This document shows, in pieces, positions 1 to 64,000 of a stretch of 64,000 nt of DNA. Under the pieces are notes generated by a model. The model did not search any database. It was given only the letters and a program-made list of their open reading frames with translations, and was not told the origin of the DNA. The stretch comes from Silanimonas sp. GTDB taxonomy: Bacteria > Pseudomonadota > Gammaproteobacteria > Xanthomonadales > Xanthomonadaceae. The number at the start of each line of letters is the position of its first letter. Position 1 is the stretch's first letter. The stretch spans positions 1 to 64,000 of the forward strand of contig JAGXTI010000022.1 of assembly GCA_018334015.1 (NCBI GenBank). The letters are read 5' to 3'. A program made the translations under genes and the position numbers.

Positions 1-128
1 CACATCCATGTGATTTGCGCTTGACGTCTGATCCGCGTGTCGATGTGCGCCGCGTAAACGAGGCGGCATTGATGTGGCCTGACCGGGCCGTCCCCGCAAC
101 TTTTGAGGCTCGCTAATCAGGCCCCCCG

Positions 129-215
129 ATGCCCACGGTCCTCAACGTCCTGTTCTCTGAGAAAAGTGCCGCGAAGGCCATGGGTGCCCGCTGGGACGGC
201 GCCTCACGTGCATGA
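129..215 (+). pseudogene. DUF5710-like remnant (truncated)
   Basis: A 28-codon reading frame gives MPTVLNVLFSEKSAAKAMGA followed by RWDGASRA and a TGA stop. This looks like the front of the DUF5710 domain, whose pattern is roughly LNVPF-EK--AK-LGARWD---K-WYVP. The second half of the domain (K-WYVP) is missing because the frame stops just after the RWD. DUF5710 is known mainly from mobile-element and plasmid-borne proteins, so I infer this is debris of a once larger gene near the border of an acquired segment. No clear ribosome binding site is visible. The short length makes chance resemblance possible. Confidence 0.4.
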
Positions 216-684
216 TTCATCCCTGATAGCATCGATCCGGCACCGCGTTCACTGGATCCATCCGGACAAGCATCGGGCGAGAAAGGTTCAAAAAAGCATA
301 TTCACTTGGATCACGACGAGGCCGGTCTTCCGACCCCCTCTTTGTATATATATGCCAGGTATGTCCCGTACTCAAAATTCTGTGCCAAACAGCATTAGGC
401 ATCTGGCGGTTTTACTGGGCTCAGGTGGACGTGAAGGGCCACGCAGGATCCAAGAATAAAATCAAGTAATTCAACAATTTACGTCATTCAGGCGCCCGCA
501 TGGACGACTGGCGCATGCGTACGCTTAAGGCTTCCGAAGCTGCAATAGTCATTACTGCGGTCAGCGCCCATCGATTTTCCACTTCATTCGAGGATCGAAT
601 ATGTTTTGGATAACGCTTCCTATGCCGGTGTCGCTCGAGCCGTTTCAATTTGTTGATGGCGTCCGGAGAGTCTCACGCCACAGG
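216..684. other. Low-GC stretch with no supported gene
   Basis: No reading frame here has a recognisable protein, a ribosome binding site and plausible codon use. The base composition is more AT-rich than everything downstream of about 2.1 kb. A 118-codon open frame across 103-459 has no family resemblance and is not called. The sequence just before 685 is the leader of the next gene. Confidence 0.5.
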
Positions 685-1983
685 ATGAATCATCCAATGT
701 TGCTGCGCGGTAAGCAGGTATTAACTGCTGTCTCGGTGGCTTTTCTGCTTGCGCTACCTGCGCATGGCTCGGAGCGTGCTTCTGGAAAGCATGTCTCTTT
801 TGATGAGGCATACAAACAACTTATTGGCTTATCGAAAACTGACCCTCGACCCTTGTTTGTCATCAGCAGTGCAGTTTACGCGGACGGCATTGCTGAACAG
901 AGCGATGGAAAACAGACGGTCTTTCGTGAGCTATTCGGAACTGTGGCCACCCTGCTGGGCGATTACGACACGGCAGAGAGGGTCTATGGCTTACCCCGGG
1001 AGCCGACCAGCTTGTCGACGCGAGGCCCGCTAAAGCCGATTGAAGCGATCGAACACCTGATGCCCAAGATCAGTCGGGCTCGAGTTTTCTTCATGAATGA
1101 GTCGCATGGCATAGTAAGGACACGCGGCGCGCTTCTTCAATGGCTTCCGCGCCTCAAGGCTGCTGGCTTCACGCACCTCGCTCTGGAGGCATTCGACACG
1201 AGCGCGACAATGGCCGACGCATCCAACTGCAGCAGCGAGTTTCGTTCGGACCCCGTCATTGAGTCAAGAGGTTACCCAGTACTAAAAAGTGGATTCTACA
1301 CTCGTGAGCCCGTATACGGCGCAATCCTGGAAACCGCCTTGGGTCTAGGTTTTCAGATCGTAGCTTATGACATCGATGGCGAAGATCGGATGCGTGGGGG
1401 TGCCGCCATCTTGGCATGCGTATTGGATCAGAACGACAGCAATCGTCTGGTGTTGTTGGGGGGCTTCGGCAATATCGCCGAAACAAGAGGCGCTAGACCT
1501 CGAGACAATTGGACTTTGGCCGACTGGCTCTTCGAGCTCAGCGCTGTAGATCCCCTCACGCTGTCCACCACGACCCTGCTTGGTGTTTCGCCGAAGCGAA
1601 TCGATGGCGTAACGAAACCCGGCGTGCCCTATATGCTGATGGATTCGGCAGGAAATTTTGTTCGCTCATCATTGTATGACCATCTGGTTTTCATTGCTCC
1701 TTTTCCTGGCGGCCAGCAGCGATCCATTTGGAACGTTGTAAGCCCCGAGCGGGAGGTTTTCGAAATCAAACGCCCGGCAGGCTGGTCGCCGGGACTTGCT
1801 TTCTTCAGTGCAACCATCCCTGATCGAGAAGCGGGAGCCACGCCCTCGGACGCGTGCGTGGCAACAGGCGATGAGGGTTGCACCCTCTTTTTGAGCCCGG
1901 GCGCGTACCGCATCGACGCAGGACATGCTGACGGCTCGGCGTCGGTTTTTTACATCAGCGTCCCAAAGGTTGTCGCCGACTGA
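685..1983 (+). CDS. Secreted ChaN/TraB (Tiki superfamily)-like protein
   Basis: A 432-residue protein from the ATG at 685. The open frame extends up to 601, but the 685 start puts a signal peptide at the N-terminus (LTAVSVAFLLALPAHG hydrophobic core), so I prefer it. The central part has FFMNESHG (Glu139, His141) followed by LPRLKAAGFTHLALEAFD, the pattern of the EreA/ChaN/Tiki fold that includes haem-binding ChaN proteins and erythromycin-esterase-like enzymes. A later FQIVAYDIDG and a VLLGGFGNIAE strand fit the same fold. The substrate cannot be told. Codon use and G+C are lower than in neighbouring genes, which suggests recent transfer. It stands alone, with no operon partner. Confidence 0.55.
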   Translation: MNHPMLLRGKQVLTAVSVAFLLALPAHGSERASGKHVSFDEAYKQLIGLSKTDPRPLFVISSAVYADGIAEQSDGKQTVFRELFGTVATLLGDYDTAERVYGLPREPTSLSTRGPLKPIEAIEHLMPKISRARVFFMNESHGIVRTRGALLQWLPRLKAAGFTHLALEAFDTSATMADASNCSSEFRSDPVIESRGYPVLKSGFYTREPVYGAILETALGLGFQIVAYDIDGEDRMRGGAAILACVLDQNDSNRLVLLGGFGNIAETRGARPRDNWTLADWLFELSAVDPLTLSTTTLLGVSPKRIDGVTKPGVPYMLMDSAGNFVRSSLYDHLVFIAPFPGGQQRSIWNVVSPEREVFEIKRPAGWSPGLAFFSATIPDREAGATPSDACVATGDEGCTLFLSPGAYRIDAGHADGSASVFYISVPKVVAD

Positions 1984-2139
1984 ACCGCTCCGGCTATCCC
2001 GTAAGCTGTTTCATCGAGTCACGGCGTCCGTCCATGTTCCGACGCTACGTGAGGGTCGCCCGGCCCGGATCGACAGCCCATCGCAGCCCATGAGACAAAT
2101 CGATGGCATGGTCGCGGCACCCCGCCAAGGAGGCAGCCT

Positions 2140-2598
2140 GTGACTGACGCCACGAACCCACCCTCGCTCCTGTCCGAACGGGATGCGCTGCTCGCCTACG
2201 CCACGATGCTCAACACCGGCGATCCGGCTGTGCTTGCGCCCTTGCTGGCACCGGACTTCACTTACACCTCCCAGAGCGTCCTGACCGACATGGTCGGCAA
2301 AGAGGCCTACCTCGCGTTCATGGCGACCAAGTTCGAGACCATGCGTAAGACCGGCGTCATGCCGATGGTGGATCTCGCCCATCGGCCCGGCTACGGGCAC
2401 AGCCTTTGCGCCGTTCTCTGGCAGGGCACGCCACCGGTGCGCCAATGCCTTGCCTATGCCGATGTGACGGAGGGCCGCCTCAAGGCGATCCATCTGTGCG
2501 TGATCCCACTCCCGGAATCCGCAAGGCCGCTCGGGCTTTGGCCGGGCTTGCCTGTGGATCGACGCCCCCCGTCGTCCGCGAGTGGAGCCCCGGAATGA
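2140..2598 (+). CDS. NTF2-like / SnoaL-fold protein
   Basis: A 152-residue protein starting at GTG 2140, which sits behind a good AAGGAGG site at about 2127-2133. The N-terminal LLAYATMLNTGDPAVLAPLLAPDFTY is the helix and first strand of the NTF2-like superfamily (DUF4440/SnoaL type), followed by a short cone-like fold to about residue 125. The C-terminal 25 residues are proline-rich and probably disordered. These proteins are ligand-binding or small enzyme folds, and no active-site assignment is possible from sequence alone. It is probably cytoplasmic, as no signal peptide is seen. Confidence 0.6.
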   Translation: MTDATNPPSLLSERDALLAYATMLNTGDPAVLAPLLAPDFTYTSQSVLTDMVGKEAYLAFMATKFETMRKTGVMPMVDLAHRPGYGHSLCAVLWQGTPPVRQCLAYADVTEGRLKAIHLCVIPLPESARPLGLWPGLPVDRRPPSSASGAPE

Positions 2599-2687
2599 GC
2601 ACGCCCCATCGAGGGCTGTCGCCAGTGCAGGCAGAAGCCTGCCGGGAGGTGCTGGATGGCCTGCTCCAGCGCTGGCGTGAGCGCTAA
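2595..2687 (+). CDS. Possible 30-residue small ORF
   Basis: An ATG at 2595 overlaps the TGA of the NTF2-like gene as ATGA and opens a 30-codon frame (MSTPHRGLSPVQAEACREVL then DGLLQRWRER). The peptide is charged and could form one amphipathic helix. Translational coupling through the overlap is plausible, but there is no strong ribosome binding site and no family match. It may simply be chance in GC-rich DNA. Confidence 0.25.
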   Translation: MSTPHRGLSPVQAEACREVLDGLLQRWRER

Positions 2688-2739
2688 GCTGGCCGGAACC
2701 GCCGCGCACAAGGGCATCGTGGCCGATGGAGACGACACC

Positions 2740-3780
2740 ATGCAGTGGATGATCTACGGTGCCAACGGCTACACCGGCCGGCTGATGGCCGAGGAGGCGG
2801 TAGCGCGCGGGCTGCGCCCGGTGTTGGCCGGCCGTCGTCGCGAGGCCCTGGAGCCGCTCGGCCGCGAGCTGGGCCTCGAAGTCCGGGTGTTCGATCTGGA
2901 GCCGGCGGCGCTCGATCTCGGCCTGCGGGGCATGGGCCTGGTGCTGCACTGCGCCGGGCCGTTCTCGGCGACCGCCGCGCCGATGCTCGAAGCCTGCCTG
3001 CGCGCCAGGGCGCATTACCTCGACATCACCGGCGAGATCGACGTGTTCGCGCATTGCCACCAGCAGGATGCGCGGGCCAGGCAGGCCGGCATCGTGGTGC
3101 TGCCGGGCACGGGCTTCGATGTGGTCCCCACCGATTGCCTTGCCGCCATGCTCAAGCGCGAACTGCCCGACGCCGTCGCGCTGGTGCTGGCCTTCGAGGC
3201 CGGTGGTGGACCCAGCCCGGGGACGGCCAAGACCAGCATCGAGGGCCTGGGTCAAGGCGGCCGGGTGCGGGTCGGTGGCCAACTTCGCCGCGTGCCGCTG
3301 GCTTGGAAACAACGCGCTTTCGATCGCGACGGTGAACCGCGCACGGCCATCACCATCCCCTGGGGCGATCTCTACACCGCCCACCTCAGCACCGGCATCC
3401 CCGACATCGAGGTCTACATGGCGGTGCCGCCGGCGCTGATCGGTCGCTTGCGCCGTCTGCGCATGATCCGTCCGCTGCTGGGCCTTGGCCCGGTGCAGCG
3501 CTGGATGAAAGCCCGCATCGAAAAATCCGTGCACGGCCCTTCCGAAGCCAAGCGCGACAGCACCGACACCCGGGTCTGGGGCGAGGTGCGCAACGCTGAA
3601 GGGCGTGAGATCAAACGCCAATTGCAGATGCCGAACGGCTACGCGCTCACCGTGACCGCTGCGCTCGGTATCGTCCGCCGCCTGCGGGACGCCCCCGCCG
3701 AGCCCGGTTTCCAAACACCGTCGATGCTGATGGGGCCTGAGTACGTGCTCGGCCTGCCCGGGGTCAGGCTGGTAGGCTGA
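2740..3780 (+). CDS. Saccharopine dehydrogenase-like oxidoreductase
   Basis: A 346-residue protein. The frame is open from 2656, but the ATG at 2740 follows a GGAG and begins directly with the Rossmann strand MIYGANGYTGRLMAEEA, so it is the likely start. The GxxGxxG-type nucleotide loop, the AGRR at the end of strand 2 and the HCAGPF and YLDITGE segments match the COG3268 group (saccharopine dehydrogenase-related, including mycobacterial trans-acting enoyl reductases). The family uses NAD(P)H, and its members often act on lipids or thioesters. The actual substrate is unknown. No membrane segment is evident. The next gene starts 19 bp downstream, so the two may be co-transcribed. Confidence 0.7.
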   Translation: MQWMIYGANGYTGRLMAEEAVARGLRPVLAGRRREALEPLGRELGLEVRVFDLEPAALDLGLRGMGLVLHCAGPFSATAAPMLEACLRARAHYLDITGEIDVFAHCHQQDARARQAGIVVLPGTGFDVVPTDCLAAMLKRELPDAVALVLAFEAGGGPSPGTAKTSIEGLGQGGRVRVGGQLRRVPLAWKQRAFDRDGEPRTAITIPWGDLYTAHLSTGIPDIEVYMAVPPALIGRLRRLRMIRPLLGLGPVQRWMKARIEKSVHGPSEAKRDSTDTRVWGEVRNAEGREIKRQLQMPNGYALTVTAALGIVRRLRDAPAEPGFQTPSMLMGPEYVLGLPGVRLVG

Positions 3781-3799
3781 AGGGCTGAAAGGAGCCGCC

Positions 3800-5947
3800 A
3801 TGCCATCCAGCCCCCTGCCCACCCTGCTTGCCATCCTCGTCCTGCTCGTGGCGATGGCAGGGGTGCTGCTGGCGCTGTGGCGTTCGCGCCAGCGCGAGCG
3901 CCGCGATCGGCAACGCTTCGAGTTGGTGGTTCGGGCGATCAGTGACGGTGTCTACGACCTCGATGTGGTGGCCGACCGGCTGTGGCGGAGCGAAGCCCTG
4001 TGCCGGATGTTCGATCTGCCGGCCGAAGGTTCCGGAGCGGATGTTGGCGACTGGCTGGAGCGTATCCATCCCGAGGACCGTGCCCGGGTCCGCGAGGGCT
4101 TCCGTGCGGCGATGGCGAGCAGGACCACCGAATGGCAGGTGGCTTACCGCTACCGGCGGCCGGACGGCACGGTGGGGCATATGCGCGACCGCATGCTGAT
4201 CGTCCGCGATGGCGGCGGTCGCCCCTTGCGGGCGATCGGCGGCGTCACCGAGGTCAGCGCCGAACAGACCATGCTGGAGAAACTCGGTCTGTTGGAGCGC
4301 GCCATCGAGGCCAACAGCTACGGCGTGGCCATCGTCGATGCGCTCGCCCCGGACATGCCCTGCGTCTACGCCAACCGCGCGCTGGCGCGGATGAGCGGCT
4401 ACACTGTCGGCGAACTGCTGGGGCACAACCTGCGCCTGCTGCAGGGCAGCGAGCGCGAGCAGCCCGGCCTGCAATCGTTGCGCCGCGCCCTGCGTGAGGG
4501 CCGCGAGGGGTTCGCCCTGCTGCGCAACTGGCACAAGGACGGCATGGCCTACTGGGTCGAGCTGATGGTTTCGCCGGTGCGTGACACGCAGGACCGGATC
4601 ACCCACTGGGTCGGTTCGCAGGCCGATGTGAGCGAGCGGGTCGCCACCGAACAGGCGCTGGCGCACCGCGCCACCCACGACGAACTCACCGACCTGCCCA
4701 ACCGCCATCTGTTCCGCGACCGTCTGGCCCAGGCCCTGCGCGAGAGTCGACGCTTCGGGCTCGATCTGGTCGTGCTGTTCATGGACCTCGACAATTTCAA
4801 GCTGGTCAACGACTCGCTCGGCCATGCCGCCGGCGACGAACTGCTGCGCACCGTGGCCCGCCGCCTGCAGGGCTGCCTGCGGCAGACCGACACGGTGGCG
4901 CGCTTCGGTGGCGACGAGTTCGTGGTGCTGCTGATCGGTGATGCCGAATCCGATGTGCTGCGGGTGATCGATCGCATCGCCGAGGCCCTGCGCCGACCGA
5001 TGGAACTGGCCGGTTCGATGCACTACGTCACCGCCAGCATCGGTTACGCCCGCTGCCCGCAGCACGGTGAGGAGGCCGGGGTGCTGCTGCAGCGCGCCGA
5101 TATGGCCATGTACCAGGCCAAGGCGCGCGGCCGCAACCGTGCCGTGGCCTACGAGGCCAGTTTCGACCAGGGTGTGGTCGAACGCCTCACGCTCGCCAAC
5201 CAGTTGCGCGAGGCGATCGCGCACGGCGAGTTCGAGCTGTACTACCAGCCGCTGTTCCGCTGGGATGGCCGGGTCCAGGGCATCGAGGCGCTGTTGCGCT
5301 GGAACCACCCGCAGCGCGGCCTGTTGGCGCCCGGCCACTTCATCGAATCGCTGGAGGAAAGCGGGCTGATGGCCGAACTGGGTCGCTGGGTGCTGCGCGA
5401 TGCCGCGCGCCGTCCGGTCGATTTGCGTGCCGCCGGCTTCGACGAGGTGCGGGTCATCATCAATGTCTCGGCCACCCAGTTGCACCACGACCTGCTCGCC
5501 GACATCGAGGCCGCGGTCAAGGACTTCGAGCTGCCGAGCAGCGCGCTGGAGATCGAGGTGACCGAAAGCGTGCTGATGATCAACGTCGAATCGACCATCG
5601 AGCAGATGAAGCGTGTCGCCAGACTCGGCGTCGGTTTCGCGGTCGATGACTTCGGTACCGGCTATTCCTCGCTCTCCTACCTCAAACGGCTGCCGATCCA
5701 GCGGCTCAAGATCGACCGCAGTTTCGTCAGCGGACTCGGCACCGATCCGGATGACGAGGCCATCTGCGCCTCGGTCATCCTGCTCGCCTCCAGTCTCGGT
5801 CTGGATACCGTCGCCGAGGGTGTGGAAACCGAAGTGCAGCGCGACTGGCTGGCCGAGCACGGTTGCGGCGAGTTGCAGGGCTACCTGCTCGGCAGGCCGA
5901 TGCCGTTCGACGCCTTGCTGGCACTTCTGAATTCGCAACGCAACTGA
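3800..5947 (+). CDS. PAS-PAS-GGDEF-EAL c-di-GMP turnover protein
   Basis: A 715-residue membrane-anchored signalling protein whose ATG follows GGAG at 3791. One N-terminal transmembrane helix (LLAILVLLVAMAGVLLALW) is followed by two PAS domains (about residues 40-155 and 165-285), a GGDEF domain and a C-terminal EAL domain. The cyclase signature GGDEF is intact (370-374), and the inhibitory I-site RQTD (361-364) lies five residues before it. The EAL signature (496-498), the DDFGTGYSSL loop, KIDRSF, AEGVE and LQGYLLGRP are all present, so phosphodiesterase activity is also expected. The second PAS contains a flavin-LOV-unlike sequence (no GRNCRFLQ cysteine motif). It synthesises or degrades cyclic di-GMP; which activity dominates cannot be read from sequence. 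Confidence 0.88.
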   Translation: MPSSPLPTLLAILVLLVAMAGVLLALWRSRQRERRDRQRFELVVRAISDGVYDLDVVADRLWRSEALCRMFDLPAEGSGADVGDWLERIHPEDRARVREGFRAAMASRTTEWQVAYRYRRPDGTVGHMRDRMLIVRDGGGRPLRAIGGVTEVSAEQTMLEKLGLLERAIEANSYGVAIVDALAPDMPCVYANRALARMSGYTVGELLGHNLRLLQGSEREQPGLQSLRRALREGREGFALLRNWHKDGMAYWVELMVSPVRDTQDRITHWVGSQADVSERVATEQALAHRATHDELTDLPNRHLFRDRLAQALRESRRFGLDLVVLFMDLDNFKLVNDSLGHAAGDELLRTVARRLQGCLRQTDTVARFGGDEFVVLLIGDAESDVLRVIDRIAEALRRPMELAGSMHYVTASIGYARCPQHGEEAGVLLQRADMAMYQAKARGRNRAVAYEASFDQGVVERLTLANQLREAIAHGEFELYYQPLFRWDGRVQGIEALLRWNHPQRGLLAPGHFIESLEESGLMAELGRWVLRDAARRPVDLRAAGFDEVRVIINVSATQLHHDLLADIEAAVKDFELPSSALEIEVTESVLMINVESTIEQMKRVARLGVGFAVDDFGTGYSSLSYLKRLPIQRLKIDRSFVSGLGTDPDDEAICASVILLASSLGLDTVAEGVETEVQRDWLAEHGCGELQGYLLGRPMPFDALLALLNSQRN

Positions 5948-5982
5948 GCGCGATCGCCCACGGGGCGCCACCCCTGCGGCCT

Positions 5983-5988
5983 TACAAT
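5983..5988 (+). promoter_or_regulatory. Putative -10 box for polA
   Basis: TACAAT lies 26 bp ahead of the polA start in the 67-bp gap after the GGDEF-EAL gene. It matches TATAAT at five of six positions. No convincing -35 hexamer is visible at 16-18 bp. Confidence 0.4.
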
Positions 5989-6014
5989 CGGCGACCTGCC
6001 GAACCGGACCCGCC

Positions 6015-8789
6015 ATGCCACGCCTTGTCCTGATCGACGGCTCCTCGTACCTGTATCGCGCTTTCCACGCGCTGCCGCCGCTCACCGCGCCCGACGGCAC
6101 ACCGACCGGCGCGCTGTTCGGCGTACTCAACATGCTGCGCGCGACACTGAAGGAGGCCCCCGAGCATGCGGCCTTCGTGCTCGATGCCTCCGGCCCGACC
6201 TTCCGCGAGGATCTCGACCCGCTGTACAAGGCGAACCGTCCGCCGATGCCCGACGAGATGCGCGCGCAGATCGAACCGATGATCGCCATCGTCGAGGCGC
6301 TCGGCTTTCCGCTCTTGCGCGTGCCCGGTGTCGAGGCCGACGACGTGATCGGCACGCTGGCGGTGCAGGGCGCTGCGCAGGGTATCGAGGTCACCGTCTC
6401 GACCTCCGACAAGGACTTCGCCCAACTGGTGCGCCCCGGCATCACCCTGACCAACACCATGAGCGGCTCGAGGCTCGCCAACGACGCCGACGTGATGGCG
6501 AAGTTCGGTGTGCGTGCCGACCAGATCGTCGACTACCTCGCGTTGATGGGCGATGCCGTCGACAACGTGCCGGGTGTGGACAAGTGCGGGCCGAAGACGG
6601 CGGCGAAGTGGCTGGCCGAGCACGGCACGCTGGATGCCGTCATCGCCCATGCATCGACCATCGGCGGCAAGATCGGCGAGAACCTGCGCGCCGCCCTGCC
6701 GCGCCTGCCGCTCAATCGCGCGCTGGTGACGATCCGGACCGATGTGCCGCTCGATCGTGGCCCGGCCGAGCTCACCCTGCGCCCCCGCGATGTCGAGGCG
6801 CTGCGCGGCTTGTTCCAGCGCTACGGCTTCCATGCCGCCGCCCGCGAGCTGGATGGCGCGAACGGTGCGAGCGGCGGCTCGGTGGGCAGCGGTCCGGCCG
6901 CGCGCAGTGCTTCGCGCGGATTCGGCGGTTCCGGTGGCCAATCGCTACCCGCAGCACCGCTCGACCCGATGCTGTCGGCCAAGGGCGAGCGGGAGTGCGT
7001 ACTCACCGAAGCCCAGCTCATGCATTGGACCGAAGCCCTGCGCGCCGCCCCGCTGATCGCCTTCGACACCGAAACGGATGGGCTCGATCCGCAGCAGGCC
7101 AAGCTGGTCGGCATCAGCCTTTGCGTCGACATCGGTCGTGCCTGCTACATCCCCATCGCGCACGCCTACGCCGGAGCGCCGGCGCAATTGCCTTGGGGCC
7201 TCGTGCGCGACGCGCTCAAGCCCCTGCTCGAAGACGCCGCCAAGCCGAAACTCGGCCAGCACGGCAAGTTCGACATCGAGGTGCTGGCCCGCCACGGCAT
7301 CGATGTGCAGGGCTATGCCGAGGACACCCTGCTGATGAGCTTCGTGCTCGATGCCGGCCTCAACCGCCACGACATGGACGCGCTGGCCGAGCGGCATCTG
7401 GGCTACACGACGATCAAGTACGAGGAGGTCTGCGGCAAGGGTGCCAAGCAGCTCACCTTCGATCAGGTCGACCTCGAACGTGCCACCGCCTATGCCGCCG
7501 AGGACGCCGACATCACCCTGCGCCTGCACGCCGCGCTCGCACCGCGTCTGGCGGCCGAGCCCGCGCTGGCCTCGGTCTACCGCGACATCGAAATGCCGCT
7601 GGTGCCGGTGCTGGCGCGAATGGAAAGCACCGGCGTGCGCATCGATGTGGCCGAGCTGAAGCGCCAGAGCCAAGCGCATGCCAAGCGCCTGCACGCCATC
7701 GAGCAGGAGGCCTTCGCCCTCGCCGGGCGAAGCTTCAACCTCGATTCGCCCAAGCAGCTTCAGGCCCTGCTGTTCGATGAGCTCAAGCTGCCGGCGGTGG
7801 TGAAAACCCCCACCGGCCAGCCCAGCACCAACGAGGAAGCACTGGAGGCGATCGCCGACTTGCACGCACTCCCCAAGCTCATCCTCGAGCACCGCAGCCT
7901 CGCCAAGCTCAAGAGCACCTACACCGACAAGCTGCCGGAGAGCGTCAATCCGCATACCGGCCGCGTGCACACCCGCTACCACCAGGCCGGTGCCGCCACC
8001 GGGCGGCTGTCCTCGAGTGATCCGAACCTGCAGAACATCCCGATCCGCACCGCCGAGGGCCGGCGCATCCGCGCCGCCTTCGTGGCCCCCGAAGGGCGCG
8101 TCATCCTCGCCTGCGACTACTCGCAGATCGAGCTGCGCATCATGGCCCACCTCTCCGAAGACCCCGGCCTGCTGCGCGCCTTCGCCGAAGGTCTGGACGT
8201 GCACAAGGCGACCGCCGCCGAGGTGTTCGGCGTGCCGCTGGCCGAGGTGGGCAGCGAGCAGCGCCGTGCGGCCAAGGCCATCAACTTCGGGCTGATCTAT
8301 GGCATGAGTGCGTTCGGCCTCGCCCGCCAGCTCGGCATCGAGCGCGGCCAGGCGCAGGACTACATCGGCCTGTACTTCGCCCGCTACCCCGGCGTGCGCG
8401 CCTACATGGAGCGCACCCGCGAGCAGGCGAAGGATAAGGGCTACGTCGAGACCGTGTTCGGTCGCCGCCTGCATCTGGCCGAGATCCGCTCGCGTAACCC
8501 GGCGCAGCGTGCCGGTGCCGAGCGCGCCGCCATCAATGCGCCGATGCAGGGCAGCGCCGCCGACATCATCAAGCGCGCGATGGTGGCGGTGGACGCCTGG
8601 ACCCGGCTGCGCGCCGACCGCATCGCCATGCTGATGCAGGTGCACGACGAACTCGTCTTCGAGGTCGATGCCGGCTTCGTCGACGAGGCCCGGGCCGCGA
8701 TCGGCACCCTTATGCAGGCCGCCGCCACGCTGCGCGTGCCGCTGTTGGTCGATGCCGGCGTGGGGGCCAGCTGGGACGAGGCGCACTGA
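6015..8789 (+). CDS. polA: DNA polymerase I
   Basis: A 924-residue polymerase, the usual length for the proteobacterial enzyme. It removes RNA primers and fills gaps in replication and excision repair. Residues 1-290 are the 5'-3' exonuclease (starting RLVLIDGSSYLYRAFHALPP, with the VEADDVIGTLA and STSDKDFAQL metal sites). Residues 330-520 are the proofreading domain, with FDTETDGL and AAEDADITLRL keeping the acidic residues. The polymerase domain has motif A CDYSQIELR (Asp701), motif B RRAAKAINFGLIYGMSAFG and motif C VHDELVF (Asp878). A glycine/serine-rich linker (about 285-310) separates the exonuclease from the Klenow part. An sRNA gene and its terminator follow directly downstream. Confidence 0.97.
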   Translation: MPRLVLIDGSSYLYRAFHALPPLTAPDGTPTGALFGVLNMLRATLKEAPEHAAFVLDASGPTFREDLDPLYKANRPPMPDEMRAQIEPMIAIVEALGFPLLRVPGVEADDVIGTLAVQGAAQGIEVTVSTSDKDFAQLVRPGITLTNTMSGSRLANDADVMAKFGVRADQIVDYLALMGDAVDNVPGVDKCGPKTAAKWLAEHGTLDAVIAHASTIGGKIGENLRAALPRLPLNRALVTIRTDVPLDRGPAELTLRPRDVEALRGLFQRYGFHAAARELDGANGASGGSVGSGPAARSASRGFGGSGGQSLPAAPLDPMLSAKGERECVLTEAQLMHWTEALRAAPLIAFDTETDGLDPQQAKLVGISLCVDIGRACYIPIAHAYAGAPAQLPWGLVRDALKPLLEDAAKPKLGQHGKFDIEVLARHGIDVQGYAEDTLLMSFVLDAGLNRHDMDALAERHLGYTTIKYEEVCGKGAKQLTFDQVDLERATAYAAEDADITLRLHAALAPRLAAEPALASVYRDIEMPLVPVLARMESTGVRIDVAELKRQSQAHAKRLHAIEQEAFALAGRSFNLDSPKQLQALLFDELKLPAVVKTPTGQPSTNEEALEAIADLHALPKLILEHRSLAKLKSTYTDKLPESVNPHTGRVHTRYHQAGAATGRLSSSDPNLQNIPIRTAEGRRIRAAFVAPEGRVILACDYSQIELRIMAHLSEDPGLLRAFAEGLDVHKATAAEVFGVPLAEVGSEQRRAAKAINFGLIYGMSAFGLARQLGIERGQAQDYIGLYFARYPGVRAYMERTREQAKDKGYVETVFGRRLHLAEIRSRNPAQRAGAERAAINAPMQGSAADIIKRAMVAVDAWTRLRADRIAMLMQVHDELVFEVDAGFVDEARAAIGTLMQAAATLRVPLLVDAGVGASWDEAH

Positions 8790-8856
8790 GGCCGCCGTCA
8801 CGGTTCCTTGCTCTGGCGGTGAATCCCCCCTGAACCCCGTGGCGAAACGCGGCCGG

Positions 8857-8866
8857 GTTCATGAAC
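8857..8866. promoter_or_regulatory. Palindrome GTTCATGAAC upstream of the sRNA
   Basis: A perfect 10-bp palindrome lies about 30 bp before the first sRNA hairpin, where a regulator of the sRNA promoter could bind. No matching regulator can be named, and it could be chance. Confidence 0.25.
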
Positions 8867-8894
8867 TTCTCAGTGCGCGAATGCTCAGATGACA

Positions 8895-9024
8895 TGCAAC
8901 GGATGCAATGTCCGTTGTCGTGGCTCGATCCTCCCCTGGTCGATCCACACGAGGCGGCTGACCTCCCCTGAGGCCGCCTCACCCCGCCCCGCGAGCTTCC
9001 CCTGGCTCGCGGGGTTTTTCTTTT
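8895..9024 (+). ncRNA. sX13-like small RNA with C-rich loops
   Basis: Four consecutive hairpins occupy the gap behind polA. (1) CAACGGA/TCCGTTG at 8897-8917. (2) TCGATC/GGTCGA at 8925-8943 with loop CTCCCCT. (3) GAGGCGG/CCGCCTC at 8951-8980 enclosing CCTC-CCCT-GAGG. (4) The terminator at 8987-9014 with loop TTCCCCTG. Three loops thus share UCCCCU. The 5' end is not defined by a clear promoter, so the start is approximate. From established knowledge, Spot 42 (enterics), ErsA (Pseudomonas) and sX13 (Xanthomonas) are trans-acting sRNAs, sX13 having C-rich loops that pair with G-rich leader regions, and the polA-adjacent position is recurrent for such RNAs. I infer this is the sX13 counterpart. 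There is no ORF in the stretch. Confidence 0.72.
8987..9024 (+). terminator. Intrinsic terminator of the sRNA (and polA)
   Basis: CCCCGCGAGC (8987-8996) and GCTCGCGGGG (9005-9014) form a perfect 10-bp stem with loop TTCCCCTG, followed by TTTTTCTTTT. It is the strongest rho-independent terminator in the window. Confidence 0.9.
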
Positions 9025-9071
9025 GGGTATTCGTAATCTGCGGTTGGGGCATCGTGTTGCGGAGTCTGTCG

Positions 9072-9089
9072 CCTTACAATACTGTAAGG
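9072..9089. promoter_or_regulatory. vapBC operator palindrome over a -10 box
   Basis: CCTTACA-ATAC-TGTAAGG is a perfect 7-bp inverted repeat with a 4-bp spacer, 22 bp before the antitoxin start. The TACAAT at 9075-9080 inside it is a likely -10 box, so a bound VapB or VapBC complex would block the promoter. This is the usual autoregulatory arrangement of toxin-antitoxin operons. Confidence 0.55.
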
Positions 9090-9111
9090 ACGTAAACGTA
9101 CGGGAGTCTAC

Positions 9112-9357
9112 GTGAGCACCGCGACCCTCACCTCCAAAGGTCAGATCACCATCCCCGCACCGGTGCGGGCCAGCTTGGGCGTTGACACCGGCGACCGGAT
9201 CGAGTTCGTGCAGATCGCGCCCGGCCGGTTCGAGGTGATCGCGGCGACACTGCCGATCACCGGCCTCAAGGGCATCCTCCAGAAGCCGCCCATGCCGGTA
9301 TCGATCGATGCCATGAACGCGGCGATCGCTGACGCCGGCGCTGAGGCGGCTCGATGA
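9112..9357 (+). CDS. vapB: AbrB/SpoVT-type antitoxin (VapB)
   Basis: An 81-residue protein from GTG 9112 behind a GGGAG. Residues 3-45 (TLTSKGQITIPAPVRASLGV then DTGDRIEF) are a swapped-hairpin AbrB DNA-binding domain. The C-terminal tail (about 50-81) would wrap and neutralise the partner toxin. Its stop overlaps the toxin start as ATGA, so the two are translationally coupled. Binding to the inverted repeat at 9072-9089 would give autorepression. The pair sits between the polA-linked sRNA and a flavoprotein, a typical insertion-tolerant site. Confidence 0.85.
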   Translation: MSTATLTSKGQITIPAPVRASLGVDTGDRIEFVQIAPGRFEVIAATLPITGLKGILQKPPMPVSIDAMNAAIADAGAEAAR

Positions 9358-9740
9358 TCGGGTTGGACACCAATGTGCTGGTGCGCTACTTCGCGCAGGA
9401 CGACGCCAAGCAGTCGGCCAAGGCCACGGCCCTGATCGAGAGCCTGACGGATGCCCAGCCGGGCTACCTCTCACACGTGGTGCTGATTGAGCTCGTCTGG
9501 GTGTTGCAGCGCTGCTATGACGCTTCACGCGAAATGGTCGCGGAGACGCTGGAGCGGCTGCTGCGCACGCAGGGACTGGTGGTGCAGGAGGCGGAGCAGG
9601 TGTGGCAGGCGCTGCGCGTTTACCGTCAGGGCGGCGACTTTGCCGACTGCCTGATTGCCCGCGCGGCCATGGCCGCGGGCTGCGACGAGGTGGTCACCTT
9701 CGACAAGGGCGCGGGGAAGGCCGGGATGCGCCTGCTGTAA
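9354..9740 (+). CDS. vapC: PIN-domain ribonuclease toxin (VapC)
   Basis: A 128-residue PIN domain, normal for VapC toxins, which cleave tRNA or rRNA and stop translation. The metal-binding acidic residues are visible: Asp5 in GLDTNVLVRYF, Glu46 in LIELVWVL, Asp95/Asp98 in GGDFADCLIA and Asp117 in TFDKG. The active site therefore looks intact and the toxin is probably functional. It is the second gene of a two-gene operon with the AbrB-type antitoxin. The RNA target cannot be told. Confidence 0.87.
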   Translation: MIGLDTNVLVRYFAQDDAKQSAKATALIESLTDAQPGYLSHVVLIELVWVLQRCYDASREMVAETLERLLRTQGLVVQEAEQVWQALRVYRQGGDFADCLIARAAMAAGCDEVVTFDKGAGKAGMRLL

Positions 9741-9870
9741 GGTCGCAAATGGCTGAAGACCTCACTCAACCCGGGTTCTACCCCAATGCGCTCAGTGCCT
9801 CGTGATCCGGTCGCAGCCAAGCCTTCTTGACCCGGTTGGCCGGCCCCCACCGACTGTGGCATAAGGCCGC

Positions 9871-11177
9871 ATGACTTCTTTTGATCTGGCCGTTGTCGGC
9901 GGCGGCCCGACCGGCCTCGCCACCGTGCTGGCGGCGCAGGCCCTTGCCCCGTCCTGGCGCGTGCTCTGGTACCGCGGCCGCCAGCCCGGCTTCGTCCCCG
10001 CCTACGCCGGCCTGCATCCGGTGCACCGGCTCAACGTGCCGGTGGAGCGCATGGGCCTCGATGCCGCGCAGCCGGTCGATTTTCTCGACTGGCTGCAGGC
10101 CCGCCACCCCGAGCGTGGCGTGCGGCCCGGCGATTTCGTGCCGCGGACCTGGTTCGGCGATTACCTCGAAGCCCGGCAGGCCGGCCTGCGCGGCCCGCCG
10201 GCACTCGATGCCCGCCCGCAGGACCTGCAGGGCGTGGTCCCGAGCAAGGGCCAGTGGCGCTTGATCACCGCCGATGGCAACGAGGCCCACGCCCGGCGCG
10301 TGGCGCTCTGCCTCGGCCTGCCGGGTGGGCAGGCACCGGCGGCGGCACCCGCGCATTGGATCGCCGACCCCTGGGCCTGGTGGCGGGCCCTGCCCGAAGG
10401 CCCTTTGCCCTTGGCGGCAAGGGACGAAGTGCTGCTGGTCGGCAGCGGCCTCACCGCCGTCGACCTCGCCTTGGGCCTGCGGGCGCGGGGCTTTGCCGGG
10501 TCGATCCGGGCGGTGTCGCCACGCGGCCACTGGTCGCTGCCGCACGCCCCGACGCCCCCCCTGCCGGCCGCGGCACTGGCCGCTCTTGATGCCGAGCTGA
10601 CCGGCGCCGGCCGTGCCCGTCGCCTTTTCCGCCTGCTGCGCGAGGCCGCCGCCCATCACCCGTGGCGGGCCGTGCTCGATGCCCTGCGGCCCGCCACCAA
10701 CCGCTACTGGGCGGCGCTGCCCCTGGTTGAGCAGGCGCGCCTGCTGCGTCACGGCTTCGGCCCCTGGAACCGCCACCGCCACCGCATGGCCCCCGACGTG
10801 CGAGCCACGCTCGATGCCGACGCCGGCTTGCGCCTCGAGCGCGGCCGCATCCTTGTCGATGCCGAAGGGCGGCTCTGGCGCCGCCATGCCGGCCACGAGG
10901 AAGCCATCGATGCCGCCCTTGTGCTGGACTGCCGCGGCCCGGCGTTCCGCGCCGCCATGCAGGGCGAGGGCCTGCTGGCCCGGCTGGTGCGGGCGGGGGT
11001 GCTCGATGTGCATCCGCTGGGCACCGGCGTGTGCACGCCGGCCGATGCCTCGCTGGCCGTGCTGGGTGCGGCCCGTTTCGGCGAGGCCTTCGAGACCCTC
11101 GCCATCCCGGAACTGCGCCAGCAGGCGGTCGATACCGTGCGCCGCTGGCTCGAGCCCGAGGCCGCTGGTGATCGGCC

Positions 11178-11193
<16 letters not shown>
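9871..11193 (+). CDS. FAD/NAD(P)-binding oxidoreductase (COG4529-like)
   Basis: A 440-residue flavoprotein. The N-terminal LAVVGGGPTGLATVLAAQAL binds FAD, and a second GxGxxA-type site, VLLVGSGLTAVDLALGL (about residues 187-203), would bind NAD(P)H. The segment LHPVHRLNVPVERMG and the overall order match the COG4529 group of uncharacterised FAD/NAD(P)-binding proteins. The substrate is unknown. The last codons (Ser-Ala-Pro-Lys-stop) lie in GTCGGCTCCGAAATGA, the boundary motif of the intergenic repeat that follows, so the insertion seems to have rewritten the extreme C-terminus. It is convergent with hemF across the repeat array. Confidence 0.72.
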
Positions 11194-13753
<2,560 letters not shown>

Positions 13754-14824
13754 TCAGGCCACCGGTTTCAGGCCGCGGCGGCGGCGGATCTCGCGGCTCA
13801 GCACCACGAACAGGGTGATCACCGTCAGCGGCACCACGAACCACATCATCGCGTTGCTGAACACCGGCAAGGCGGCATGGCCGGTGGCGTCGAGGATCAG
13901 GAAGGCGGTGTAGGCCACGTAGTAGCCGAAGAACAAAGCACCTTCCCAGCGCTGGATGGTGTAGCCGACGAAGAAGATCGGCAGGCAGGCGATCGCCACC
14001 GCCATCATCACCGGGTAATCGAAACGGATCGCCGCATCCGACACCTCCAGGCCGCCGGGCGCCACCATCGCGGTCAGGCCGAGCACGGCCAAGATGTTGA
14101 AGATGTTGCTGCCCACCACATTGCCCACGGCGATGTCGCGCTGGCCGCGGAGGGCGGCGGTGATCGAGGTGGCCACCTCCGGCATCGAGGTGCCGGCGGC
14201 GACGATGGTCAGACCGATCACCAGTTCGGTCACGCCCATCGCGGTGGCGATCTCGACGGCGGCGCTGACCAGCCACTGCGAGCCGACCACCAGCAGGATC
14301 AGGCCGAACACGATCAGCGCGATGTTGACCGACCAGTGCGGGGCGCCCTCGATCACCTCGCCCTTCTCGCCGCTGGCGCGGCCGACGCGGATGGCCAAGG
14401 TGCAATAGCCGATCACGCCAGCGAACAGGATGGCACCCTCCCAGAACGCGATGCGGCCGTCCATCGACAGCACGAAGGCCAGCACCGAGACGCCGATCAT
14501 GATCGGCACATCGAGCTTGACGAGCTGCTTGCTGACCAGAAGCGGCGTGATCAGCGCCGAGAGGCCGAGGATGAACAGCACATTGAAGATGTTGCTGCCG
14601 ATGACGTTGCCGACCGCGATGTCGGCCTCGCCCTTCCAGGCCGAGGACACCGAAATCGCCATCTCCGGTGAGCTGGTGCCGAAGGCGACCACGGTGAGCC
14701 CGACCACCAGCGGCGAGATGCCGAAGCCCACGGCGACCCGCGAGGCACCCTTGACCAGAAAATCCGCCCCCCAGATCAGCAGAGCCAGGCCAGCGATAAG
14801 GGTCAGGGCGGTGAGCATGGGCAC
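13754..14824 (-). CDS. Ca2+/Na+ antiporter, YrbG type
   Basis: A 356-residue inner-membrane exchanger of the CaCA superfamily with about ten hydrophobic helices. The two inverted alpha-repeats are plain: AFGTSSPEMAISVSS with DIAVGNVIGSNIFN in the first half, and AAGTSMPEVATSITA with DIAVGNVVGSNIFN in the second. The acidic residue in each GTSxPE motif coordinates the transported ion. It most likely exports Ca2+ in exchange for Na+ or H+. It is separated by 62 bp from the downstream S9 peptidase gene, whose 3' end faces its start on the same strand. Confidence 0.92.
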   Translation of the reverse strand: MPMLTALTLIAGLALLIWGADFLVKGASRVAVGFGISPLVVGLTVVAFGTSSPEMAISVSSAWKGEADIAVGNVIGSNIFNVLFILGLSALITPLLVSKQLVKLDVPIMIGVSVLAFVLSMDGRIAFWEGAILFAGVIGYCTLAIRVGRASGEKGEVIEGAPHWSVNIALIVFGLILLVVGSQWLVSAAVEIATAMGVTELVIGLTIVAAGTSMPEVATSITAALRGQRDIAVGNVVGSNIFNILAVLGLTAMVAPGGLEVSDAAIRFDYPVMMAVAIACLPIFFVGYTIQRWEGALFFGYYVAYTAFLILDATGHAALPVFSNAMMWFVVPLTVITLFVVLSREIRRRRGLKPVA

Positions 14825-14886
14825 ATCGGAAGCGGAAGGGGCGGCGATTGTAACCGCCGCCCGGCGTCAGCGTCTTGAACACGGGT

Positions 14887-17298
14887 TCAGGGCGGTGCCG
14901 CGCCCTCGGGACGGAGGGTCTCGTCCATCAGTTCGAGGATGCGCCGGTACTGGTCGTACCAGGCCTCGGGCTGGACGTAGCCGTGCCGTTCCAGCGGGTA
15001 GCTGGCCAGTTCCCAGCCGTGCTTGCGCAATTCGATGAGCCGTTGCGCCAGGCGCACCGCGTCCTGGTAGAACACGTTGTCGTCCATCATGCCGTGGGCG
15101 ATCAGCAAGCGGCCCTGCAGGCCTTCGGCGTGTTCGATCGGCGAGCTGGCGATGTAGACCTCGGGGCCGAGCTCCGGGGTGTCGAGGATGTTGCTGGTGT
15201 AGGGGTGCTGGTAGTGCCGCCAGTCGGTGACCGGCCGCAGTGCGGCACCGGCCTGGTAGACGCCCGGCTGCTTGAACATCGCCATCAGGGCGATGAAACC
15301 GCCGTAGCTGCCGCCGTAGATGCCGATGCGGGCGCGGTCGGCCTGGTGGTTGGCGACCAGGTACTCGATGCCGTCCAGGTAGTCCTCCAGCTCCGGCCGG
15401 CCCATCTGCCGGTAGATGGCGGTGCGCCAGTCACGGCCGTAGCCCTCCGAGGCGCGGAAGTCGAGGTCGAGCACGAGGTAGCCGCGGTCGGCCAGCAGCT
15501 GGTGGAACATCTGCTCGCGAAAATACTGCGGCCAGCGCTGGTGCACGTTCTGCAGGTAGCCCGCGCCGTGCACGAACATCACCACCGGGTAGCTGCGTCC
15601 CGGCTGCATCGAGACCGGCGCGTGCAGCTTGCCCCAGATCGTGCCCGCGCCATGCCGCGAGGGCACCTGCACCAGCTGCGGGTCGCGCCAGGGGAAGGCC
15701 CGGAATTCGGCGCTGCGGGTGTCGGTGAGCTTGCGCAGCTCGCCACCGTCGATGCCGACCACGCCGGCCTGCGGTGGGGTGAAGCGGCGCGACCAGCGCA
15801 GGGCCAGCTGGCGGCCGTCGGGCGAGAGCGAGAAATCCTCGACCGCGTCGATGGCGGTCAGTTCGCGTACCTCGCCACCGGCCAGCGGCACCCGGCAGAT
15901 CTCGTAATCGCCGGGCCAGGCGCGGTTGCAGAGGACGAAGAAGGCCGAGGCATCGGCGGCCAGCACCGGCAGCGAGGCTTCCCATCGGCCCGAACTCAGG
16001 GCGCGGGCACGGCGACCGTCCTCGACATAGAGGTGCGAGAAACCGCTTTCCTCCGACAGCCACCAGGCGCGGCCGTCGGGCAGCACACCGAAATCGTTGA
16101 AGTTCCAGTTGATCCAGGCCGGGTCGGTGAGCCGATGCACGGTCGCGAGTGCCGCCGATTCGCGGTCGATGCGGACGATCCAGCGGTCCTTGTTGTCGAC
16201 GCTGCGCAGCATGGCGAGCGGCGTGCCGTCCGGGCCGAAGCGGACCTCCATCAGGCGCACCGGGCGCAGGCCCTCGAGGGCCGGTTGCTGGTGGCGGCGG
16301 CGCAGGTCGGCGAGCGGATCGTCGGTGATGCCGGGCAGGGCGGCCAGATCGATCGGCGTCACCCTGCCATCGGCCAGATCGATCAGCCGGAAGCTCTGGC
16401 CGCTGGGCGGATTGCGGCCGACGCGGGTGCGCACCTCCTCGCTGTCCTCGTAGCCGGATTCGGTGATGAATATCGGCATCTGGCCGCGGCGGCCGGCATC
16501 GAAGCCCTTCGGCTCCAGCGCCACCAGCAGGTGGCGGCCGTCGCTGGAAAGCTGGCTGGCGGCGAGCACCACGTCACTGCCGAGGTGGATCGGGGCGACG
16601 CTGCGGCTGGGGTCGGCGGCACGCTGGCGGGCCGCTTCGGCGGCCAGCGCGGCACGCTCCTCGCGTTGGCGGGCGAGGGTGACGATCAGCCGCAGTTCGG
16701 CATCGCGCAGCAGATCGGGCGCTGGCGGCGCCTGCGGGTCGTCCTCGGTCTTGAGCACGGCAATGGTGCGTTCGTGACCCTCGGCGAAGCGCCAGCCGCG
16801 CCATTCCGCACCGACCCGCCAGAGCAGACCGCCGCCGTCGGCGGCGAAGCGCAGGTCGGTTTCCTCGGCCGGGCCGTGGGTGAGTTGCTGGCGGCGACCG
16901 TCGGCGAGGTGCACCACGAAGACATCGCCGTGGCGCAGGTAGGCCATGCGCGTGCGGCGGGCATCGAACACCGGGTTGGCGGCATCGGCCTCGGCCAGGG
17001 CGGCGGCATCGAGGCGCTCGGCCGGGCCACCGGCCGCCGCTTGCCGCCAAACGTCCCGCACCGGCGAGCCGGCGCGCTTCAGGGTGTAGGCGACGTGGCG
17101 GGAGTCGGCGGTCCACCAGAGTTGTTCCACCGGCGGGCCGATCCAGTCGGGATGGGCCATGGCCTGGGCCAGGGTCAGCACGGGCGCGGTCGCCGGCGTG
17201 GTGGTCGGCGCGGTCGCCGGTGTCGGTGCGGCCAGGCCGCTGCCGGCCCATCCGAGGGTGGTGGCGAACAGGACGAGGCGAAGACGGGCTGGGCGCAT
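14887..17298 (-). CDS. Secreted S9-family prolyl oligopeptidase / dipeptidyl peptidase
   Basis: An 803-residue periplasmic or exported serine peptidase. The start at 17298 places a signal peptide (RLRLVLFATTLGWAGSGLAA) at the N-terminus; the upstream open frame to 17445 lacks support. Residues about 30-560 form a WD-like beta-propeller, and the last 250 residues an alpha/beta hydrolase. The catalytic triad is Ser in YGGSYGGFIALMAM, Asp in AHGMMDDNVFYQD and His in LERHGYVQPEAW. This matches the DPP4/acylaminoacyl-peptidase branch common in Xanthomonadales, which cleaves short peptides. It is divergently transcribed from the ankyrin gene across 135 bp. Confidence 0.9.
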   Translation of the reverse strand: MRPARLRLVLFATTLGWAGSGLAAPTPATAPTTTPATAPVLTLAQAMAHPDWIGPPVEQLWWTADSRHVAYTLKRAGSPVRDVWRQAAAGGPAERLDAAALAEADAANPVFDARRTRMAYLRHGDVFVVHLADGRRQQLTHGPAEETDLRFAADGGGLLWRVGAEWRGWRFAEGHERTIAVLKTEDDPQAPPAPDLLRDAELRLIVTLARQREERAALAAEAARQRAADPSRSVAPIHLGSDVVLAASQLSSDGRHLLVALEPKGFDAGRRGQMPIFITESGYEDSEEVRTRVGRNPPSGQSFRLIDLADGRVTPIDLAALPGITDDPLADLRRRHQQPALEGLRPVRLMEVRFGPDGTPLAMLRSVDNKDRWIVRIDRESAALATVHRLTDPAWINWNFNDFGVLPDGRAWWLSEESGFSHLYVEDGRRARALSSGRWEASLPVLAADASAFFVLCNRAWPGDYEICRVPLAGGEVRELTAIDAVEDFSLSPDGRQLALRWSRRFTPPQAGVVGIDGGELRKLTDTRSAEFRAFPWRDPQLVQVPSRHGAGTIWGKLHAPVSMQPGRSYPVVMFVHGAGYLQNVHQRWPQYFREQMFHQLLADRGYLVLDLDFRASEGYGRDWRTAIYRQMGRPELEDYLDGIEYLVANHQADRARIGIYGGSYGGFIALMAMFKQPGVYQAGAALRPVTDWRHYQHPYTSNILDTPELGPEVYIASSPIEHAEGLQGRLLIAHGMMDDNVFYQDAVRLAQRLIELRKHGWELASYPLERHGYVQPEAWYDQYRRILELMDETLRPEGAAPP

Positions 17299-17433
17299 GC
17301 GGAGGTCGGCGGAGCGTCGCGGGGGTGGCGGCAGCCTAGCAGGCCCGATCCGGGCCGGCACCGCCGCGCTGCGGGTGCTTCCGCTGGCCGGCCGCAGCCG
17401 CCACAATCCCGTGAATCCCCGTGCGCGACCCGG

Positions 17434-20400
17434 ATGCAGGCCCACGCCACCCCTCCCTCCCGCCTGCTCGCCCTGCCACTGCTGGCCGGTGGGCTGGCCC
17501 TGGCCCTGCTGCCGGCGCTCTGGCCGGTCGGTGCGCTGGCGATCCTCGGCCCCTGGCTGGCCCAGCCGCTGCTGGCTTTAAGCTGCGCCCGGCTGTGGCC
17601 GGCCCCGGAGGCGCCGCTGCGTCGCCTCTGGTGGCGCGATGGCTTGGCGCTGGCCCTGCTCTGGGGCCTCGCCTTCGCCCTGTTCGGGCTGGCCCTGGCC
17701 TGGCCCTACACCAGTCTGCTGCAGACCGGCAGCCTGCCGGCCGCGCTCGGCCTGGGGGCGGTGCTCGGCTTCGCCTGGATCATCGCCTGGCGGCAGTGGA
17801 CCCTGTTCGCTTTCGCCGCCCGGCAGGGCGGTGGCTTGCCGGCCCTGGCGGCGGCGCTGCCCGGCACCGGGGCGCTCGGCCGTGGCCTCGCCCTTGGCAT
17901 GGCGGTGCTGATGGCGGTGGCGCTTGGCTGGCTGCTGGTGCTGCCGCCGCCCGGCCTCGCCAGCCCCTGGGCGCTGGCCCTGCCCTACGCCCTCGGTCTG
18001 CTCGGCGTCCACCTTGCCCTGCAGCGGCGCGGCCATGCCCCGCCTTGGCCGGTCGAGGTCGAGGAGCCGGATGAGGAGATCGGACCGGAGACCGCAGCCG
18101 AGCCGATCGACGCCGCCGATGACCTGTTCGCTGCGGTTCGCGCCGGACGGATCGACAGCGTACTCGCTGCACTCGCCGAGGGCGCCGACCCCGATGCCCG
18201 ACCCGATCCCGCCGCTGCCGACCAGCGCACGCTGGCCATGCTGGCCGCCCTGTTGCCGGATCTGCGCCTGCTGCGGGCCCTGATCGCGCAAGGGGTCGAT
18301 CTCAACCTCGAACATGCCGGTCTGACCCCCTTGCTGGCCGCCACCCGCGACTCCTGGCACGGCCGCATCGACGCCGTGACCATGCTGCTCGCCAACGGTG
18401 CCGATCCGCGCCAGCCCGACCGCGAGGGCAACACGCCGCTGCACCATGCCGCACGCAGCACCGATCCGGCAGTCGCCGCGCAATTGCTCGATGCCGGCGC
18501 CGAACTGGCGGCGTTGAATGCCGAAGGCCAGTCGCCGCTGGCGATGGCCCTGCTCTCGGGCAACGCGCGGATGGCGCGCTTTCTGCTGGAACGTGGGGCA
18601 CGCCCGGAACAGCCGGGCGCCCTGCCGGCGCTGCTGGCCGCCGCCGCCGGCGAGGACGACGACCCCGCCGTGGTGCAACTGCTGCTGCGCCACAAGGCAC
18701 GGGTCGATGCCCGCGATGCCCGCGGCCGCAGCGCCCTCTTGGAAGCGATCGCCGCCGGCCACGCGGCGATCGTCCGCGCCCTGCTCGAGGCCGGGGCCTC
18801 GCCCCTGCTCACCGATGCCGAGGGCCGCAATGCCCTGCTCGAAGCCGCCGCCTCGCCGAACCCGGCCGTGTTGCCGCTGCTGGCCGGCAAGCGCCTCGAC
18901 CCGGCCAGCACCGACCTCGGCGGCCGCAACGCGCTGGCCCTGGCCTGTCTGGCCGGCGTCGAGCCGGAGCGCCTGCGCGCACTGCTCGCGCTCGGCGTCG
19001 ACCCGCAGCAGCGCGATGCCGCCGGCCGCCGTCCGGTCGACCACGCCATCGGGGCCGGCCGCTGGCCGCTGGTGGCCGTGCTCGATCCCGACGGCCCGCT
19101 GCCGGCCGGGGCGCTCGATGAGCCGCCCGCCAGCGATCCGCGGGTGGTTCGCGACCGCCTGCACGAGGCCTTGCGCGAGCGCGATTTCGCCGCCGCCGCC
19201 GGGCTGCTTGCCGCCGCCGAGGCGCCTTCGACGACGGCGCTCTCGATGCTGCTCTTGGAGTTCGCCGAGACGGCGACGCAGGACATCGCCGCTTGGCTGC
19301 TCGCCCACGGTGCCCGGCTCGATGCCCGTGTCAGCGGCATGGACAGCGTCGGCTTCCTGCTGCTCGATCGTGGCCCGGAGGCTCTGGGCGTGCTCGAACT
19401 CGCCCTCGACAGCGGGCAGGCCCCGCAGGGCGCCGGTGCACTGGCGCGTTGGCTGGCGGCCAGCGCCGCCCAGCCGCAACGTGCCGAGCCGCTGGCCCTG
19501 CGCCTGCTGGAGTGCGGTGTCGATCCCTTCGCCGCCGCGCCGGGCGGGGAGCCGACCGTGCTGCTGGCCGCCGCCGGCAACCAGTCGCGGCTGCTCGCGG
19601 CCCTGCTGGCGCGCGGCCTCGATCCCACCGTCCGCGATGCCCGCGGCAACACCCCGCTGCACCGGGCGGTGACCGGCGGCCACGAGGCCCTGGTCCGCCT
19701 GCTGATCCGCCACGGCGCCTCGGCCGAAGCCCGCGCCGCCGATGGCCAGACGCCGCACGGCCTGGCTCTGGCGCGCGGTCGCCGCGACCTCGCCGAATGG
19801 CTGGATTGGCGGCCCTGGCCGCTGCCGGCTCGTCCCTTGCGCGATGCCGACCTGCCGGCGGCGGCGGTGGCCGGCGACCTCGGCGCGCTCAGCCGTCTGC
19901 TCGGCCTCGGCCTGCCGATCGACGCCGTCGATGCCCAGGGCTGCACCGCCCTGCTGCGTGCCGCCGGCGGCGGCCACCGGGCCTTGGTCGATCACCTGCT
20001 CGACCGCGGCGCCGACCCTGCCCGCGCCGCCCGCACCGGAGCTACGCCGCTGTCGGCCGCCATCAGCATGCGGCATGCGGCGGTGGTCGAGCGGCTGCTG
20101 GCCGCCGGGGTCGACCCCAACCCGCCGATGCCGGGCGGGGTCACGCCGCTGATGCTGGCAGCCGCGCTGGGCCTGCCCGAGCTGGTGGCCCGCCTGCTGC
20201 AGGCCGGTGCCGACATCACCGCCCGCGACGGTCAGGGCCTGAGTGCGCTGCATTGCGCGGCCCTGTTCGCGTTTTCCGCCCGCGAGCGGGCCCGCGTGCT
20301 GGCCCTGCTCGACACCCTGCTGCTGGCCGATGCCCCCCTCGAGGGCGATCCGCCGCCGGCACCGACGCCTTTGCTGCTGCTGCTCGGTGCGCGCGCCGAA

Positions 20401-20670
20401 GCCGGCGCCGCCCACGACGAGGAGGTGGTGCTGGCCGCGCTCGATCGTCTGCTGGGCGAGGGCGTGCCGCTCAGCCGCGCCGATCACCGCGGCCTGACCG
20501 CCCTGCATCTTGCCGCCCTGCACGGCATGGGCCGCGTGGTCGAACGGCTGCTGGCCGAGGGTGCCGACCCGTTCGCCCGCGACCGCTACGGCCGCACGCC
20601 GGCCGAACTGGCCCTGCTGCGCGGCTTTGTCGACATCGCCGCGTGCTTCGGGCCGGCCCGCCGGGGCTGA
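17434..20670 (+). CDS. Membrane-anchored ankyrin-repeat protein
   Basis: A 1078-residue protein. The reading frame is open far upstream because of high GC, but the ATG at 17434 is the first start beyond the peptidase promoter and begins a membrane domain. Residues 1-205 hold about five hydrophobic segments (LLALPLLAGGLALALLPALW, WWRDGLALALLWGLAFALFG and others). After an acidic linker come many ankyrin repeats, recognisable as GNTPLHHAARS, GRSALLEAIAAGHAAIVRALLEAGAS, GNTPLHRAVTGGHEALVRLLIRHGAS, GVTPLMLAAALGLPELVARLLQAGAD and GLTALHLAALHGMGRVVERL. I count roughly fifteen to twenty, some degenerate. It is probably a cytoplasmic-facing scaffold; partners are unknown. Its stop is 3 bp from the end of rho, which is convergent. 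Confidence 0.85.
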   Translation: MQAHATPPSRLLALPLLAGGLALALLPALWPVGALAILGPWLAQPLLALSCARLWPAPEAPLRRLWWRDGLALALLWGLAFALFGLALAWPYTSLLQTGSLPAALGLGAVLGFAWIIAWRQWTLFAFAARQGGGLPALAAALPGTGALGRGLALGMAVLMAVALGWLLVLPPPGLASPWALALPYALGLLGVHLALQRRGHAPPWPVEVEEPDEEIGPETAAEPIDAADDLFAAVRAGRIDSVLAALAEGADPDARPDPAAADQRTLAMLAALLPDLRLLRALIAQGVDLNLEHAGLTPLLAATRDSWHGRIDAVTMLLANGADPRQPDREGNTPLHHAARSTDPAVAAQLLDAGAELAALNAEGQSPLAMALLSGNARMARFLLERGARPEQPGALPALLAAAAGEDDDPAVVQLLLRHKARVDARDARGRSALLEAIAAGHAAIVRALLEAGASPLLTDAEGRNALLEAAASPNPAVLPLLAGKRLDPASTDLGGRNALALACLAGVEPERLRALLALGVDPQQRDAAGRRPVDHAIGAGRWPLVAVLDPDGPLPAGALDEPPASDPRVVRDRLHEALRERDFAAAAGLLAAAEAPSTTALSMLLLEFAETATQDIAAWLLAHGARLDARVSGMDSVGFLLLDRGPEALGVLELALDSGQAPQGAGALARWLAASAAQPQRAEPLALRLLECGVDPFAAAPGGEPTVLLAAAGNQSRLLAALLARGLDPTVRDARGNTPLHRAVTGGHEALVRLLIRHGASAEARAADGQTPHGLALARGRRDLAEWLDWRPWPLPARPLRDADLPAAAVAGDLGALSRLLGLGLPIDAVDAQGCTALLRAAGGGHRALVDHLLDRGADPARAARTGATPLSAAISMRHAAVVERLLAAGVDPNPPMPGGVTPLMLAAALGLPELVARLLQAGADITARDGQGLSALHCAALFAFSARERARVLALLDTLLLADAPLEGDPPPAPTPLLLLLGARAEAGAAHDEEVVLAALDRLLGEGVPLSRADHRGLTALHLAALHGMGRVVERLLAEGADPFARDRYGRTPAELALLRGFVDIAACFGPARRG

Positions 20671-20673
20671 GGA

Positions 20674-22590
20674 TCAGCGCCGCATGAAATTGAAGAACTC
20701 GTCGTTCGACTTGGTGTTCTTCATCTTGTCGAGCAGGAACTCCATCGCGGCGAGCTCGTCCATCGGGTGCAGCAGCTTCCTGAGGATCCAGATCTTCTGC
20801 AGCATGTCCGGCTCGATCAGCAGCTCCTCGCGGCGAGTGCCCGAGCGGTTGATGTTGATGGCCGGGTAGACGCGCTTCTCGGCGATGCGGCGGTCGAGGT
20901 GCACTTCCGAGTTGCCGGTGCCTTTGAACTCCTCGTAGATCACCTCGTCCATCTTCGAGCCGGTTTCAACCAGCGCGGTGGCGATGATGGTGAGCGAGCC
21001 GCCTTCCTCCAGCTTGCGCGCCGCGCCGAAGAAGCGCTTCGGGCGGTGCAGGGCGTTGGCGTCGACGCCGCCGGTCAGCACCTTGCCCGAACTCGGCACC
21101 ACGGTGTTGTAGGCGCGGGCGAGGCGGGTGATCGAATCGAGCAGGATCACCACGTCCTTCTTGTGCTCGACCAGGCGCTTGGCGCGTTCGATCACCATTT
21201 CGGCGACCTGCACATGGCGGGCGGCCGGCTCGTCGAAGGTCGAGGACACCACCTCGCCGCGCACGGTGCGCTGCATCTCGGTGACTTCTTCCGGGCGCTC
21301 ATCGACCAGCAGCACGATCAGGTGCACATCCGGGTGGTTGGTGGTGATGGCGGTGGCGACCTGCTGCATCAGCATGGTCTTGCCGGCCTTGGGCGGGCTG
21401 ACGATGAGCGCGCGCTGGCCCTTGCCGATCGGTGACATGAGATCCATCACGCGGCCGGTGATGTCCTCCGAGCTGCCGTTGCCGCGCTCGAGTTTGAAGC
21501 GTTCGCGCGGGAACAGCGGCGTCAGGTTCTCGAACAGCACCTTGCCCTTGCTGGCTTCCAGCGGCTCGCCGTTGATGGTGTCGAGCTGGTTGAGCGCGAC
21601 GTAGCGCTCGCCGTCCTTCGGGTTGCGGACACGGCCGGCGATGTAGTCGCCGGTGCGCAGGTTGAAGCGGCGGATCTGGCTGGGCGAGATGTAGACATCG
21701 TCGGGGCCGGCGAGGTAGCTCGCCTCGGCGCCGCGCAAAAAGCCGTAGCCGTCCTGCAGGATCTCCAGCACGCCATCGGCGGCCACCCCGTTCGGGTGGC
21801 GCGAGAGCACCTTGAGCAGGGCGAAGATCACGTCCTGCTTGCGCATCCGGGCCACGCCCTCGTGCAGGTTCAGGCGCTCGGCGAGTTCGAGCAGCCGGAA
21901 CGCCGGCATCCGCTTCATCTCGGTGAGCGAGGGCACCACGAAGCCTTCGGGGAAACTGAACGGTGCCCGGTAGGGTTCATTGCCGCCCTGGCCGCCCTGA
22001 TGGCGAGACTCGCCGCCCGAATGCCGACTCTCACCGCCCTGCTGCCGGCTTTCGCCGCTGGCATGGCGGCTCTCGTTGCCCGGCTGTCGACTCTCGCCGA
22101 CCGGACGCTGGATGTCGCCGTCCGCAGCGTCTGCGGCTTCGCCCTCTTCGGGCAGGCCGCCGGCACGGCGCTGTTCGCGCTGGCGTTCCCGGCGTTCTTT
22201 CATGCGCTGCTTGAAGCGTTCGCGCCGCGAAAGCCGCTGCTCACCACCCGATCCGGACCCGCCCTCGTGGGGCTGGCCGGTGGTGCCGCCCTCGCCTTCG
22301 TGGCTGTCGTCATCGTCGTCGCGGTCTTCGGCCATGGCATCGGCGATCACATCGCGCAGGGCCTCGTCACGCCGGGTCTCGGTGCTGGGCGCGTGAGCAG
22401 GCGGTGGTGCGGCGACGGGCGGGGCGTCGACCACGGCAGGGCTTGCGGCCTGCGTGTCGGGCGTCGTTTCAACGCTGATTTCGACGTTGGTTTCAGGGGC
22501 GGCTTCGACGGCGCGGGCGCGGCTGCGCCGCGGACGCTTTTCCGCCGTTTCGGCAGGCGCGGTTGCGCCGTCGATCTCGGGTTCGGACAC
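20674..22590 (-). CDS. rho: Transcription termination factor Rho with long N-terminal extension
   Basis: A 638-residue Rho. GTG 22590 is chosen because AGGAG lies just before it; an ATG 30 bp further upstream would put that site inside the gene. The last ~419 residues match the whole E. coli protein: RNA-binding domain ([24 protein letters not shown]), Walker [12 protein letters not shown], Walker [18 protein letters not shown], and Q- and R-loops ([20 protein letters not shown]). The first ~219 residues are extra: an acidic, proline-rich part, a basic [20 protein letters not shown] block, and GESR(Q/H)xGG repeats at 164-203, all likely disordered. Rho is an ATP-driven RNA helicase that ends transcription. 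It follows trxA on the same strand by 186 bp. Confidence 0.96.
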
Positions 22591-22776
22591 GAAAACTCCT
22601 CGCGACTGCGAGCAGGGCACTCAGGACATGAGCGGGAAAATCGGAGGCGGGCAGGCGTCGCCAAGCGTCGCGGCCGCAAGAATCACGCCCAACCCTACAC
22701 CCGCACGGCGTGGTGCGGCAAGCCGGCCGGGCTGCGGCCGCCGTCCCGCGTTCAGCGGGGCGGGGCCGGGCGGGGC

Positions 22777-23103
22777 TCAAAGGCCCTTGTCGATGAAGGC
22801 GTTGAGCTGCGACTTGCCGACCAGGCCGACCTGGGTGCCGGCCACCTTGCCGCCCTTGAACAGCATCAGCGTCGGGATGCCGCGCACCGCGTACTGGCGC
22901 GGGGTCTGCGGGTTCTGGTCGATGTTCACCTTGACCACCCGGACCTTGCCGGCATAGGCCTTGGCCACGTCGTCGAGCAGGGGCGCGATGGCCTTGCAGG
23001 GGCCGCACCATTCGGCCCAGAAGTCGACCAGCACCGGCAGATCGCTGTCGAGCACCGCGCTGGCGAAGTCGGCATCGCCGACGTGGGAGATCGTGTCACT
23101 CAT
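22777..23103 (-). CDS. trxA: Thioredoxin
   Basis: A 108-residue thioredoxin 1 that reduces protein disulfides in the cytoplasm. The redox motif [17 protein letters not shown] has Cys33 and Cys36, and the cis-proline loop is [13 protein letters not shown]. The length is exactly typical. It lies upstream of rho on the same strand and is divergent from rhlB, an arrangement conserved in Xanthomonadales. The region 22591-22776 between trxA and rho has no gene, and rho may use its own leader there. Confidence 0.97.
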
Positions 23104-23146
23104 GGGGAGTCCTGTCAGGAGCCGGGGCGGGCCCGGCGGGCACTGC

Positions 23147-23152
23147 TACACT
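23147..23152 (+). promoter_or_regulatory. Putative -10 box for rhlB
   Basis: TACACT occurs in the trxA/rhlB divergent gap, leaving a leader of about 130 bases before the rhlB ATG. Only the -10-like hexamer is recognisable. Confidence 0.3.
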
Positions 23153-23288
23153 TGGGCGTCCCGGGTTCCAAAAACAAGCCCGGGTGCCGCCCGATACGGT
23201 GGCCGGCAGTGTGCGACCGCGTGCGAAGCGGGCGCAAGCCCGAACCCCCGCGCCGGCGCCCCGCCGCCGCCTCCATCCCAGGGACCCC

Positions 23289-24974
23289 ATGAGCGACAAA
23301 CCGCTGACCGATATCACCTTGGCCAGCTTCGACCTGCATCCGGCCCTGATGGCCGGTCTCGAAGCCGCCGGATTCTCCCGTTGCACGCCGATCCAGGCCC
23401 TCACTTTCCCGGTTTCGCTGCAGGGCCGCGACGTCGCCGGCCAGGCCCAGACCGGCACCGGCAAGACCCTCGCCTTCCTGGTCACCATGGCCAACCGCCT
23501 GCTCACCCGGCCGGCGCTCGCCAACCGCAAGGACGCCGACCCGCGTGCCCTGATCCTCGCCCCCACCCGCGAGCTGGCCATCCAGATCCACAAGGACGCC
23601 CTCAAGTTCGGCAGCGCGCTCGGCCTGCGCTACGCACTGATCTACGGCGGCGTCGATTACGACAAGCAGCGCGAGCAGTTGCAGGCCGGCACCGACGTCA
23701 TCATCGCCACGCCCGGCCGTCTGATCGACTACGTCCGCCAGCACGTCGTCAGCCTGCACGCCTGCGAGGTCTGCATCCTCGACGAGGCCGACCGCATGTT
23801 CGACCTCGGCTTCATCAAGGACCTGCGTTTCCTGCTGCGCCGCCTGCCGGCACGCACCGAGCGGCAGACCCTGCTGTTCTCGGCCACGCTCAGCCACCGT
23901 GTGCTGGAACTGGCCTACGAGCACATGAACGAGCCGGAAAAACTCGTCGTCGAGACCGAATCGATCACCGCCGCGCGGGTCCGCCAGGCGATCTACTTCC
24001 CGGCCAACGAAGAGAAGATCCCGCTGCTGCTCGGCCTGCTCTCGCGCAGCCCCGGCAACCGCACCATGGTCTTCGTCAACACCAAGGCGATGGTCGAGCG
24101 GGTGGCGCGGGCGCTCGAGAAAGGCGGCTACCGGGTCGGCGTGCTCTCCGGCGATGTGCCGCAGAAGAAGCGCCAGAGCCTGCTCGGCAAGTTCCAGCGC
24201 AGCGAGCTGGAGATCCTGGTCGCCACCGACGTGGCGGCCCGCGGCCTGCACATCGACGGCGTCAGCCACGTCTACAACTTCGACCTGCCCTTCGAGGCCG
24301 AAGATTACGTGCACCGCATCGGCCGCACCGCGCGCCTTGGTGCCGAGGGCGATGCCATCACCTTCGCCTGCGAGCTCTACGCCCAGCACCTGCCGGCGGT
24401 CGAGGCTTTCATCGAGCAGAAGATCCCGGTCGAGGCGGTCACTGCCGACCTGCTCACCGCCCTGCCGCGCCCCGAGCGTGCCGCCCTGCCGGAAGGCGCG
24501 GAGCCGCTGGAGCGGATCGGCGACATCTTCCGTGAGGCCCGCGCCGAGATGGCCGAAAAAGACGCCAAGCACGGTCGTGGCGGCCGCAGTGGCAGCGCCG
24601 GCGGTGGAAGCCGCAGCGCCGGCGAAGGCAGAGGTCCGCGTCGCGAAAGCCGCGACGATGGCCGCGGCGAACGCACTCCGCGCCCGCCCCGCGCCGAGGG
24701 CGAGCGCGGCCCGCGGCCGGAGCGTGCGCCGAAGCCGGAAGCCGAGGCCATCGTGGCCGCACCACAGCCCGCCGCCTTGAGTGCCGCCACCAGCGCCGCC
24801 GAAAGCCCGGCCGATGCCGAGCGCCGCCGCCGTCGCCGCCGCAAGCCGCGTGGCGAACGCGGCGAAGCCACGCCGGCCGGCGCCGCCCCGGCAGCCGCTG
24901 GCCCGGTCGGCGTCTCGAAGGAAAGCTTCCTCGCCCGCATGGCGGCCCGCGTCAAGGGCTGGTTCGGCGGCTGA
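23289..24974 (+). CDS. rhlB: DEAD-box RNA helicase RhlB
   Basis: A 561-residue helicase. The ATG at 23289 gives the family N-terminus ([19 protein letters not shown], the Q-motif region); the frame upstream of it is unsupported. Motifs in order are QTGTGKT (I), PTRELAIQ (Ia), TPGRL (Ib), DEAD (II), SAT (III), and [10 protein letters not shown] (VI). The core ends near residue 420. The remaining ~140 residues are Arg/Gly/Glu/Pro-rich with a [14 protein letters not shown] cluster and are likely disordered, RNA- or RNase E-binding. RhlB unwinds structured RNA for the degradosome. The adjoining trxA and rho fit the conserved cluster, which supports RhlB over RhlE or DbpA. It is 2 bp from ftsE. 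Confidence 0.9.
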
Positions 24975-24976
24975 GC

Positions 24977-25663
24977 ATGGCCCTGTTGCGGCTCGACGGC
25001 GTCTGCAAGGCCTATCCGGGCGGGCAGCTCGCGCTGGCCGAGGTCAGCTTCACTGTCGCCGCCGGCGAGGTGGTCTTTCTGACTGGCCACTCGGGTGCCG
25101 GCAAGAGCACCCTGCTTCGCTTGCTGCAACTGGCCGAGCGGCCGGACCGCGGTGCTGTGCTGGTCGAGGAGCGCAACCTCGCTGCCGTGCGTGGCCGTGA
25201 CGTGGCCCGTTACCGCCGACGCCTCGGCGTGGTCTTCCAGGACCACCGCCTGCTGCCGCACTGGAGCCTGCTGGACAACGTCGCGCTGCCCCTGCGCATT
25301 GCTGGGCTGGCCGAGGCCGAGGTGCAGGACCGCGTGCGCGCCGTGCTCGATCGGGTCGGGCTGGGCGAGCGCCTCGCCGCCCGTCCGCCGCAGCTGTCCA
25401 CCGGCGAGCAGCAGCGCGCCGGCATCGCCCGCGCGGTGGTTGGCCGGCCGCTGCTGCTGATCGCCGACGAACCCACCGGCAACCTCGACCCGCAACTCGC
25501 CGCCGAGCTCATGGGCCTGTTCCTCGAATTGCCCGAACAGGGCAGCACGGTGCTGATCGCCAGCCACGACCTCACCCTGATCAAGCGCACAAGGCGGCGC
25601 ACGCTGGTGCTGCAGCAGGGCCGGCTGGTCGACGACATCGCCGGCGAGGACCTCGCCGCATGA
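24977..25663 (+). CDS. ftsE: Cell division ATP-binding protein FtsE
   Basis: A 228-residue ABC ATPase. Walker A is GHSGAGKSTLLRLL, the signature LSTGEQQRAGIARAV and Walker B LLIADEPTGNLD. It starts 2 bp after rhlB and overlaps ftsX by 4 bp (ATGA). The FtsEX complex sits at the divisome and activates periplasmic amidase activators for septal peptidoglycan splitting. The signature has S-T-G-E where many ABC proteins have S-G-G-Q, a usual variation in FtsE. Confidence 0.96.
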   Translation: MALLRLDGVCKAYPGGQLALAEVSFTVAAGEVVFLTGHSGAGKSTLLRLLQLAERPDRGAVLVEERNLAAVRGRDVARYRRRLGVVFQDHRLLPHWSLLDNVALPLRIAGLAEAEVQDRVRAVLDRVGLGERLAARPPQLSTGEQQRAGIARAVVGRPLLLIADEPTGNLDPQLAAELMGLFLELPEQGSTVLIASHDLTLIKRTRRRTLVLQQGRLVDDIAGEDLAA

Positions 25664-26622
25664 GCGCCGCGCGCCACCGCCCGGCCGCCGCCCGGCGCAG
25701 CCGCTTCGAGGGCCCGGGCGGGGCGGCCTGGGGCCGCGGCCATGCCCGCGCTTTCGCTTTCGCCTTCGCCCGTTGGCGGGCCACGCCGCTGGCCAGCGCC
25801 GCCACCACGGCGGTGCTGGCGCTGGCCTTGCTGCTTCCCCTGCTGCTTGGCCTCGCCTTGCACAATGCCGGCCGGCTCGCCGGCACGCTGGAGGCCTCGC
25901 GGGCGATCAGCCTCTTCCTCGCCATGGACCAGGATGCAGCGGCGGCAGCGGCCCTCGCCGAGCGCCTGCGGGCGCGGCCCGAGGTCGCCGCGGTCAGCCT
26001 GCGCAGCCCGGAGCAGGGCCTCGAGGAGTTCCGTCGCATGAGCGATCTTGCCGACAGCCTCGAGCTGCTCGACGGCAACCCCCTGCCCTGGGTGCTGGTG
26101 GTGACGCCGCACGCTGAGCCGGCGGCGCTGGCTGTCATGCTGGCGGCCGAGCCCGGGGTCGAGACGGTGCAGTACGACGCCGCCTGGCGCGCCCGCCTCG
26201 GTGCCTGGCTGGCCTTCGCCAGCCGTGCTCTGGGGCTTTTGGCGGTTCTGCTTGCCGCCGGGGCGGTGCTGGTGGTGGGCAACACCGTGCGCCTCGACCT
26301 CGCCGCCCGCCACGACGAGATCGCCCTGCTGCAACTGCTCGGTGCCGACGACGCCGACATCCGCCGGCCGCTGCTCTGGCTCGGTCTGCTGCACGGTGCC
26401 GGCGCGGCCCTGCTGGCACTGGCCGGCGCTGGCCTGATCGGTCTGCTGCTGGCCGGGCCGCTGGCGGCGCTGGCCGCGAGCTACGGCGGCGGCTTTGCCC
26501 TGCACGGCCCCGGCCTGCCCGGCCTGTCCGCCACGCTTCTCGCCGGTGCGCTGCTCGGCTGGCTTGGCGCGCGGGTGGCGACCGGCCATGATCTGCGTTC
26601 CCTTCGTCCGGCCGATCGATGA
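25660..26622 (+). CDS. ftsX: Cell division protein FtsX
   Basis: A 320-residue membrane partner of FtsE. A basic cytoplasmic N-terminus is followed by one transmembrane helix (about 50-70, AVLALALLLPLLLGLAL), a periplasmic domain of about 100 residues, and three C-terminal helices, the FtsX/MacB plan. NPLPWVLVVTP lies in the periplasmic part. It overlaps both ftsE and the downstream response-regulator gene by 4 bp, so the three are one transcription unit. Confidence 0.95.
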   Translation: MSAARHRPAAARRSRFEGPGGAAWGRGHARAFAFAFARWRATPLASAATTAVLALALLLPLLLGLALHNAGRLAGTLEASRAISLFLAMDQDAAAAAALAERLRARPEVAAVSLRSPEQGLEEFRRMSDLADSLELLDGNPLPWVLVVTPHAEPAALAVMLAAEPGVETVQYDAAWRARLGAWLAFASRALGLLAVLLAAGAVLVVGNTVRLDLAARHDEIALLQLLGADDADIRRPLLWLGLLHGAGAALLALAGAGLIGLLLAGPLAALAASYGGGFALHGPGLPGLSATLLAGALLGWLGARVATGHDLRSLRPADR

Positions 26623-27464
26623 GCACCCCCGCCTTCCGCGCCTTCGACAGCAGCTCACCGCGCATCCTCGTGGTCGACGGCTCGAAGGTGGTGCGCAAGA
26701 TGATCGAAGGCGTGCTGCGCCAGCAGCTGCCGCAGGCCGAGCTGATGCTCTGCGAGAGCGGCGCCGAAGCCCAGCAGGCCCTGCAGCAGGGCGCCATCCA
26801 CCTGGTCAGCACCGCCTTGCGCCTGCCCGACATGGACGGGCTGGAACTGGCGCGCTACCTCAGAGAGCACACGCCGCAGGCCTACATCCCGATCATCGTC
26901 GTCTCCGGCGATGTGCAGGACCGGCTGGAGACGCGCTCGATCACCGACGATGTCACCGATTACTTCGACAAGTCGCTGGGCTTCACCGCCCTGGCCGCCT
27001 TCATCAAGGGCTATGTGGCGCCCGAGGGCACGCCCGGCGGCGAGGTGCTCTACGTCGAGGACAGCAAGGTGGTGGCGATGGCGACCCGCCGCATGCTCGA
27101 GAAGCACGGCTTCCGGGTGGTGCATTGCAGCGGTGTCGAGGACGCCATCGCCTGGCTCGAGTCGGCGCTGGTGCAGGGCCGCGTGCCCGGCGCCGACGTG
27201 GTGCTGACCGACGTTTATCTGAAAGGCGAACTCACCGGCAAGGAACTGGTCAAGGCCATCCGCGAGGACTTCGGCTACCCGAAGGGCCAGTTGCCGGTGC
27301 TGGTGATGACCGGCGATGCCAACCCGGCCAACCAGACCGCGCTGCTGCGCGCCGGGGCCAACGACCTCGTGCTCAAGCCCATCGAAGAGCGCTTGCTCAT
27401 CACCAAGCTGCTGTTCCAGTTGCGCGTGGGGCGGATGCTGCGCGAGCGGCATGGGCAGGCCTGA
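26619..27464 (+). CDS. Double-receiver (REC-REC) protein, first REC degenerate
   Basis: A 281-residue protein of two receiver domains and nothing else. REC1 (about 12-125) begins [16 protein letters not shown] and has [13 protein letters not shown], where alanine occupies the usual phospho-aspartate position; only the lysine in YFDKS is kept. REC2 (about 140-270) has [12 protein letters not shown], the phospho-acceptor in [20 protein letters not shown] and LVLKPIEE, so it should be phosphorylatable. It overlaps ftsX by 4 bp and ung by 14 bp. I infer a single-domain-type signalling adaptor. No output domain or cognate kinase is adjacent. Its presence in the ftsEX unit hints at a division or envelope role, which is unproven. 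Confidence 0.85.
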
Positions 27465-28191
27465 GGCGAGCCTTGGCGGCACAGTCACCGGCGCTGCGCC
27501 GGACCGGGTAGCGGGCCGGCTTGCGCCCTCCTGGCAGGCCCGCGTGGGTGATCGGCTGAAGAGCGAGGCGATGCAGGCCCTGGCCGCCTTCCTGCGCGCC
27601 GAGAAAGCCGCCGGCAAGACCCTCCACCCACCGGGCCGTCTGATGTTCGCCGCCTTCGACGCCGTGCCCTTCGAAGCGGTCAAGGTCCTCATCCTCGGCC
27701 AGGACCCTTACCACGGTCCCGGCCAGGCCCACGGTCTGAGCTTCTCGGTGCCGCCGGGCGTGGCCATACCGCCCTCGCTGCTCAACATCTTCAAAGAGAT
27801 CGAGCGCGACCTCGGCCTGCCCCTGCCGCGCCACGGCTGCCTCACGCACTGGGCCGGGCAGGGCGTGCTGCTGCTGAACGCCGTGCTCAGCGTCGAGGAA
27901 GGTCGCGCCGGCAGCCACGCCGGTCGCGGCTGGGAGGGGTTCACCGATGCGGTGATCGAAACCCTTTCCCGCGAGCGCGAGGGCCTCGTCTTCCTGCTCT
28001 GGGGCAGTTACGCCCAGAAAAAAAGCGATCTCATCGACCGCCAGCGCCACTGCGTGCTGAAGGCCCCGCACCCCTCGCCGCTGTCGGCCCACCGCGGCTT
28101 TCTGGGCTGCGGGCATTTCGGCAAGGCCAACCGCTGGCTGCAGGGCCGCGGCCTCGCTCCGATCGACTGGTCGCTGCCACCGGCAGGCTGA
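27451..28191 (+). CDS. ung: Uracil-DNA glycosylase
   Basis: A 246-residue family-1 uracil-DNA glycosylase that removes uracil from DNA. The catalytic water-activating motif is [18 protein letters not shown] (Asp85) and the second motif is HPSPLS (His207). The minor-groove wedge region [17 protein letters not shown] is also typical. The ATG at 27451 overlaps the receiver gene by 14 bp; the open frame further upstream is just shadow. The N-terminal ~25 residues before the first helix vary in the family. A long repeat array follows its stop. Confidence 0.96.
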
Positions 28192-28720
28192 ACGGCCCCG
28201 ACGTGGCCCGGCCGGAACGCGCCTGCCCTCGCGCCTGCCGACGCGCCCACCCTCGCGCCTGCCGACGCGCGACCTGCGGACGCGACGGCTCAGGCTCCGC
28301 GTCCCGCTGCGCATTCGCCGCCGCTCGCCCTCCATGGCTCGCTTCGCTGTCCACGAGGCCGCGCTGGCGCGGCGCTCGCTGACGGGCGTCGGCCGAAAGA
28401 TGCGAAGCGAAGATAGGCTTCGGAAGACGGGCTTCGTGCTGCTCACGCCATCACCGACACAGCCGCGAAGCACCCCGCCAGGCAGGCTGGGGGCCGGCGG
28501 CGGATTTCGAGGGCCAGCCCAGTGATCAGACGCCAGGCCCGCAGGGTGCGCCCTGGACGGGCGCACCGACCGAGGGCGCAGGGAGGCGCCCTTCGGTCGG
28601 CCCGTCGGGTTTCTTGCCGCACAGCAGATCGGCCCGAGTCCGCCGTAGGCCCCGGCCTGTCGTGGCGGGGGGTGCTGCTCCGGGCGCGTCCCGGCCTGCT
28701 GGAGCGCGGAATAAGGCCAC
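28192..28720. repeat. Modular intergenic repeat array, copy B
   Basis: Directly after ung. Two partial tandem copies of GCGCCTGCCCTC/GACGCG sequence lead into GCCTGCCGACGCGCGACCTG (from 28257). The GAGGCCGCGCTGGCGCGGCG segment, the GCGAAGCACCCCGC block (about 28464) and the paired hairpin block (28546-28603) follow. Hairpin 1 stem GGTGCGCCC/GGGCGCACC is identical to copy A, but the loop is TGGAC instead of GGGAT. Hairpin 2 keeps CCGACCGAGGGCGC with a different loop. A block ending GCGCGGAATAAGGCCA matches the front of copy A (11259-11272). No coding potential was found. Confidence 0.8.
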
Positions 28721-29170
28721 GCCCTCGCACCTGCCCTCGCGCCTGCTCTAGCGCCTGCCCTCGCGCCTGCCGACGCGCGACCTGCGGACGCGACGGCTCA
28801 GGCTCCGCGTCCCGCAGCGCACTCGCCGACGCTCGCCCTCCATGGCTCGCTTCGCTGTCCACGAGGCCGCGCTGGCGCGGCGCTCGATGACGGGCATCGG
28901 CCGCAAGCGAAGCACCCCGCAAGGCAGGCTCCAGGCCTGCCGAAACGGGGGTGGGGCTCCGGGTGCGTCTCCGGCCTGTGGGGCGCGACGCCCCAGCACG
29001 CTTCGCGCCTGCCGACGCGCGACCTGCGGACGCGACGGCTCAGGCTCCGCGTCCCGCTGCGCATTCGCCGCCGCTCGCCCTCCTTTGACTCGCCTCGCTG
29101 TCCTTCAGGCCGCGCTGGCGCGGCGCACGCTGACGGCCCCATCAGGGGTGCCGGCTCCAAAATGGTCGAT
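28721..29170. repeat. Modular intergenic repeat array, copies C and D
   Basis: Two more copies of the GCCTGCCGACGCGCGACCTG module start at 28765 and 29007. Each continues through GGACGCG/CGCGTCC (a 7-bp stem around ACGGCTCAGGCTC) and the GCCGCGCTGGCGCGGCG palindrome. The stretch before 28765 has several CCCTCGCGCCTGC tandem units. Copy D ends with CCGGCTCCAAAATGG (29151-29165), a variant of the boundary motif seen at both ends of copy A. The rpoH promoter begins 14 bp further on. No gene is present. Confidence 0.75.
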
Positions 29171-29178
29171 GAACGCGT

Positions 29179-29205
29179 TTAGCACTCGTCACATTCGAGT
29201 GCTAA
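29179..29205. promoter_or_regulatory. Perfect CIRCE element (HrcA operator) in the rpoH promoter
   Basis: TTAGCACTC-N9-GAGTGCTAA matches the CIRCE consensus at every position, with the exact 9-bp spacer. It overlaps a likely sigma-70 promoter: -35 TTAGCA (29179-29184), 18-bp spacer, -10 TAAAAT (29203-29208). HrcA bound here should block rpoH transcription and be released on heat stress. The remaining leader to the ATG at 29235 is short. Confidence 0.93.
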
Positions 29206-29234
29206 AATGAGACCCTGTCGTCGGAGGATCGACC

Positions 29235-30095
<861 letters not shown>

Positions 30096-30097
30096 CC

Positions 30098-30664
30098 ATG
30101 AACACCCCCTTTCCGCCGCCGCCCTCGACCCCTCCCCGCTCCGCCCGCCGGATCTGGCCCTGGGCACTGGGCTGTTTCACGCTCCTGCTGCTCGTCGGTG
30201 TGCTGCTGGTGGCCGGCATCTGGTTCGGCATCCGGGCGCTGGGCCAGATGAGCCAGCAGATGGTCGCCGCCGTGCCCGGCGTGCAGGAGCAATTCGGTGA
30301 GATCACCGACGTCGGCATCGACTGGGGGGCCATCAGCGCCGCCGCGGCCGCCGGGCGTCAGGTGATCGTCTTCGACCTCAGTGGTGCGGCCGGTCTTGGC
30401 GGGCTGGAGATCGAGATCGACCCCGGCTCCGGCGCCTTCCGCAGCGCGCAGCTGACGCTGCCCAACGGCGAGGTCCGTGAGCTCGACACCGCCATGCTGG
30501 CGCGTCTGCAGGCCCTGCAGGAAGGCCAGCTGCTGCCGCTGCTGCCGCTGATCCTGCCGGCACCGACCGGGCCGGCTCCGGCCGAACCCGCGCCGATCGA
30601 GCCCGCGCCGGCCGAGCCTGCACCAGCCGAACCCGCGCCGACCGAGCCTGCACCGACGAACTGA
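30098..30664 (+). CDS. Single-pass membrane protein with Pro-Ala-Glu repeat tail
   Basis: A 188-residue protein I do not recognise. A proline-rich start (MNTPFPPPPSTPPRSARR) precedes one transmembrane helix (LGCFTLLLLVGVLLVAGIWF, about 26-46). A small alpha/beta region to about residue 140 follows, then a tail of imperfect EPAP(A/I/T) repeats. The tail is encoded by near-identical 15-base units, so its length may vary between strains. It begins 2 bp after rpoH and is probably co-transcribed. The stop is 13 bp from that of priA, which is convergent. No catalytic motif is visible. Confidence 0.6.
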   Translation: MNTPFPPPPSTPPRSARRIWPWALGCFTLLLLVGVLLVAGIWFGIRALGQMSQQMVAAVPGVQEQFGEITDVGIDWGAISAAAAAGRQVIVFDLSGAAGLGGLEIEIDPGSGAFRSAQLTLPNGEVRELDTAMLARLQALQEGQLLPLLPLILPAPTGPAPAEPAPIEPAPAEPAPAEPAPTEPAPTN

Positions 30665-30677
30665 GCCGCAGCGCCGC

Positions 30678-32654
30678 TCAGAACAGATCGATCGGGTCGA
30701 CGTCGAGCGACCAACGCACCCGCCGCGCCTCGGGCAGGCCGTACCAGGCCGGCACCGCCGCCGTCAGCGCCGCCTGCAAGGCCGATCGCGAGCCTGACCG
30801 CAAGAGCAGGTGCAGGCGGCTTCGACCGGCCCGGCGCGGCATCGGCGCCGGCATCGGTCCGGCAAGGCCCAGCCCCGGCGATCCGGCAAGGCCGCGCACC
30901 ACCGCCTGCAGGAAAGCCTCGGCGGCGGCCGCCTCAACCGCTTCGGCGCGCAGCAGCGCCCAGTGCGCGTAGGGCGGCAGTTCGGCCGCCTCGCGTTCGG
31001 CCAGCAGCACCGCCGCCAGGGCCGGGTAGCCACCGTCCAGCAGCAGGGCCAGCCACGGGTGTTCCGGGTGGTGGGTCTGCAGGATCAGCGTGCCCGGCTG
31101 GCCGGCGCGGCCGGCACGGCCGGCCACCTGCACCAGCAATTGCCCGAGCCGCTCACCGGCGCGGAAATCGACCGAGAACAGGCCCTCGTCGAGCGAGACC
31201 ACCGCCGCCAGGGTCAGCCCGGCGAGGTCGTGGCCCTTGGCCAGCATCTGCGTGCCAACCAGCACGCCGGGGGCCGAGCCCAGTTCGGCCAGACGTCGGG
31301 CGAGGCCGTCCTTGACCGCCGTGGTGTCGCGGTCGACGCGGATCACCGGATGACCGGGCAGGGCGGTGGCCAGTTCGGCCTCGAGGCGTTCGGTGCCCTG
31401 GCCCTGCGGTTGCAGGGCGAGGCTGCCGCAGTCCGGGCAGGCAGGCGGCACCGGAGCGCGGAAACCGCAATGGTGGCAAAGCAGCCGGCGACCGCCGGCG
31501 TGCACCGTGAGGTGGGCGTCGCAGCGTCGGCAGGGTGCGCTCCAGCCGCAGTCGTGGCAGAGCAGCACCGGGGCGTAGCCGCGGCGGTTGCGGAAGACCA
31601 GCGCCTGACCGCCGTGCTCGAGGGTTTCGCTCAGCGCCGCCAGCAACTCCGGACTCAGGCCGGCCTGCAGCCGGCGTTTGCGGACATCGAGCACCCGCAC
31701 GGCCGGCGGCCGCGCCTCGGGATGCGCCCGACGCGGCAGGGCGAGGCGCTGCAGACGTCCCGTGAGCACCTGCCGCAGCGATTCCAGCGAGGGCGTGGCG
31801 CTGCCCAGCAGGACCGGCACGCCCAGCCGTCGGCCGCGCAGCAGGGCGAGATCGCGGGCGTGGTAGCGCACGCCGTCCTGCTGCTTGTAGCTGGCGTCGT
31901 GCTCCTCGTCGACGACGATCAGCCCGGCCTGCAGCAGGGGCGTGAACACCGCCGAGCGGGTGCCGACCAGCACCCGCCCGGCACCGCTGGCCATCGCCGC
32001 GAAGGCCCGGGCCCGTGCGCCATCGCTGCAGCCGGAATGGGCGGCATGCACCTCGACCGTCAATCCGGCCTGCAGCCGCGCCACGGTGGCGGCGATCAGA
32101 CCGATCTCCGGCACCAGCACCAGAGCCTGATGGCCCCGGGCGAGGGCGTGGCGGATGGCGGCAAGGTAGACCTCGGTCTTGCCGGAGCCGGTCACGCCCT
32201 CCAGCAGGAAACCGGCGTAGTCCTCCACGGCGGTGATCGCGGCCACGGCGGCCTGCTGTTCGGGATTGAGCGGCAGGCCCTCGGCCTGCGGCCACGCGCG
32301 TGCCGGTCGCGCCGCCGGCAGCGGCTTGCCCTCGCGCAGCGGCGTGGGCAAGGCGGTCGCCCAGACCTCGCCGAAGGGCGCGTGGTAGTAGCGGGCGACG
32401 AACGCCAGCAGGCCCCAGGCCTCGGCGGTGAACAGAGGCTGGGCGTCGAGCCGGGCCTCCACCGGCTTGAGTGGGCCGTTGCCGGTGGCCGGGCCGCAAC
32501 CGACCACCACACCCACCAGACGCGAGCGGCCGAACGGCACCCGCACCCGGCAACCCAGCCAGTCCGGCCCGGCCGGTTCGCCGGCCGGCGGCGCGTAGTC
32601 GAAGGCCTGCGGCAAGGGACGCGGCAGGGCCACCTGCAGGACGGGTGGGGGCAT
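30678..32654 (-). CDS. priA: Primosomal helicase PriA
   Basis: A 658-residue replication-restart helicase. The ATG at 32654 begins PPVLQVALPRPLPQAFDYAP, the normal 3'-fork-binding domain; the upstream open frame to 32720 is unsupported. Helicase motifs are GVTGSGKTEVYLAAI and VVDEEHDASYKQQDG. The zinc-binding insertion shows CHDCGWSAPCRRC and CHHCGF, then CPDCGS, giving eight cysteines. It reloads DnaB at collapsed forks. It is somewhat shorter than the E. coli protein (732). Its upstream region carries DnaA-box-like sites. Confidence 0.95.
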   Translation of the reverse strand: MPPPVLQVALPRPLPQAFDYAPPAGEPAGPDWLGCRVRVPFGRSRLVGVVVGCGPATGNGPLKPVEARLDAQPLFTAEAWGLLAFVARYYHAPFGEVWATALPTPLREGKPLPAARPARAWPQAEGLPLNPEQQAAVAAITAVEDYAGFLLEGVTGSGKTEVYLAAIRHALARGHQALVLVPEIGLIAATVARLQAGLTVEVHAAHSGCSDGARARAFAAMASGAGRVLVGTRSAVFTPLLQAGLIVVDEEHDASYKQQDGVRYHARDLALLRGRRLGVPVLLGSATPSLESLRQVLTGRLQRLALPRRAHPEARPPAVRVLDVRKRRLQAGLSPELLAALSETLEHGGQALVFRNRRGYAPVLLCHDCGWSAPCRRCDAHLTVHAGGRRLLCHHCGFRAPVPPACPDCGSLALQPQGQGTERLEAELATALPGHPVIRVDRDTTAVKDGLARRLAELGSAPGVLVGTQMLAKGHDLAGLTLAAVVSLDEGLFSVDFRAGERLGQLLVQVAGRAGRAGQPGTLILQTHHPEHPWLALLLDGGYPALAAVLLAEREAAELPPYAHWALLRAEAVEAAAAEAFLQAVVRGLAGSPGLGLAGPMPAPMPRRAGRSRLHLLLRSGSRSALQAALTAAVPAWYGLPEARRVRWSLDVDPIDLF

Positions 32655-33065
32655 GCGGCCAGTGTAACGACCGGTGCGCCGAGCCGGTGGCCTGCGGCGG
32701 CGTCGAGGAAGTGCCGGCAAGCTCTTGATTCCCGGTGCCCCGCGGCCTTATCCACACCCGCTGTGGACAAGTCTGTGGACGGCAGTGGGACCGGGACTGC
32801 GCAGCGCCCGTCCGTGGCGGCTCGCGGCCAGCCTGATGATTTTTTCGTCAAACCGAAATAATCCAATAAAAACAACAGCTTGAGCGGTGATGAAGGGATG
32901 TCGGAGGCGTGTCGGTGCTCGTCGTCGGCCGATCGACCGAGGCCCGTCGGGGTGTGCACAACCGCGACCGGCCCCCGGCCCGCGCCACGGGCGGTGGAGC
33001 CTGCTTTGTGACGGCTGTCAACTCCTTCGCAGGGCCGGTGGCTCCGGCGCCGGCGAGCGCCGCAG
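32655..33065. other. Intergenic region with DnaA-like sites and an AT-rich patch
   Basis: This 411-bp gap before the DUF3106 gene's promoter has no supported gene. It contains the inverted DnaA-box-like pair at 32748-32770. About 65 bp further on is a markedly AT-rich stretch (32837-32878, with TGATTTTTTCGTC and CCAATAAAAACAAC), unusual in this GC-rich setting. Nothing recognisable lies in 32890-33065. Confidence 0.6.
32748..32780. promoter_or_regulatory. Inverted pair of DnaA-box-like 9-mers
   Basis: TTATCCACA (32748-32756) is an exact DnaA box. After CCCGC comes TGTGGACAA (32762-32770), the reverse of TTGTCCACA, which differs by one base. TGTGGAC occurs again at 32774-32780. Together they also form a near-palindrome. 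They may bind DnaA upstream of priA or be an operator for another factor. Confidence 0.5.
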
Positions 33066-33094
33066 GTGACGCCCCGCCGGGGCCTGCCTAGACT
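33066..33094 (+). promoter_or_regulatory. Putative promoter for a leaderless DUF3106 mRNA
   Basis: GTGACG (33066-33071, four of six matches to TTGACA), a 17-bp spacer and TAGACT (33089-33094). Transcription should start about 7 bp after the -10 box, which is the GTG start codon at 33102 itself. Confidence 0.45.
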
Positions 33095-33101
33095 GCACAC
33101 C

Positions 33102-34643
33102 GTGCCCACCACCCCGCCCCCCGCCTTGGCCGCTTTTTTGCGCGGCATCGAACCGCGTGCCGACGTGCTGCTGCGCGCCTTGGCCGGCCCCGGCCTCGAC
33201 AGCGCCGCCCTGCTGACCCGGCTGCGTGCCGAGTTCGGCGAGCGCGCGGCCCGCCTGCCGCTCGCCGAATGGCCGTTGCGTTACTGGGGGCTGCTGCTGG
33301 CGGCTCCGGAACTGCAGGAACCGGGCAGCGGACTGCCGCGCCATCCGCTCTACGCTCTGGCCCCGACCCGCCGCCTCGCCCTGCTGCTGCGGCTGGTGGT
33401 CGGTCTGGAACCGGCCGGCGCGGCGCGGGTGTTGGGTCTTTCCGAAACTGCCCATCAGGCGCTTTTGACCGATGCCGAGCAGAAACTGGCCGAGGCCGGG
33501 GTCGGCCCGGCCGTGCTGCTGCGCTGGCAGGAGGGGTTCCAGCAGCAGGTGCGGGCCGCCAGCCCGTCCCGTCTGGAACGCGATCCTGCCATCACGCCGG
33601 CCGCCGCCCATCCACCCTTTGCCCTGAGTCCGCGGCAGGCCGTCGCCGAACCACCCGCCCCGGCCCAGCGCCAGGTCGCCGGGCCGGCTCGCCTGGCCGG
33701 CCTGCGTGCCCGCCTGCGTCGTCGGCCGGGGTCGCCGCAGCGCTGGCTGCTCGGGCTCCTGCTGCTCCTGCTGCTGGCGGCCTTGGCCGCGACCTTCCGC
33801 TGGCCGCCCGCGCCCTCGGCCCCAGCGCCCGCGGGTGCGGTGCAGGCCTTGGCCGCGCCTGCGCCGCCGCCCCAGGCTGGGCTCGAGGACCGGCTGCTGG
33901 TCGATCCCGACCTCGACCTGCTGCTGGCCGCCGAGGATGCCCCCTGGCGGCTGGGCGTGGGCCTGCTCAGCTGGTGGTCGGCCGAGCGCGGCGATGCCTT
34001 GCCGGCGCTGGCGCCGATGGCGCCGGCAGCGATCGCTCTGGACTGGTCGGCCCTGCCGGTGGCGGTACGGGCGCGGTTGAACGAAGTCGAGGCGGCCTGG
34101 CCGGCGCTGGCTCCGGACGAGCAGGCCGCGCTGCTTGCTCGGGTCGAGCGTTGGCAGGCGGCCTCTGTCGAGCAGCGTCGCGCATGGCTTGCGGCCTATG
34201 CCGAGTGGCTGGCGCGCCCGGCCCTGGAGCGCGCCACCCTGCGCGCCCGCCATGCCGAATGGCGGGCCCTGGAAGCCGGCGAGCAGCAGGCCCTGGACGC
34301 CCTGGCGGCGGCCTGGCGGGCTTTGCCCGAGCCCGAGCGGCAGGCCTTGGCCGAGGCCTTCGCCGCCCTGCCCCCGGCTGTCCGCGAGGACTGGGGGCTG
34401 GGGCCGCGACTGGGCCGCCAGCTGCCGGGCCTGCGGCCACTGCTGGCCTTCGTGCCGGCCGGCCAGCAGTTCGCCCTGATCGATGCGATCGACAAACTGG
34501 ACGATGCCGAACGGGCCGCGCTGGCCGAGCGCATCGCCCGGATGGGCACGGCCGAGCGCGCCGCCCTGCGCGCCGCGGTGCTGGCTGCCGAGCCGGCCGC
34601 CCGTAGTGGCCTGCTGCGGGTGGCGACCGCGCGCCCAGAGTGA
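33102..34643 (+). CDS. DUF3106 protein with sigma-region-4-like N-terminus
   Basis: A 513-residue membrane protein. GTG 33102 is preferred because a good promoter places transcription start there; GTG 33066 is the -35 box. The N-terminal ~130 residues contain LAPTRRLALLLRLVVGLEPA followed by GAARVLGLSETAHQALLTDAEQKL, resembling the helix-turn-helix of sigma region 4, with no region 2. A basic stretch precedes one transmembrane helix (RWLLGLLLLLLLAALAATF). The C-terminal half is helical DUF3106 repeats of about 20-25 residues (ARLNEVEAAWPALAPDEQAA, ERWQAASVEQRRAWLAAYAE, ERQALAEAFAALPPAVRE). It looks like a transcription-like sensor anchored in the membrane with a periplasmic helical repeat domain; the function is unknown. 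It overlaps the MATE gene by GTGA. Confidence 0.7.
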   Translation: MPTTPPPALAAFLRGIEPRADVLLRALAGPGLDSAALLTRLRAEFGERAARLPLAEWPLRYWGLLLAAPELQEPGSGLPRHPLYALAPTRRLALLLRLVVGLEPAGAARVLGLSETAHQALLTDAEQKLAEAGVGPAVLLRWQEGFQQQVRAASPSRLERDPAITPAAAHPPFALSPRQAVAEPPAPAQRQVAGPARLAGLRARLRRRPGSPQRWLLGLLLLLLLAALAATFRWPPAPSAPAPAGAVQALAAPAPPPQAGLEDRLLVDPDLDLLLAAEDAPWRLGVGLLSWWSAERGDALPALAPMAPAAIALDWSALPVAVRARLNEVEAAWPALAPDEQAALLARVERWQAASVEQRRAWLAAYAEWLARPALERATLRARHAEWRALEAGEQQALDALAAAWRALPEPERQALAEAFAALPPAVREDWGLGPRLGRQLPGLRPLLAFVPAGQQFALIDAIDKLDDAERAALAERIARMGTAERAALRAAVLAAEPAARSGLLRVATARPE

Positions 34644-36058
34644 GCAGCCATCCCGCCGCCACCGGCCAGCCCGGGCGCTGGCGTCGCGAGCTGCGTGCCA
34701 CCGCCCTGCTGTCGGCACCGCTGGTGGTGGGCCAACTCGCCTCGATGGGCATGAACGTGGTGGTCACCGTGCTGGCCGGCCGCGACGACACCGCCACCCT
34801 GGCCGCCATCGGCATCGGCGCGCCGGCTTGGTCGGTGGTCATCCTGCTCTGCATCGGCGTGCTGATGGCGGTGCCACCGACGGTGGCGCAGCTGGCCGGG
34901 GGCGGGCGCCGTGGCGAGATCGGCGCGGTGGCGCGGCAGGCCCTGTGGCTGGCTCTGGGTCTGGGCCTGGGCCTTTTGCTGCTGATCCGCGCCGCGCCGG
35001 CCGCGCTGGCTGGGTTCATCGATCCGGCCCTGATGCCGGGGGTGCGCGATTACCTGCTGGGCATCGGCTGGGGGGCTCCGGCCTTGGCCCTGTATTTCGC
35101 CCTGCGCTACGTCGCCGAAGGGGTGGCCTGGACGGTGCCGACCATGCTGGTCGGTGCGAGCGGCCTCGCCCTGCTGCCGTTTCTGGGCCAGGCCCTGATG
35201 CTGGGCAGCGGGCCACTGCCGGCGCTGGGGGCCGGCGGCCTCGGCTTGGCGGTGGCCCTGGCACTCTGGTGGCAGGTGCTGGCGATGGCCCTGACCCTGT
35301 GGCGCTCCAGGCGCTGCGCCGATCTGGGCCTGTTCGTCCGTTTCGATCCGCCGCAGCCCGTGGTGATCGGCCGCCTGTTGCGCCTCGGTGTGCCGATGGG
35401 CCTCGCCATCTTCATGGAGGGCAGCCTGTTCGTCGCCACCGCCCTGCTGATCGCCACGCTGGGGCCCTTGCCGATCGCCACCCACCAGGTCGCCATCCTG
35501 GCGGCCTCGGTGGCCTTCATGGTGCCGCTCGGGGTGGCCATGGGCACCACCGTGCGGGTCGGCCAGGCCGCGGGCGCCGGCGATGCCGAGGGGGTGCGCT
35601 GGGCGGCACGGGCCGGCTGGGGGCTGGGCCTTGCCACCCAGACCGGCTCCGCCCTGCTGCTGGCCTTGGGCGGAACGACGATCGCCGGCCTGATCAGCCG
35701 CGACCCGGCGGTGGTCGGATTGGCCGCTTCGCTGATGCTGCTGGCCGCCGTGTTCCAGTTCGCCGACGGCCTGCAGGCGATCTCCGGCGGGGCCCTGCGC
35801 GGCCTCAAGGACGTCCGTATGCCGGCTCTGATCACGGTGTTCAGCTACTGGGGCGTCGGCCTGCCCACCGGGGTGCTGCTGGGCGGGGTCGGCGGCGCCG
35901 GCGGGGTGCTGGTGTTCGGCCTGGGCTGGGGCCCGACCGGCTACTGGATCGGCCTGATCCTTGGCCTCTCGGTGGCCGCCGTGCTGCTGACCTGGCGCTT
36001 CGTGGCGCGCTCCTCACGTGACCTTCGGCCGGTGACCGCAAGCCGCGGAAACGGCTAA
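34640..36058 (+). CDS. MATE-family efflux transporter
   Basis: A 472-residue inner-membrane exporter with about twelve hydrophobic helices in two similar halves. TALLSAPLVVGQLASMGMN is the typical first helix, with ATLAAIGIGAPAWSVVILL and HQVAILAASVAFMVPLGVAMG in the later helices. The family exports cationic drugs with Na+ or H+, and this one resembles the NorM branch. It starts at GTG 34640, overlapping the DUF3106 stop by 4 bp, which ties expression of the two together. Substrates are unknown. Confidence 0.9.
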   Translation: MSSHPAATGQPGRWRRELRATALLSAPLVVGQLASMGMNVVVTVLAGRDDTATLAAIGIGAPAWSVVILLCIGVLMAVPPTVAQLAGGGRRGEIGAVARQALWLALGLGLGLLLLIRAAPAALAGFIDPALMPGVRDYLLGIGWGAPALALYFALRYVAEGVAWTVPTMLVGASGLALLPFLGQALMLGSGPLPALGAGGLGLAVALALWWQVLAMALTLWRSRRCADLGLFVRFDPPQPVVIGRLLRLGVPMGLAIFMEGSLFVATALLIATLGPLPIATHQVAILAASVAFMVPLGVAMGTTVRVGQAAGAGDAEGVRWAARAGWGLGLATQTGSALLLALGGTTIAGLISRDPAVVGLAASLMLLAAVFQFADGLQAISGGALRGLKDVRMPALITVFSYWGVGLPTGVLLGGVGGAGGVLVFGLGWGPTGYWIGLILGLSVAAVLLTWRFVARSSRDLRPVTASRGNG

Positions 36059-36090
36059 GGTCGCAAAGATCCCCCGAGGAACCTTTCCCG

Positions 36091-37959
36091 ATGAACACCA
36101 GCGCTCCCCGTCCCGGCCCGGTCCGCCGCATCCTCGGCGGACTCTGGTACGGCCTCACCTTCACCCGCCAGCTGGTGTTCAACCTGCTGTTCCTCGCCCT
36201 CGTCCTGCTGCTGCTCGCCGCCCTGCTGCGTGGGCCGGCCCTTGCGCCGCTGCAGCCGCAGTCGGCGCTGGTGCTCGAACTCGACGGCCGACTGGTCGAG
36301 CAGTTCACCCGTTCGCCGATCGACCGCCTGCTGGCCCAGGCCAGCGGCGACGAGGCCGGCGCCGAGTTGCAGCTTCGTGACCTGCTGCGCGCGCTGGACG
36401 CGGCGGCGAAGGACCCGAAGATCGAGCGCGTGGTGCTGAAGACCGACGGCTTCTCGGCTTCGGGTTTCGCGGCCCTGCGCGAACTCGGCGCGGCGCTCGA
36501 CGCGGTGCGCGCCGCCGACAAAGACGTGATCGCCTGGGGCGTGGGTTTCGACCAGGTCGGCTACTACCTGGCCGCTCGCGCCGACGAGGTCTTCATGGAC
36601 CCCGAGGGCCTCGTGCTGATCGAGGGCATCGGCCGCTACCGGCCCTACTACCGCGAGTTGCTCGCCGACAAGCTCGGCATCGACGTGCACCTGTTCCGCG
36701 TCGGCGAATTCAAGAGCGCCGCCGAACCCTTCGTGCTCGACGGCAGTTCGCCGGAGGCACGCGAGGCCGACCTGCACTGGATGGGCGATCTCTGGCAGCG
36801 CTACCTCGCCGAGGTCTCGGCGGCGCGCGGTTTCGCCGAGGGCGAACTGGCTGCACTGATCGACGCCTTCCCGCAGCGCTTGCAGGCGGTGGAGGGCGAT
36901 TTCGCCCGACTCGCCCTGGAATCGCGGTTGATCGATGCCACCAAGACCAGCGAACAACTCGAGACCCTGCTCGCTGAGCGCGGCGCCGCCGATGAGGAGC
37001 AGGGCTTCCGGCAGGTCAATCTGCAGCGCTTCCTCGCCCATGCCGGCGCCGCTCCGGCGCCCACCCAGGCGCAGCCGGGGATCGGCATCGTTGTCGCCCA
37101 GGGTGTCATCACCGACGGCAAGCAGCCGCCCGGCACGGTCGGCGGCGACAGCACCTCGGCCCTGCTGCGCCAGGCCCGTGAGGACGCCTCGATCGGCGCC
37201 GTGGTGCTGCGGGTCGATTCGCCGGGGGGCGGCGTCTACCCCTCCGAGCAGATCCGCCGCGAGGTGGTGAAGCTGCAGGAGGCCGGCAAACCGGTGGTGG
37301 TGTCGATGGGCAATGTCGCCGCCTCCGGCGGCTACTGGATCTCGATGAACGCCGACGCCATCCTCGCCGACCCTTCGACCATCACCGGCTCGATCGGCAT
37401 CTTCGGCCTGTTCATGAGCGGTCCGCGGGCCCTGGAAAAGATCGGCGTGCGCACCGACGGCGTCGGCACCACGCCGCTGGCCGGGGCCTTCGACCCGACC
37501 CGGCCGCTGGTGCCCGAGGTGGGCACCCTGATCCAGGCCTTCGTCGACCACGGTTACCGGCAGTTCGTCGGCAAGATCGCCGAGGCCCGCGAAACCGAAG
37601 TTGCCGCCATCGATGCGGTTGCCCGCGGTCGGGTCTGGAGCGGGGCGCAGGCCAAGACGCACGGCCTGGTCGATGCCCTGGGCGGGCTGGGCGATGCGGT
37701 GGCGCGGGCGCGCGAGCTGGCTGAGCTCGATGCCGGAGCGGCGATCGCCTACGTCGAGGCGCCGCTCTCGCCCTTCCAGCAGATCTTGGCCGACATGAAC
37801 CGCAGCGCCCACCTGCAGGGCCTGGCCCCGATGCTGGCACCGGCTTTCCTGCTGCTGGGCGAGACCCGCAGCCAGCAGGTGGTCGACGACCTCGCCTTCC
37901 TCAAGGACAGCCAGGGCCGGCCGTTCCGCGAGGTGGCGCACTGTTTCTGCGGGCTCTGA
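36091..37959 (+). CDS. sppA: Signal peptide peptidase SppA, 67K type
   Basis: A 622-residue S49 protease with an AGGAA site before the ATG. One N-terminal transmembrane helix (LVFNLLFLALVLLLLAALL) anchors two tandem S49 domains. The catalytic lysine is in VGEFKSAAEPF (about Lys208) and the catalytic serine in NVAASGGYWIS (about Ser412), close to the E. coli positions. It digests leftover signal peptides in the membrane. It appears to be its own unit, 32 bp after the MATE gene; an overlapping SDR gene follows 16 bp later. Confidence 0.95.
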   Translation: MNTSAPRPGPVRRILGGLWYGLTFTRQLVFNLLFLALVLLLLAALLRGPALAPLQPQSALVLELDGRLVEQFTRSPIDRLLAQASGDEAGAELQLRDLLRALDAAAKDPKIERVVLKTDGFSASGFAALRELGAALDAVRAADKDVIAWGVGFDQVGYYLAARADEVFMDPEGLVLIEGIGRYRPYYRELLADKLGIDVHLFRVGEFKSAAEPFVLDGSSPEAREADLHWMGDLWQRYLAEVSAARGFAEGELAALIDAFPQRLQAVEGDFARLALESRLIDATKTSEQLETLLAERGAADEEQGFRQVNLQRFLAHAGAAPAPTQAQPGIGIVVAQGVITDGKQPPGTVGGDSTSALLRQAREDASIGAVVLRVDSPGGGVYPSEQIRREVVKLQEAGKPVVVSMGNVAASGGYWISMNADAILADPSTITGSIGIFGLFMSGPRALEKIGVRTDGVGTTPLAGAFDPTRPLVPEVGTLIQAFVDHGYRQFVGKIAEARETEVAAIDAVARGRVWSGAQAKTHGLVDALGGLGDAVARARELAELDAGAAIAYVEAPLSPFQQILADMNRSAHLQGLAPMLAPAFLLLGETRSQQVVDDLAFLKDSQGRPFREVAHCFCGL

Positions 37960-37975
37960 TCCGGGTCGCCGGGTG

Positions 37976-38782
37976 ATGGCTGCCGCACGCTGGCGCCTCG
38001 ACGGCCGGGTCGCGCTGGTCACCGGCGCCAGCGCCGGCATCGGTCGGGCCACCGTGGCCGAGCTGCTGGGTCTGGGCGCCACCGTGCTGGCCTGCGCCCG
38101 CGACCCGGCCACCCTGGAAGCGGCCGCTATCGAATGGCGCGAGGACGCCGCGCTGCGAGCGGCGGCAGGCGGCGAAGGGCCGAGCGGCGAGGCCCATGTG
38201 CTGGCCTGCGACATCGCCGAGGCGGCCGGCCGCGAGGCGCTGTTCGACTGGATCGAGGGTCTGGGGCTGGGCCTGTCGATCCTCGTCAACAACGTCGGCA
38301 CCAATCAACGCCGGCCGGCCATGGACTACGACGAGGCCGAGTGGCGGGCGATCTTCGAGACCAACCTGTTCAGCGCCTTCGAGCTGTGCCGCAACGCCTA
38401 CCCGCTGCTGCGCCAGCAGGCCTGTTCGAGCATCGTCAACGTCGGTTCGGTCTCGGGCGCCACCCACGTGCGCACCGGCGCGCCCTACGGCATGAGCAAG
38501 GCGGGGCTGCACCAGCTCAGCCGCAACCTCGCCGTCGAGTGGGCGGCCGAGGGCATCCGGGTCAATGCCGTGCTGCCCTGGTACATCCGCACCCGCCGCA
38601 CCTCGCCGGCTCTGGCCGACCCCGACTACCTGGAGGCGGTGCTGGAGCGCACGCCGATGGCGCGCATCGGCGAACCCGAGGAGGTGGCCGCCGCCATCGC
38701 CTTCCTCTGCCTGCCGGCGGCGGGCTACATCACCGGCCAGTGCCTGGCGGTGGATGGCGGCTTTTTGGCCCAGGGCTTCTGA
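37976..38782 (+). CDS. Short-chain dehydrogenase, tropinone-reductase-like
   Basis: A 268-residue classical SDR; a GTG lies one codon before the ATG used here. VTGASAGIGRATVAELLGLG binds NADP(H), NNVGTNQRRPAMDYDEAEW is strikingly like the plant tropinone-reductase group, and the catalytic residues are in GSVSG and YGMSK. The C-terminal GYITGQCLAVDGGF is the usual SDR ending. Bacterial members of this subgroup reduce ketones; the substrate is unknown. It is convergent with the protease gene, with 12 bp between stops. Confidence 0.88.
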   Translation: MAAARWRLDGRVALVTGASAGIGRATVAELLGLGATVLACARDPATLEAAAIEWREDAALRAAAGGEGPSGEAHVLACDIAEAAGREALFDWIEGLGLGLSILVNNVGTNQRRPAMDYDEAEWRAIFETNLFSAFELCRNAYPLLRQQACSSIVNVGSVSGATHVRTGAPYGMSKAGLHQLSRNLAVEWAAEGIRVNAVLPWYIRTRRTSPALADPDYLEAVLERTPMARIGEPEEVAAAIAFLCLPAAGYITGQCLAVDGGFLAQGF

Positions 38783-38794
38783 GCCGCCGCGCCT

Positions 38795-40531
38795 TCACTG
38801 CAAGCGGCTCAGTGTCACCGTGCGGTTGGCGGCACCGTCGTTGAATTGCAGGGTGGCCTGGGTGGCCGAGGTGAAGCTCAGCGTCGCCGAACCGACCGGG
38901 CTGAAGCTGACCGCGGCCGGGTTGAAACTGTTGCCCCAGGCACCGGCCAGGGTGGGCCGTTCCAGTGCCAGGCTCGCGGTGTCGACGCCGCTCCAGCCCC
39001 CCTGCATGCGGTACCAGGCCGGCCGGCCGGCGCTGTCGTAGACGAAAAACAGCACGAAGATCTGGCCGGGGAAGGGGAAGACCTGGATGCCCCAGCCCGG
39101 TTCGGCCGGCACGAACCAGTTGCCGGTGTAGTCGCGGGTGGGCCCGGCCGTATCGGGGGCCAGCCAGACCCGCAGGTTGGGGAACACCTGATCGAGGCGC
39201 GAGTAGAAATCGCGGTTGCCGCCCACCACATCGGCCCCGCCGCTGTTGGCGCAACTGGCGTCGCCGCCGTAGAGGCCGCCGCGCAGCAGGTACTGGCCGC
39301 TCACCAGGGTGAACAGGCCGGAGCCGGAACTGCCGCCTTCGGTGGTGCCCTCGGCCCAGGTCACCCGTGCGTAACTGCCGGTGACCCCGCCGCCGACGTC
39401 GAGCGTGTTGAAGCCCGGGTGGCTGCCCCTGCTGAACTTCTTGTTGTCGCCGCTGGGGTGGTGGATGCCGATCACCGGCGTGCCGGCGCTGAGCGTGCCG
39501 GCATCCCAGCCGGCAAAGAACGACCCGGCCGGCGGCGTGCCGCGCAGGCGCAGCAGCAGAGCATCGCTGCTCTCGCTGCTCCAGAGCAGGTCGGCACCGC
39601 CACTCAATTGCCGGTTGGGGCCGGGGCTGAGCAGGCCGCAGGTCGGCGTCTCGTACTCCCAGAAGGTGAGCAGGGTGTTGGCGATGGCCGGGCTGTCGAT
39701 GCAGTGGTGGGCCGAGAAGAAGTAGGGCACCTGGGTGGCGGGCACGGTGTCGTTGAGCAGGGTGCCGGTGCAGGTGAAGCTGCCGGTGGAGTCGCTGAAG
39801 ACCATGCGGGCCACCGCGTTCTCGGCATTGACGAAGGCCTGGCCGAGGCTGGCGGCACGGCAGACCACGTCGATGTTGCAGGCCCCCGAACGGCCCAGGG
39901 CCTTGGTGAAGCCGCCCTGCAGGGGCGAGGCGATGAAGTGGCTGATCGCCACCACCCGCGGTGCTGCGGCCGTCTGGGCGCCGGGCAGCCAGATTTCGAG
40001 ATCGGCGCGCTCGCCGGCCGTCACGGGTGTCCAGAAGCGGCCTTCGCCGTCGAGTTGCTGCCGGGCCGCGGCGACCGTCACCGCCTGCACCTCGGCATCC
40101 TGACCGCCGATCCGCAGCTCGGCGGCGTCGGGCAGCTCGCTCAGGTCGAGCGCCAAACGCAGGGCGACCGCGCCACGGGCCTCGACCGTCAAACGGCCGA
40201 CCTGACCGCCGTCCAAGGGCTGCCAGTCGAGCGTGATCGGGGCGACACTCAGGGCCTCGTCGGCGACATTGCGGTGGATCGCGATCTGCAGGCGCTTGCC
40301 GCCCATCGCCCGGTTGTGCCGTTGCAGTGCCTCCAGCCGGGACGTGGCGAGCGCATCGAAGACCATCGTGCGCGCCGGCAGGCGCTCGAAGGCGGGCGCA
40401 CGGAAATCGATGGCCGGCGACGCGGCCGGCGTGCGGGCCGGCTCGCCGAACACGCGCGGCGCGGCGGTGGACACCGAGGCCGAGGCCGCCAAGGCGAGCA
40501 GCACGGCCAGGCTCAGGGGACGCAGGGGCAT
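38795..40531 (-). CDS. Secreted lysyl-endopeptidase-like trypsin-fold protease
   Basis: A 578-residue exported serine protease. The ATG at 40531 has GGAG before it and yields a signal peptide (PLRPLSLAVLLALAASASVS). A propeptide-like region (to about 200) precedes a trypsin fold: ACNIDVVC and CTGTLLNDT cysteines, His in FFSAHHCID, Asp in SSDALLLRL and Ser in GGSSGSGLF. This order and the FWEYE-TC stretch match Achromobacter protease I and related lysyl endopeptidases. The last ~110 residues (GNWFVPAEPGWGIQVFPFPG onward) are a separate beta-rich domain that recurs in secreted proteins of this bacterial group. Cleavage specificity is inferred only. Confidence 0.82.
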   Translation of the reverse strand: MPLRPLSLAVLLALAASASVSTAAPRVFGEPARTPAASPAIDFRAPAFERLPARTMVFDALATSRLEALQRHNRAMGGKRLQIAIHRNVADEALSVAPITLDWQPLDGGQVGRLTVEARGAVALRLALDLSELPDAAELRIGGQDAEVQAVTVAAARQQLDGEGRFWTPVTAGERADLEIWLPGAQTAAAPRVVAISHFIASPLQGGFTKALGRSGACNIDVVCRAASLGQAFVNAENAVARMVFSDSTGSFTCTGTLLNDTVPATQVPYFFSAHHCIDSPAIANTLLTFWEYETPTCGLLSPGPNRQLSGGADLLWSSESSDALLLRLRGTPPAGSFFAGWDAGTLSAGTPVIGIHHPSGDNKKFSRGSHPGFNTLDVGGGVTGSYARVTWAEGTTEGGSSGSGLFTLVSGQYLLRGGLYGGDASCANSGGADVVGGNRDFYSRLDQVFPNLRVWLAPDTAGPTRDYTGNWFVPAEPGWGIQVFPFPGQIFVLFFVYDSAGRPAWYRMQGGWSGVDTASLALERPTLAGAWGNSFNPAAVSFSPVGSATLSFTSATQATLQFNDGAANRTVTLSRLQ

Positions 40532-40604
40532 GAGGATCTCCAAAAACAGGCCAAGCATCGGCCATTGACGAGGCCGATCCTACTCCAGGCTCCGCCGGCC
40601 GTGG

Positions 40605-43181
40605 TCAAGCCAGGGCTACAGCGCTCTTGCGGGCGGCTTTCTTGGCGACCGCCTTTGGGGCCGGGGCCTTCTTCACGGCCGCTTTCTTCACGGTCGCCTT
40701 CTTCGCGGCCGCGTTCGTGCCGCTGGTTTTCTTGGCCGGGGCCTTTTTCACGGCGGCTTTCTTGGTGGCCGCCTTTGGGGCCGGGGCCTTTTTCATGGCC
40801 GCTTTCTTCACGGTCGCGCTTGTGCCGCTGGTTTTCTTGGCCGGGGTCTTTTTCGCGGCGGCTTTCTTGGTGGCCTTTTTGGCAAAGCGGCCCTTGGCTG
40901 CCGGCGCGGCTTCGATGATGGCCTGGCATTCGGCGAGCGTCAGCGAGGCCGGGTCGCGGTCCTTCGGGATCTTGCCGTTCTTGTTGCCGTCGGTGATGTA
41001 CGGGCCGTACTTGCCGTTGAGCACCTCGATGCCGGCCTCGTCCCATTTTTTGATGATGCGGTTGGCGATGGCCAGTTCCTTCGCGTCGATCAGTTCGACC
41101 GCACGCTCGAAGCTGATCGTGTAGGGGTCGTCCTCCTTGCCGAGCGAGGCGTAGGTGCCACCGCGCTTGGCGAAAGGCCCGAAGCGGCCGACCGCCACGG
41201 TGACGCTCTCGCCGTTCGACTCGCCCAGCGTGCGCGGCAGGTCGAAGAGCTTGATGGCTTCGTCGAGCGAAATGGTGTGCATGCTCTGGCCGCCGCGCAG
41301 CGAGGCGAACTTCGGCTTGTCCTCGTCCTCGGCGGTGCCGATCTGCGCGAAGGGCCCGTAGCGGCCGAGGCGCACCGACACCGGCTTGCCGCTCGCCGGG
41401 TCGAGGCCCAGCACGCGCGAGCCCGAGGCTTCGCTGCGCTCGACACTCTCGCCTTTCTCCTCGACGGTCTTGAAGAACGGCTTCCAGAACTTTTCGAGCA
41501 GGGGCACCCACTCGGCCTCGCCGCGCGAGACCTCGTCGAGCTCGTCCTCGAGCTTGGCGGTGAAGTCGTAGTCGACGTACTGGGTGAAGTGCGCCGAGAG
41601 GAATTTGGCCACCGCGCGCCCCACATCGGTGGGCCGGAAGCGCCGGGCGTCGAGGAAGACGTACTCGCGGTTGAGCAGGGTCTGGATGATGCTGGCGTAG
41701 GTCGAGGGCCGGCCGATGCCGTGCTCTTCCAGCGCCTTCACCAGCGAGGCTTCCGAGAAGCGCGGCGGTGGCTCGGTGAAGTGCTGCGTGGTGGTGACCG
41801 CGGTGAGCGGGATGCGGTCGCCGGGCTTCATGTCCGGCAGCTTGCGGCCCTCTTCGTCGTCGTCCTCGCCCTTGCTGTCCTTGCCTTCCTCGTAGACGGC
41901 AAGAAAGCCCGGATCGACCACGGTGGTGCCGCTGACGCGGAAGCCGTGCTGGCTGCCGGCGGCGAGATCGACCGACACCGTGTTGAGCGTGGCCGGCACC
42001 ATCTGTGAGGCGACGGTGCGCTTCCAGACCAGTTCGTAGAGGCGGCGCTCGTCATCGGCAAGGAAGCGCGCCACCGAAGCCGGCGTGCGCAGCGCCGAGG
42101 TCGGCCGCACCGCCTCGTGGGCCTCCTGCGCGTTCTTCGATTTCGACGGGTAGAGGTTGGGCTTGTCGGGCAGGGCCTGGGTGCCGAAATCGCGGGCGAT
42201 CACGTCGCGGATCTCGGCCACGGCGTCGGCCGACAGGCTCACGCCATCGGTTCGCATGTAGCTGATCAGACCCACCGTGCCCTCCTCACCGATCGCGACA
42301 CCCTCGTAGAGCTTCTGGGCGACGCGCATGGTGCGGCTGGTCGAGAAGCCGAGCTTGCGCGCGGCCTCCTGCTGCAGGGTCGAGGTGATGAAGGGCGGCG
42401 CCGGACGGCGCTTGCGCTGCTTGCTCTCGACATCCGTCACCACGAGCAGGCCCTGCGCGTCGCGGGCGATACGGGCACGGGCGGCTTCGGCGGTTTGGCC
42501 GTCGGTGATCGTGAACTGCTCGACCTTGCCGCCGTCGAGCTTCGTCAGCTTGGCGCTGAAGGCCTGCTTGGGGTGTGCGGCTTCGGCGGCGATCGACCAG
42601 TACTCGCGTGCCTTGAAGGCTTCGATCGCCTCCTCGCGCTCGACGATCATCCGCAGTGCCGGCGATTGCACGCGCCCCGCCGAGAGCCCGCGTTGCACCT
42701 TGCGCCAGAGCAGGGGCGAGAGGTTGAAGCCGACCAGGTAATCGAGCGCGCGGCGGGCCTGCTGGGCATTGACCAGGGCATGGCTGACCTGGCGCGGATG
42801 CTCGACCGCCTCGCGGATCGCCTTGGGCGTGATCTCGGTGAACACCACCCGGTGCAGGGTCTTGTCCTTCAGCAGATTGCGCTCGCGCAGGATCTCGGCG
42901 ATGTGCCAGCTGATCGCCTCGCCTTCGCGGTCCGGGTCGGTGGCGAGGTAGATGCTGGTGGCCTCCTTGGCGGCCTTGGTGATGGCGTCGACGTGCCTTT
43001 CGTTCTTCTCGATCAACTCGTAGCGCATGGCGAAGCCGCGCTCGGGATCGACCGCGCCCTCTTTGGGCACCAGATCGCGGACGTGGCCGTAGCTGGCCAG
43101 CACCTGGAAGTCTTTGCCCAGGTACTTGTTGATGGTTTTCGCCTTGGCGGGCGATTCGACGATGAGGAGCTTCTTGGCCAT
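40605..43181 (-). CDS. topA: DNA topoisomerase I with lysine-rich tail
   Basis: An 858-residue type IA topoisomerase that relaxes negative supercoils. The Toprim domain begins KKLLIVESPAKAKTINKYLG with ATDPDREGEAISWHI. The catalytic tyrosine is in LISYMRTDGVS (Tyr308). After the core, four-cysteine zinc ribbons are absent; instead there are Toprim C-terminal repeats (VRLGRYGPFAQIG, VAVGRFGPFAKRGGTYA, VLNGKYGPYITDGNKNGKIP). The last ~91 residues are a KKA/KKAP/KKTSGT repeat tail similar to histone H1, which likely binds DNA non-specifically. The gene ends the LysM-dprA-smg-topA run. Confidence 0.95.
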   Translation of the reverse strand: MAKKLLIVESPAKAKTINKYLGKDFQVLASYGHVRDLVPKEGAVDPERGFAMRYELIEKNERHVDAITKAAKEATSIYLATDPDREGEAISWHIAEILRERNLLKDKTLHRVVFTEITPKAIREAVEHPRQVSHALVNAQQARRALDYLVGFNLSPLLWRKVQRGLSAGRVQSPALRMIVEREEAIEAFKAREYWSIAAEAAHPKQAFSAKLTKLDGGKVEQFTITDGQTAEAARARIARDAQGLLVVTDVESKQRKRRPAPPFITSTLQQEAARKLGFSTSRTMRVAQKLYEGVAIGEEGTVGLISYMRTDGVSLSADAVAEIRDVIARDFGTQALPDKPNLYPSKSKNAQEAHEAVRPTSALRTPASVARFLADDERRLYELVWKRTVASQMVPATLNTVSVDLAAGSQHGFRVSGTTVVDPGFLAVYEEGKDSKGEDDDEEGRKLPDMKPGDRIPLTAVTTTQHFTEPPPRFSEASLVKALEEHGIGRPSTYASIIQTLLNREYVFLDARRFRPTDVGRAVAKFLSAHFTQYVDYDFTAKLEDELDEVSRGEAEWVPLLEKFWKPFFKTVEEKGESVERSEASGSRVLGLDPASGKPVSVRLGRYGPFAQIGTAEDEDKPKFASLRGGQSMHTISLDEAIKLFDLPRTLGESNGESVTVAVGRFGPFAKRGGTYASLGKEDDPYTISFERAVELIDAKELAIANRIIKKWDEAGIEVLNGKYGPYITDGNKNGKIPKDRDPASLTLAECQAIIEAAPAAKGRFAKKATKKAAAKKTPAKKTSGTSATVKKAAMKKAPAPKAATKKAAVKKAPAKKTSGTNAAAKKATVKKAAVKKAPAPKAVAKKAARKSAVALA

Positions 43182-43226
43182 GTCCGGGCTTTCCGTGGCG
43201 CCACGCGCGGGACCGCGCGAAGGGGC

Positions 43227-43257
43227 GAAAGCCCGCCGAGGGGCGGGCTTTCTTTTT
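43227..43257. terminator. Intrinsic hairpin between smg and topA
   Basis: GAAAGCCCGCC (43227-43237), loop GAGG, GGCGGGCTTTC (43242-43252), then TTTTT on the plus strand. The 11-bp stem is perfect. The plus-strand T-run has no gene to end. Read on the minus strand it would partly terminate smg, with the U-tract inside the stem foot. Confidence 0.6.
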
Positions 43258-43297
43258 CATTAGGGGCACCGCCGTGGCGGTGGTGTCAAGTCGGGCC

Positions 43298-43774
43298 TCA
43301 GTGCGAGGGGGCCGGTGCTTCGCCGAACATGAGGTTCTCCATCCAGGCGTAAGCCGCCTCGGCGCCCGGCTGGTTGAACAGCACCATCAGCACCACCCAC
43401 TTGAGATCGTCGAGGTCGAGTTCGTCCTGGTCGAGCGCCATGGCGCGGTCGAGCACCAGCTCGCGCTGCTCGGCGGCGAGCACCCCGCTCTGCTCCAAAA
43501 ACATCAGGAAGCCCACGCCGTCGGCATCGAGCTTGGCGTACTCGGCCGTGGTGTAGAACCGCACCGGAGCGTTCGGCCGGACCGGCGCGATCGGGCCACT
43601 GCGTTGCTCGGCCAGCGCGTCCAGCCACTCGAAGGCCTTGTGGATCTCGGCCGGGCTGAACCCGGCATCGAGCAGGCCGGCCTGGAGCGAGTCGCGGTCG
43701 CGGACGAGGTCGGATTCGTCGTTGAAATAGTGTTCGAAGAGGAAGAGCAGGACGTCGAGGATCGATTCTTTCAT
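43298..43774 (-). CDS. smg: Smg family protein (DUF494)
   Basis: A 158-residue Smg protein; the function is not established in the family. It begins [19 protein letters not shown] and ends with [19 protein letters not shown], both characteristic of DUF494. Its start overlaps the dprA stop (positions 43772-43776), so the two are translationally coupled. The dprA-smg-topA order is conserved in many gammaproteobacteria. Confidence 0.93.
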
Positions 43775-44961
43775 CAGCCCGTTCGCCTGCGCCGGGCACC
43801 GGCGCGTGTGGGAAAGGCGGAGCCGCAGGGGTGGTAGACCCCGTGCTGCTGCGTGAGACGGCCCTCCAGCTCCATGGCGAGCAGGATGGGGGCGAGGGTC
43901 GGCCCCGTCAACCCGGTGCGCGCCAGCAGTTCATCGAAACTGGCACCGTCTTCACCGAGGGCGGCGAGCAGGGCGGCTTCACCGGCCGATGCCTCGGTGT
44001 TGCAGCCGGACGCCCGCCGGTCCGGAGGCGGGGTCGGCAGGCCCAGTTGGGCACGCAGGGCCGGGGCGACCGTGGCGGCCATCCCGGCCAGGGCCTCGAC
44101 CACCTGCTCCGGGCTGTCGGCGAGCACCGCACCCTCGCGGATCAGGCGATGGCAGCCGCGGGCCTTGGGGTTCTCCGGCGCGCCGGGCAGGGCGAACACC
44201 TCGCGCCCGGCTTCAGCGGCCAGCCGTGCGGTGATCAGGGCCCCGGAGCGTTGCGCCGCCTCGACCACCACGGTGGCCAGCGTCAGGCCGGCGATGATCC
44301 GGTTGCGTTCCGGAAACTGCCAGGCCCGCACCGGCGTGCCGGGCGGGTACTCGCTCAGCACACAGCCCTCGCGGGCGATGCCGGCTTTGAGCGTGGCGTG
44401 GCCGCTCGGAAAGCACAGATCGGGCCCGGTGCCCATCACCGCAATGCTGCCGGGGGCGGCCAGGCAGGCGGCGTGGGCGGCGGCATCGATGCCGGCGGCA
44501 AGGCCGCTCGTGACCACGAACCCGGCGCTGGCGAAATGCGCGGCCCAGCGGGCGGCGCGCTCGCGACCGGCCGGGCTGGGGGCGCGGCTGCCGACGAGGG
44601 CGATCTGCGGCCACCACAGACGCTCGGCCTGGCCTTCGGCAAACAGCAGCGTGGGCGGCGCCGGACTGGACGCCAGAAGGCTGGGGTAGAGCGGGCTGGT
44701 CCAGCCGATGAACTGCCGCTGCGCGCCGCCATCGCGCCATTGCCGTGCCCGGCGGCTGGCGTCGATGGCGGCCTTGCCGTTGGCCAGCGCGCGGGCCTCG
44801 GCGGGGGCGCCGGCCTCGGCCCAGCTCGATGCAGGGGCCGCCAGAGCCGCCAAGGCCGGCGTGTGCGCCGCCTCGACGCTGCTGAGTGTGAGCAGGCGGC
44901 GTAACCAGCCGGCCGAGCCGGCGGCGTGGTGGAGGCGGAGCAGGGCATCGTCGTCGTCCAT
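43774..44961 (-). CDS. dprA: DNA-processing protein DprA
   Basis: A 395-residue protein that loads RecA on incoming single strands in transformation. A SAM-like helical N-terminus (about 1-90) leads to the Rossmann-like DNA_processg_A domain: [52 protein letters not shown] and [20 protein letters not shown]. The C-terminal winged helix (about 330-385, [20 protein letters not shown]) is present. The start lacks a clear Shine-Dalgarno, and a perfect 12-bp hairpin ends 8 bp before it. It overlaps smg. Confidence 0.94.
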
Positions 44962-44969
44962 GCCACAAG

Positions 44970-44996
44970 CATCGGGGCGCCGAAGGCGCCCCGATG
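44970..44996 (-). terminator. Perfect 12-bp hairpin ahead of dprA
   Basis: CATCGGGGCGCC, loop GAA, GGCGCCCCGATG. It lies between the LysM gene stop (45022) and the dprA start (44961). No U-run follows it on the minus strand (CTTGT), so it may attenuate readthrough or hide the dprA start region instead of terminating fully. Confidence 0.55.
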
Positions 44997-45021
44997 TCGG
45001 AAAACACTGCGAATGCCTGTG

Positions 45022-46158
45022 CTACTGCATCGCGTCCGGGTGCTTCAGATGATCGTTGACACCGACCGGGCGGATTGCTTCCATCACCAGCGCGTAGCTG
45101 ACGCGCTCGAAGCTGCGGAACACCATCACCCGACCGGTGAATTCGTCCGGCAGCTGCACCTTGTCGGTGGCGGCGGCGATCGGGTTGCGCTGGGCGATGC
45201 TGTCGGGCGTCATGCTGCCGGGGCGCCAGGTCGAGAACACCATGCCGTTGCGCACGCCATCGCGGCTGCCGACCGAGAGCGCCACCACCGAGTTCGGACC
45301 GGCGGCCAGACTGGCATCGGCCACCGCCAGCACGCGGGCTTCGGCCGCCACGCCGGTCGGCGGCTGCGGCATGAAATGGGCATCCCAGGCCGGTATCGAG
45401 CCGGCCAGCACGCGGTCTCCGGCGCGGACATCGGCCGGGCCGGCCACCAGCAGCACCAGGCTGACTTCGCCCTGCACCTGGGTGACCCGACCCAGGGCCT
45501 GGCGGGTCAGTTCGATGCCCAGTCGCTCGCCACCACCACCCATCGATTGGCCCCAGACGCTCTGCCAGTCGCGGTAGGTGGTGTCGCCGCGGTGGTCGAG
45601 CGAATCCGGGATGATGTTGTTGCGGCGGTTCGCCACCGGCAGGCGGAACACGTAGGCCGGCCGGACGATGCGCACGACATCGCCGATCGCCACGCCCTCA
45701 AGGCCGCGCACGTAGGCGATCTGGCCCTCGGCGCCGCGCAGGCGGTCGCCTTCCAGGGCGACGACATGCGGCAGGCCCTCGATGTCCTCGACCACGCTGC
45801 TGTCGCGCAGGAAGGTCTCGATGTCGGCCAGCGGCACGGTCGGGATCGCGTCCTCGACACGCGGCGCGGGGCCGTTGCGGCTGGCCTGCACCACCGGTGC
45901 GGCGCGGCCGTCGCGGTAGGCCAGACTGATGACGTCGCCGGGGAACAGCCGGTGCGGGTTTTCGATCTGCGGGTTGGCCTGCCAGATTTCCGGCCACAGC
46001 CAGGGCCGGTCGAGGAACTGCGCGGCGATGCTCCACAAGGTGTCGCCCCGCTGCACCGTGTAGGTGGTCGGATGGCCTTCGCGGAGCCCGGTCGCGGCGG
46101 CGTAGGTCGCCAGCGTGAGCACTGCGGCGGCGGCGACTGCATGAAGCCGTTTAAACAT
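45022..46158 (-). CDS. LysM-domain exported protein
   Basis: A 378-residue protein. The ATG at 46158 has GGGGG before it and yields a signal peptide (LHAVAAAAVLTLATYAAATG); the frame starting at 46194 is less likely. A LysM module at about 30-80 (TYTVQRGDTLWSIAAQFLD, WPEIWQANPQIENPHRLFPG) binds peptidoglycan-like glycans. The remaining ~290 residues contain no enzyme motif I recognise. Its place directly upstream of dprA is conserved in this bacterial group. It is divergent from def over about 150 bp. Confidence 0.88.
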   Translation of the reverse strand: MFKRLHAVAAAAVLTLATYAAATGLREGHPTTYTVQRGDTLWSIAAQFLDRPWLWPEIWQANPQIENPHRLFPGDVISLAYRDGRAAPVVQASRNGPAPRVEDAIPTVPLADIETFLRDSSVVEDIEGLPHVVALEGDRLRGAEGQIAYVRGLEGVAIGDVVRIVRPAYVFRLPVANRRNNIIPDSLDHRGDTTYRDWQSVWGQSMGGGGERLGIELTRQALGRVTQVQGEVSLVLLVAGPADVRAGDRVLAGSIPAWDAHFMPQPPTGVAAEARVLAVADASLAAGPNSVVALSVGSRDGVRNGMVFSTWRPGSMTPDSIAQRNPIAAATDKVQLPDEFTGRVMVFRSFERVSYALVMEAIRPVGVNDHLKHPDAMQ

Positions 46159-46257
46159 GGCCGCTATCCCCCTGATTTTCCGCAAGGTTAACACTTGTGA
46201 CTATAGCCCAGAAGCCCGACCGCCACGCAAGCACCGGGGCCCGATCCGCCGGCCGGC

Positions 46258-46263
46258 TACACT
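46258..46263 (+). promoter_or_regulatory. Putative -10 box for def-fmt-rsmB
   Basis: TACACT lies 48 bp before the def ATG in the LysM/def divergent gap; it also resembles the hexamer seen ahead of rhlB. The -35 element is not clear. Confidence 0.35.
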
Positions 46264-46311
46264 GTCGGGCCGGCGGGCCAAGGGCCCGCGTCCGATAGCC
46301 CACGACACACC

Positions 46312-46818
46312 ATGGCCCTGCTGCCGATCCTCCGTTTCCCCGATCCCCGGCTGCGCACCGTCGCCAAGCCGGTCGAGCAGGTCGATGACGCCCTGCGCGC
46401 GCTGATCGATGACATGTTCGAGACCATGTACGCCGAGCCCGGCATCGGTCTGGCCGCCACCCAGGTCGATCGCCACCTTCGGCTGATCGTCATGGACGTC
46501 TCCGATGACAAGTCGAACAAGAAGGTGCTGATCAACCCCGAACTCGTCGCCAGCAGTGGCAGCCAGCTCTGCAAGGAGGGCTGCCTGTCGGTGCCCACCG
46601 TGTTCGTCGAGGTCAAGCGGGCCGAGACCGTGACCGTGCGCGCGCTCGATCGCGAGGGCCAACCCTACGAGTTCACCGCGAGCGGCTTGGAAGCCGTCTG
46701 CGTGCAGCACGAGATCGATCATCTCGACGGCCGGGTCTTTGTCGACTACATGACGCCGCTCAAGCGCGAGATGGCGATGAAGAAACTCGCCAAGCTCGCC
46801 CGCGCCGAGCAGGACTGA
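46312..46818 (+). CDS. def: Peptide deformylase
   Basis: A 168-residue metal enzyme that removes the N-formyl group from new proteins. All three motifs are present: [14 protein letters not shown] (Cys91 ligand) and HEIDHLDG (His133, Glu134, His137). The length is normal. It starts the def-fmt-rsmB operon and shares one base with fmt (TGATG). Confidence 0.97.
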
Positions 46819-47765
46819 TGGCCCTGCGTCTGGTTTTCGCCGGCACGCCCGAGTTTGCCCTGCCCGGCCTGGAGATCGCCGCGGCCGGCGGCGAGCTGGT
46901 GGCGGTCTACACCCAGCCCGACCGACCGGCTGGCCGCGGCCGGGGCTTGGCCGAATCGCCGGTCAAGCAACGCGCCAAGGCGCTCGGCATCGAGGTGGTC
47001 CAGCCGTTGACGCTGCGCGATGCCCAAGCCCAGGAAGCCTTGCGCAGCCTGCAACCCGATCTGCTGATCGTGGTGGCGTACGGCCTGATCCTGCCGCAGG
47101 CGGTGCTCGACATTCCGACGCACGGCTGCTGGAACCTGCACGCCTCGCAGCTGCCGCGCTGGCGGGGAGCGGCGCCGATCCAGCGCGCGATCGAGGCCGG
47201 CGACAGCATGACCGGCGTCGACCTGATGCGGATGGAAAAGGGCCTCGACACCGGCCCCGTGCTGCTGCGGCGCACGACGCCGATCTCGGATCAGGACACC
47301 GGCGGCAGCCTGCACGACCGGCTCGCCAAACTCGGTGCGGAACTGCTGGCCGAGGGCCTGACGCGGCTGCGCGCAGGCGATCCGCCACCGGCCACGCCGC
47401 AGCCGGCCGAGGGCGTGAGCTACGCCCACAAGTTGGACAAAGCCGAGGCCCGGCTCGATTGGACCCAGCCGGCTCTCGTGCTGGCGCGCAAGGTGCGGGC
47501 CTTCCACCCTTGGCCGGTGGCCGAATGCGAACTGGCCGGCGAGCGCCTGCGCGTGCACGCTGCGCAGCCGCTGTCCGAGGCCGAACTGCAGGAACGCGGC
47601 CTCGGACGACCCGCACCCGGCACGCTGATCGCCGGCCGTCACGAGGGCCTGATCGTGGCCTGCGGCGAGGGCGCGCTGCGGCTGCTCCGGGTGCAGCGCG
47701 AAGGCGGTCGGCCGCAGCCGGTGGCGGAGTTCCTGAATGCCCGGCCCGCCCTGAGGACGGCATGA
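46818..47765 (+). CDS. fmt: Methionyl-tRNA formyltransferase
   Basis: A 315-residue enzyme that formylates initiator methionyl-tRNA with 10-formyltetrahydrofolate. Diagnostic stretches are [54 protein letters not shown] and [18 protein letters not shown]. The catalytic Asn/His/Asp region lies in the first 200 residues, and the C-terminal tRNA-binding domain is present. It overlaps def by 1 bp and rsmB by 4 bp. Confidence 0.97.
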
Positions 47766-49183
47766 GCGCAAGCCCAACGGCGACCCCAGCGGCGTCGGCG
47801 ACCGGCGTGGCGCTGCGGGTCGAGGCCGCCCGGCTGCTGGTGGCCGTGCTCGATGAAGGCCGTTCCCTGAAGGCGGTGCTGGCCGAACGCTTGCCGGGCC
47901 TCGCCGATCCACGCGACCGCGGCCTGCTCGAAGCGATCGTGTTCGCCGCGCTGCGTCACGAACGGCGCTACGCCTTCGTGCTGGCGCACTGGTTGAGCAA
48001 ACCCTTGCCGATGGCCTCGGCCAAGGATCGCAACGTCGCCCGCCTGCTCCTGGTCGGTCTGGCCCAGCTCGATGCGCTGGGCCTGCCGCCGCATGCGGCG
48101 GTGGCCGCCACGGTGGAAGCGGTCAAGCAACTCGGTCGCGAGGGCTTGGCTGGCTTGTTCAATGCCGTGCTGCGCAAGGCCACCCGCGAGGCCTGGCCGG
48201 CCCCGGCGGCGCTGGCGGTGAGCAGCAGCCATCCCGACTGGATGCTGCGCCGTTTCGCCATCGACTGGCCGGACCGTGTCGAAGTCCTGCTCGCCGCCAA
48301 CAACAGCGAAGCGCCGCTGTGGTTGCGCGCCAATGCCCCGCGTTTCAGCCGCGCGGCCCTGGCTGAACGCTGGCGCGCCGCTGGCATTGCGAGCGAGCCG
48401 GGGCTCGCTGCCGACAGCCTGCGGCTTGTCGAACGCGCCAATCCGGCCACGTTGCCCGGTTTTGCCGAAGGCGCTTTCCACGTGCAGGACCTTGCCGCGC
48501 AGTTGGCCGTCGAGGCGCTGGATCCCCGGCCCGGCCTGCGCGTGCTCGACGCCTGCGCGGCACCGGGCGGCAAGACGCTCGGTCTGCTCGCGGCGGTCGG
48601 TGCGACCGGCGAGGTGCTGGCGCTGGATGTCGATGCCCGGCGACTGGAGCGCCTGCGCGGGCTGGTGGTGTCTTTGAAGCCCTCGGAAGCACGCTTCGAG
48701 GCCCGCTTGGCCGATGCCGGCCAGCCTGCAGGCTGGCACGACGGTCGCGGCTTCGATGCGATCCTGCTCGATGCCCCCTGTTCGGCCACCGGCATCATCC
48801 GCCGCCAACCCGATATCAAGGTGCATCGCCGCGAGGACGATGTCGCGGCACTGGCGGCCCTCCAGGCCGGTCTGCTCGATGCGCTGTTCCCGCTGCTGCG
48901 GCCCGGTGGGCGGCTGCTCTACGCCACCTGCTCGCTCTTGCGCACCGAGAACGATGCGCAGATCGCCGCCTTCCTCGGCCGCACACCGGCAGCCCGTGGC
49001 CTGCCGCTCGATGCCCGCTTCGGCTTCGATACCGGCCACGGCAGCCAGCGCTTTCCCGGCGAGGACGGCGGCGACGGCTTCTTCTATGCCCTGCTCGAAC
49101 GTCGTGCCGAGGCCCCTCAGGTTTCGCCCGGCGCGGCCGGCAGTTCCAGCACGGCGCGCAAGCCGCCACCGGCGATGCGCTGA
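47762..49183 (+). CDS. rsmB: 16S rRNA m5C967 methyltransferase RsmB
   Basis: A 473-residue RNA methyltransferase (also called Sun/Fmu). ATG 47762 overlaps the fmt stop. Residues 18-145 are a NusB-like domain ([20 protein letters not shown]), and the rest is a Rossmann methyltransferase with [14 protein letters not shown] for SAM, the catalytic cysteine in [17 protein letters not shown] and the second in [10 protein letters not shown]. It methylates C967 of 16S rRNA. Its 3' end overlaps the 3' end of the histidine-kinase gene by 67 bp on the opposite strand. Confidence 0.95.
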
Positions 49184-50436
49184 AAGTCGAGCAGGCCGCC
49201 GTAGCTGTCGACGATGTCGCGGCTGATCGCCACCCCGAGGCCGGTGCCCGGCAGGCTTTCATCGAAGCGCAGGCCGCGCTGGCCGAGCTGGGTGAGCTGC
49301 TCGTCGCTGAGGCCGGGGCCGTCGTCCTCGATGCGCAGGCGCAACGGGCCCTTGCCCGGATCGATCGACAGCCGCACCTGCGAGCGCGCCGCCCGGCAGG
49401 CGTTGTCGATGAGGTTGCCGAGCAGTTCCTGCAGATCGCTGGCCTCCAAGCCGACGGCGCGCTGTTCGGGCGCGTCCAGCCGCAGTTGCAAGGGCCGGCC
49501 GGTGTGCAGGCGGGCGAACATCGCCAGCAGCTGACGGGCTTCCGCCACCGCGTCGCAGCGGGCGTGGGCGCGCCGGGCATCGGCCGAGGCGGCGGCGAGG
49601 TGGCGATCGACCACCGCGCTGATCCGATCGAGCGCCTCGCGCAACTCGCCATCGTCCGGGTCGATGCGGGTGCGCAGCAGGGCCAGCGGGGTCTTGAGCG
49701 CATGGGCGAGATCGCCGGCGCGTTTGCGGCCGTTCTGGGCGAGGCGGCCGTTCTGGCGCAGCAGGCCGTTCAAGCCCTCGGCCAGCGTGGCCAGCTCGCT
49801 CAGTTTGCCGGCATGCACGCCCTCGCTCTCGCCACGCCGTACGGCGGCCACCTGCAGGCCCAACTGGCGCAGCGGGGCAAGACCGAGCCGGACCTGCACC
49901 AGCAGCCCGATGGCGGCCAACAGCACGAGGCCGGCCACGCCGCCCCAGAGCAGGCGGCCCAGACGGGCGATCTCGGCATCCAGCCCGGCCCGCGGCCCGG
50001 CCACCGAAAGGTCGAGCGGACCGTTGGCGCCGGGCAACAGCACGCGCCGGCTGACCACCCGCAAGGCTTCGCCACCGGGACCGATGGCGTCGTCACCGCG
50101 GGGCGTGGCGCGGGCCGGTGGTGGCTCGAGTACCGCGTCCCAGAGCGAACGCGAACGCAGCAGCGGTCGGCCGTCCTGCACCACCTGCCAGTACCAGCCG
50201 GAACGCACCTGGGCGAAGGCGGCCTCGTCCGGCGCCCGTTGCAGGCTGGGGCGGCCGTCGGCCTCGATGTCCAGGCCGGCGACCAGAGCGTCGAGCTTGG
50301 AGCCAAGCCGCTCGTCGTAGCCGCGTTCGACCGCATCGGCGAAGGCCCACTGCAGGCCGAAGGCACCGGCCACGGCCAGCAGCGTGAGCGGCAGCAGGGC
50401 CGACCAGAGCAGCCGTGCGCGCAGGCTGCCGGTCAT
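49117..50436 (-). CDS. Two-component sensor histidine kinase (PhoQ-like)
   Basis: A 439-residue membrane kinase. Transmembrane helices at about 8-28 and 160-185 flank a periplasmic sensor of about 130 residues. After HAMP-like sequence the phosphorylated histidine lies in DLAHALKTPLALL; N-box LIDNACRAA, G1 DDGPGL and G2 GTGLGVAI complete the ATPase domain. The sequence HALKTP is the PhoQ/ColS-type H-box. The signal is unknown. It overlaps the response-regulator gene by 4 bp and rsmB antisense by 67 bp. Likely operon order is PepSY protein, regulator, kinase. Confidence 0.9.
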   Translation of the reverse strand: MTGSLRARLLWSALLPLTLLAVAGAFGLQWAFADAVERGYDERLGSKLDALVAGLDIEADGRPSLQRAPDEAAFAQVRSGWYWQVVQDGRPLLRSRSLWDAVLEPPPARATPRGDDAIGPGGEALRVVSRRVLLPGANGPLDLSVAGPRAGLDAEIARLGRLLWGGVAGLVLLAAIGLLVQVRLGLAPLRQLGLQVAAVRRGESEGVHAGKLSELATLAEGLNGLLRQNGRLAQNGRKRAGDLAHALKTPLALLRTRIDPDDGELREALDRISAVVDRHLAAASADARRAHARCDAVAEARQLLAMFARLHTGRPLQLRLDAPEQRAVGLEASDLQELLGNLIDNACRAARSQVRLSIDPGKGPLRLRIEDDGPGLSDEQLTQLGQRGLRFDESLPGTGLGVAISRDIVDSYGGLLDFQRIAGGGLRAVLELPAAPGET

Positions 50437-51095
50437 GCCGCGCCGAGGCGGAAACCCAGCCCGCGCTCGGTGTGCAGCAGCCGGTGCGGGGCCAGCTTGC
50501 GGCGGATGCGGCCGATCTGCACGTCGATCACGTTGGAATCGAGGTCGAAATCACGATCGTAGATGTGTTCGGCGATCTCGCTGCGCGACACCGTGCGGCC
50601 GCTGCGATGGGCGAGGAAGGCGAGCAGCCGGTACTCGCCGGCGGTCAGCACGAGCGGCTGGCCGTCGAGGTGGAAGCGGCAGGCCACGGTGTCGAGTTCC
50701 AGCGGTCCGATGCGGATGGTCGGGGTGGCGTGGCCGCTGGCCCGGCGCATCAGGGCTTTCAGGCGCAGCACCACTTCGTCGATCTCGAAGGGTTTGGTGA
50801 GGTAATCGTCGGCCCCGGCGCCGAAGCCGGCCAGTTTGTCGCTCCAGCGGTTGCGTGCGGTCAGCACCAGCACCGGGAAGCGGCGCTCGGCATCGCGCCA
50901 GGCCTGCAGCACCGAGACCCCGTCGCGGCGCGGCAGGCCGAGATCGAGCACGGCGGCGTCGTAGCCCTCCTCGCGGCCCAGCCACAGCGCCTCGTCGCCA
51001 TCGGCCACCGCATCGACCACCCAGCCGACGCCGCGCAAAGCGGCGGCGAGCTGGGCACGCAGCGGAGCATCATCTTCGACCAACAGCACGCGCAT
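50433..51095 (-). CDS. OmpR-family response regulator
   Basis: A 220-residue regulator. The receiver domain has LLVEDDAPLRAQL, the phospho-acceptor in AAVLDLGLPRRDG and the lysine in DYLTKPFE. The winged-helix domain (about 125-220) has LDGQPLVLTAGEYRLLAFLA and SNVIDVQIGRIRRKL. It resembles PhoP and related regulators. Its start abuts the PepSY gene stop and its stop overlaps the kinase start. Confidence 0.93.
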   Translation of the reverse strand: MRVLLVEDDAPLRAQLAAALRGVGWVVDAVADGDEALWLGREEGYDAAVLDLGLPRRDGVSVLQAWRDAERRFPVLVLTARNRWSDKLAGFGAGADDYLTKPFEIDEVVLRLKALMRRASGHATPTIRIGPLELDTVACRFHLDGQPLVLTAGEYRLLAFLAHRSGRTVSRSEIAEHIYDRDFDLDSNVIDVQIGRIRRKLAPHRLLHTERGLGFRLGAA

Positions 51096-51398
51096 TCAGT
51101 CCTCCTCGATCCAGCGGCCATCGCGGGCGTCGAGTTCGACCTCGCGCACCCGGCCATCGGCCGAGATCAGTTCCAGTTCGTAGATCCAGCGTCCGCCCTC
51201 GCGTTCGAGTTCGGCATCGAGCAGGCGCTCGCCGGCGCGCAGGGGCACGAGGGCCAGCACGGCATCGAGCGGCAGCACCTCGCCGCGGACGACCGCCTCG
51301 CGGGCGCGCTCGTGGTCGTCGTCGGCTCGGGTCGGGCCGCTTGCAAAGGCGAGCCCGATCAACAGGGCAAGCGTGAGGAGGGCATCGGTACTGCGCAT
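51096..51398 (-). CDS. Exported PepSY-domain protein
   Basis: A 100-residue protein. The third ATG of the frame (51398) is chosen because GGAGG lies 9 bp before it; it gives a signal peptide (TDALLTLALLIGLAFASGPT). The mature part is one PepSY repeat (LPLDAVLALVPLRAGERLLD, RWIYELELISADGRVREVEL, DARDGRWIEED). PepSY proteins near two-component systems are thought to modulate sensing or protease action, as an inference. It is the first gene of the regulator-kinase unit. Confidence 0.85.
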   Translation of the reverse strand: MRSTDALLTLALLIGLAFASGPTRADDDHERAREAVVRGEVLPLDAVLALVPLRAGERLLDAELEREGGRWIYELELISADGRVREVELDARDGRWIEED

Positions 51399-51421
51399 GT
51401 CGGCCATCCTCCGCATACCGA

Positions 51422-52204
51422 CTAAACCCCCGATGAAAAACCACGCGCCAGCCGGGCGCGCAGTTCACGGTACTTCGCCACCGCGTAGCGGGCGTGCAGC
51501 GCATGGAAGCGCCAGGCCCCGGGGCCATCGAGCAGGCCCCGGCGCAGCAGCAGGTTCTTCAGCAGGTAGGCGAGCCCCGCCAGACTGGCCCGCCCCGGCG
51601 GCACCCGGCGCGTCCGTGCCAGCCGCTCGTCGGCCCAGAGCCGGGCGTAGCCCTGCAGCTTGGCCCAGTACTCGTCGGCGGAGCGTGCGGTGTCGTGCTC
51701 CATCCGGATGGCGGCGTCGATCACCCGCTGGCCGCGGGTATCGAGATGCTCGTGCACGGCCAGTGCCTCGTAACGGCAATGGGCACGGAAAAGCCTCTCG
51801 ATGCGTTCGCGGGCGAAGCTGCCGTGGTGCATCACCGTACCGAGAAAGCGGGTACGCCGCCGCAACCGCACCATATCGGCGGCAGCGAGCCGGCCGGAGC
51901 CGAACAGGGCGCGCAAGGCCGCCTGGGCATCGGCCTCCAGCCATTCATCGGCATCGAGCAGCAGCACCCAGGGCTGCGTGGCAAATGCAATGGCGAGGTT
52001 CTTCTGGCGGGCGAAGCCCAGCCACGGCTGCTCGACGACGCGTGCGCCGAGCGCGGCAGCGATCTCGCGGGTGCCGTCGGTGGAGCCGGAATCGACCACG
52101 ATCACTTCGGCACAGACCGTGCGCAGGCTGGTGACGCAGCGTTCGATGCGGTCGGCCTCGTTGAAGGTGACGACGATGCCGGAGAGGGGCAGGGCGGGAT
52201 GCAT
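51422..52204 (-). CDS. GT2 glycosyltransferase, LPS-core WaaE/KdtX-like
   Basis: A 260-residue cytoplasmic glycosyltransferase. ATG 52204 begins LSGIVVTFNEADRIERCVTS; the upstream frame to 52414 is unsupported. The donor-binding signature is VVDSGSTDGT, then ARQKNLAIAFATQPWVLLLDADEWL with DAD metal-binding residues. The arrangement matches the WaaE/KdtX beta-1,4-glucosyltransferase group that decorates the LPS core. Sugar and acceptor are inferred. It lies 23 bp upstream of the PepSY gene on the same strand, so it may head that operon and be co-regulated with the sensor system. Confidence 0.85.
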   Translation of the reverse strand: MHPALPLSGIVVTFNEADRIERCVTSLRTVCAEVIVVDSGSTDGTREIAAALGARVVEQPWLGFARQKNLAIAFATQPWVLLLDADEWLEADAQAALRALFGSGRLAAADMVRLRRRTRFLGTVMHHGSFARERIERLFRAHCRYEALAVHEHLDTRGQRVIDAAIRMEHDTARSADEYWAKLQGYARLWADERLARTRRVPPGRASLAGLAYLLKNLLLRRGLLDGPGAWRFHALHARYAVAKYRELRARLARGFSSGV

Positions 52205-52347
52205 CCGGCTATCGTAGGCGGCCCGGCCTGTCCGCCGCCATGCGTTTGCCGCTGCGTGCATGGCCCCGGGCAAGGCCCGCAGGACCTTTGCTCGTGCCGG
52301 CTGGGCCGAGGGCCACGCCATTTCCGAGCACAAGGTCCCGACCGGCG

Positions 52348-52353
52348 TATGAT
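52348..52353 (+). promoter_or_regulatory. Putative -10 box for trkA
   Basis: TATGAT lies 31 bp before the trkA GTG start, matching TATAAT at five of six positions. The -35 element is weak. Confidence 0.35.
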
Positions 52354-52384
52354 CCGCGCCGGAGCGACGGCGTGCGGGGAGCGC

Positions 52385-53764
52385 GTGAACATCCTGATCC
52401 TGGGTGCGGGCCAAGTGGGTTCATCGGTGGCGGCGGCACTGGCTTCCGAGAACAACGACATCACCGTCGTCGATACCGACCACCAACGGCTGCGCGATCT
52501 GGCCGAACGGCTCGACATCCGCACCGTGGTCGGTCATGCCTCGCGGCCCTCGGTGCTGGCCCAGGCCGGTGCCGAGGATGCCGAGCTGCTGGTCGCGGTC
52601 ACCTCGTCCGACGAGGTCAACCTGCTCGCCTGCCAGATCGCCCATTCGCGGTTCCGCACGCCGACCCGGGTGGCCCGGCTGCGTGAATCGGAGTACCTGG
52701 AGTTGGGTGTCCTGAAGGACCCCCGCGATTCCCCGGTGAGCACCGCCATCAGCCCCGAGCAGCTCGTGGTGCGCCACGTCGAGCGGCTGATCGGCTACCC
52801 CGGCGCGTTGCAGGTGCTGGATTTCGCCCAGGGCCGGGCGCAGCTCGTGGCAGTGCGCGCCATCGAGGGTGGCGCGCTGGTCGGCCATGCCATCCGCGAG
52901 CTGCGCAGCCACCTGCCGGCCGGGGCCGATGCCCGGGTCGCGGCGATCTTCCGCCGTGGCCGGCCGGTCAAGCCGGAGGCGGCCACCGTCATCGAGATCG
53001 ACGACGAGGTGTTCTTTCTCGCCGAGCGCCGCCACATCCCGGCGGTGATGGCCGAACTGCGCCGGGTCGAGAAGAAACCGACCCGCCGCGTGCTGATCGC
53101 CGGCGGCGGCAACATCGGCCGCAACCTTGCCAAGGCGCTGGAGGGCCGCTATTCGGTCAAGGTCATGGAGCGCAGCCGCGAGCGCGCCCGCAGCATCGCC
53201 GAGGACCTGCTCGATTCGATCGTGCTGGTCGGTGACTGCGCCGACGAGGAGCTGCTGCGCGAAGAGAACATCGACCAGACCGACATCTACTGCGCATTGA
53301 CCAACGACGACGAGGCCAACATTCTCTCGGCGATGCTGGCCAAGCGGCTCGGCTGCCCGCGCGTGCTGGCCCTGATCAACCGTCCGAGCTATGCCGAACT
53401 GGTCGAGGGCAGCAGCATCGACATCGCGGTCAGCCCGCAGCAGGTCACGCTGGGGGCTTTGCTGGCGCACATCCGCGAAGGCGCGCCGGCGCAGGTCTAT
53501 TCGCTGCGTCGCGGCGTGGCCGAGGCGGTCGAGGTGATCGCCCGGGGCGATCGCCGCAGTTCGCGGGTGATCGGCAAGGGCCTCGAGGAACTCGACCTGC
53601 CGCCCTCGGCGACCATCGGCGGCATCGTCCGTGGCGAGCAGTTGCTGATTGCCCACCACGATGTGGTGGTCGAGCCCGACGACCACGTCATCGTCTTCGT
53701 CATGGACAAGCGCGAGATGCCCAAGGTGACCGCGCAGTTCAAAGCCGGCGCGACCTGGCTCTGA
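52385..53764 (+). CDS. trkA: Trk potassium uptake regulator TrkA
   Basis: A 459-residue cytoplasmic gating subunit, the expected length (E. coli 458). GTG 52385 behind GGGGAG begins NILILGAGQVGSSVAAALAS, the first NAD-binding RCK domain. The second Rossmann repeat starts VLIAGGGNIGRNLAKALEG (about residue 236). Each is followed by a TrkA_C domain. It binds nucleotides and opens TrkH. It is 1 bp from trkH. Confidence 0.95.
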   Translation: MNILILGAGQVGSSVAAALASENNDITVVDTDHQRLRDLAERLDIRTVVGHASRPSVLAQAGAEDAELLVAVTSSDEVNLLACQIAHSRFRTPTRVARLRESEYLELGVLKDPRDSPVSTAISPEQLVVRHVERLIGYPGALQVLDFAQGRAQLVAVRAIEGGALVGHAIRELRSHLPAGADARVAAIFRRGRPVKPEAATVIEIDDEVFFLAERRHIPAVMAELRRVEKKPTRRVLIAGGGNIGRNLAKALEGRYSVKVMERSRERARSIAEDLLDSIVLVGDCADEELLREENIDQTDIYCALTNDDEANILSAMLAKRLGCPRVLALINRPSYAELVEGSSIDIAVSPQQVTLGALLAHIREGAPAQVYSLRRGVAEAVEVIARGDRRSSRVIGKGLEELDLPPSATIGGIVRGEQLLIAHHDVVVEPDDHVIVFVMDKREMPKVTAQFKAGATWL

Positions 53765-53765
53765 C

Positions 53766-55232
53766 ATGCGGCTGCCCCTCAGTGAGCGCGCGCGCACCCT
53801 GCAGCGCATCTTCGGCGCCATCGTGGCGCTCTCCGGTCTGGTGGCTCTGCCTTCGGGCCTGCTCGCCTGGTGGTGGGGCGAGCCGACCGTGCTGGCCTTC
53901 GCCGAGAGCTTTCTCTTCCCCTTCGTCGCCGGCTTGCTGCTCTGGTACCCGGTGCGGCAGGCCCGCTACGAACTGCGTTTGCGCGACGGTTTTTTGGTGG
54001 TCTCGGCGGCCTGGATCATCGCCTGCCTGGTCACGGCCCTGCCGTTCGTCCTCGGCCCGCCGAACCTCAGTTTCACCGATGCGGTGTTCGAATCCACCTC
54101 GGGCCTGACCACCACCGGCGCCACCGTCATCGTCGGTCTCGAACACCTGCCGAGAAGCGTGCTGTTCTACCGCGCCTCGCTCAACTACCTGGGCGGCATG
54201 GGCATCGTCATCCTCGCGGTGGCGATCCTGCCGATGCTGCGCATCGGCGGCATGCAGCTGTTCCGCGCCGAGAGCACCGGGCCGCAGAAGGACAGCAAGC
54301 TCACCCCGCGCATCGCCGACACCGCCAAGGCCCTGTGGCTGGTCTACAGCGTGCTGGTGCTGCTCTGTGCCTTGGCCTACTGGGTGGGCGGCATGGGCCT
54401 GTTCGACGCCATCACCCACGCCATGTCGACCGTCGCCACCGGCGGTTTCGCCAATTACGACGCCAGCTTCGGCCACTGGGACAGCCCGCTGATCGACAGC
54501 ATCGCCATCGTGTTCATGCTGCTGGGCGGCCTCAATTTCGGCCTGCACTGGTACGCCTGGCGGCGCGCCACGCTCGGCCATTACCGCGCCGACGCCGAGG
54601 CCCGACTGTTCCTCGGCCTGCTCGCCGTGGCGACCCTGGTGGTCACCGCCAGCGTCTGGCTGGGCGGCCGTTTCGAGGCCCCACTCGAAGCCCTGCGCCA
54701 TTCGGCCTTCCAGGTCGTCTCCAACCTGACCACCACCGGCTTCGTCACCACCGGTTTCGTCGACTGGCCGGGCCTCGCCCCGCTGCTGCTCGTGATGCTG
54801 GCTTTTGTCGGCGGTTGCGCCGGTTCCACCTCGGGCGGCATGAAGGTGGCGCGGGTGCAGATGGTGGTGCGCCAGGGCTTCCGCGAACTCAAGCAGCTGG
54901 TGCATCCCAAGGGTCAGTTTCTGGTCAAGGTGGGCGGCAAGCGCGTCTCCGAGAGCGTGGTCATCGCCGTGGCCGGGTTCTGCGCGCTTTACCTGCTGTC
55001 CTTCGTGGCGATGACCCTGGTGCTGGTGGCTGATGGTGTCGACATCGTCACCGCCTTCTCCGCCGTGGCCGCCTCCATCAACAACCTGGGGCCCGGTCTC
55101 GGCGCGGTGGCCGCGCATTTCCGCGACCTCTCCGATTTTTCGACCTGGGTCTGCAGCTTCGCGATGGTGCTGGGGCGGCTCGAGGTGTTCACCCTGCTGG
55201 TGCTGCTCACCCCGCAGTTCTGGCGCGATTGA
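53766..55232 (+). CDS. trkH: Trk potassium transporter membrane subunit TrkH
   Basis: A 488-residue inner-membrane channel. The four pore-loop selectivity sequences are visible: SGLTTTGATV, STVATGGFAN, LTTTGFVTTGF and SINNLGPGLG. It forms the K+ pathway gated by TrkA. The 3' end overlaps the opposing ydbT-like gene by 26 bp. Confidence 0.95.
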   Translation: MRLPLSERARTLQRIFGAIVALSGLVALPSGLLAWWWGEPTVLAFAESFLFPFVAGLLLWYPVRQARYELRLRDGFLVVSAAWIIACLVTALPFVLGPPNLSFTDAVFESTSGLTTTGATVIVGLEHLPRSVLFYRASLNYLGGMGIVILAVAILPMLRIGGMQLFRAESTGPQKDSKLTPRIADTAKALWLVYSVLVLLCALAYWVGGMGLFDAITHAMSTVATGGFANYDASFGHWDSPLIDSIAIVFMLLGGLNFGLHWYAWRRATLGHYRADAEARLFLGLLAVATLVVTASVWLGGRFEAPLEALRHSAFQVVSNLTTTGFVTTGFVDWPGLAPLLLVMLAFVGGCAGSTSGGMKVARVQMVVRQGFRELKQLVHPKGQFLVKVGGKRVSESVVIAVAGFCALYLLSFVAMTLVLVADGVDIVTAFSAVAASINNLGPGLGAVAAHFRDLSDFSTWVCSFAMVLGRLEVFTLLVLLTPQFWRD

Positions 55233-56757
55233 TGCCGGCATCGTGCGGCATCGCGGCGCGCAGGGCCTCGGCCAGAGCGCGCGCCTCGGCGGCGGGCAGG
55301 TAGGGCACGAACAGCGCCGGCTCCAGCGGTGAGGCGCCCTGGGTGTCGACCTGCACGCTGGCCATGCCGTGGTGGCGATCGAACGGGGTTTGCCGGAGGG
55401 CGACGACGTGGACCTTGGCGGTCTCGACGAAGCGCCAGTGGCGGTCCAGCCAGCCCTGCCGGAAGGTGAACACGCCCTGCTCCAGGGACCAAGCCGAGTA
55501 GCGCGCCCACAGCACCGCCCGCAAGGCCAAAAGCGGCATTAACAGCAGCAGCCAAGCGGCTTCAGGCCCGCGCCAAACGACCAGCACGGCGCTCAGCGCC
55601 AGCAGGCCCAGCGCGGTGGGTGCGAACACCCGCCACCAGGCGCGCGGGTGCAGGCCCTGCCAGCGTCCAGGCGGCCAGGCCGCATCGGGCAACAGGTGGC
55701 CCAGCACGGTCGCCATGGTGGCTGGGGGTGCCAACGGCACCAGATCGCGCAGCGAGGTCTCGCCGGGGGCCGCGATGCTGGTCTGGTCGATCCGCAGGCT
55801 TTGCCGTCCAAACCAACGGTGCAGCAGGCTCTCGCGCAGCGCATAGGCCTGGATGCGGCGCTTGGGCAGGTGACTGCGCATCCGGCTGAACAAGCCGCGC
55901 TCGACCCGCAGCTCGCGTTGCCCGGCCCACAGCTGGAAGTCGTGGAACTGGAGAATGGCGAGCAACACCGAGAGCAGCCGCACCAGGGCGAGCAAGGCAA
56001 GCAGCAGGGCGATGCCGCCCAGCGTCCAGGCCAGAGGGCCGGGCTGCCAACCTTCGGCCAAAGCGAGACCTTGGCGGCCGGCATCGATCACCGCATTGCT
56101 GGCCTCGCCGAGCACGCGCTCACCGGCTTGGCTGAGCAGGCCAAAGGCCGCCGCCACCACCAGCATGCCGCGGTTGGAGATCAAGCCGAGCCGCACCAGT
56201 TCGCGGGTGGGCAGGTGCAGCCAGCGTTGTGCCGCCACTTCGGGCGTGGCCTCGCCCTCGCTGCGGGTCGGCTTGGCGCGCACCAGGGCCTCCAGGGCGT
56301 GTGCCTGGGTCAGGCGTAGCACCTGCATGCGCGCTTCGGTTTCACCGGCCCCACCGCCGGCCGATTCCAGCCGCACCTCGGCCACACCGGCCAGCCGGTG
56401 CAGCAGGTTCTGGTGCAGGCTGACGTTCTGCACGCGATCGAAGGGGATCAGCCGCAGGTTGCGTTGCAGCAGGCCGCTGCGGATCACCAGCGCCCGGCCC
56501 ACGAAACCGTAGCGGTAGGTGAAGTACTGCCAGACCGCCAGCACCGCCAGCACGCCGGCACCGGCCAGGCCGGCGAGTTCGGCGGGGTTCTGCTCGCCGC
56601 GACCAGAGACCAGCAGTAAAACGATGGGCAGCGCGAAAGTGCGCAGCTGCTGCAGCAGGATGAACAGCCAGGACAGCGGGTGCAGGCGCTGCGTGGCAGC
56701 CGCCTGCAGGGCGCGCCGGGCCTCGCTGCCGCTGGTGGCCTCAGGCGTCCGGGTCAT
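55207..56757 (-). CDS. PH-domain membrane protein, YdbT-like
   Basis: A 516-residue membrane protein with repeated bacterial PH domains (bPH_2, formerly DUF304). Transmembrane pairs surround each PH-like segment, for example RNLRLIPFDRVQNVSLHQNL, QTSIAAPGETSLRDLVPL and FVETAKVHVVALRQTPFDRH. ATG 56757 is the plausible start and overlaps the smaller PH gene by 17 bp. The pair is a common two-gene unit (YdbS/YdbT in Bacillus) of unclear envelope function. Its 3' end overlaps trkH antisense by 26 bp. Confidence 0.8.
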   Translation of the reverse strand: MTRTPEATSGSEARRALQAAATQRLHPLSWLFILLQQLRTFALPIVLLLVSGRGEQNPAELAGLAGAGVLAVLAVWQYFTYRYGFVGRALVIRSGLLQRNLRLIPFDRVQNVSLHQNLLHRLAGVAEVRLESAGGGAGETEARMQVLRLTQAHALEALVRAKPTRSEGEATPEVAAQRWLHLPTRELVRLGLISNRGMLVVAAAFGLLSQAGERVLGEASNAVIDAGRQGLALAEGWQPGPLAWTLGGIALLLALLALVRLLSVLLAILQFHDFQLWAGQRELRVERGLFSRMRSHLPKRRIQAYALRESLLHRWFGRQSLRIDQTSIAAPGETSLRDLVPLAPPATMATVLGHLLPDAAWPPGRWQGLHPRAWWRVFAPTALGLLALSAVLVVWRGPEAAWLLLLMPLLALRAVLWARYSAWSLEQGVFTFRQGWLDRHWRFVETAKVHVVALRQTPFDRHHGMASVQVDTQGASPLEPALFVPYLPAAEARALAEALRAAMPHDAGINRARTAG

Positions 56758-57286
56758 CGTCGTACTCGCGGCGTTCGGGCACCAGCGCCTCGCGCAATTG
56801 CATGGCCTCGGCCTCGGCGAAGCCGGCTTGGCGCAGGGCACCGTGGGCGGTGCCGGCCGTGTGGACCACCAGGGTGGCGAGGCCGAAGCGGCGTTCGATC
56901 AGCCCGCGTTCGATGTCGAGGTGCTGGACGCGCGCCCGCGGCACCATCCGCTCCTGCCGCCACCAGCGGCCACGACGCAGGCGCAGGCCGTCGGCGTCGA
57001 GCCGCCAGCGGGTGTAGCGCCAGGCCCAGTCGGCCTGCCAGAGCGCCAACCCGACCGCCAGCAGCGGCGGCACCACAGCGGCCCCGAGCAGGGCCAGCGA
57101 AGGCCCTTGCGCCATCGCCCAGGCCACCGCCGCCAGCGGCCCGGCCAGCAGGCCGGCCACCCCCCAGGCGAGCAGGCCGGACCAGCGGAAGGCGCGCCTG
57201 GCCGCCTCGGGCAGCGGCTGCCAGGGTGCCTCGCCGGGCCAGTCGCCGGCGTCCCAGAGCGGGGCGGCATCGTCGTTCGATCGCAT
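56741..57286 (-). CDS. PH-domain membrane protein, YdbS-like
   Basis: A 181-residue protein with two transmembrane helices (about 40-85) followed by one bPH_2 domain (RWRLDADGLRLRRGRWWRQE, RARVQHLDIERGLIERRFGL, TLVVHTAG). The start at ATG 57286 lies 2 bp after the acyltransferase stop. It forms the small member of the YdbS/YdbT pair with the next gene. The frame further upstream inside the acyltransferase is not supported. Confidence 0.8.
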   Translation of the reverse strand: MRSNDDAAPLWDAGDWPGEAPWQPLPEAARRAFRWSGLLAWGVAGLLAGPLAAVAWAMAQGPSLALLGAAVVPPLLAVGLALWQADWAWRYTRWRLDADGLRLRRGRWWRQERMVPRARVQHLDIERGLIERRFGLATLVVHTAGTAHGALRQAGFAEAEAMQLREALVPERREYDDDPDA

Positions 57287-57288
57287 CG

Positions 57289-58179
57289 TCAGTAACACTC
57301 CGGCCAATAGGGGTTGATCCGGCCCTGCGTGGGGTGCTCGCCCTTGAAGCGCTTGTAGGTCCACTGGTACTGCGCCGGGTCGCGCCGCACCAGCGTCTCG
57401 ACGGCTGCGTTGAGGGCAGCGACGCGGGCCTCGAGCGGGGCGGTCGGGTGATGCACCGGGCCATCGAGCAGCAGGATACGGAAGCGGCCGTCAGCGCGGC
57501 GTTCGGCGGCGGCCAGCAGCATGCCGGCACCGCTGCGTTCGGCCAGTCGCGGCAGCAGGCTCATGGTCAGGGCCGGCACGCCGAAGAAAGGAGCCCAGGC
57601 GCCGCCGCCGGCCGGCACCTGGTCCGGCGTGATGCCAACCAGTTCGCCGCGCTGCAGGGCCTTGAGCAGGGGCTTCATGCCGTGCGCGTCGGCGGCCACC
57701 GTGCGCACCCCGCCACGGCTGCGCGCCTGGCGCAGGAAGCCATCCACCACCGGGCCTTCGCCACGGGTGTAGAGCAGCGAGAACGGGCCCTGCGTCGCCA
57801 GCCATTGCGCCAGCAGTTCCCAGTTGCCGTAGTGCGGCGCCACCAGCAGCACGCCGCGACCCTCGCCGCGAAGTGCCGCCAGACGTTCTTCGCCCAGCAC
57901 TTCGACCACCTCGGCCAGATTGCGCTGCGGCGGACGGGTCCAGAAGCGCAGGCTCTCCAGCATGGTCAGGGCCGTGTGATGGAGCACCGCCGCGCTGTCG
58001 ACCCGCTCGGCCAGACCGGTCAGTCGCAGGTTGGTGGCGACGATGCGCGCGCCCTTGGCGCGATGCCAGCGGGCGAGTGTCGCCAGTCGCGCGGCCAGCC
58101 AGGGCCGCAGGGGCCGGCGCGGCAAGCCGCCCGACCAGGCCAGCAGCCGCAGCAGGCGAACCAGAAAAGAGGAATCCAT
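57289..58179 (-). CDS. LpxL/HtrB-family lipid A acyltransferase
   Basis: A 296-residue inner-membrane acyltransferase from the ATG at 58179 (a GTG lies two codons earlier). The conserved HX4E motif is VAPHYGNWELL, followed by YTRGEGPVVDGFLRQARSR and WTYKRFK near the end, as in LpxL/LpxM. It transfers an acyl chain from acyl-ACP to lipid A or a related glycolipid; which chain is unknown. A TAGACT hexamer ends 6 bp before the ATG, so the mRNA could be leaderless or nearly so. The two YdbS/T-like genes follow on the same strand. Confidence 0.85.
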   Translation of the reverse strand: MDSSFLVRLLRLLAWSGGLPRRPLRPWLAARLATLARWHRAKGARIVATNLRLTGLAERVDSAAVLHHTALTMLESLRFWTRPPQRNLAEVVEVLGEERLAALRGEGRGVLLVAPHYGNWELLAQWLATQGPFSLLYTRGEGPVVDGFLRQARSRGGVRTVAADAHGMKPLLKALQRGELVGITPDQVPAGGGAWAPFFGVPALTMSLLPRLAERSGAGMLLAAAERRADGRFRILLLDGPVHHPTAPLEARVAALNAAVETLVRRDPAQYQWTYKRFKGEHPTQGRINPYWPECY

Positions 58180-58245
58180 CCGCACAGTCTAGCCCCCGGC
58201 GGGACCCTGCTTGACGCTGCCGGCGTGGCCGGCCAGCCTGCCGTG

Positions 58246-58683
58246 ATGATCGCCCTGCTCCAGCGCGTGCGCAGCGCCCATGTCGATGTCGGCGTGCGCC
58301 GGGTCGCCGCCATCGGTCCCGGTCTGTTGGTGTTCGCCTGCGTGCAGCCCGACGACACACCGGTACGCATTGAACGTCTGGCCGAACGGCTGATCGCTTA
58401 CCGGGTGTTCCCCGATGCCGCTGGGCGGATGAACCTCGGCCTGCGCGACACCGGCGGCGGGCTGCTGCTGGTCAGCCAGTTCACCCTCGCTGCCGACACG
58501 CGCTCGGGGCTGCGGCCGGGCTTCTCCACCAGCGCACCGCCGGACGCCGCACGGGCCGGTTTCGAGGCCCTGGTGGCGGCCTGCCGGGCACGTTGGCCGG
58601 TGGTGCAGACTGGCTGTTTCGGGGCCGACATGCAGGTGGGTCTGGTCAACGATGGGCCCGCCACCTTCTGGTTGCAGGGCTGA
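58246..58683 (+). CDS. dtd: D-aminoacyl-tRNA deacylase
   Basis: A 145-residue homodimeric enzyme that frees tRNAs mischarged with D-amino acids or glycine. Key segments are MIALLQRVRSAHVDVG, LLLVSQFTLAADTRSGLRPG and the cross-subunit NDGPATFWLQ loop with the Gly-cisPro. The length is exact for the family. It sits alone, 115 bp upstream of rpoD. Confidence 0.95.
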   Translation: MIALLQRVRSAHVDVGVRRVAAIGPGLLVFACVQPDDTPVRIERLAERLIAYRVFPDAAGRMNLGLRDTGGGLLLVSQFTLAADTRSGLRPGFSTSAPPDAARAGFEALVAACRARWPVVQTGCFGADMQVGLVNDGPATFWLQG

Positions 58684-58729
58684 ACACCGGCCGACCGCCG
58701 GGGCGTTAACCGCCTTTTCGATCAATCAC

Positions 58730-58760
58730 TTGCCGCATTTTCCGGGGTCTCCGGTATAAT
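58730..58760 (+). promoter_or_regulatory. Putative rpoD promoter
   Basis: TTGCCG (58730-58735) and a perfect TATAAT (58755-58760) lie 19 bp apart, within the long range of sigma-70 spacing. The -10 is 38 bp upstream of the rpoD ATG. Confidence 0.6.
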
Positions 58761-58798
58761 AGCCGGTTCCCGCGCAAACCCTCACTGGTGAATCGTCC

Positions 58799-60643
<1,845 letters not shown>

Positions 60644-60671
60644 ACCGGGCCGGCAGGCCCCGCGGCAAGGC

Positions 60672-60677
60672 TAGAAT
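60672..60677 (+). promoter_or_regulatory. Putative -10 box for the tRNA
   Basis: TAGAAT lies 11 bp before the tRNA 5' end, the expected distance for a short leader. No good -35 element is seen at normal spacing, so rpoD readthrough is an alternative. Confidence 0.4.
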
Positions 60678-60688
60678 GGCCCCTACGC

Positions 60689-60761
60689 GGGCCCATAGCT
60701 CAATGGTCAGAGCACGGGACTCATAATCCCTTGGTTCCAGGTTCGAGTCCTGGTGGGCCCA
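60689..60761 (+). tRNA. tRNA-Ile2 (anticodon CAT)
   Basis: A 73-nt cloverleaf: acceptor GGGCCCA/TGGGCCC, D-arm AGCTCAATGGTCAGAGC, anticodon loop CTCATAA (CAT at 60722-60724), and T-arm with GGTTCGAGTCC. Discriminator A at 60761. CCA is not encoded (GCA follows). The acceptor and T-arm resemble tRNA-Ile2, whose CAT wobble base is changed to lysidine by TilS so that it reads AUA, more than elongator Met. Confidence 0.8.
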
Positions 60762-60777
60762 GCAAGCACCCTCCGGC

Positions 60778-61593
60778 TCAGGCCCGCTGGCACCGTGGGC
60801 ACCATGTGGTGGCGCGCTGGCCGAGCCGCATCGATTCGAGGCGTGTGCCGCAGACCTTGCAGAGCTCACCCTCGCGGCCGTAGACGAAAAGTTCCTGCGC
60901 GAAGTAGCCGGGCAGCCCGTCGGCATTGAGGAAATCGCGCAGGGTGGTGCCGCCGCGTTCGATCGCGTTGCCGAGGATGCGCTTCACGGCTTTTGCGAGC
61001 CGCTCGCAACGTTGGTGGCCGAGACGGCCCGCCGGCGTGGTCGGGCGGATGCCGGCCTCGAACAGGGCTTCGGCGGCGTAGATGTTGCCGACACCGACGA
61101 CCACGGCCTGATCCATCAGCAGGGTCTTGATGCTGGCCGCGCGGCCGCGCGAAGCGGTGAACAGTGTGGCCCCCGAGAAGTCGGTCGACAAAGGCTCCGG
61201 GCCGAGGCCGGCGAGTCGTGGGTGCAGCATGCCGGGTGCTTGCCAGAGCAGGCAGCCGAAGCGGCGCGGGTCGGTGAAACGCAGCACGCGGCCATCGTCG
61301 AGGCCGACATCGACATGATCGTGCGCGCCGACCGGCGAGGTAGTCGGCAGCACGCGCATCACCCCGCTCATGCCGAGGTGCCACAGGGCGCTGCCGGCTC
61401 CGGTGTGCAGCAGCAGGTACTTGGCGCGGCGCGCCACCGTGTCGATGCGTTGACCGGGCAGCTGCCGGACGATGGCTTCGGGGATGGGCCAGCGCAGGTC
61501 GGGTCGTCGCAGGGTCACGCCGGTGATCCGCCGTCCCTCAAGCAGCGGCGCCAGACCGCGGCGGGTGGTTTCGACCTCGGGCAGTTCGGGCAT
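60778..61593 (-). CDS. mutM: Formamidopyrimidine-DNA glycosylase
   Basis: A 271-residue base-excision repair enzyme that removes 8-oxoguanine and formamidopyrimidine. The N-terminal proline is in [13 protein letters not shown] after the first methionine, Lys of the [11 protein letters not shown] region and the C-terminal zinc finger CKVCGT-CPRCQ are visible. The length is standard. It is on the strand opposite the tRNA, with 16 bp between the two ends. Confidence 0.96.
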
Positions 61594-61684
61594 GGCGGGG
61601 CCGCACGATGGGGCAGGTCAGTGTACGTCGGCCTCCGGCCGGGCCAGCGGCTAGCCCGGCCCTTGGCTGAGCCCTGCTCAAACG

Positions 61685-61718
61685 CCGACGCGGCACGGCT
61701 TGCCCCGCGCCGCGTCGG
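61685..61718 (-). terminator. Putative katG terminator
   Basis: CCGACGCGGC (61685-61694) and GCCGCGTCGG (61709-61718) form a perfect 10-bp stem about 20 bp after the katG stop. On the minus strand the sequence after it (CGTTTGAGC) is only weakly T-rich, so termination may be partial. Confidence 0.5.
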
Positions 61719-61736
61719 TTTGTCACTTCGTTGGAA

Positions 61737-63971
<2,235 letters not shown>

Positions 63972-64000
63972 CTACGCCGACGCGATGGCAAAAGGAAAAT

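Follow-up and report, generated by a model that had tools for sequence, protein, structure and literature searches.

The gene that begins at position 29235 of the window (the whole stretch of DNA analysed here, 64 kb long) encodes the heat-shock sigma factor sigma-32; its product passes the NCBIfam model TIGR02392 (RpoH; 402.4 bits, cut-off 323.1). A perfect inverted repeat, TTAGCACTC-N9-GAGTGCTAA, occupies positions 29179-29205, starting 56 nt 5′ of the rpoH ATG, and matches the CIRCE operator of the HrcA repressor with 0 mismatches. The upstream neighbour is ung, and a protein with two receiver stretches of the response-regulator type (26619-27464) lies between ftsEX and ung, also 5′ of rpoH. 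The features of the locus are as follows:

27316..28191, + strand: ung (uracil-DNA glycosylase), upstream neighbour, found by domain search; the start given for it probably lies too far 5′
28218..29136, + strand: region separating ung from the rpoH promoter, with three GC-rich dispersed repeat copies, not repeat throughout, found by repeat search
29163..29169, + strand: sigma-E -35 position, where most relatives have GGAACTT and the window has TGGTCGA; box lost by alignment to relatives
29179..29205, + strand: CIRCE (predicted HrcA operator), perfect 9-9-9 inverted repeat, 0 mismatches
29179..29184, + strand: weak sigma-70-like -35, TTAGCA, within the CIRCE left arm, from a consensus scan
29186..29190, + strand: slot of the sigma-E -10 box (TCNNA in most relatives), reads TCGTC, its A lost by alignment to relatives
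29200..29208, + strand: putative extended -10, TGCTAAAAT, made of the CIRCE right arm and three further bases, with TG before the second hexamer
29223..29227, + strand: ribosome-binding site GGAGG, read from the sequence
29235..30095, + strand: rpoH (sigma-32), 286 aa, identified by the curated RpoH model

The original prediction had described positions 29179-29208, i.e. CIRCE and the remainder of the TAAAAT hexamer (29203-29208), as an exact HrcA operator overlapping TTAGCA and TAAAAT hexamers, and both parts of this description were borne out. Scanning the 64 kb with up to 3 mismatches gave no CIRCE match besides 29179-29205, and a chance origin was rejected since 100 dinucleotide shuffles of the window gave zero matches. 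The two hexamers lie 18 nt apart and, with a TG from the CIRCE right arm one base 5′ of the second, form a putative extended -10 sigma-70 promoter with 9 of 12 consensus matches (spacing tested, 16-18). It was the sole site reported by a sigma-70 consensus scan of both strands of 28100-30300 (shuffle mean 0.1). Counting from this -10, the rpoH leader would be expected to be about 20 nt long.

A suitable repressor is encoded in the same genome (G000; 2.25 Mb, 41 contigs). A profile search gave one HrcA match, with 297 bits vs. an HrcA equivalog cut-off of 197, in which both the winged-helix DNA-binding domain and the C-terminal domain were found. A genome without hrcA, which would have spoken against the original prediction, was rejected on the agreement of the family and domain searches. 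The gene belongs to a cluster in the order hrcA-grpE-dnaK-dnaJ (grpE, hrcA and rpoH were assigned by family search; dnaK, dnaJ, groES and groEL by eye from their translations). A search for further CIRCE sites, also suggested in the original prediction, yielded one more, with 3 mismatches, starting 83 nt 5′ of groES. The sites at rpoH and groES were the only CIRCE-like sites in the whole genome with up to 3 mismatches, and a reversed control pattern gave no match in the same whole-genome scan. CIRCE was not found 5′ of hrcA, the best match in the roughly 400 nt scanned having 7 mismatches. Because there are just two CIRCE-like sites in the genome and none 5′ of hrcA, the predicted targets of HrcA are rpoH and groESL. 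Relatives contained at most 3 CIRCE-like sites per genome in whole-genome scans; the best matches at 30 of their hrcA loci, scanned with the orientation of each locus unchecked, had 6-9 mismatches. Sigma-32-like promoters were also seen, with a 13-of-13 match 5′ of groES and an 11-of-13 match just 5′ of dnaK.

We then compared rpoH upstream regions in two sets of genomes. The gene could be located in 58 of the 60 relatives, G000 included (G014 and G052 were dropped, having no RpoH match at 1e-70), and in 78 of 80 named genomes from many orders (L145, with 57 nt of upstream DNA only, and L160, a partial gene, were dropped). Allowing up to 3 mismatches, CIRCE was present 5′ of rpoH in 38 of the 44 hrcA-bearing relatives, G000 among them, at distances of 37-68 nt. 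Four more had 4-5 mismatches and one of the remaining two, G049, has both arms intact around an 8-nt spacer, and was counted as lacking CIRCE. Where hrcA was not detected, the site was found in 1 of 14 relatives and absent from the other 13. The named set behaved similarly (37/42 with hrcA vs. 3/36 without), giving 4/50 genomes without detected hrcA in both sets together; neither hrcA nor an rpoH CIRCE was detected in the enterobacterial, Vibrio, Pseudomonas and Shewanella genomes among these 78. It should be noted that the hrcA-positive counts include two weak calls, G102/L125 (46.6 bits) and G130/L154 (18 residues only, at the edge of a contig).

The exceptions run in both directions. G018, L086, L100 and L135 have hrcA and no usable rpoH site, while a site without detected hrcA occurs in G006 (a 310-contig draft) and in L094, L105 and L133 (metagenome assemblies). 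The sites of these last three have 1 mismatch, and assembly incompleteness may explain why hrcA went undetected in them. On a FastTree tree with sites of up to 5 mismatches, 8 supported pairs gave 4.7 changes of hrcA and CIRCE in the same direction, 0.1 opposite and 3.2 with no difference (median p 0.0625); with up to 3 mismatches, the 8 supported pairs gave 3.8, 0.1 and 4.1, respectively (median p 0.125). The link between hrcA and CIRCE is thus consistent when relatedness is allowed for, and only borderline. Together, the co-occurrence of site and repressor across genomes, the CIRCE-like site at groES and the DNA-binding domain of HrcA support the original proposal of an HrcA operator over the rpoH promoter. 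The accompanying claim that this is unusual for a gammaproteobacterium is wrong, because CIRCE 5′ of rpoH is the common state in hrcA-bearing relatives; it occurs in many other gamma- and betaproteobacterial genomes as well. A table of 2004 also gives a CIRCE 5′ of rpoH for Geobacter sulfurreducens (PMC545781).

When the rpoH sites were aligned on CIRCE, GGAACTT emerged as another conserved motif, separated from the operator by 9 or 10 nt on its 5′ side. For this alignment we used sites with up to 5 mismatches: 47 from the window's order (43 genomes and the four loci L083, L084, L085 and L087, one species possibly being represented twice) and 39 others. Judging by the closest named RpoH loci, this order is probably Lysobacterales and the family Lysobacteraceae. 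The control was 35 distinct groES sites among 64 loci, fetched for holding a CIRCE-like site. With up to 1 mismatch and a gap of 9 or 10, GGAACTT was present at 40/47 sites of the window's order (36 at gap 9, 4 at gap 10), 20/39 of the others (16 and 4) and 0/35 groES sites; at any other offset it occurred at one site at most. We take GGAACTT, 15-17 nt and TCNNA to be the sigma-E promoter consensus. Since GGAACTT ends 9 or 10 nt before CIRCE, the sigma-E -10 begins within the left arm, whose last two bases are its TC, at a spacing of 16-17 nt from GGAACTT. The A of TCNNA was found at 41/47 and 22/39 rpoH sites vs. 3/35 groES sites. A T at position 6 of the sigma-70 -10 (TAANNT), which with the CIRCE right arm forms an extended -10 in most relatives, was found at 45/47 and 38/39 rpoH sites vs. 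11/35 groES sites.

The two sigma-E boxes come and go together. In the window's order, the A was present in 39/40 sites with GGAACTT and 2/7 without (Fisher p 8e-5, relatedness ignored), and in the other set in 19/20 with and 3/19 without (Fisher p 4e-7, relatedness ignored). On the FastTree tree, 6 supported pairs gave 4.9 changes in the same direction, 0.1 opposite and 1.0 not together (median p 0.0625).

The operator sequences themselves also vary. A matched two-arm variant, TTAGCAGTC...GACTGCTAA, is common at the rpoH CIRCE of the window's order (e.g. L181, L186 and L187). There, a left-arm G occurs at 20/47 sites and a right-arm C at 25/47; at groES, the left arm has C at 35/35 sites and the right arm C at 9/35. 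These variants may mean that HrcA binds its two targets with unequal affinity. In L083 (Xanthomonas pisi), G008, G013 and G023, the left arm is changed to CCGGCAGTC or CCAGCAGTC, with hrcA present and the sigma-E box kept.

A class-wide scan used GGAACTT, 9-10 nt and CIRCE with an 8-9 nt loop, leaving the A and the T at position 6 out of the pattern. Of the 369 genomes of the class that were scanned, 51 carry this composite, once in each, and none carries the reversed pattern. Thirty of the 51 loci were fetched; all 30 carry the composite 45-161 nt 5′ of an rpoH relative and all 30 have the T at position 6. The A was present in 48 of the 51 matches. Among genomes in which neither hrcA nor CIRCE was detected, 30 of 45 have a sigma-E-like promoter within 250 nt 5′ of rpoH (0.4 expected from shuffles). 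The sigma-E promoter therefore looks the wider feature, with CIRCE apparently superimposed in those lineages that retain hrcA.

The window departs from this pattern. GGAACTT is retained, at a gap of 9 nt, in every one of the genus's 7 other genomes, whereas a scan of the window's + strand from 28151 to 29260 that tolerated 2 mismatches in GGAACTT detected no sigma-E promoter. The loose sigma-E pattern with up to 2 mismatches had 24 matches window-wide vs. 16.1 expected, a number reached by 5 of 100 shuffles, and no match between ung and rpoH. From the alignment, the window's species seems to have lost both sigma-E boxes at rpoH. An absence of sigma-E as the cause was rejected: the RpoE and RseA families both match in G000, and rpoE keeps its own GGAACTT-N16-TC, as seen in 6/6 genomes of the genus inspected (G000 and 5 of the 7 others). 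Because RpoE and RseA are encoded and rpoE retains its box, the loss is confined to one promoter. The rpoE box of G000 is followed by TCGGT, differing from TCNNA, and this genome shows no enrichment of GGAACTT-N15-17-TCNNA, the strict pattern (3 matches vs. 9 for the reversed control). Having been made without sight of the relatives, the original prediction did not include the overlapping sigma-E promoter or its loss.

The DNA upstream is also altered in the window, where ung and rpoH are 1043 nt apart vs. 108-148 nt in the three relatives in which both ends were found. The repeat copies lie at about 28218-28399, 28726-28907 and 29003-29136, and another is present at 11279-11409. A 131-bp query had at least 40 matches in G000 (91-100% identity in the 40 scored). 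With up to 40 candidates scored per genome, the repeat was not found in 4 of the genus's 7 other genomes, and the remaining 3 had only weaker or shorter matches. The arrival of the repeat may coincide with the loss of the sigma-E boxes. One could instead suspect an assembly or mis-binning artefact beside the repeats: one copy ends 42 bases 5′ of CIRCE, and six of the 40 matches listed begin no more than 110 nt from the start of a contig, so that the repeat breaks the assembly. We consider such an artefact very improbable, however, since positions 29137-29178 lie outside every repeat reported and the A of the -10, inside CIRCE's own loop, is lost too.

We think it likely that CIRCE is a genuine HrcA operator doubling as the rpoH promoter, at which HrcA would repress sigma-70-dependent transcription and, in relatives, gate both the sigma-E and the sigma-70 promoters. 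Housekeeping RNA polymerase would start rpoH at the extended -10 provided by the right arm, and HrcA bound to CIRCE would cover both hexamers, blocking the promoter. HrcA activity depends on GroEL. Unfolded proteins occupying GroEL would thus cost HrcA its activity and release rpoH and groESL together. New sigma-32 would then add to groESL and dnaK transcription, until free GroEL restored HrcA. The two-tier cascade of the original prediction, in which release of HrcA raises sigma-32, is plausible on this scheme. In relatives, HrcA would also gate the envelope-stress input, because the sigma-E -10 shares two bases with CIRCE; the bound repressor would cover this -10 and so exert a veto. With the sigma-E promoter gone, just the HrcA/sigma-70 part would be left in the window's species. 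In Xanthomonas campestris, RpoH could not be deleted without a second copy (PMC6085468); some sigma-32 must therefore arise while HrcA is active.

Two other explanations of the operator deserve consideration. In E. coli, sigma-32 is set by translation and by DnaK/FtsH-dependent stability. If the same mainly held here, the rpoH CIRCE could be an inherited relic that HrcA binds with little added effect. Stenotrophomonas maltophilia presumably belongs to the same family as the window's species. After 10 min at 42 C its rpoH mRNA was not significantly changed while rpoE was up 5.9-fold (PMC6479208), which favours the relic; the lone Stenotrophomonas locus in our set, L160, is from another species and comes without upstream DNA. 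The left-arm changes mentioned above point the same way, in that L083, G008, G013 and G023 keep hrcA with 4-5 mismatches at the rpoH CIRCE, mostly in the left arm. We nevertheless regard a relic as unlikely: the arms are perfect in the window and in distant genomes, and the sites are mostly missing where hrcA is missing. Nor does the predicted start of the mRNA (29215-29480) look unusually structured, folding no better than shuffles (z 0.21); an RNA thermometer, though possible, is unsupported.

The palindrome might also owe its conservation to the promoter sequences within it, TTAGCA and TGCTAAAAT, and not to HrcA. The arms do contain both hexamers, and the T at position 6, just outside them, is conserved. 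We find this hardly credible, as it leaves unexplained the two matching arms, their fixed spacing, the site at groES and the absence of the element where hrcA is absent. A wider generalisation is possible and, in our judgement, falls a little short of probable: in gammaproteobacteria that keep hrcA, and some betaproteobacteria, rpoH may often be driven by an element of about 45 bases that combines the HrcA operator with overlapping sigma-E and extended sigma-70 promoters, which would let a repressor tied to GroEL veto the envelope-stress route. In the E. coli type of sigma-E promoter, the operator would have disappeared together with hrcA; the window's species would show the reverse, the sigma-E part having gone and HrcA remaining as the main transcriptional input.

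The closest precedent is in Geobacter sulfurreducens, where a CIRCE 51 nt 5′ of rpoH was predicted in 2004 (PMC545781, Table 8). The consensus operator is identical to that of the window, rpoH is a target in both, and CIRCE is also found at groESL; unlike in the window's genome, the hrcA-grpE-dnaK-dnaJ operon of G. sulfurreducens has a CIRCE of its own, and the passages of PMC545781 consulted make no mention of an overlapping sigma-E promoter. Among the titles and abstract openings listed, mostly without subscription papers, we found no report of CIRCE overlapping a sigma-E promoter at rpoH. Permina and Gelfand (2003) may have described rpoH CIRCE sites in beta- or gammaproteobacteria before. 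Within the literature searched, then, the composite anatomy is new, CIRCE 5′ of rpoH having already been predicted in print (Geobacter, 2004). The element shared by sigma-E, HrcA and sigma-70, with its one-sided loss in the window, is a more interesting result than the rpoH CIRCE alone. If the composite works as we read it, many proteobacteria would join cytoplasmic chaperone load and envelope stress in one stretch of promoter. Natural losses on both sides (hrcA and CIRCE absent with sigma-E kept, or the reverse, as in the window) would make this logic directly testable on short promoter fragments.

The classical Bacillus-type CIRCE stands at groESL and dnaK. Operator and repressor are alike in the window, but there it is rpoH that is predicted to be regulated, and both promoter hexamers come from CIRCE. 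Control of rpoH is modelled on E. coli, which is not known to have HrcA and whose rpoH sigma-E promoter is called P3. The E. coli-type GGAACTT-N16-TC is exact 5′ of rpoH in three enterobacterial loci (L127, L140 and L158), whereas in hrcA-bearing relatives it is nested with CIRCE. PMC5493296 counts E. coli rpoH among the known RpoE-dependent promoters. The enterobacterial genomes of our set and the window are thus opposites, the former having no detected hrcA or rpoH CIRCE, the latter having kept CIRCE and apparently lost the sigma-E boxes.
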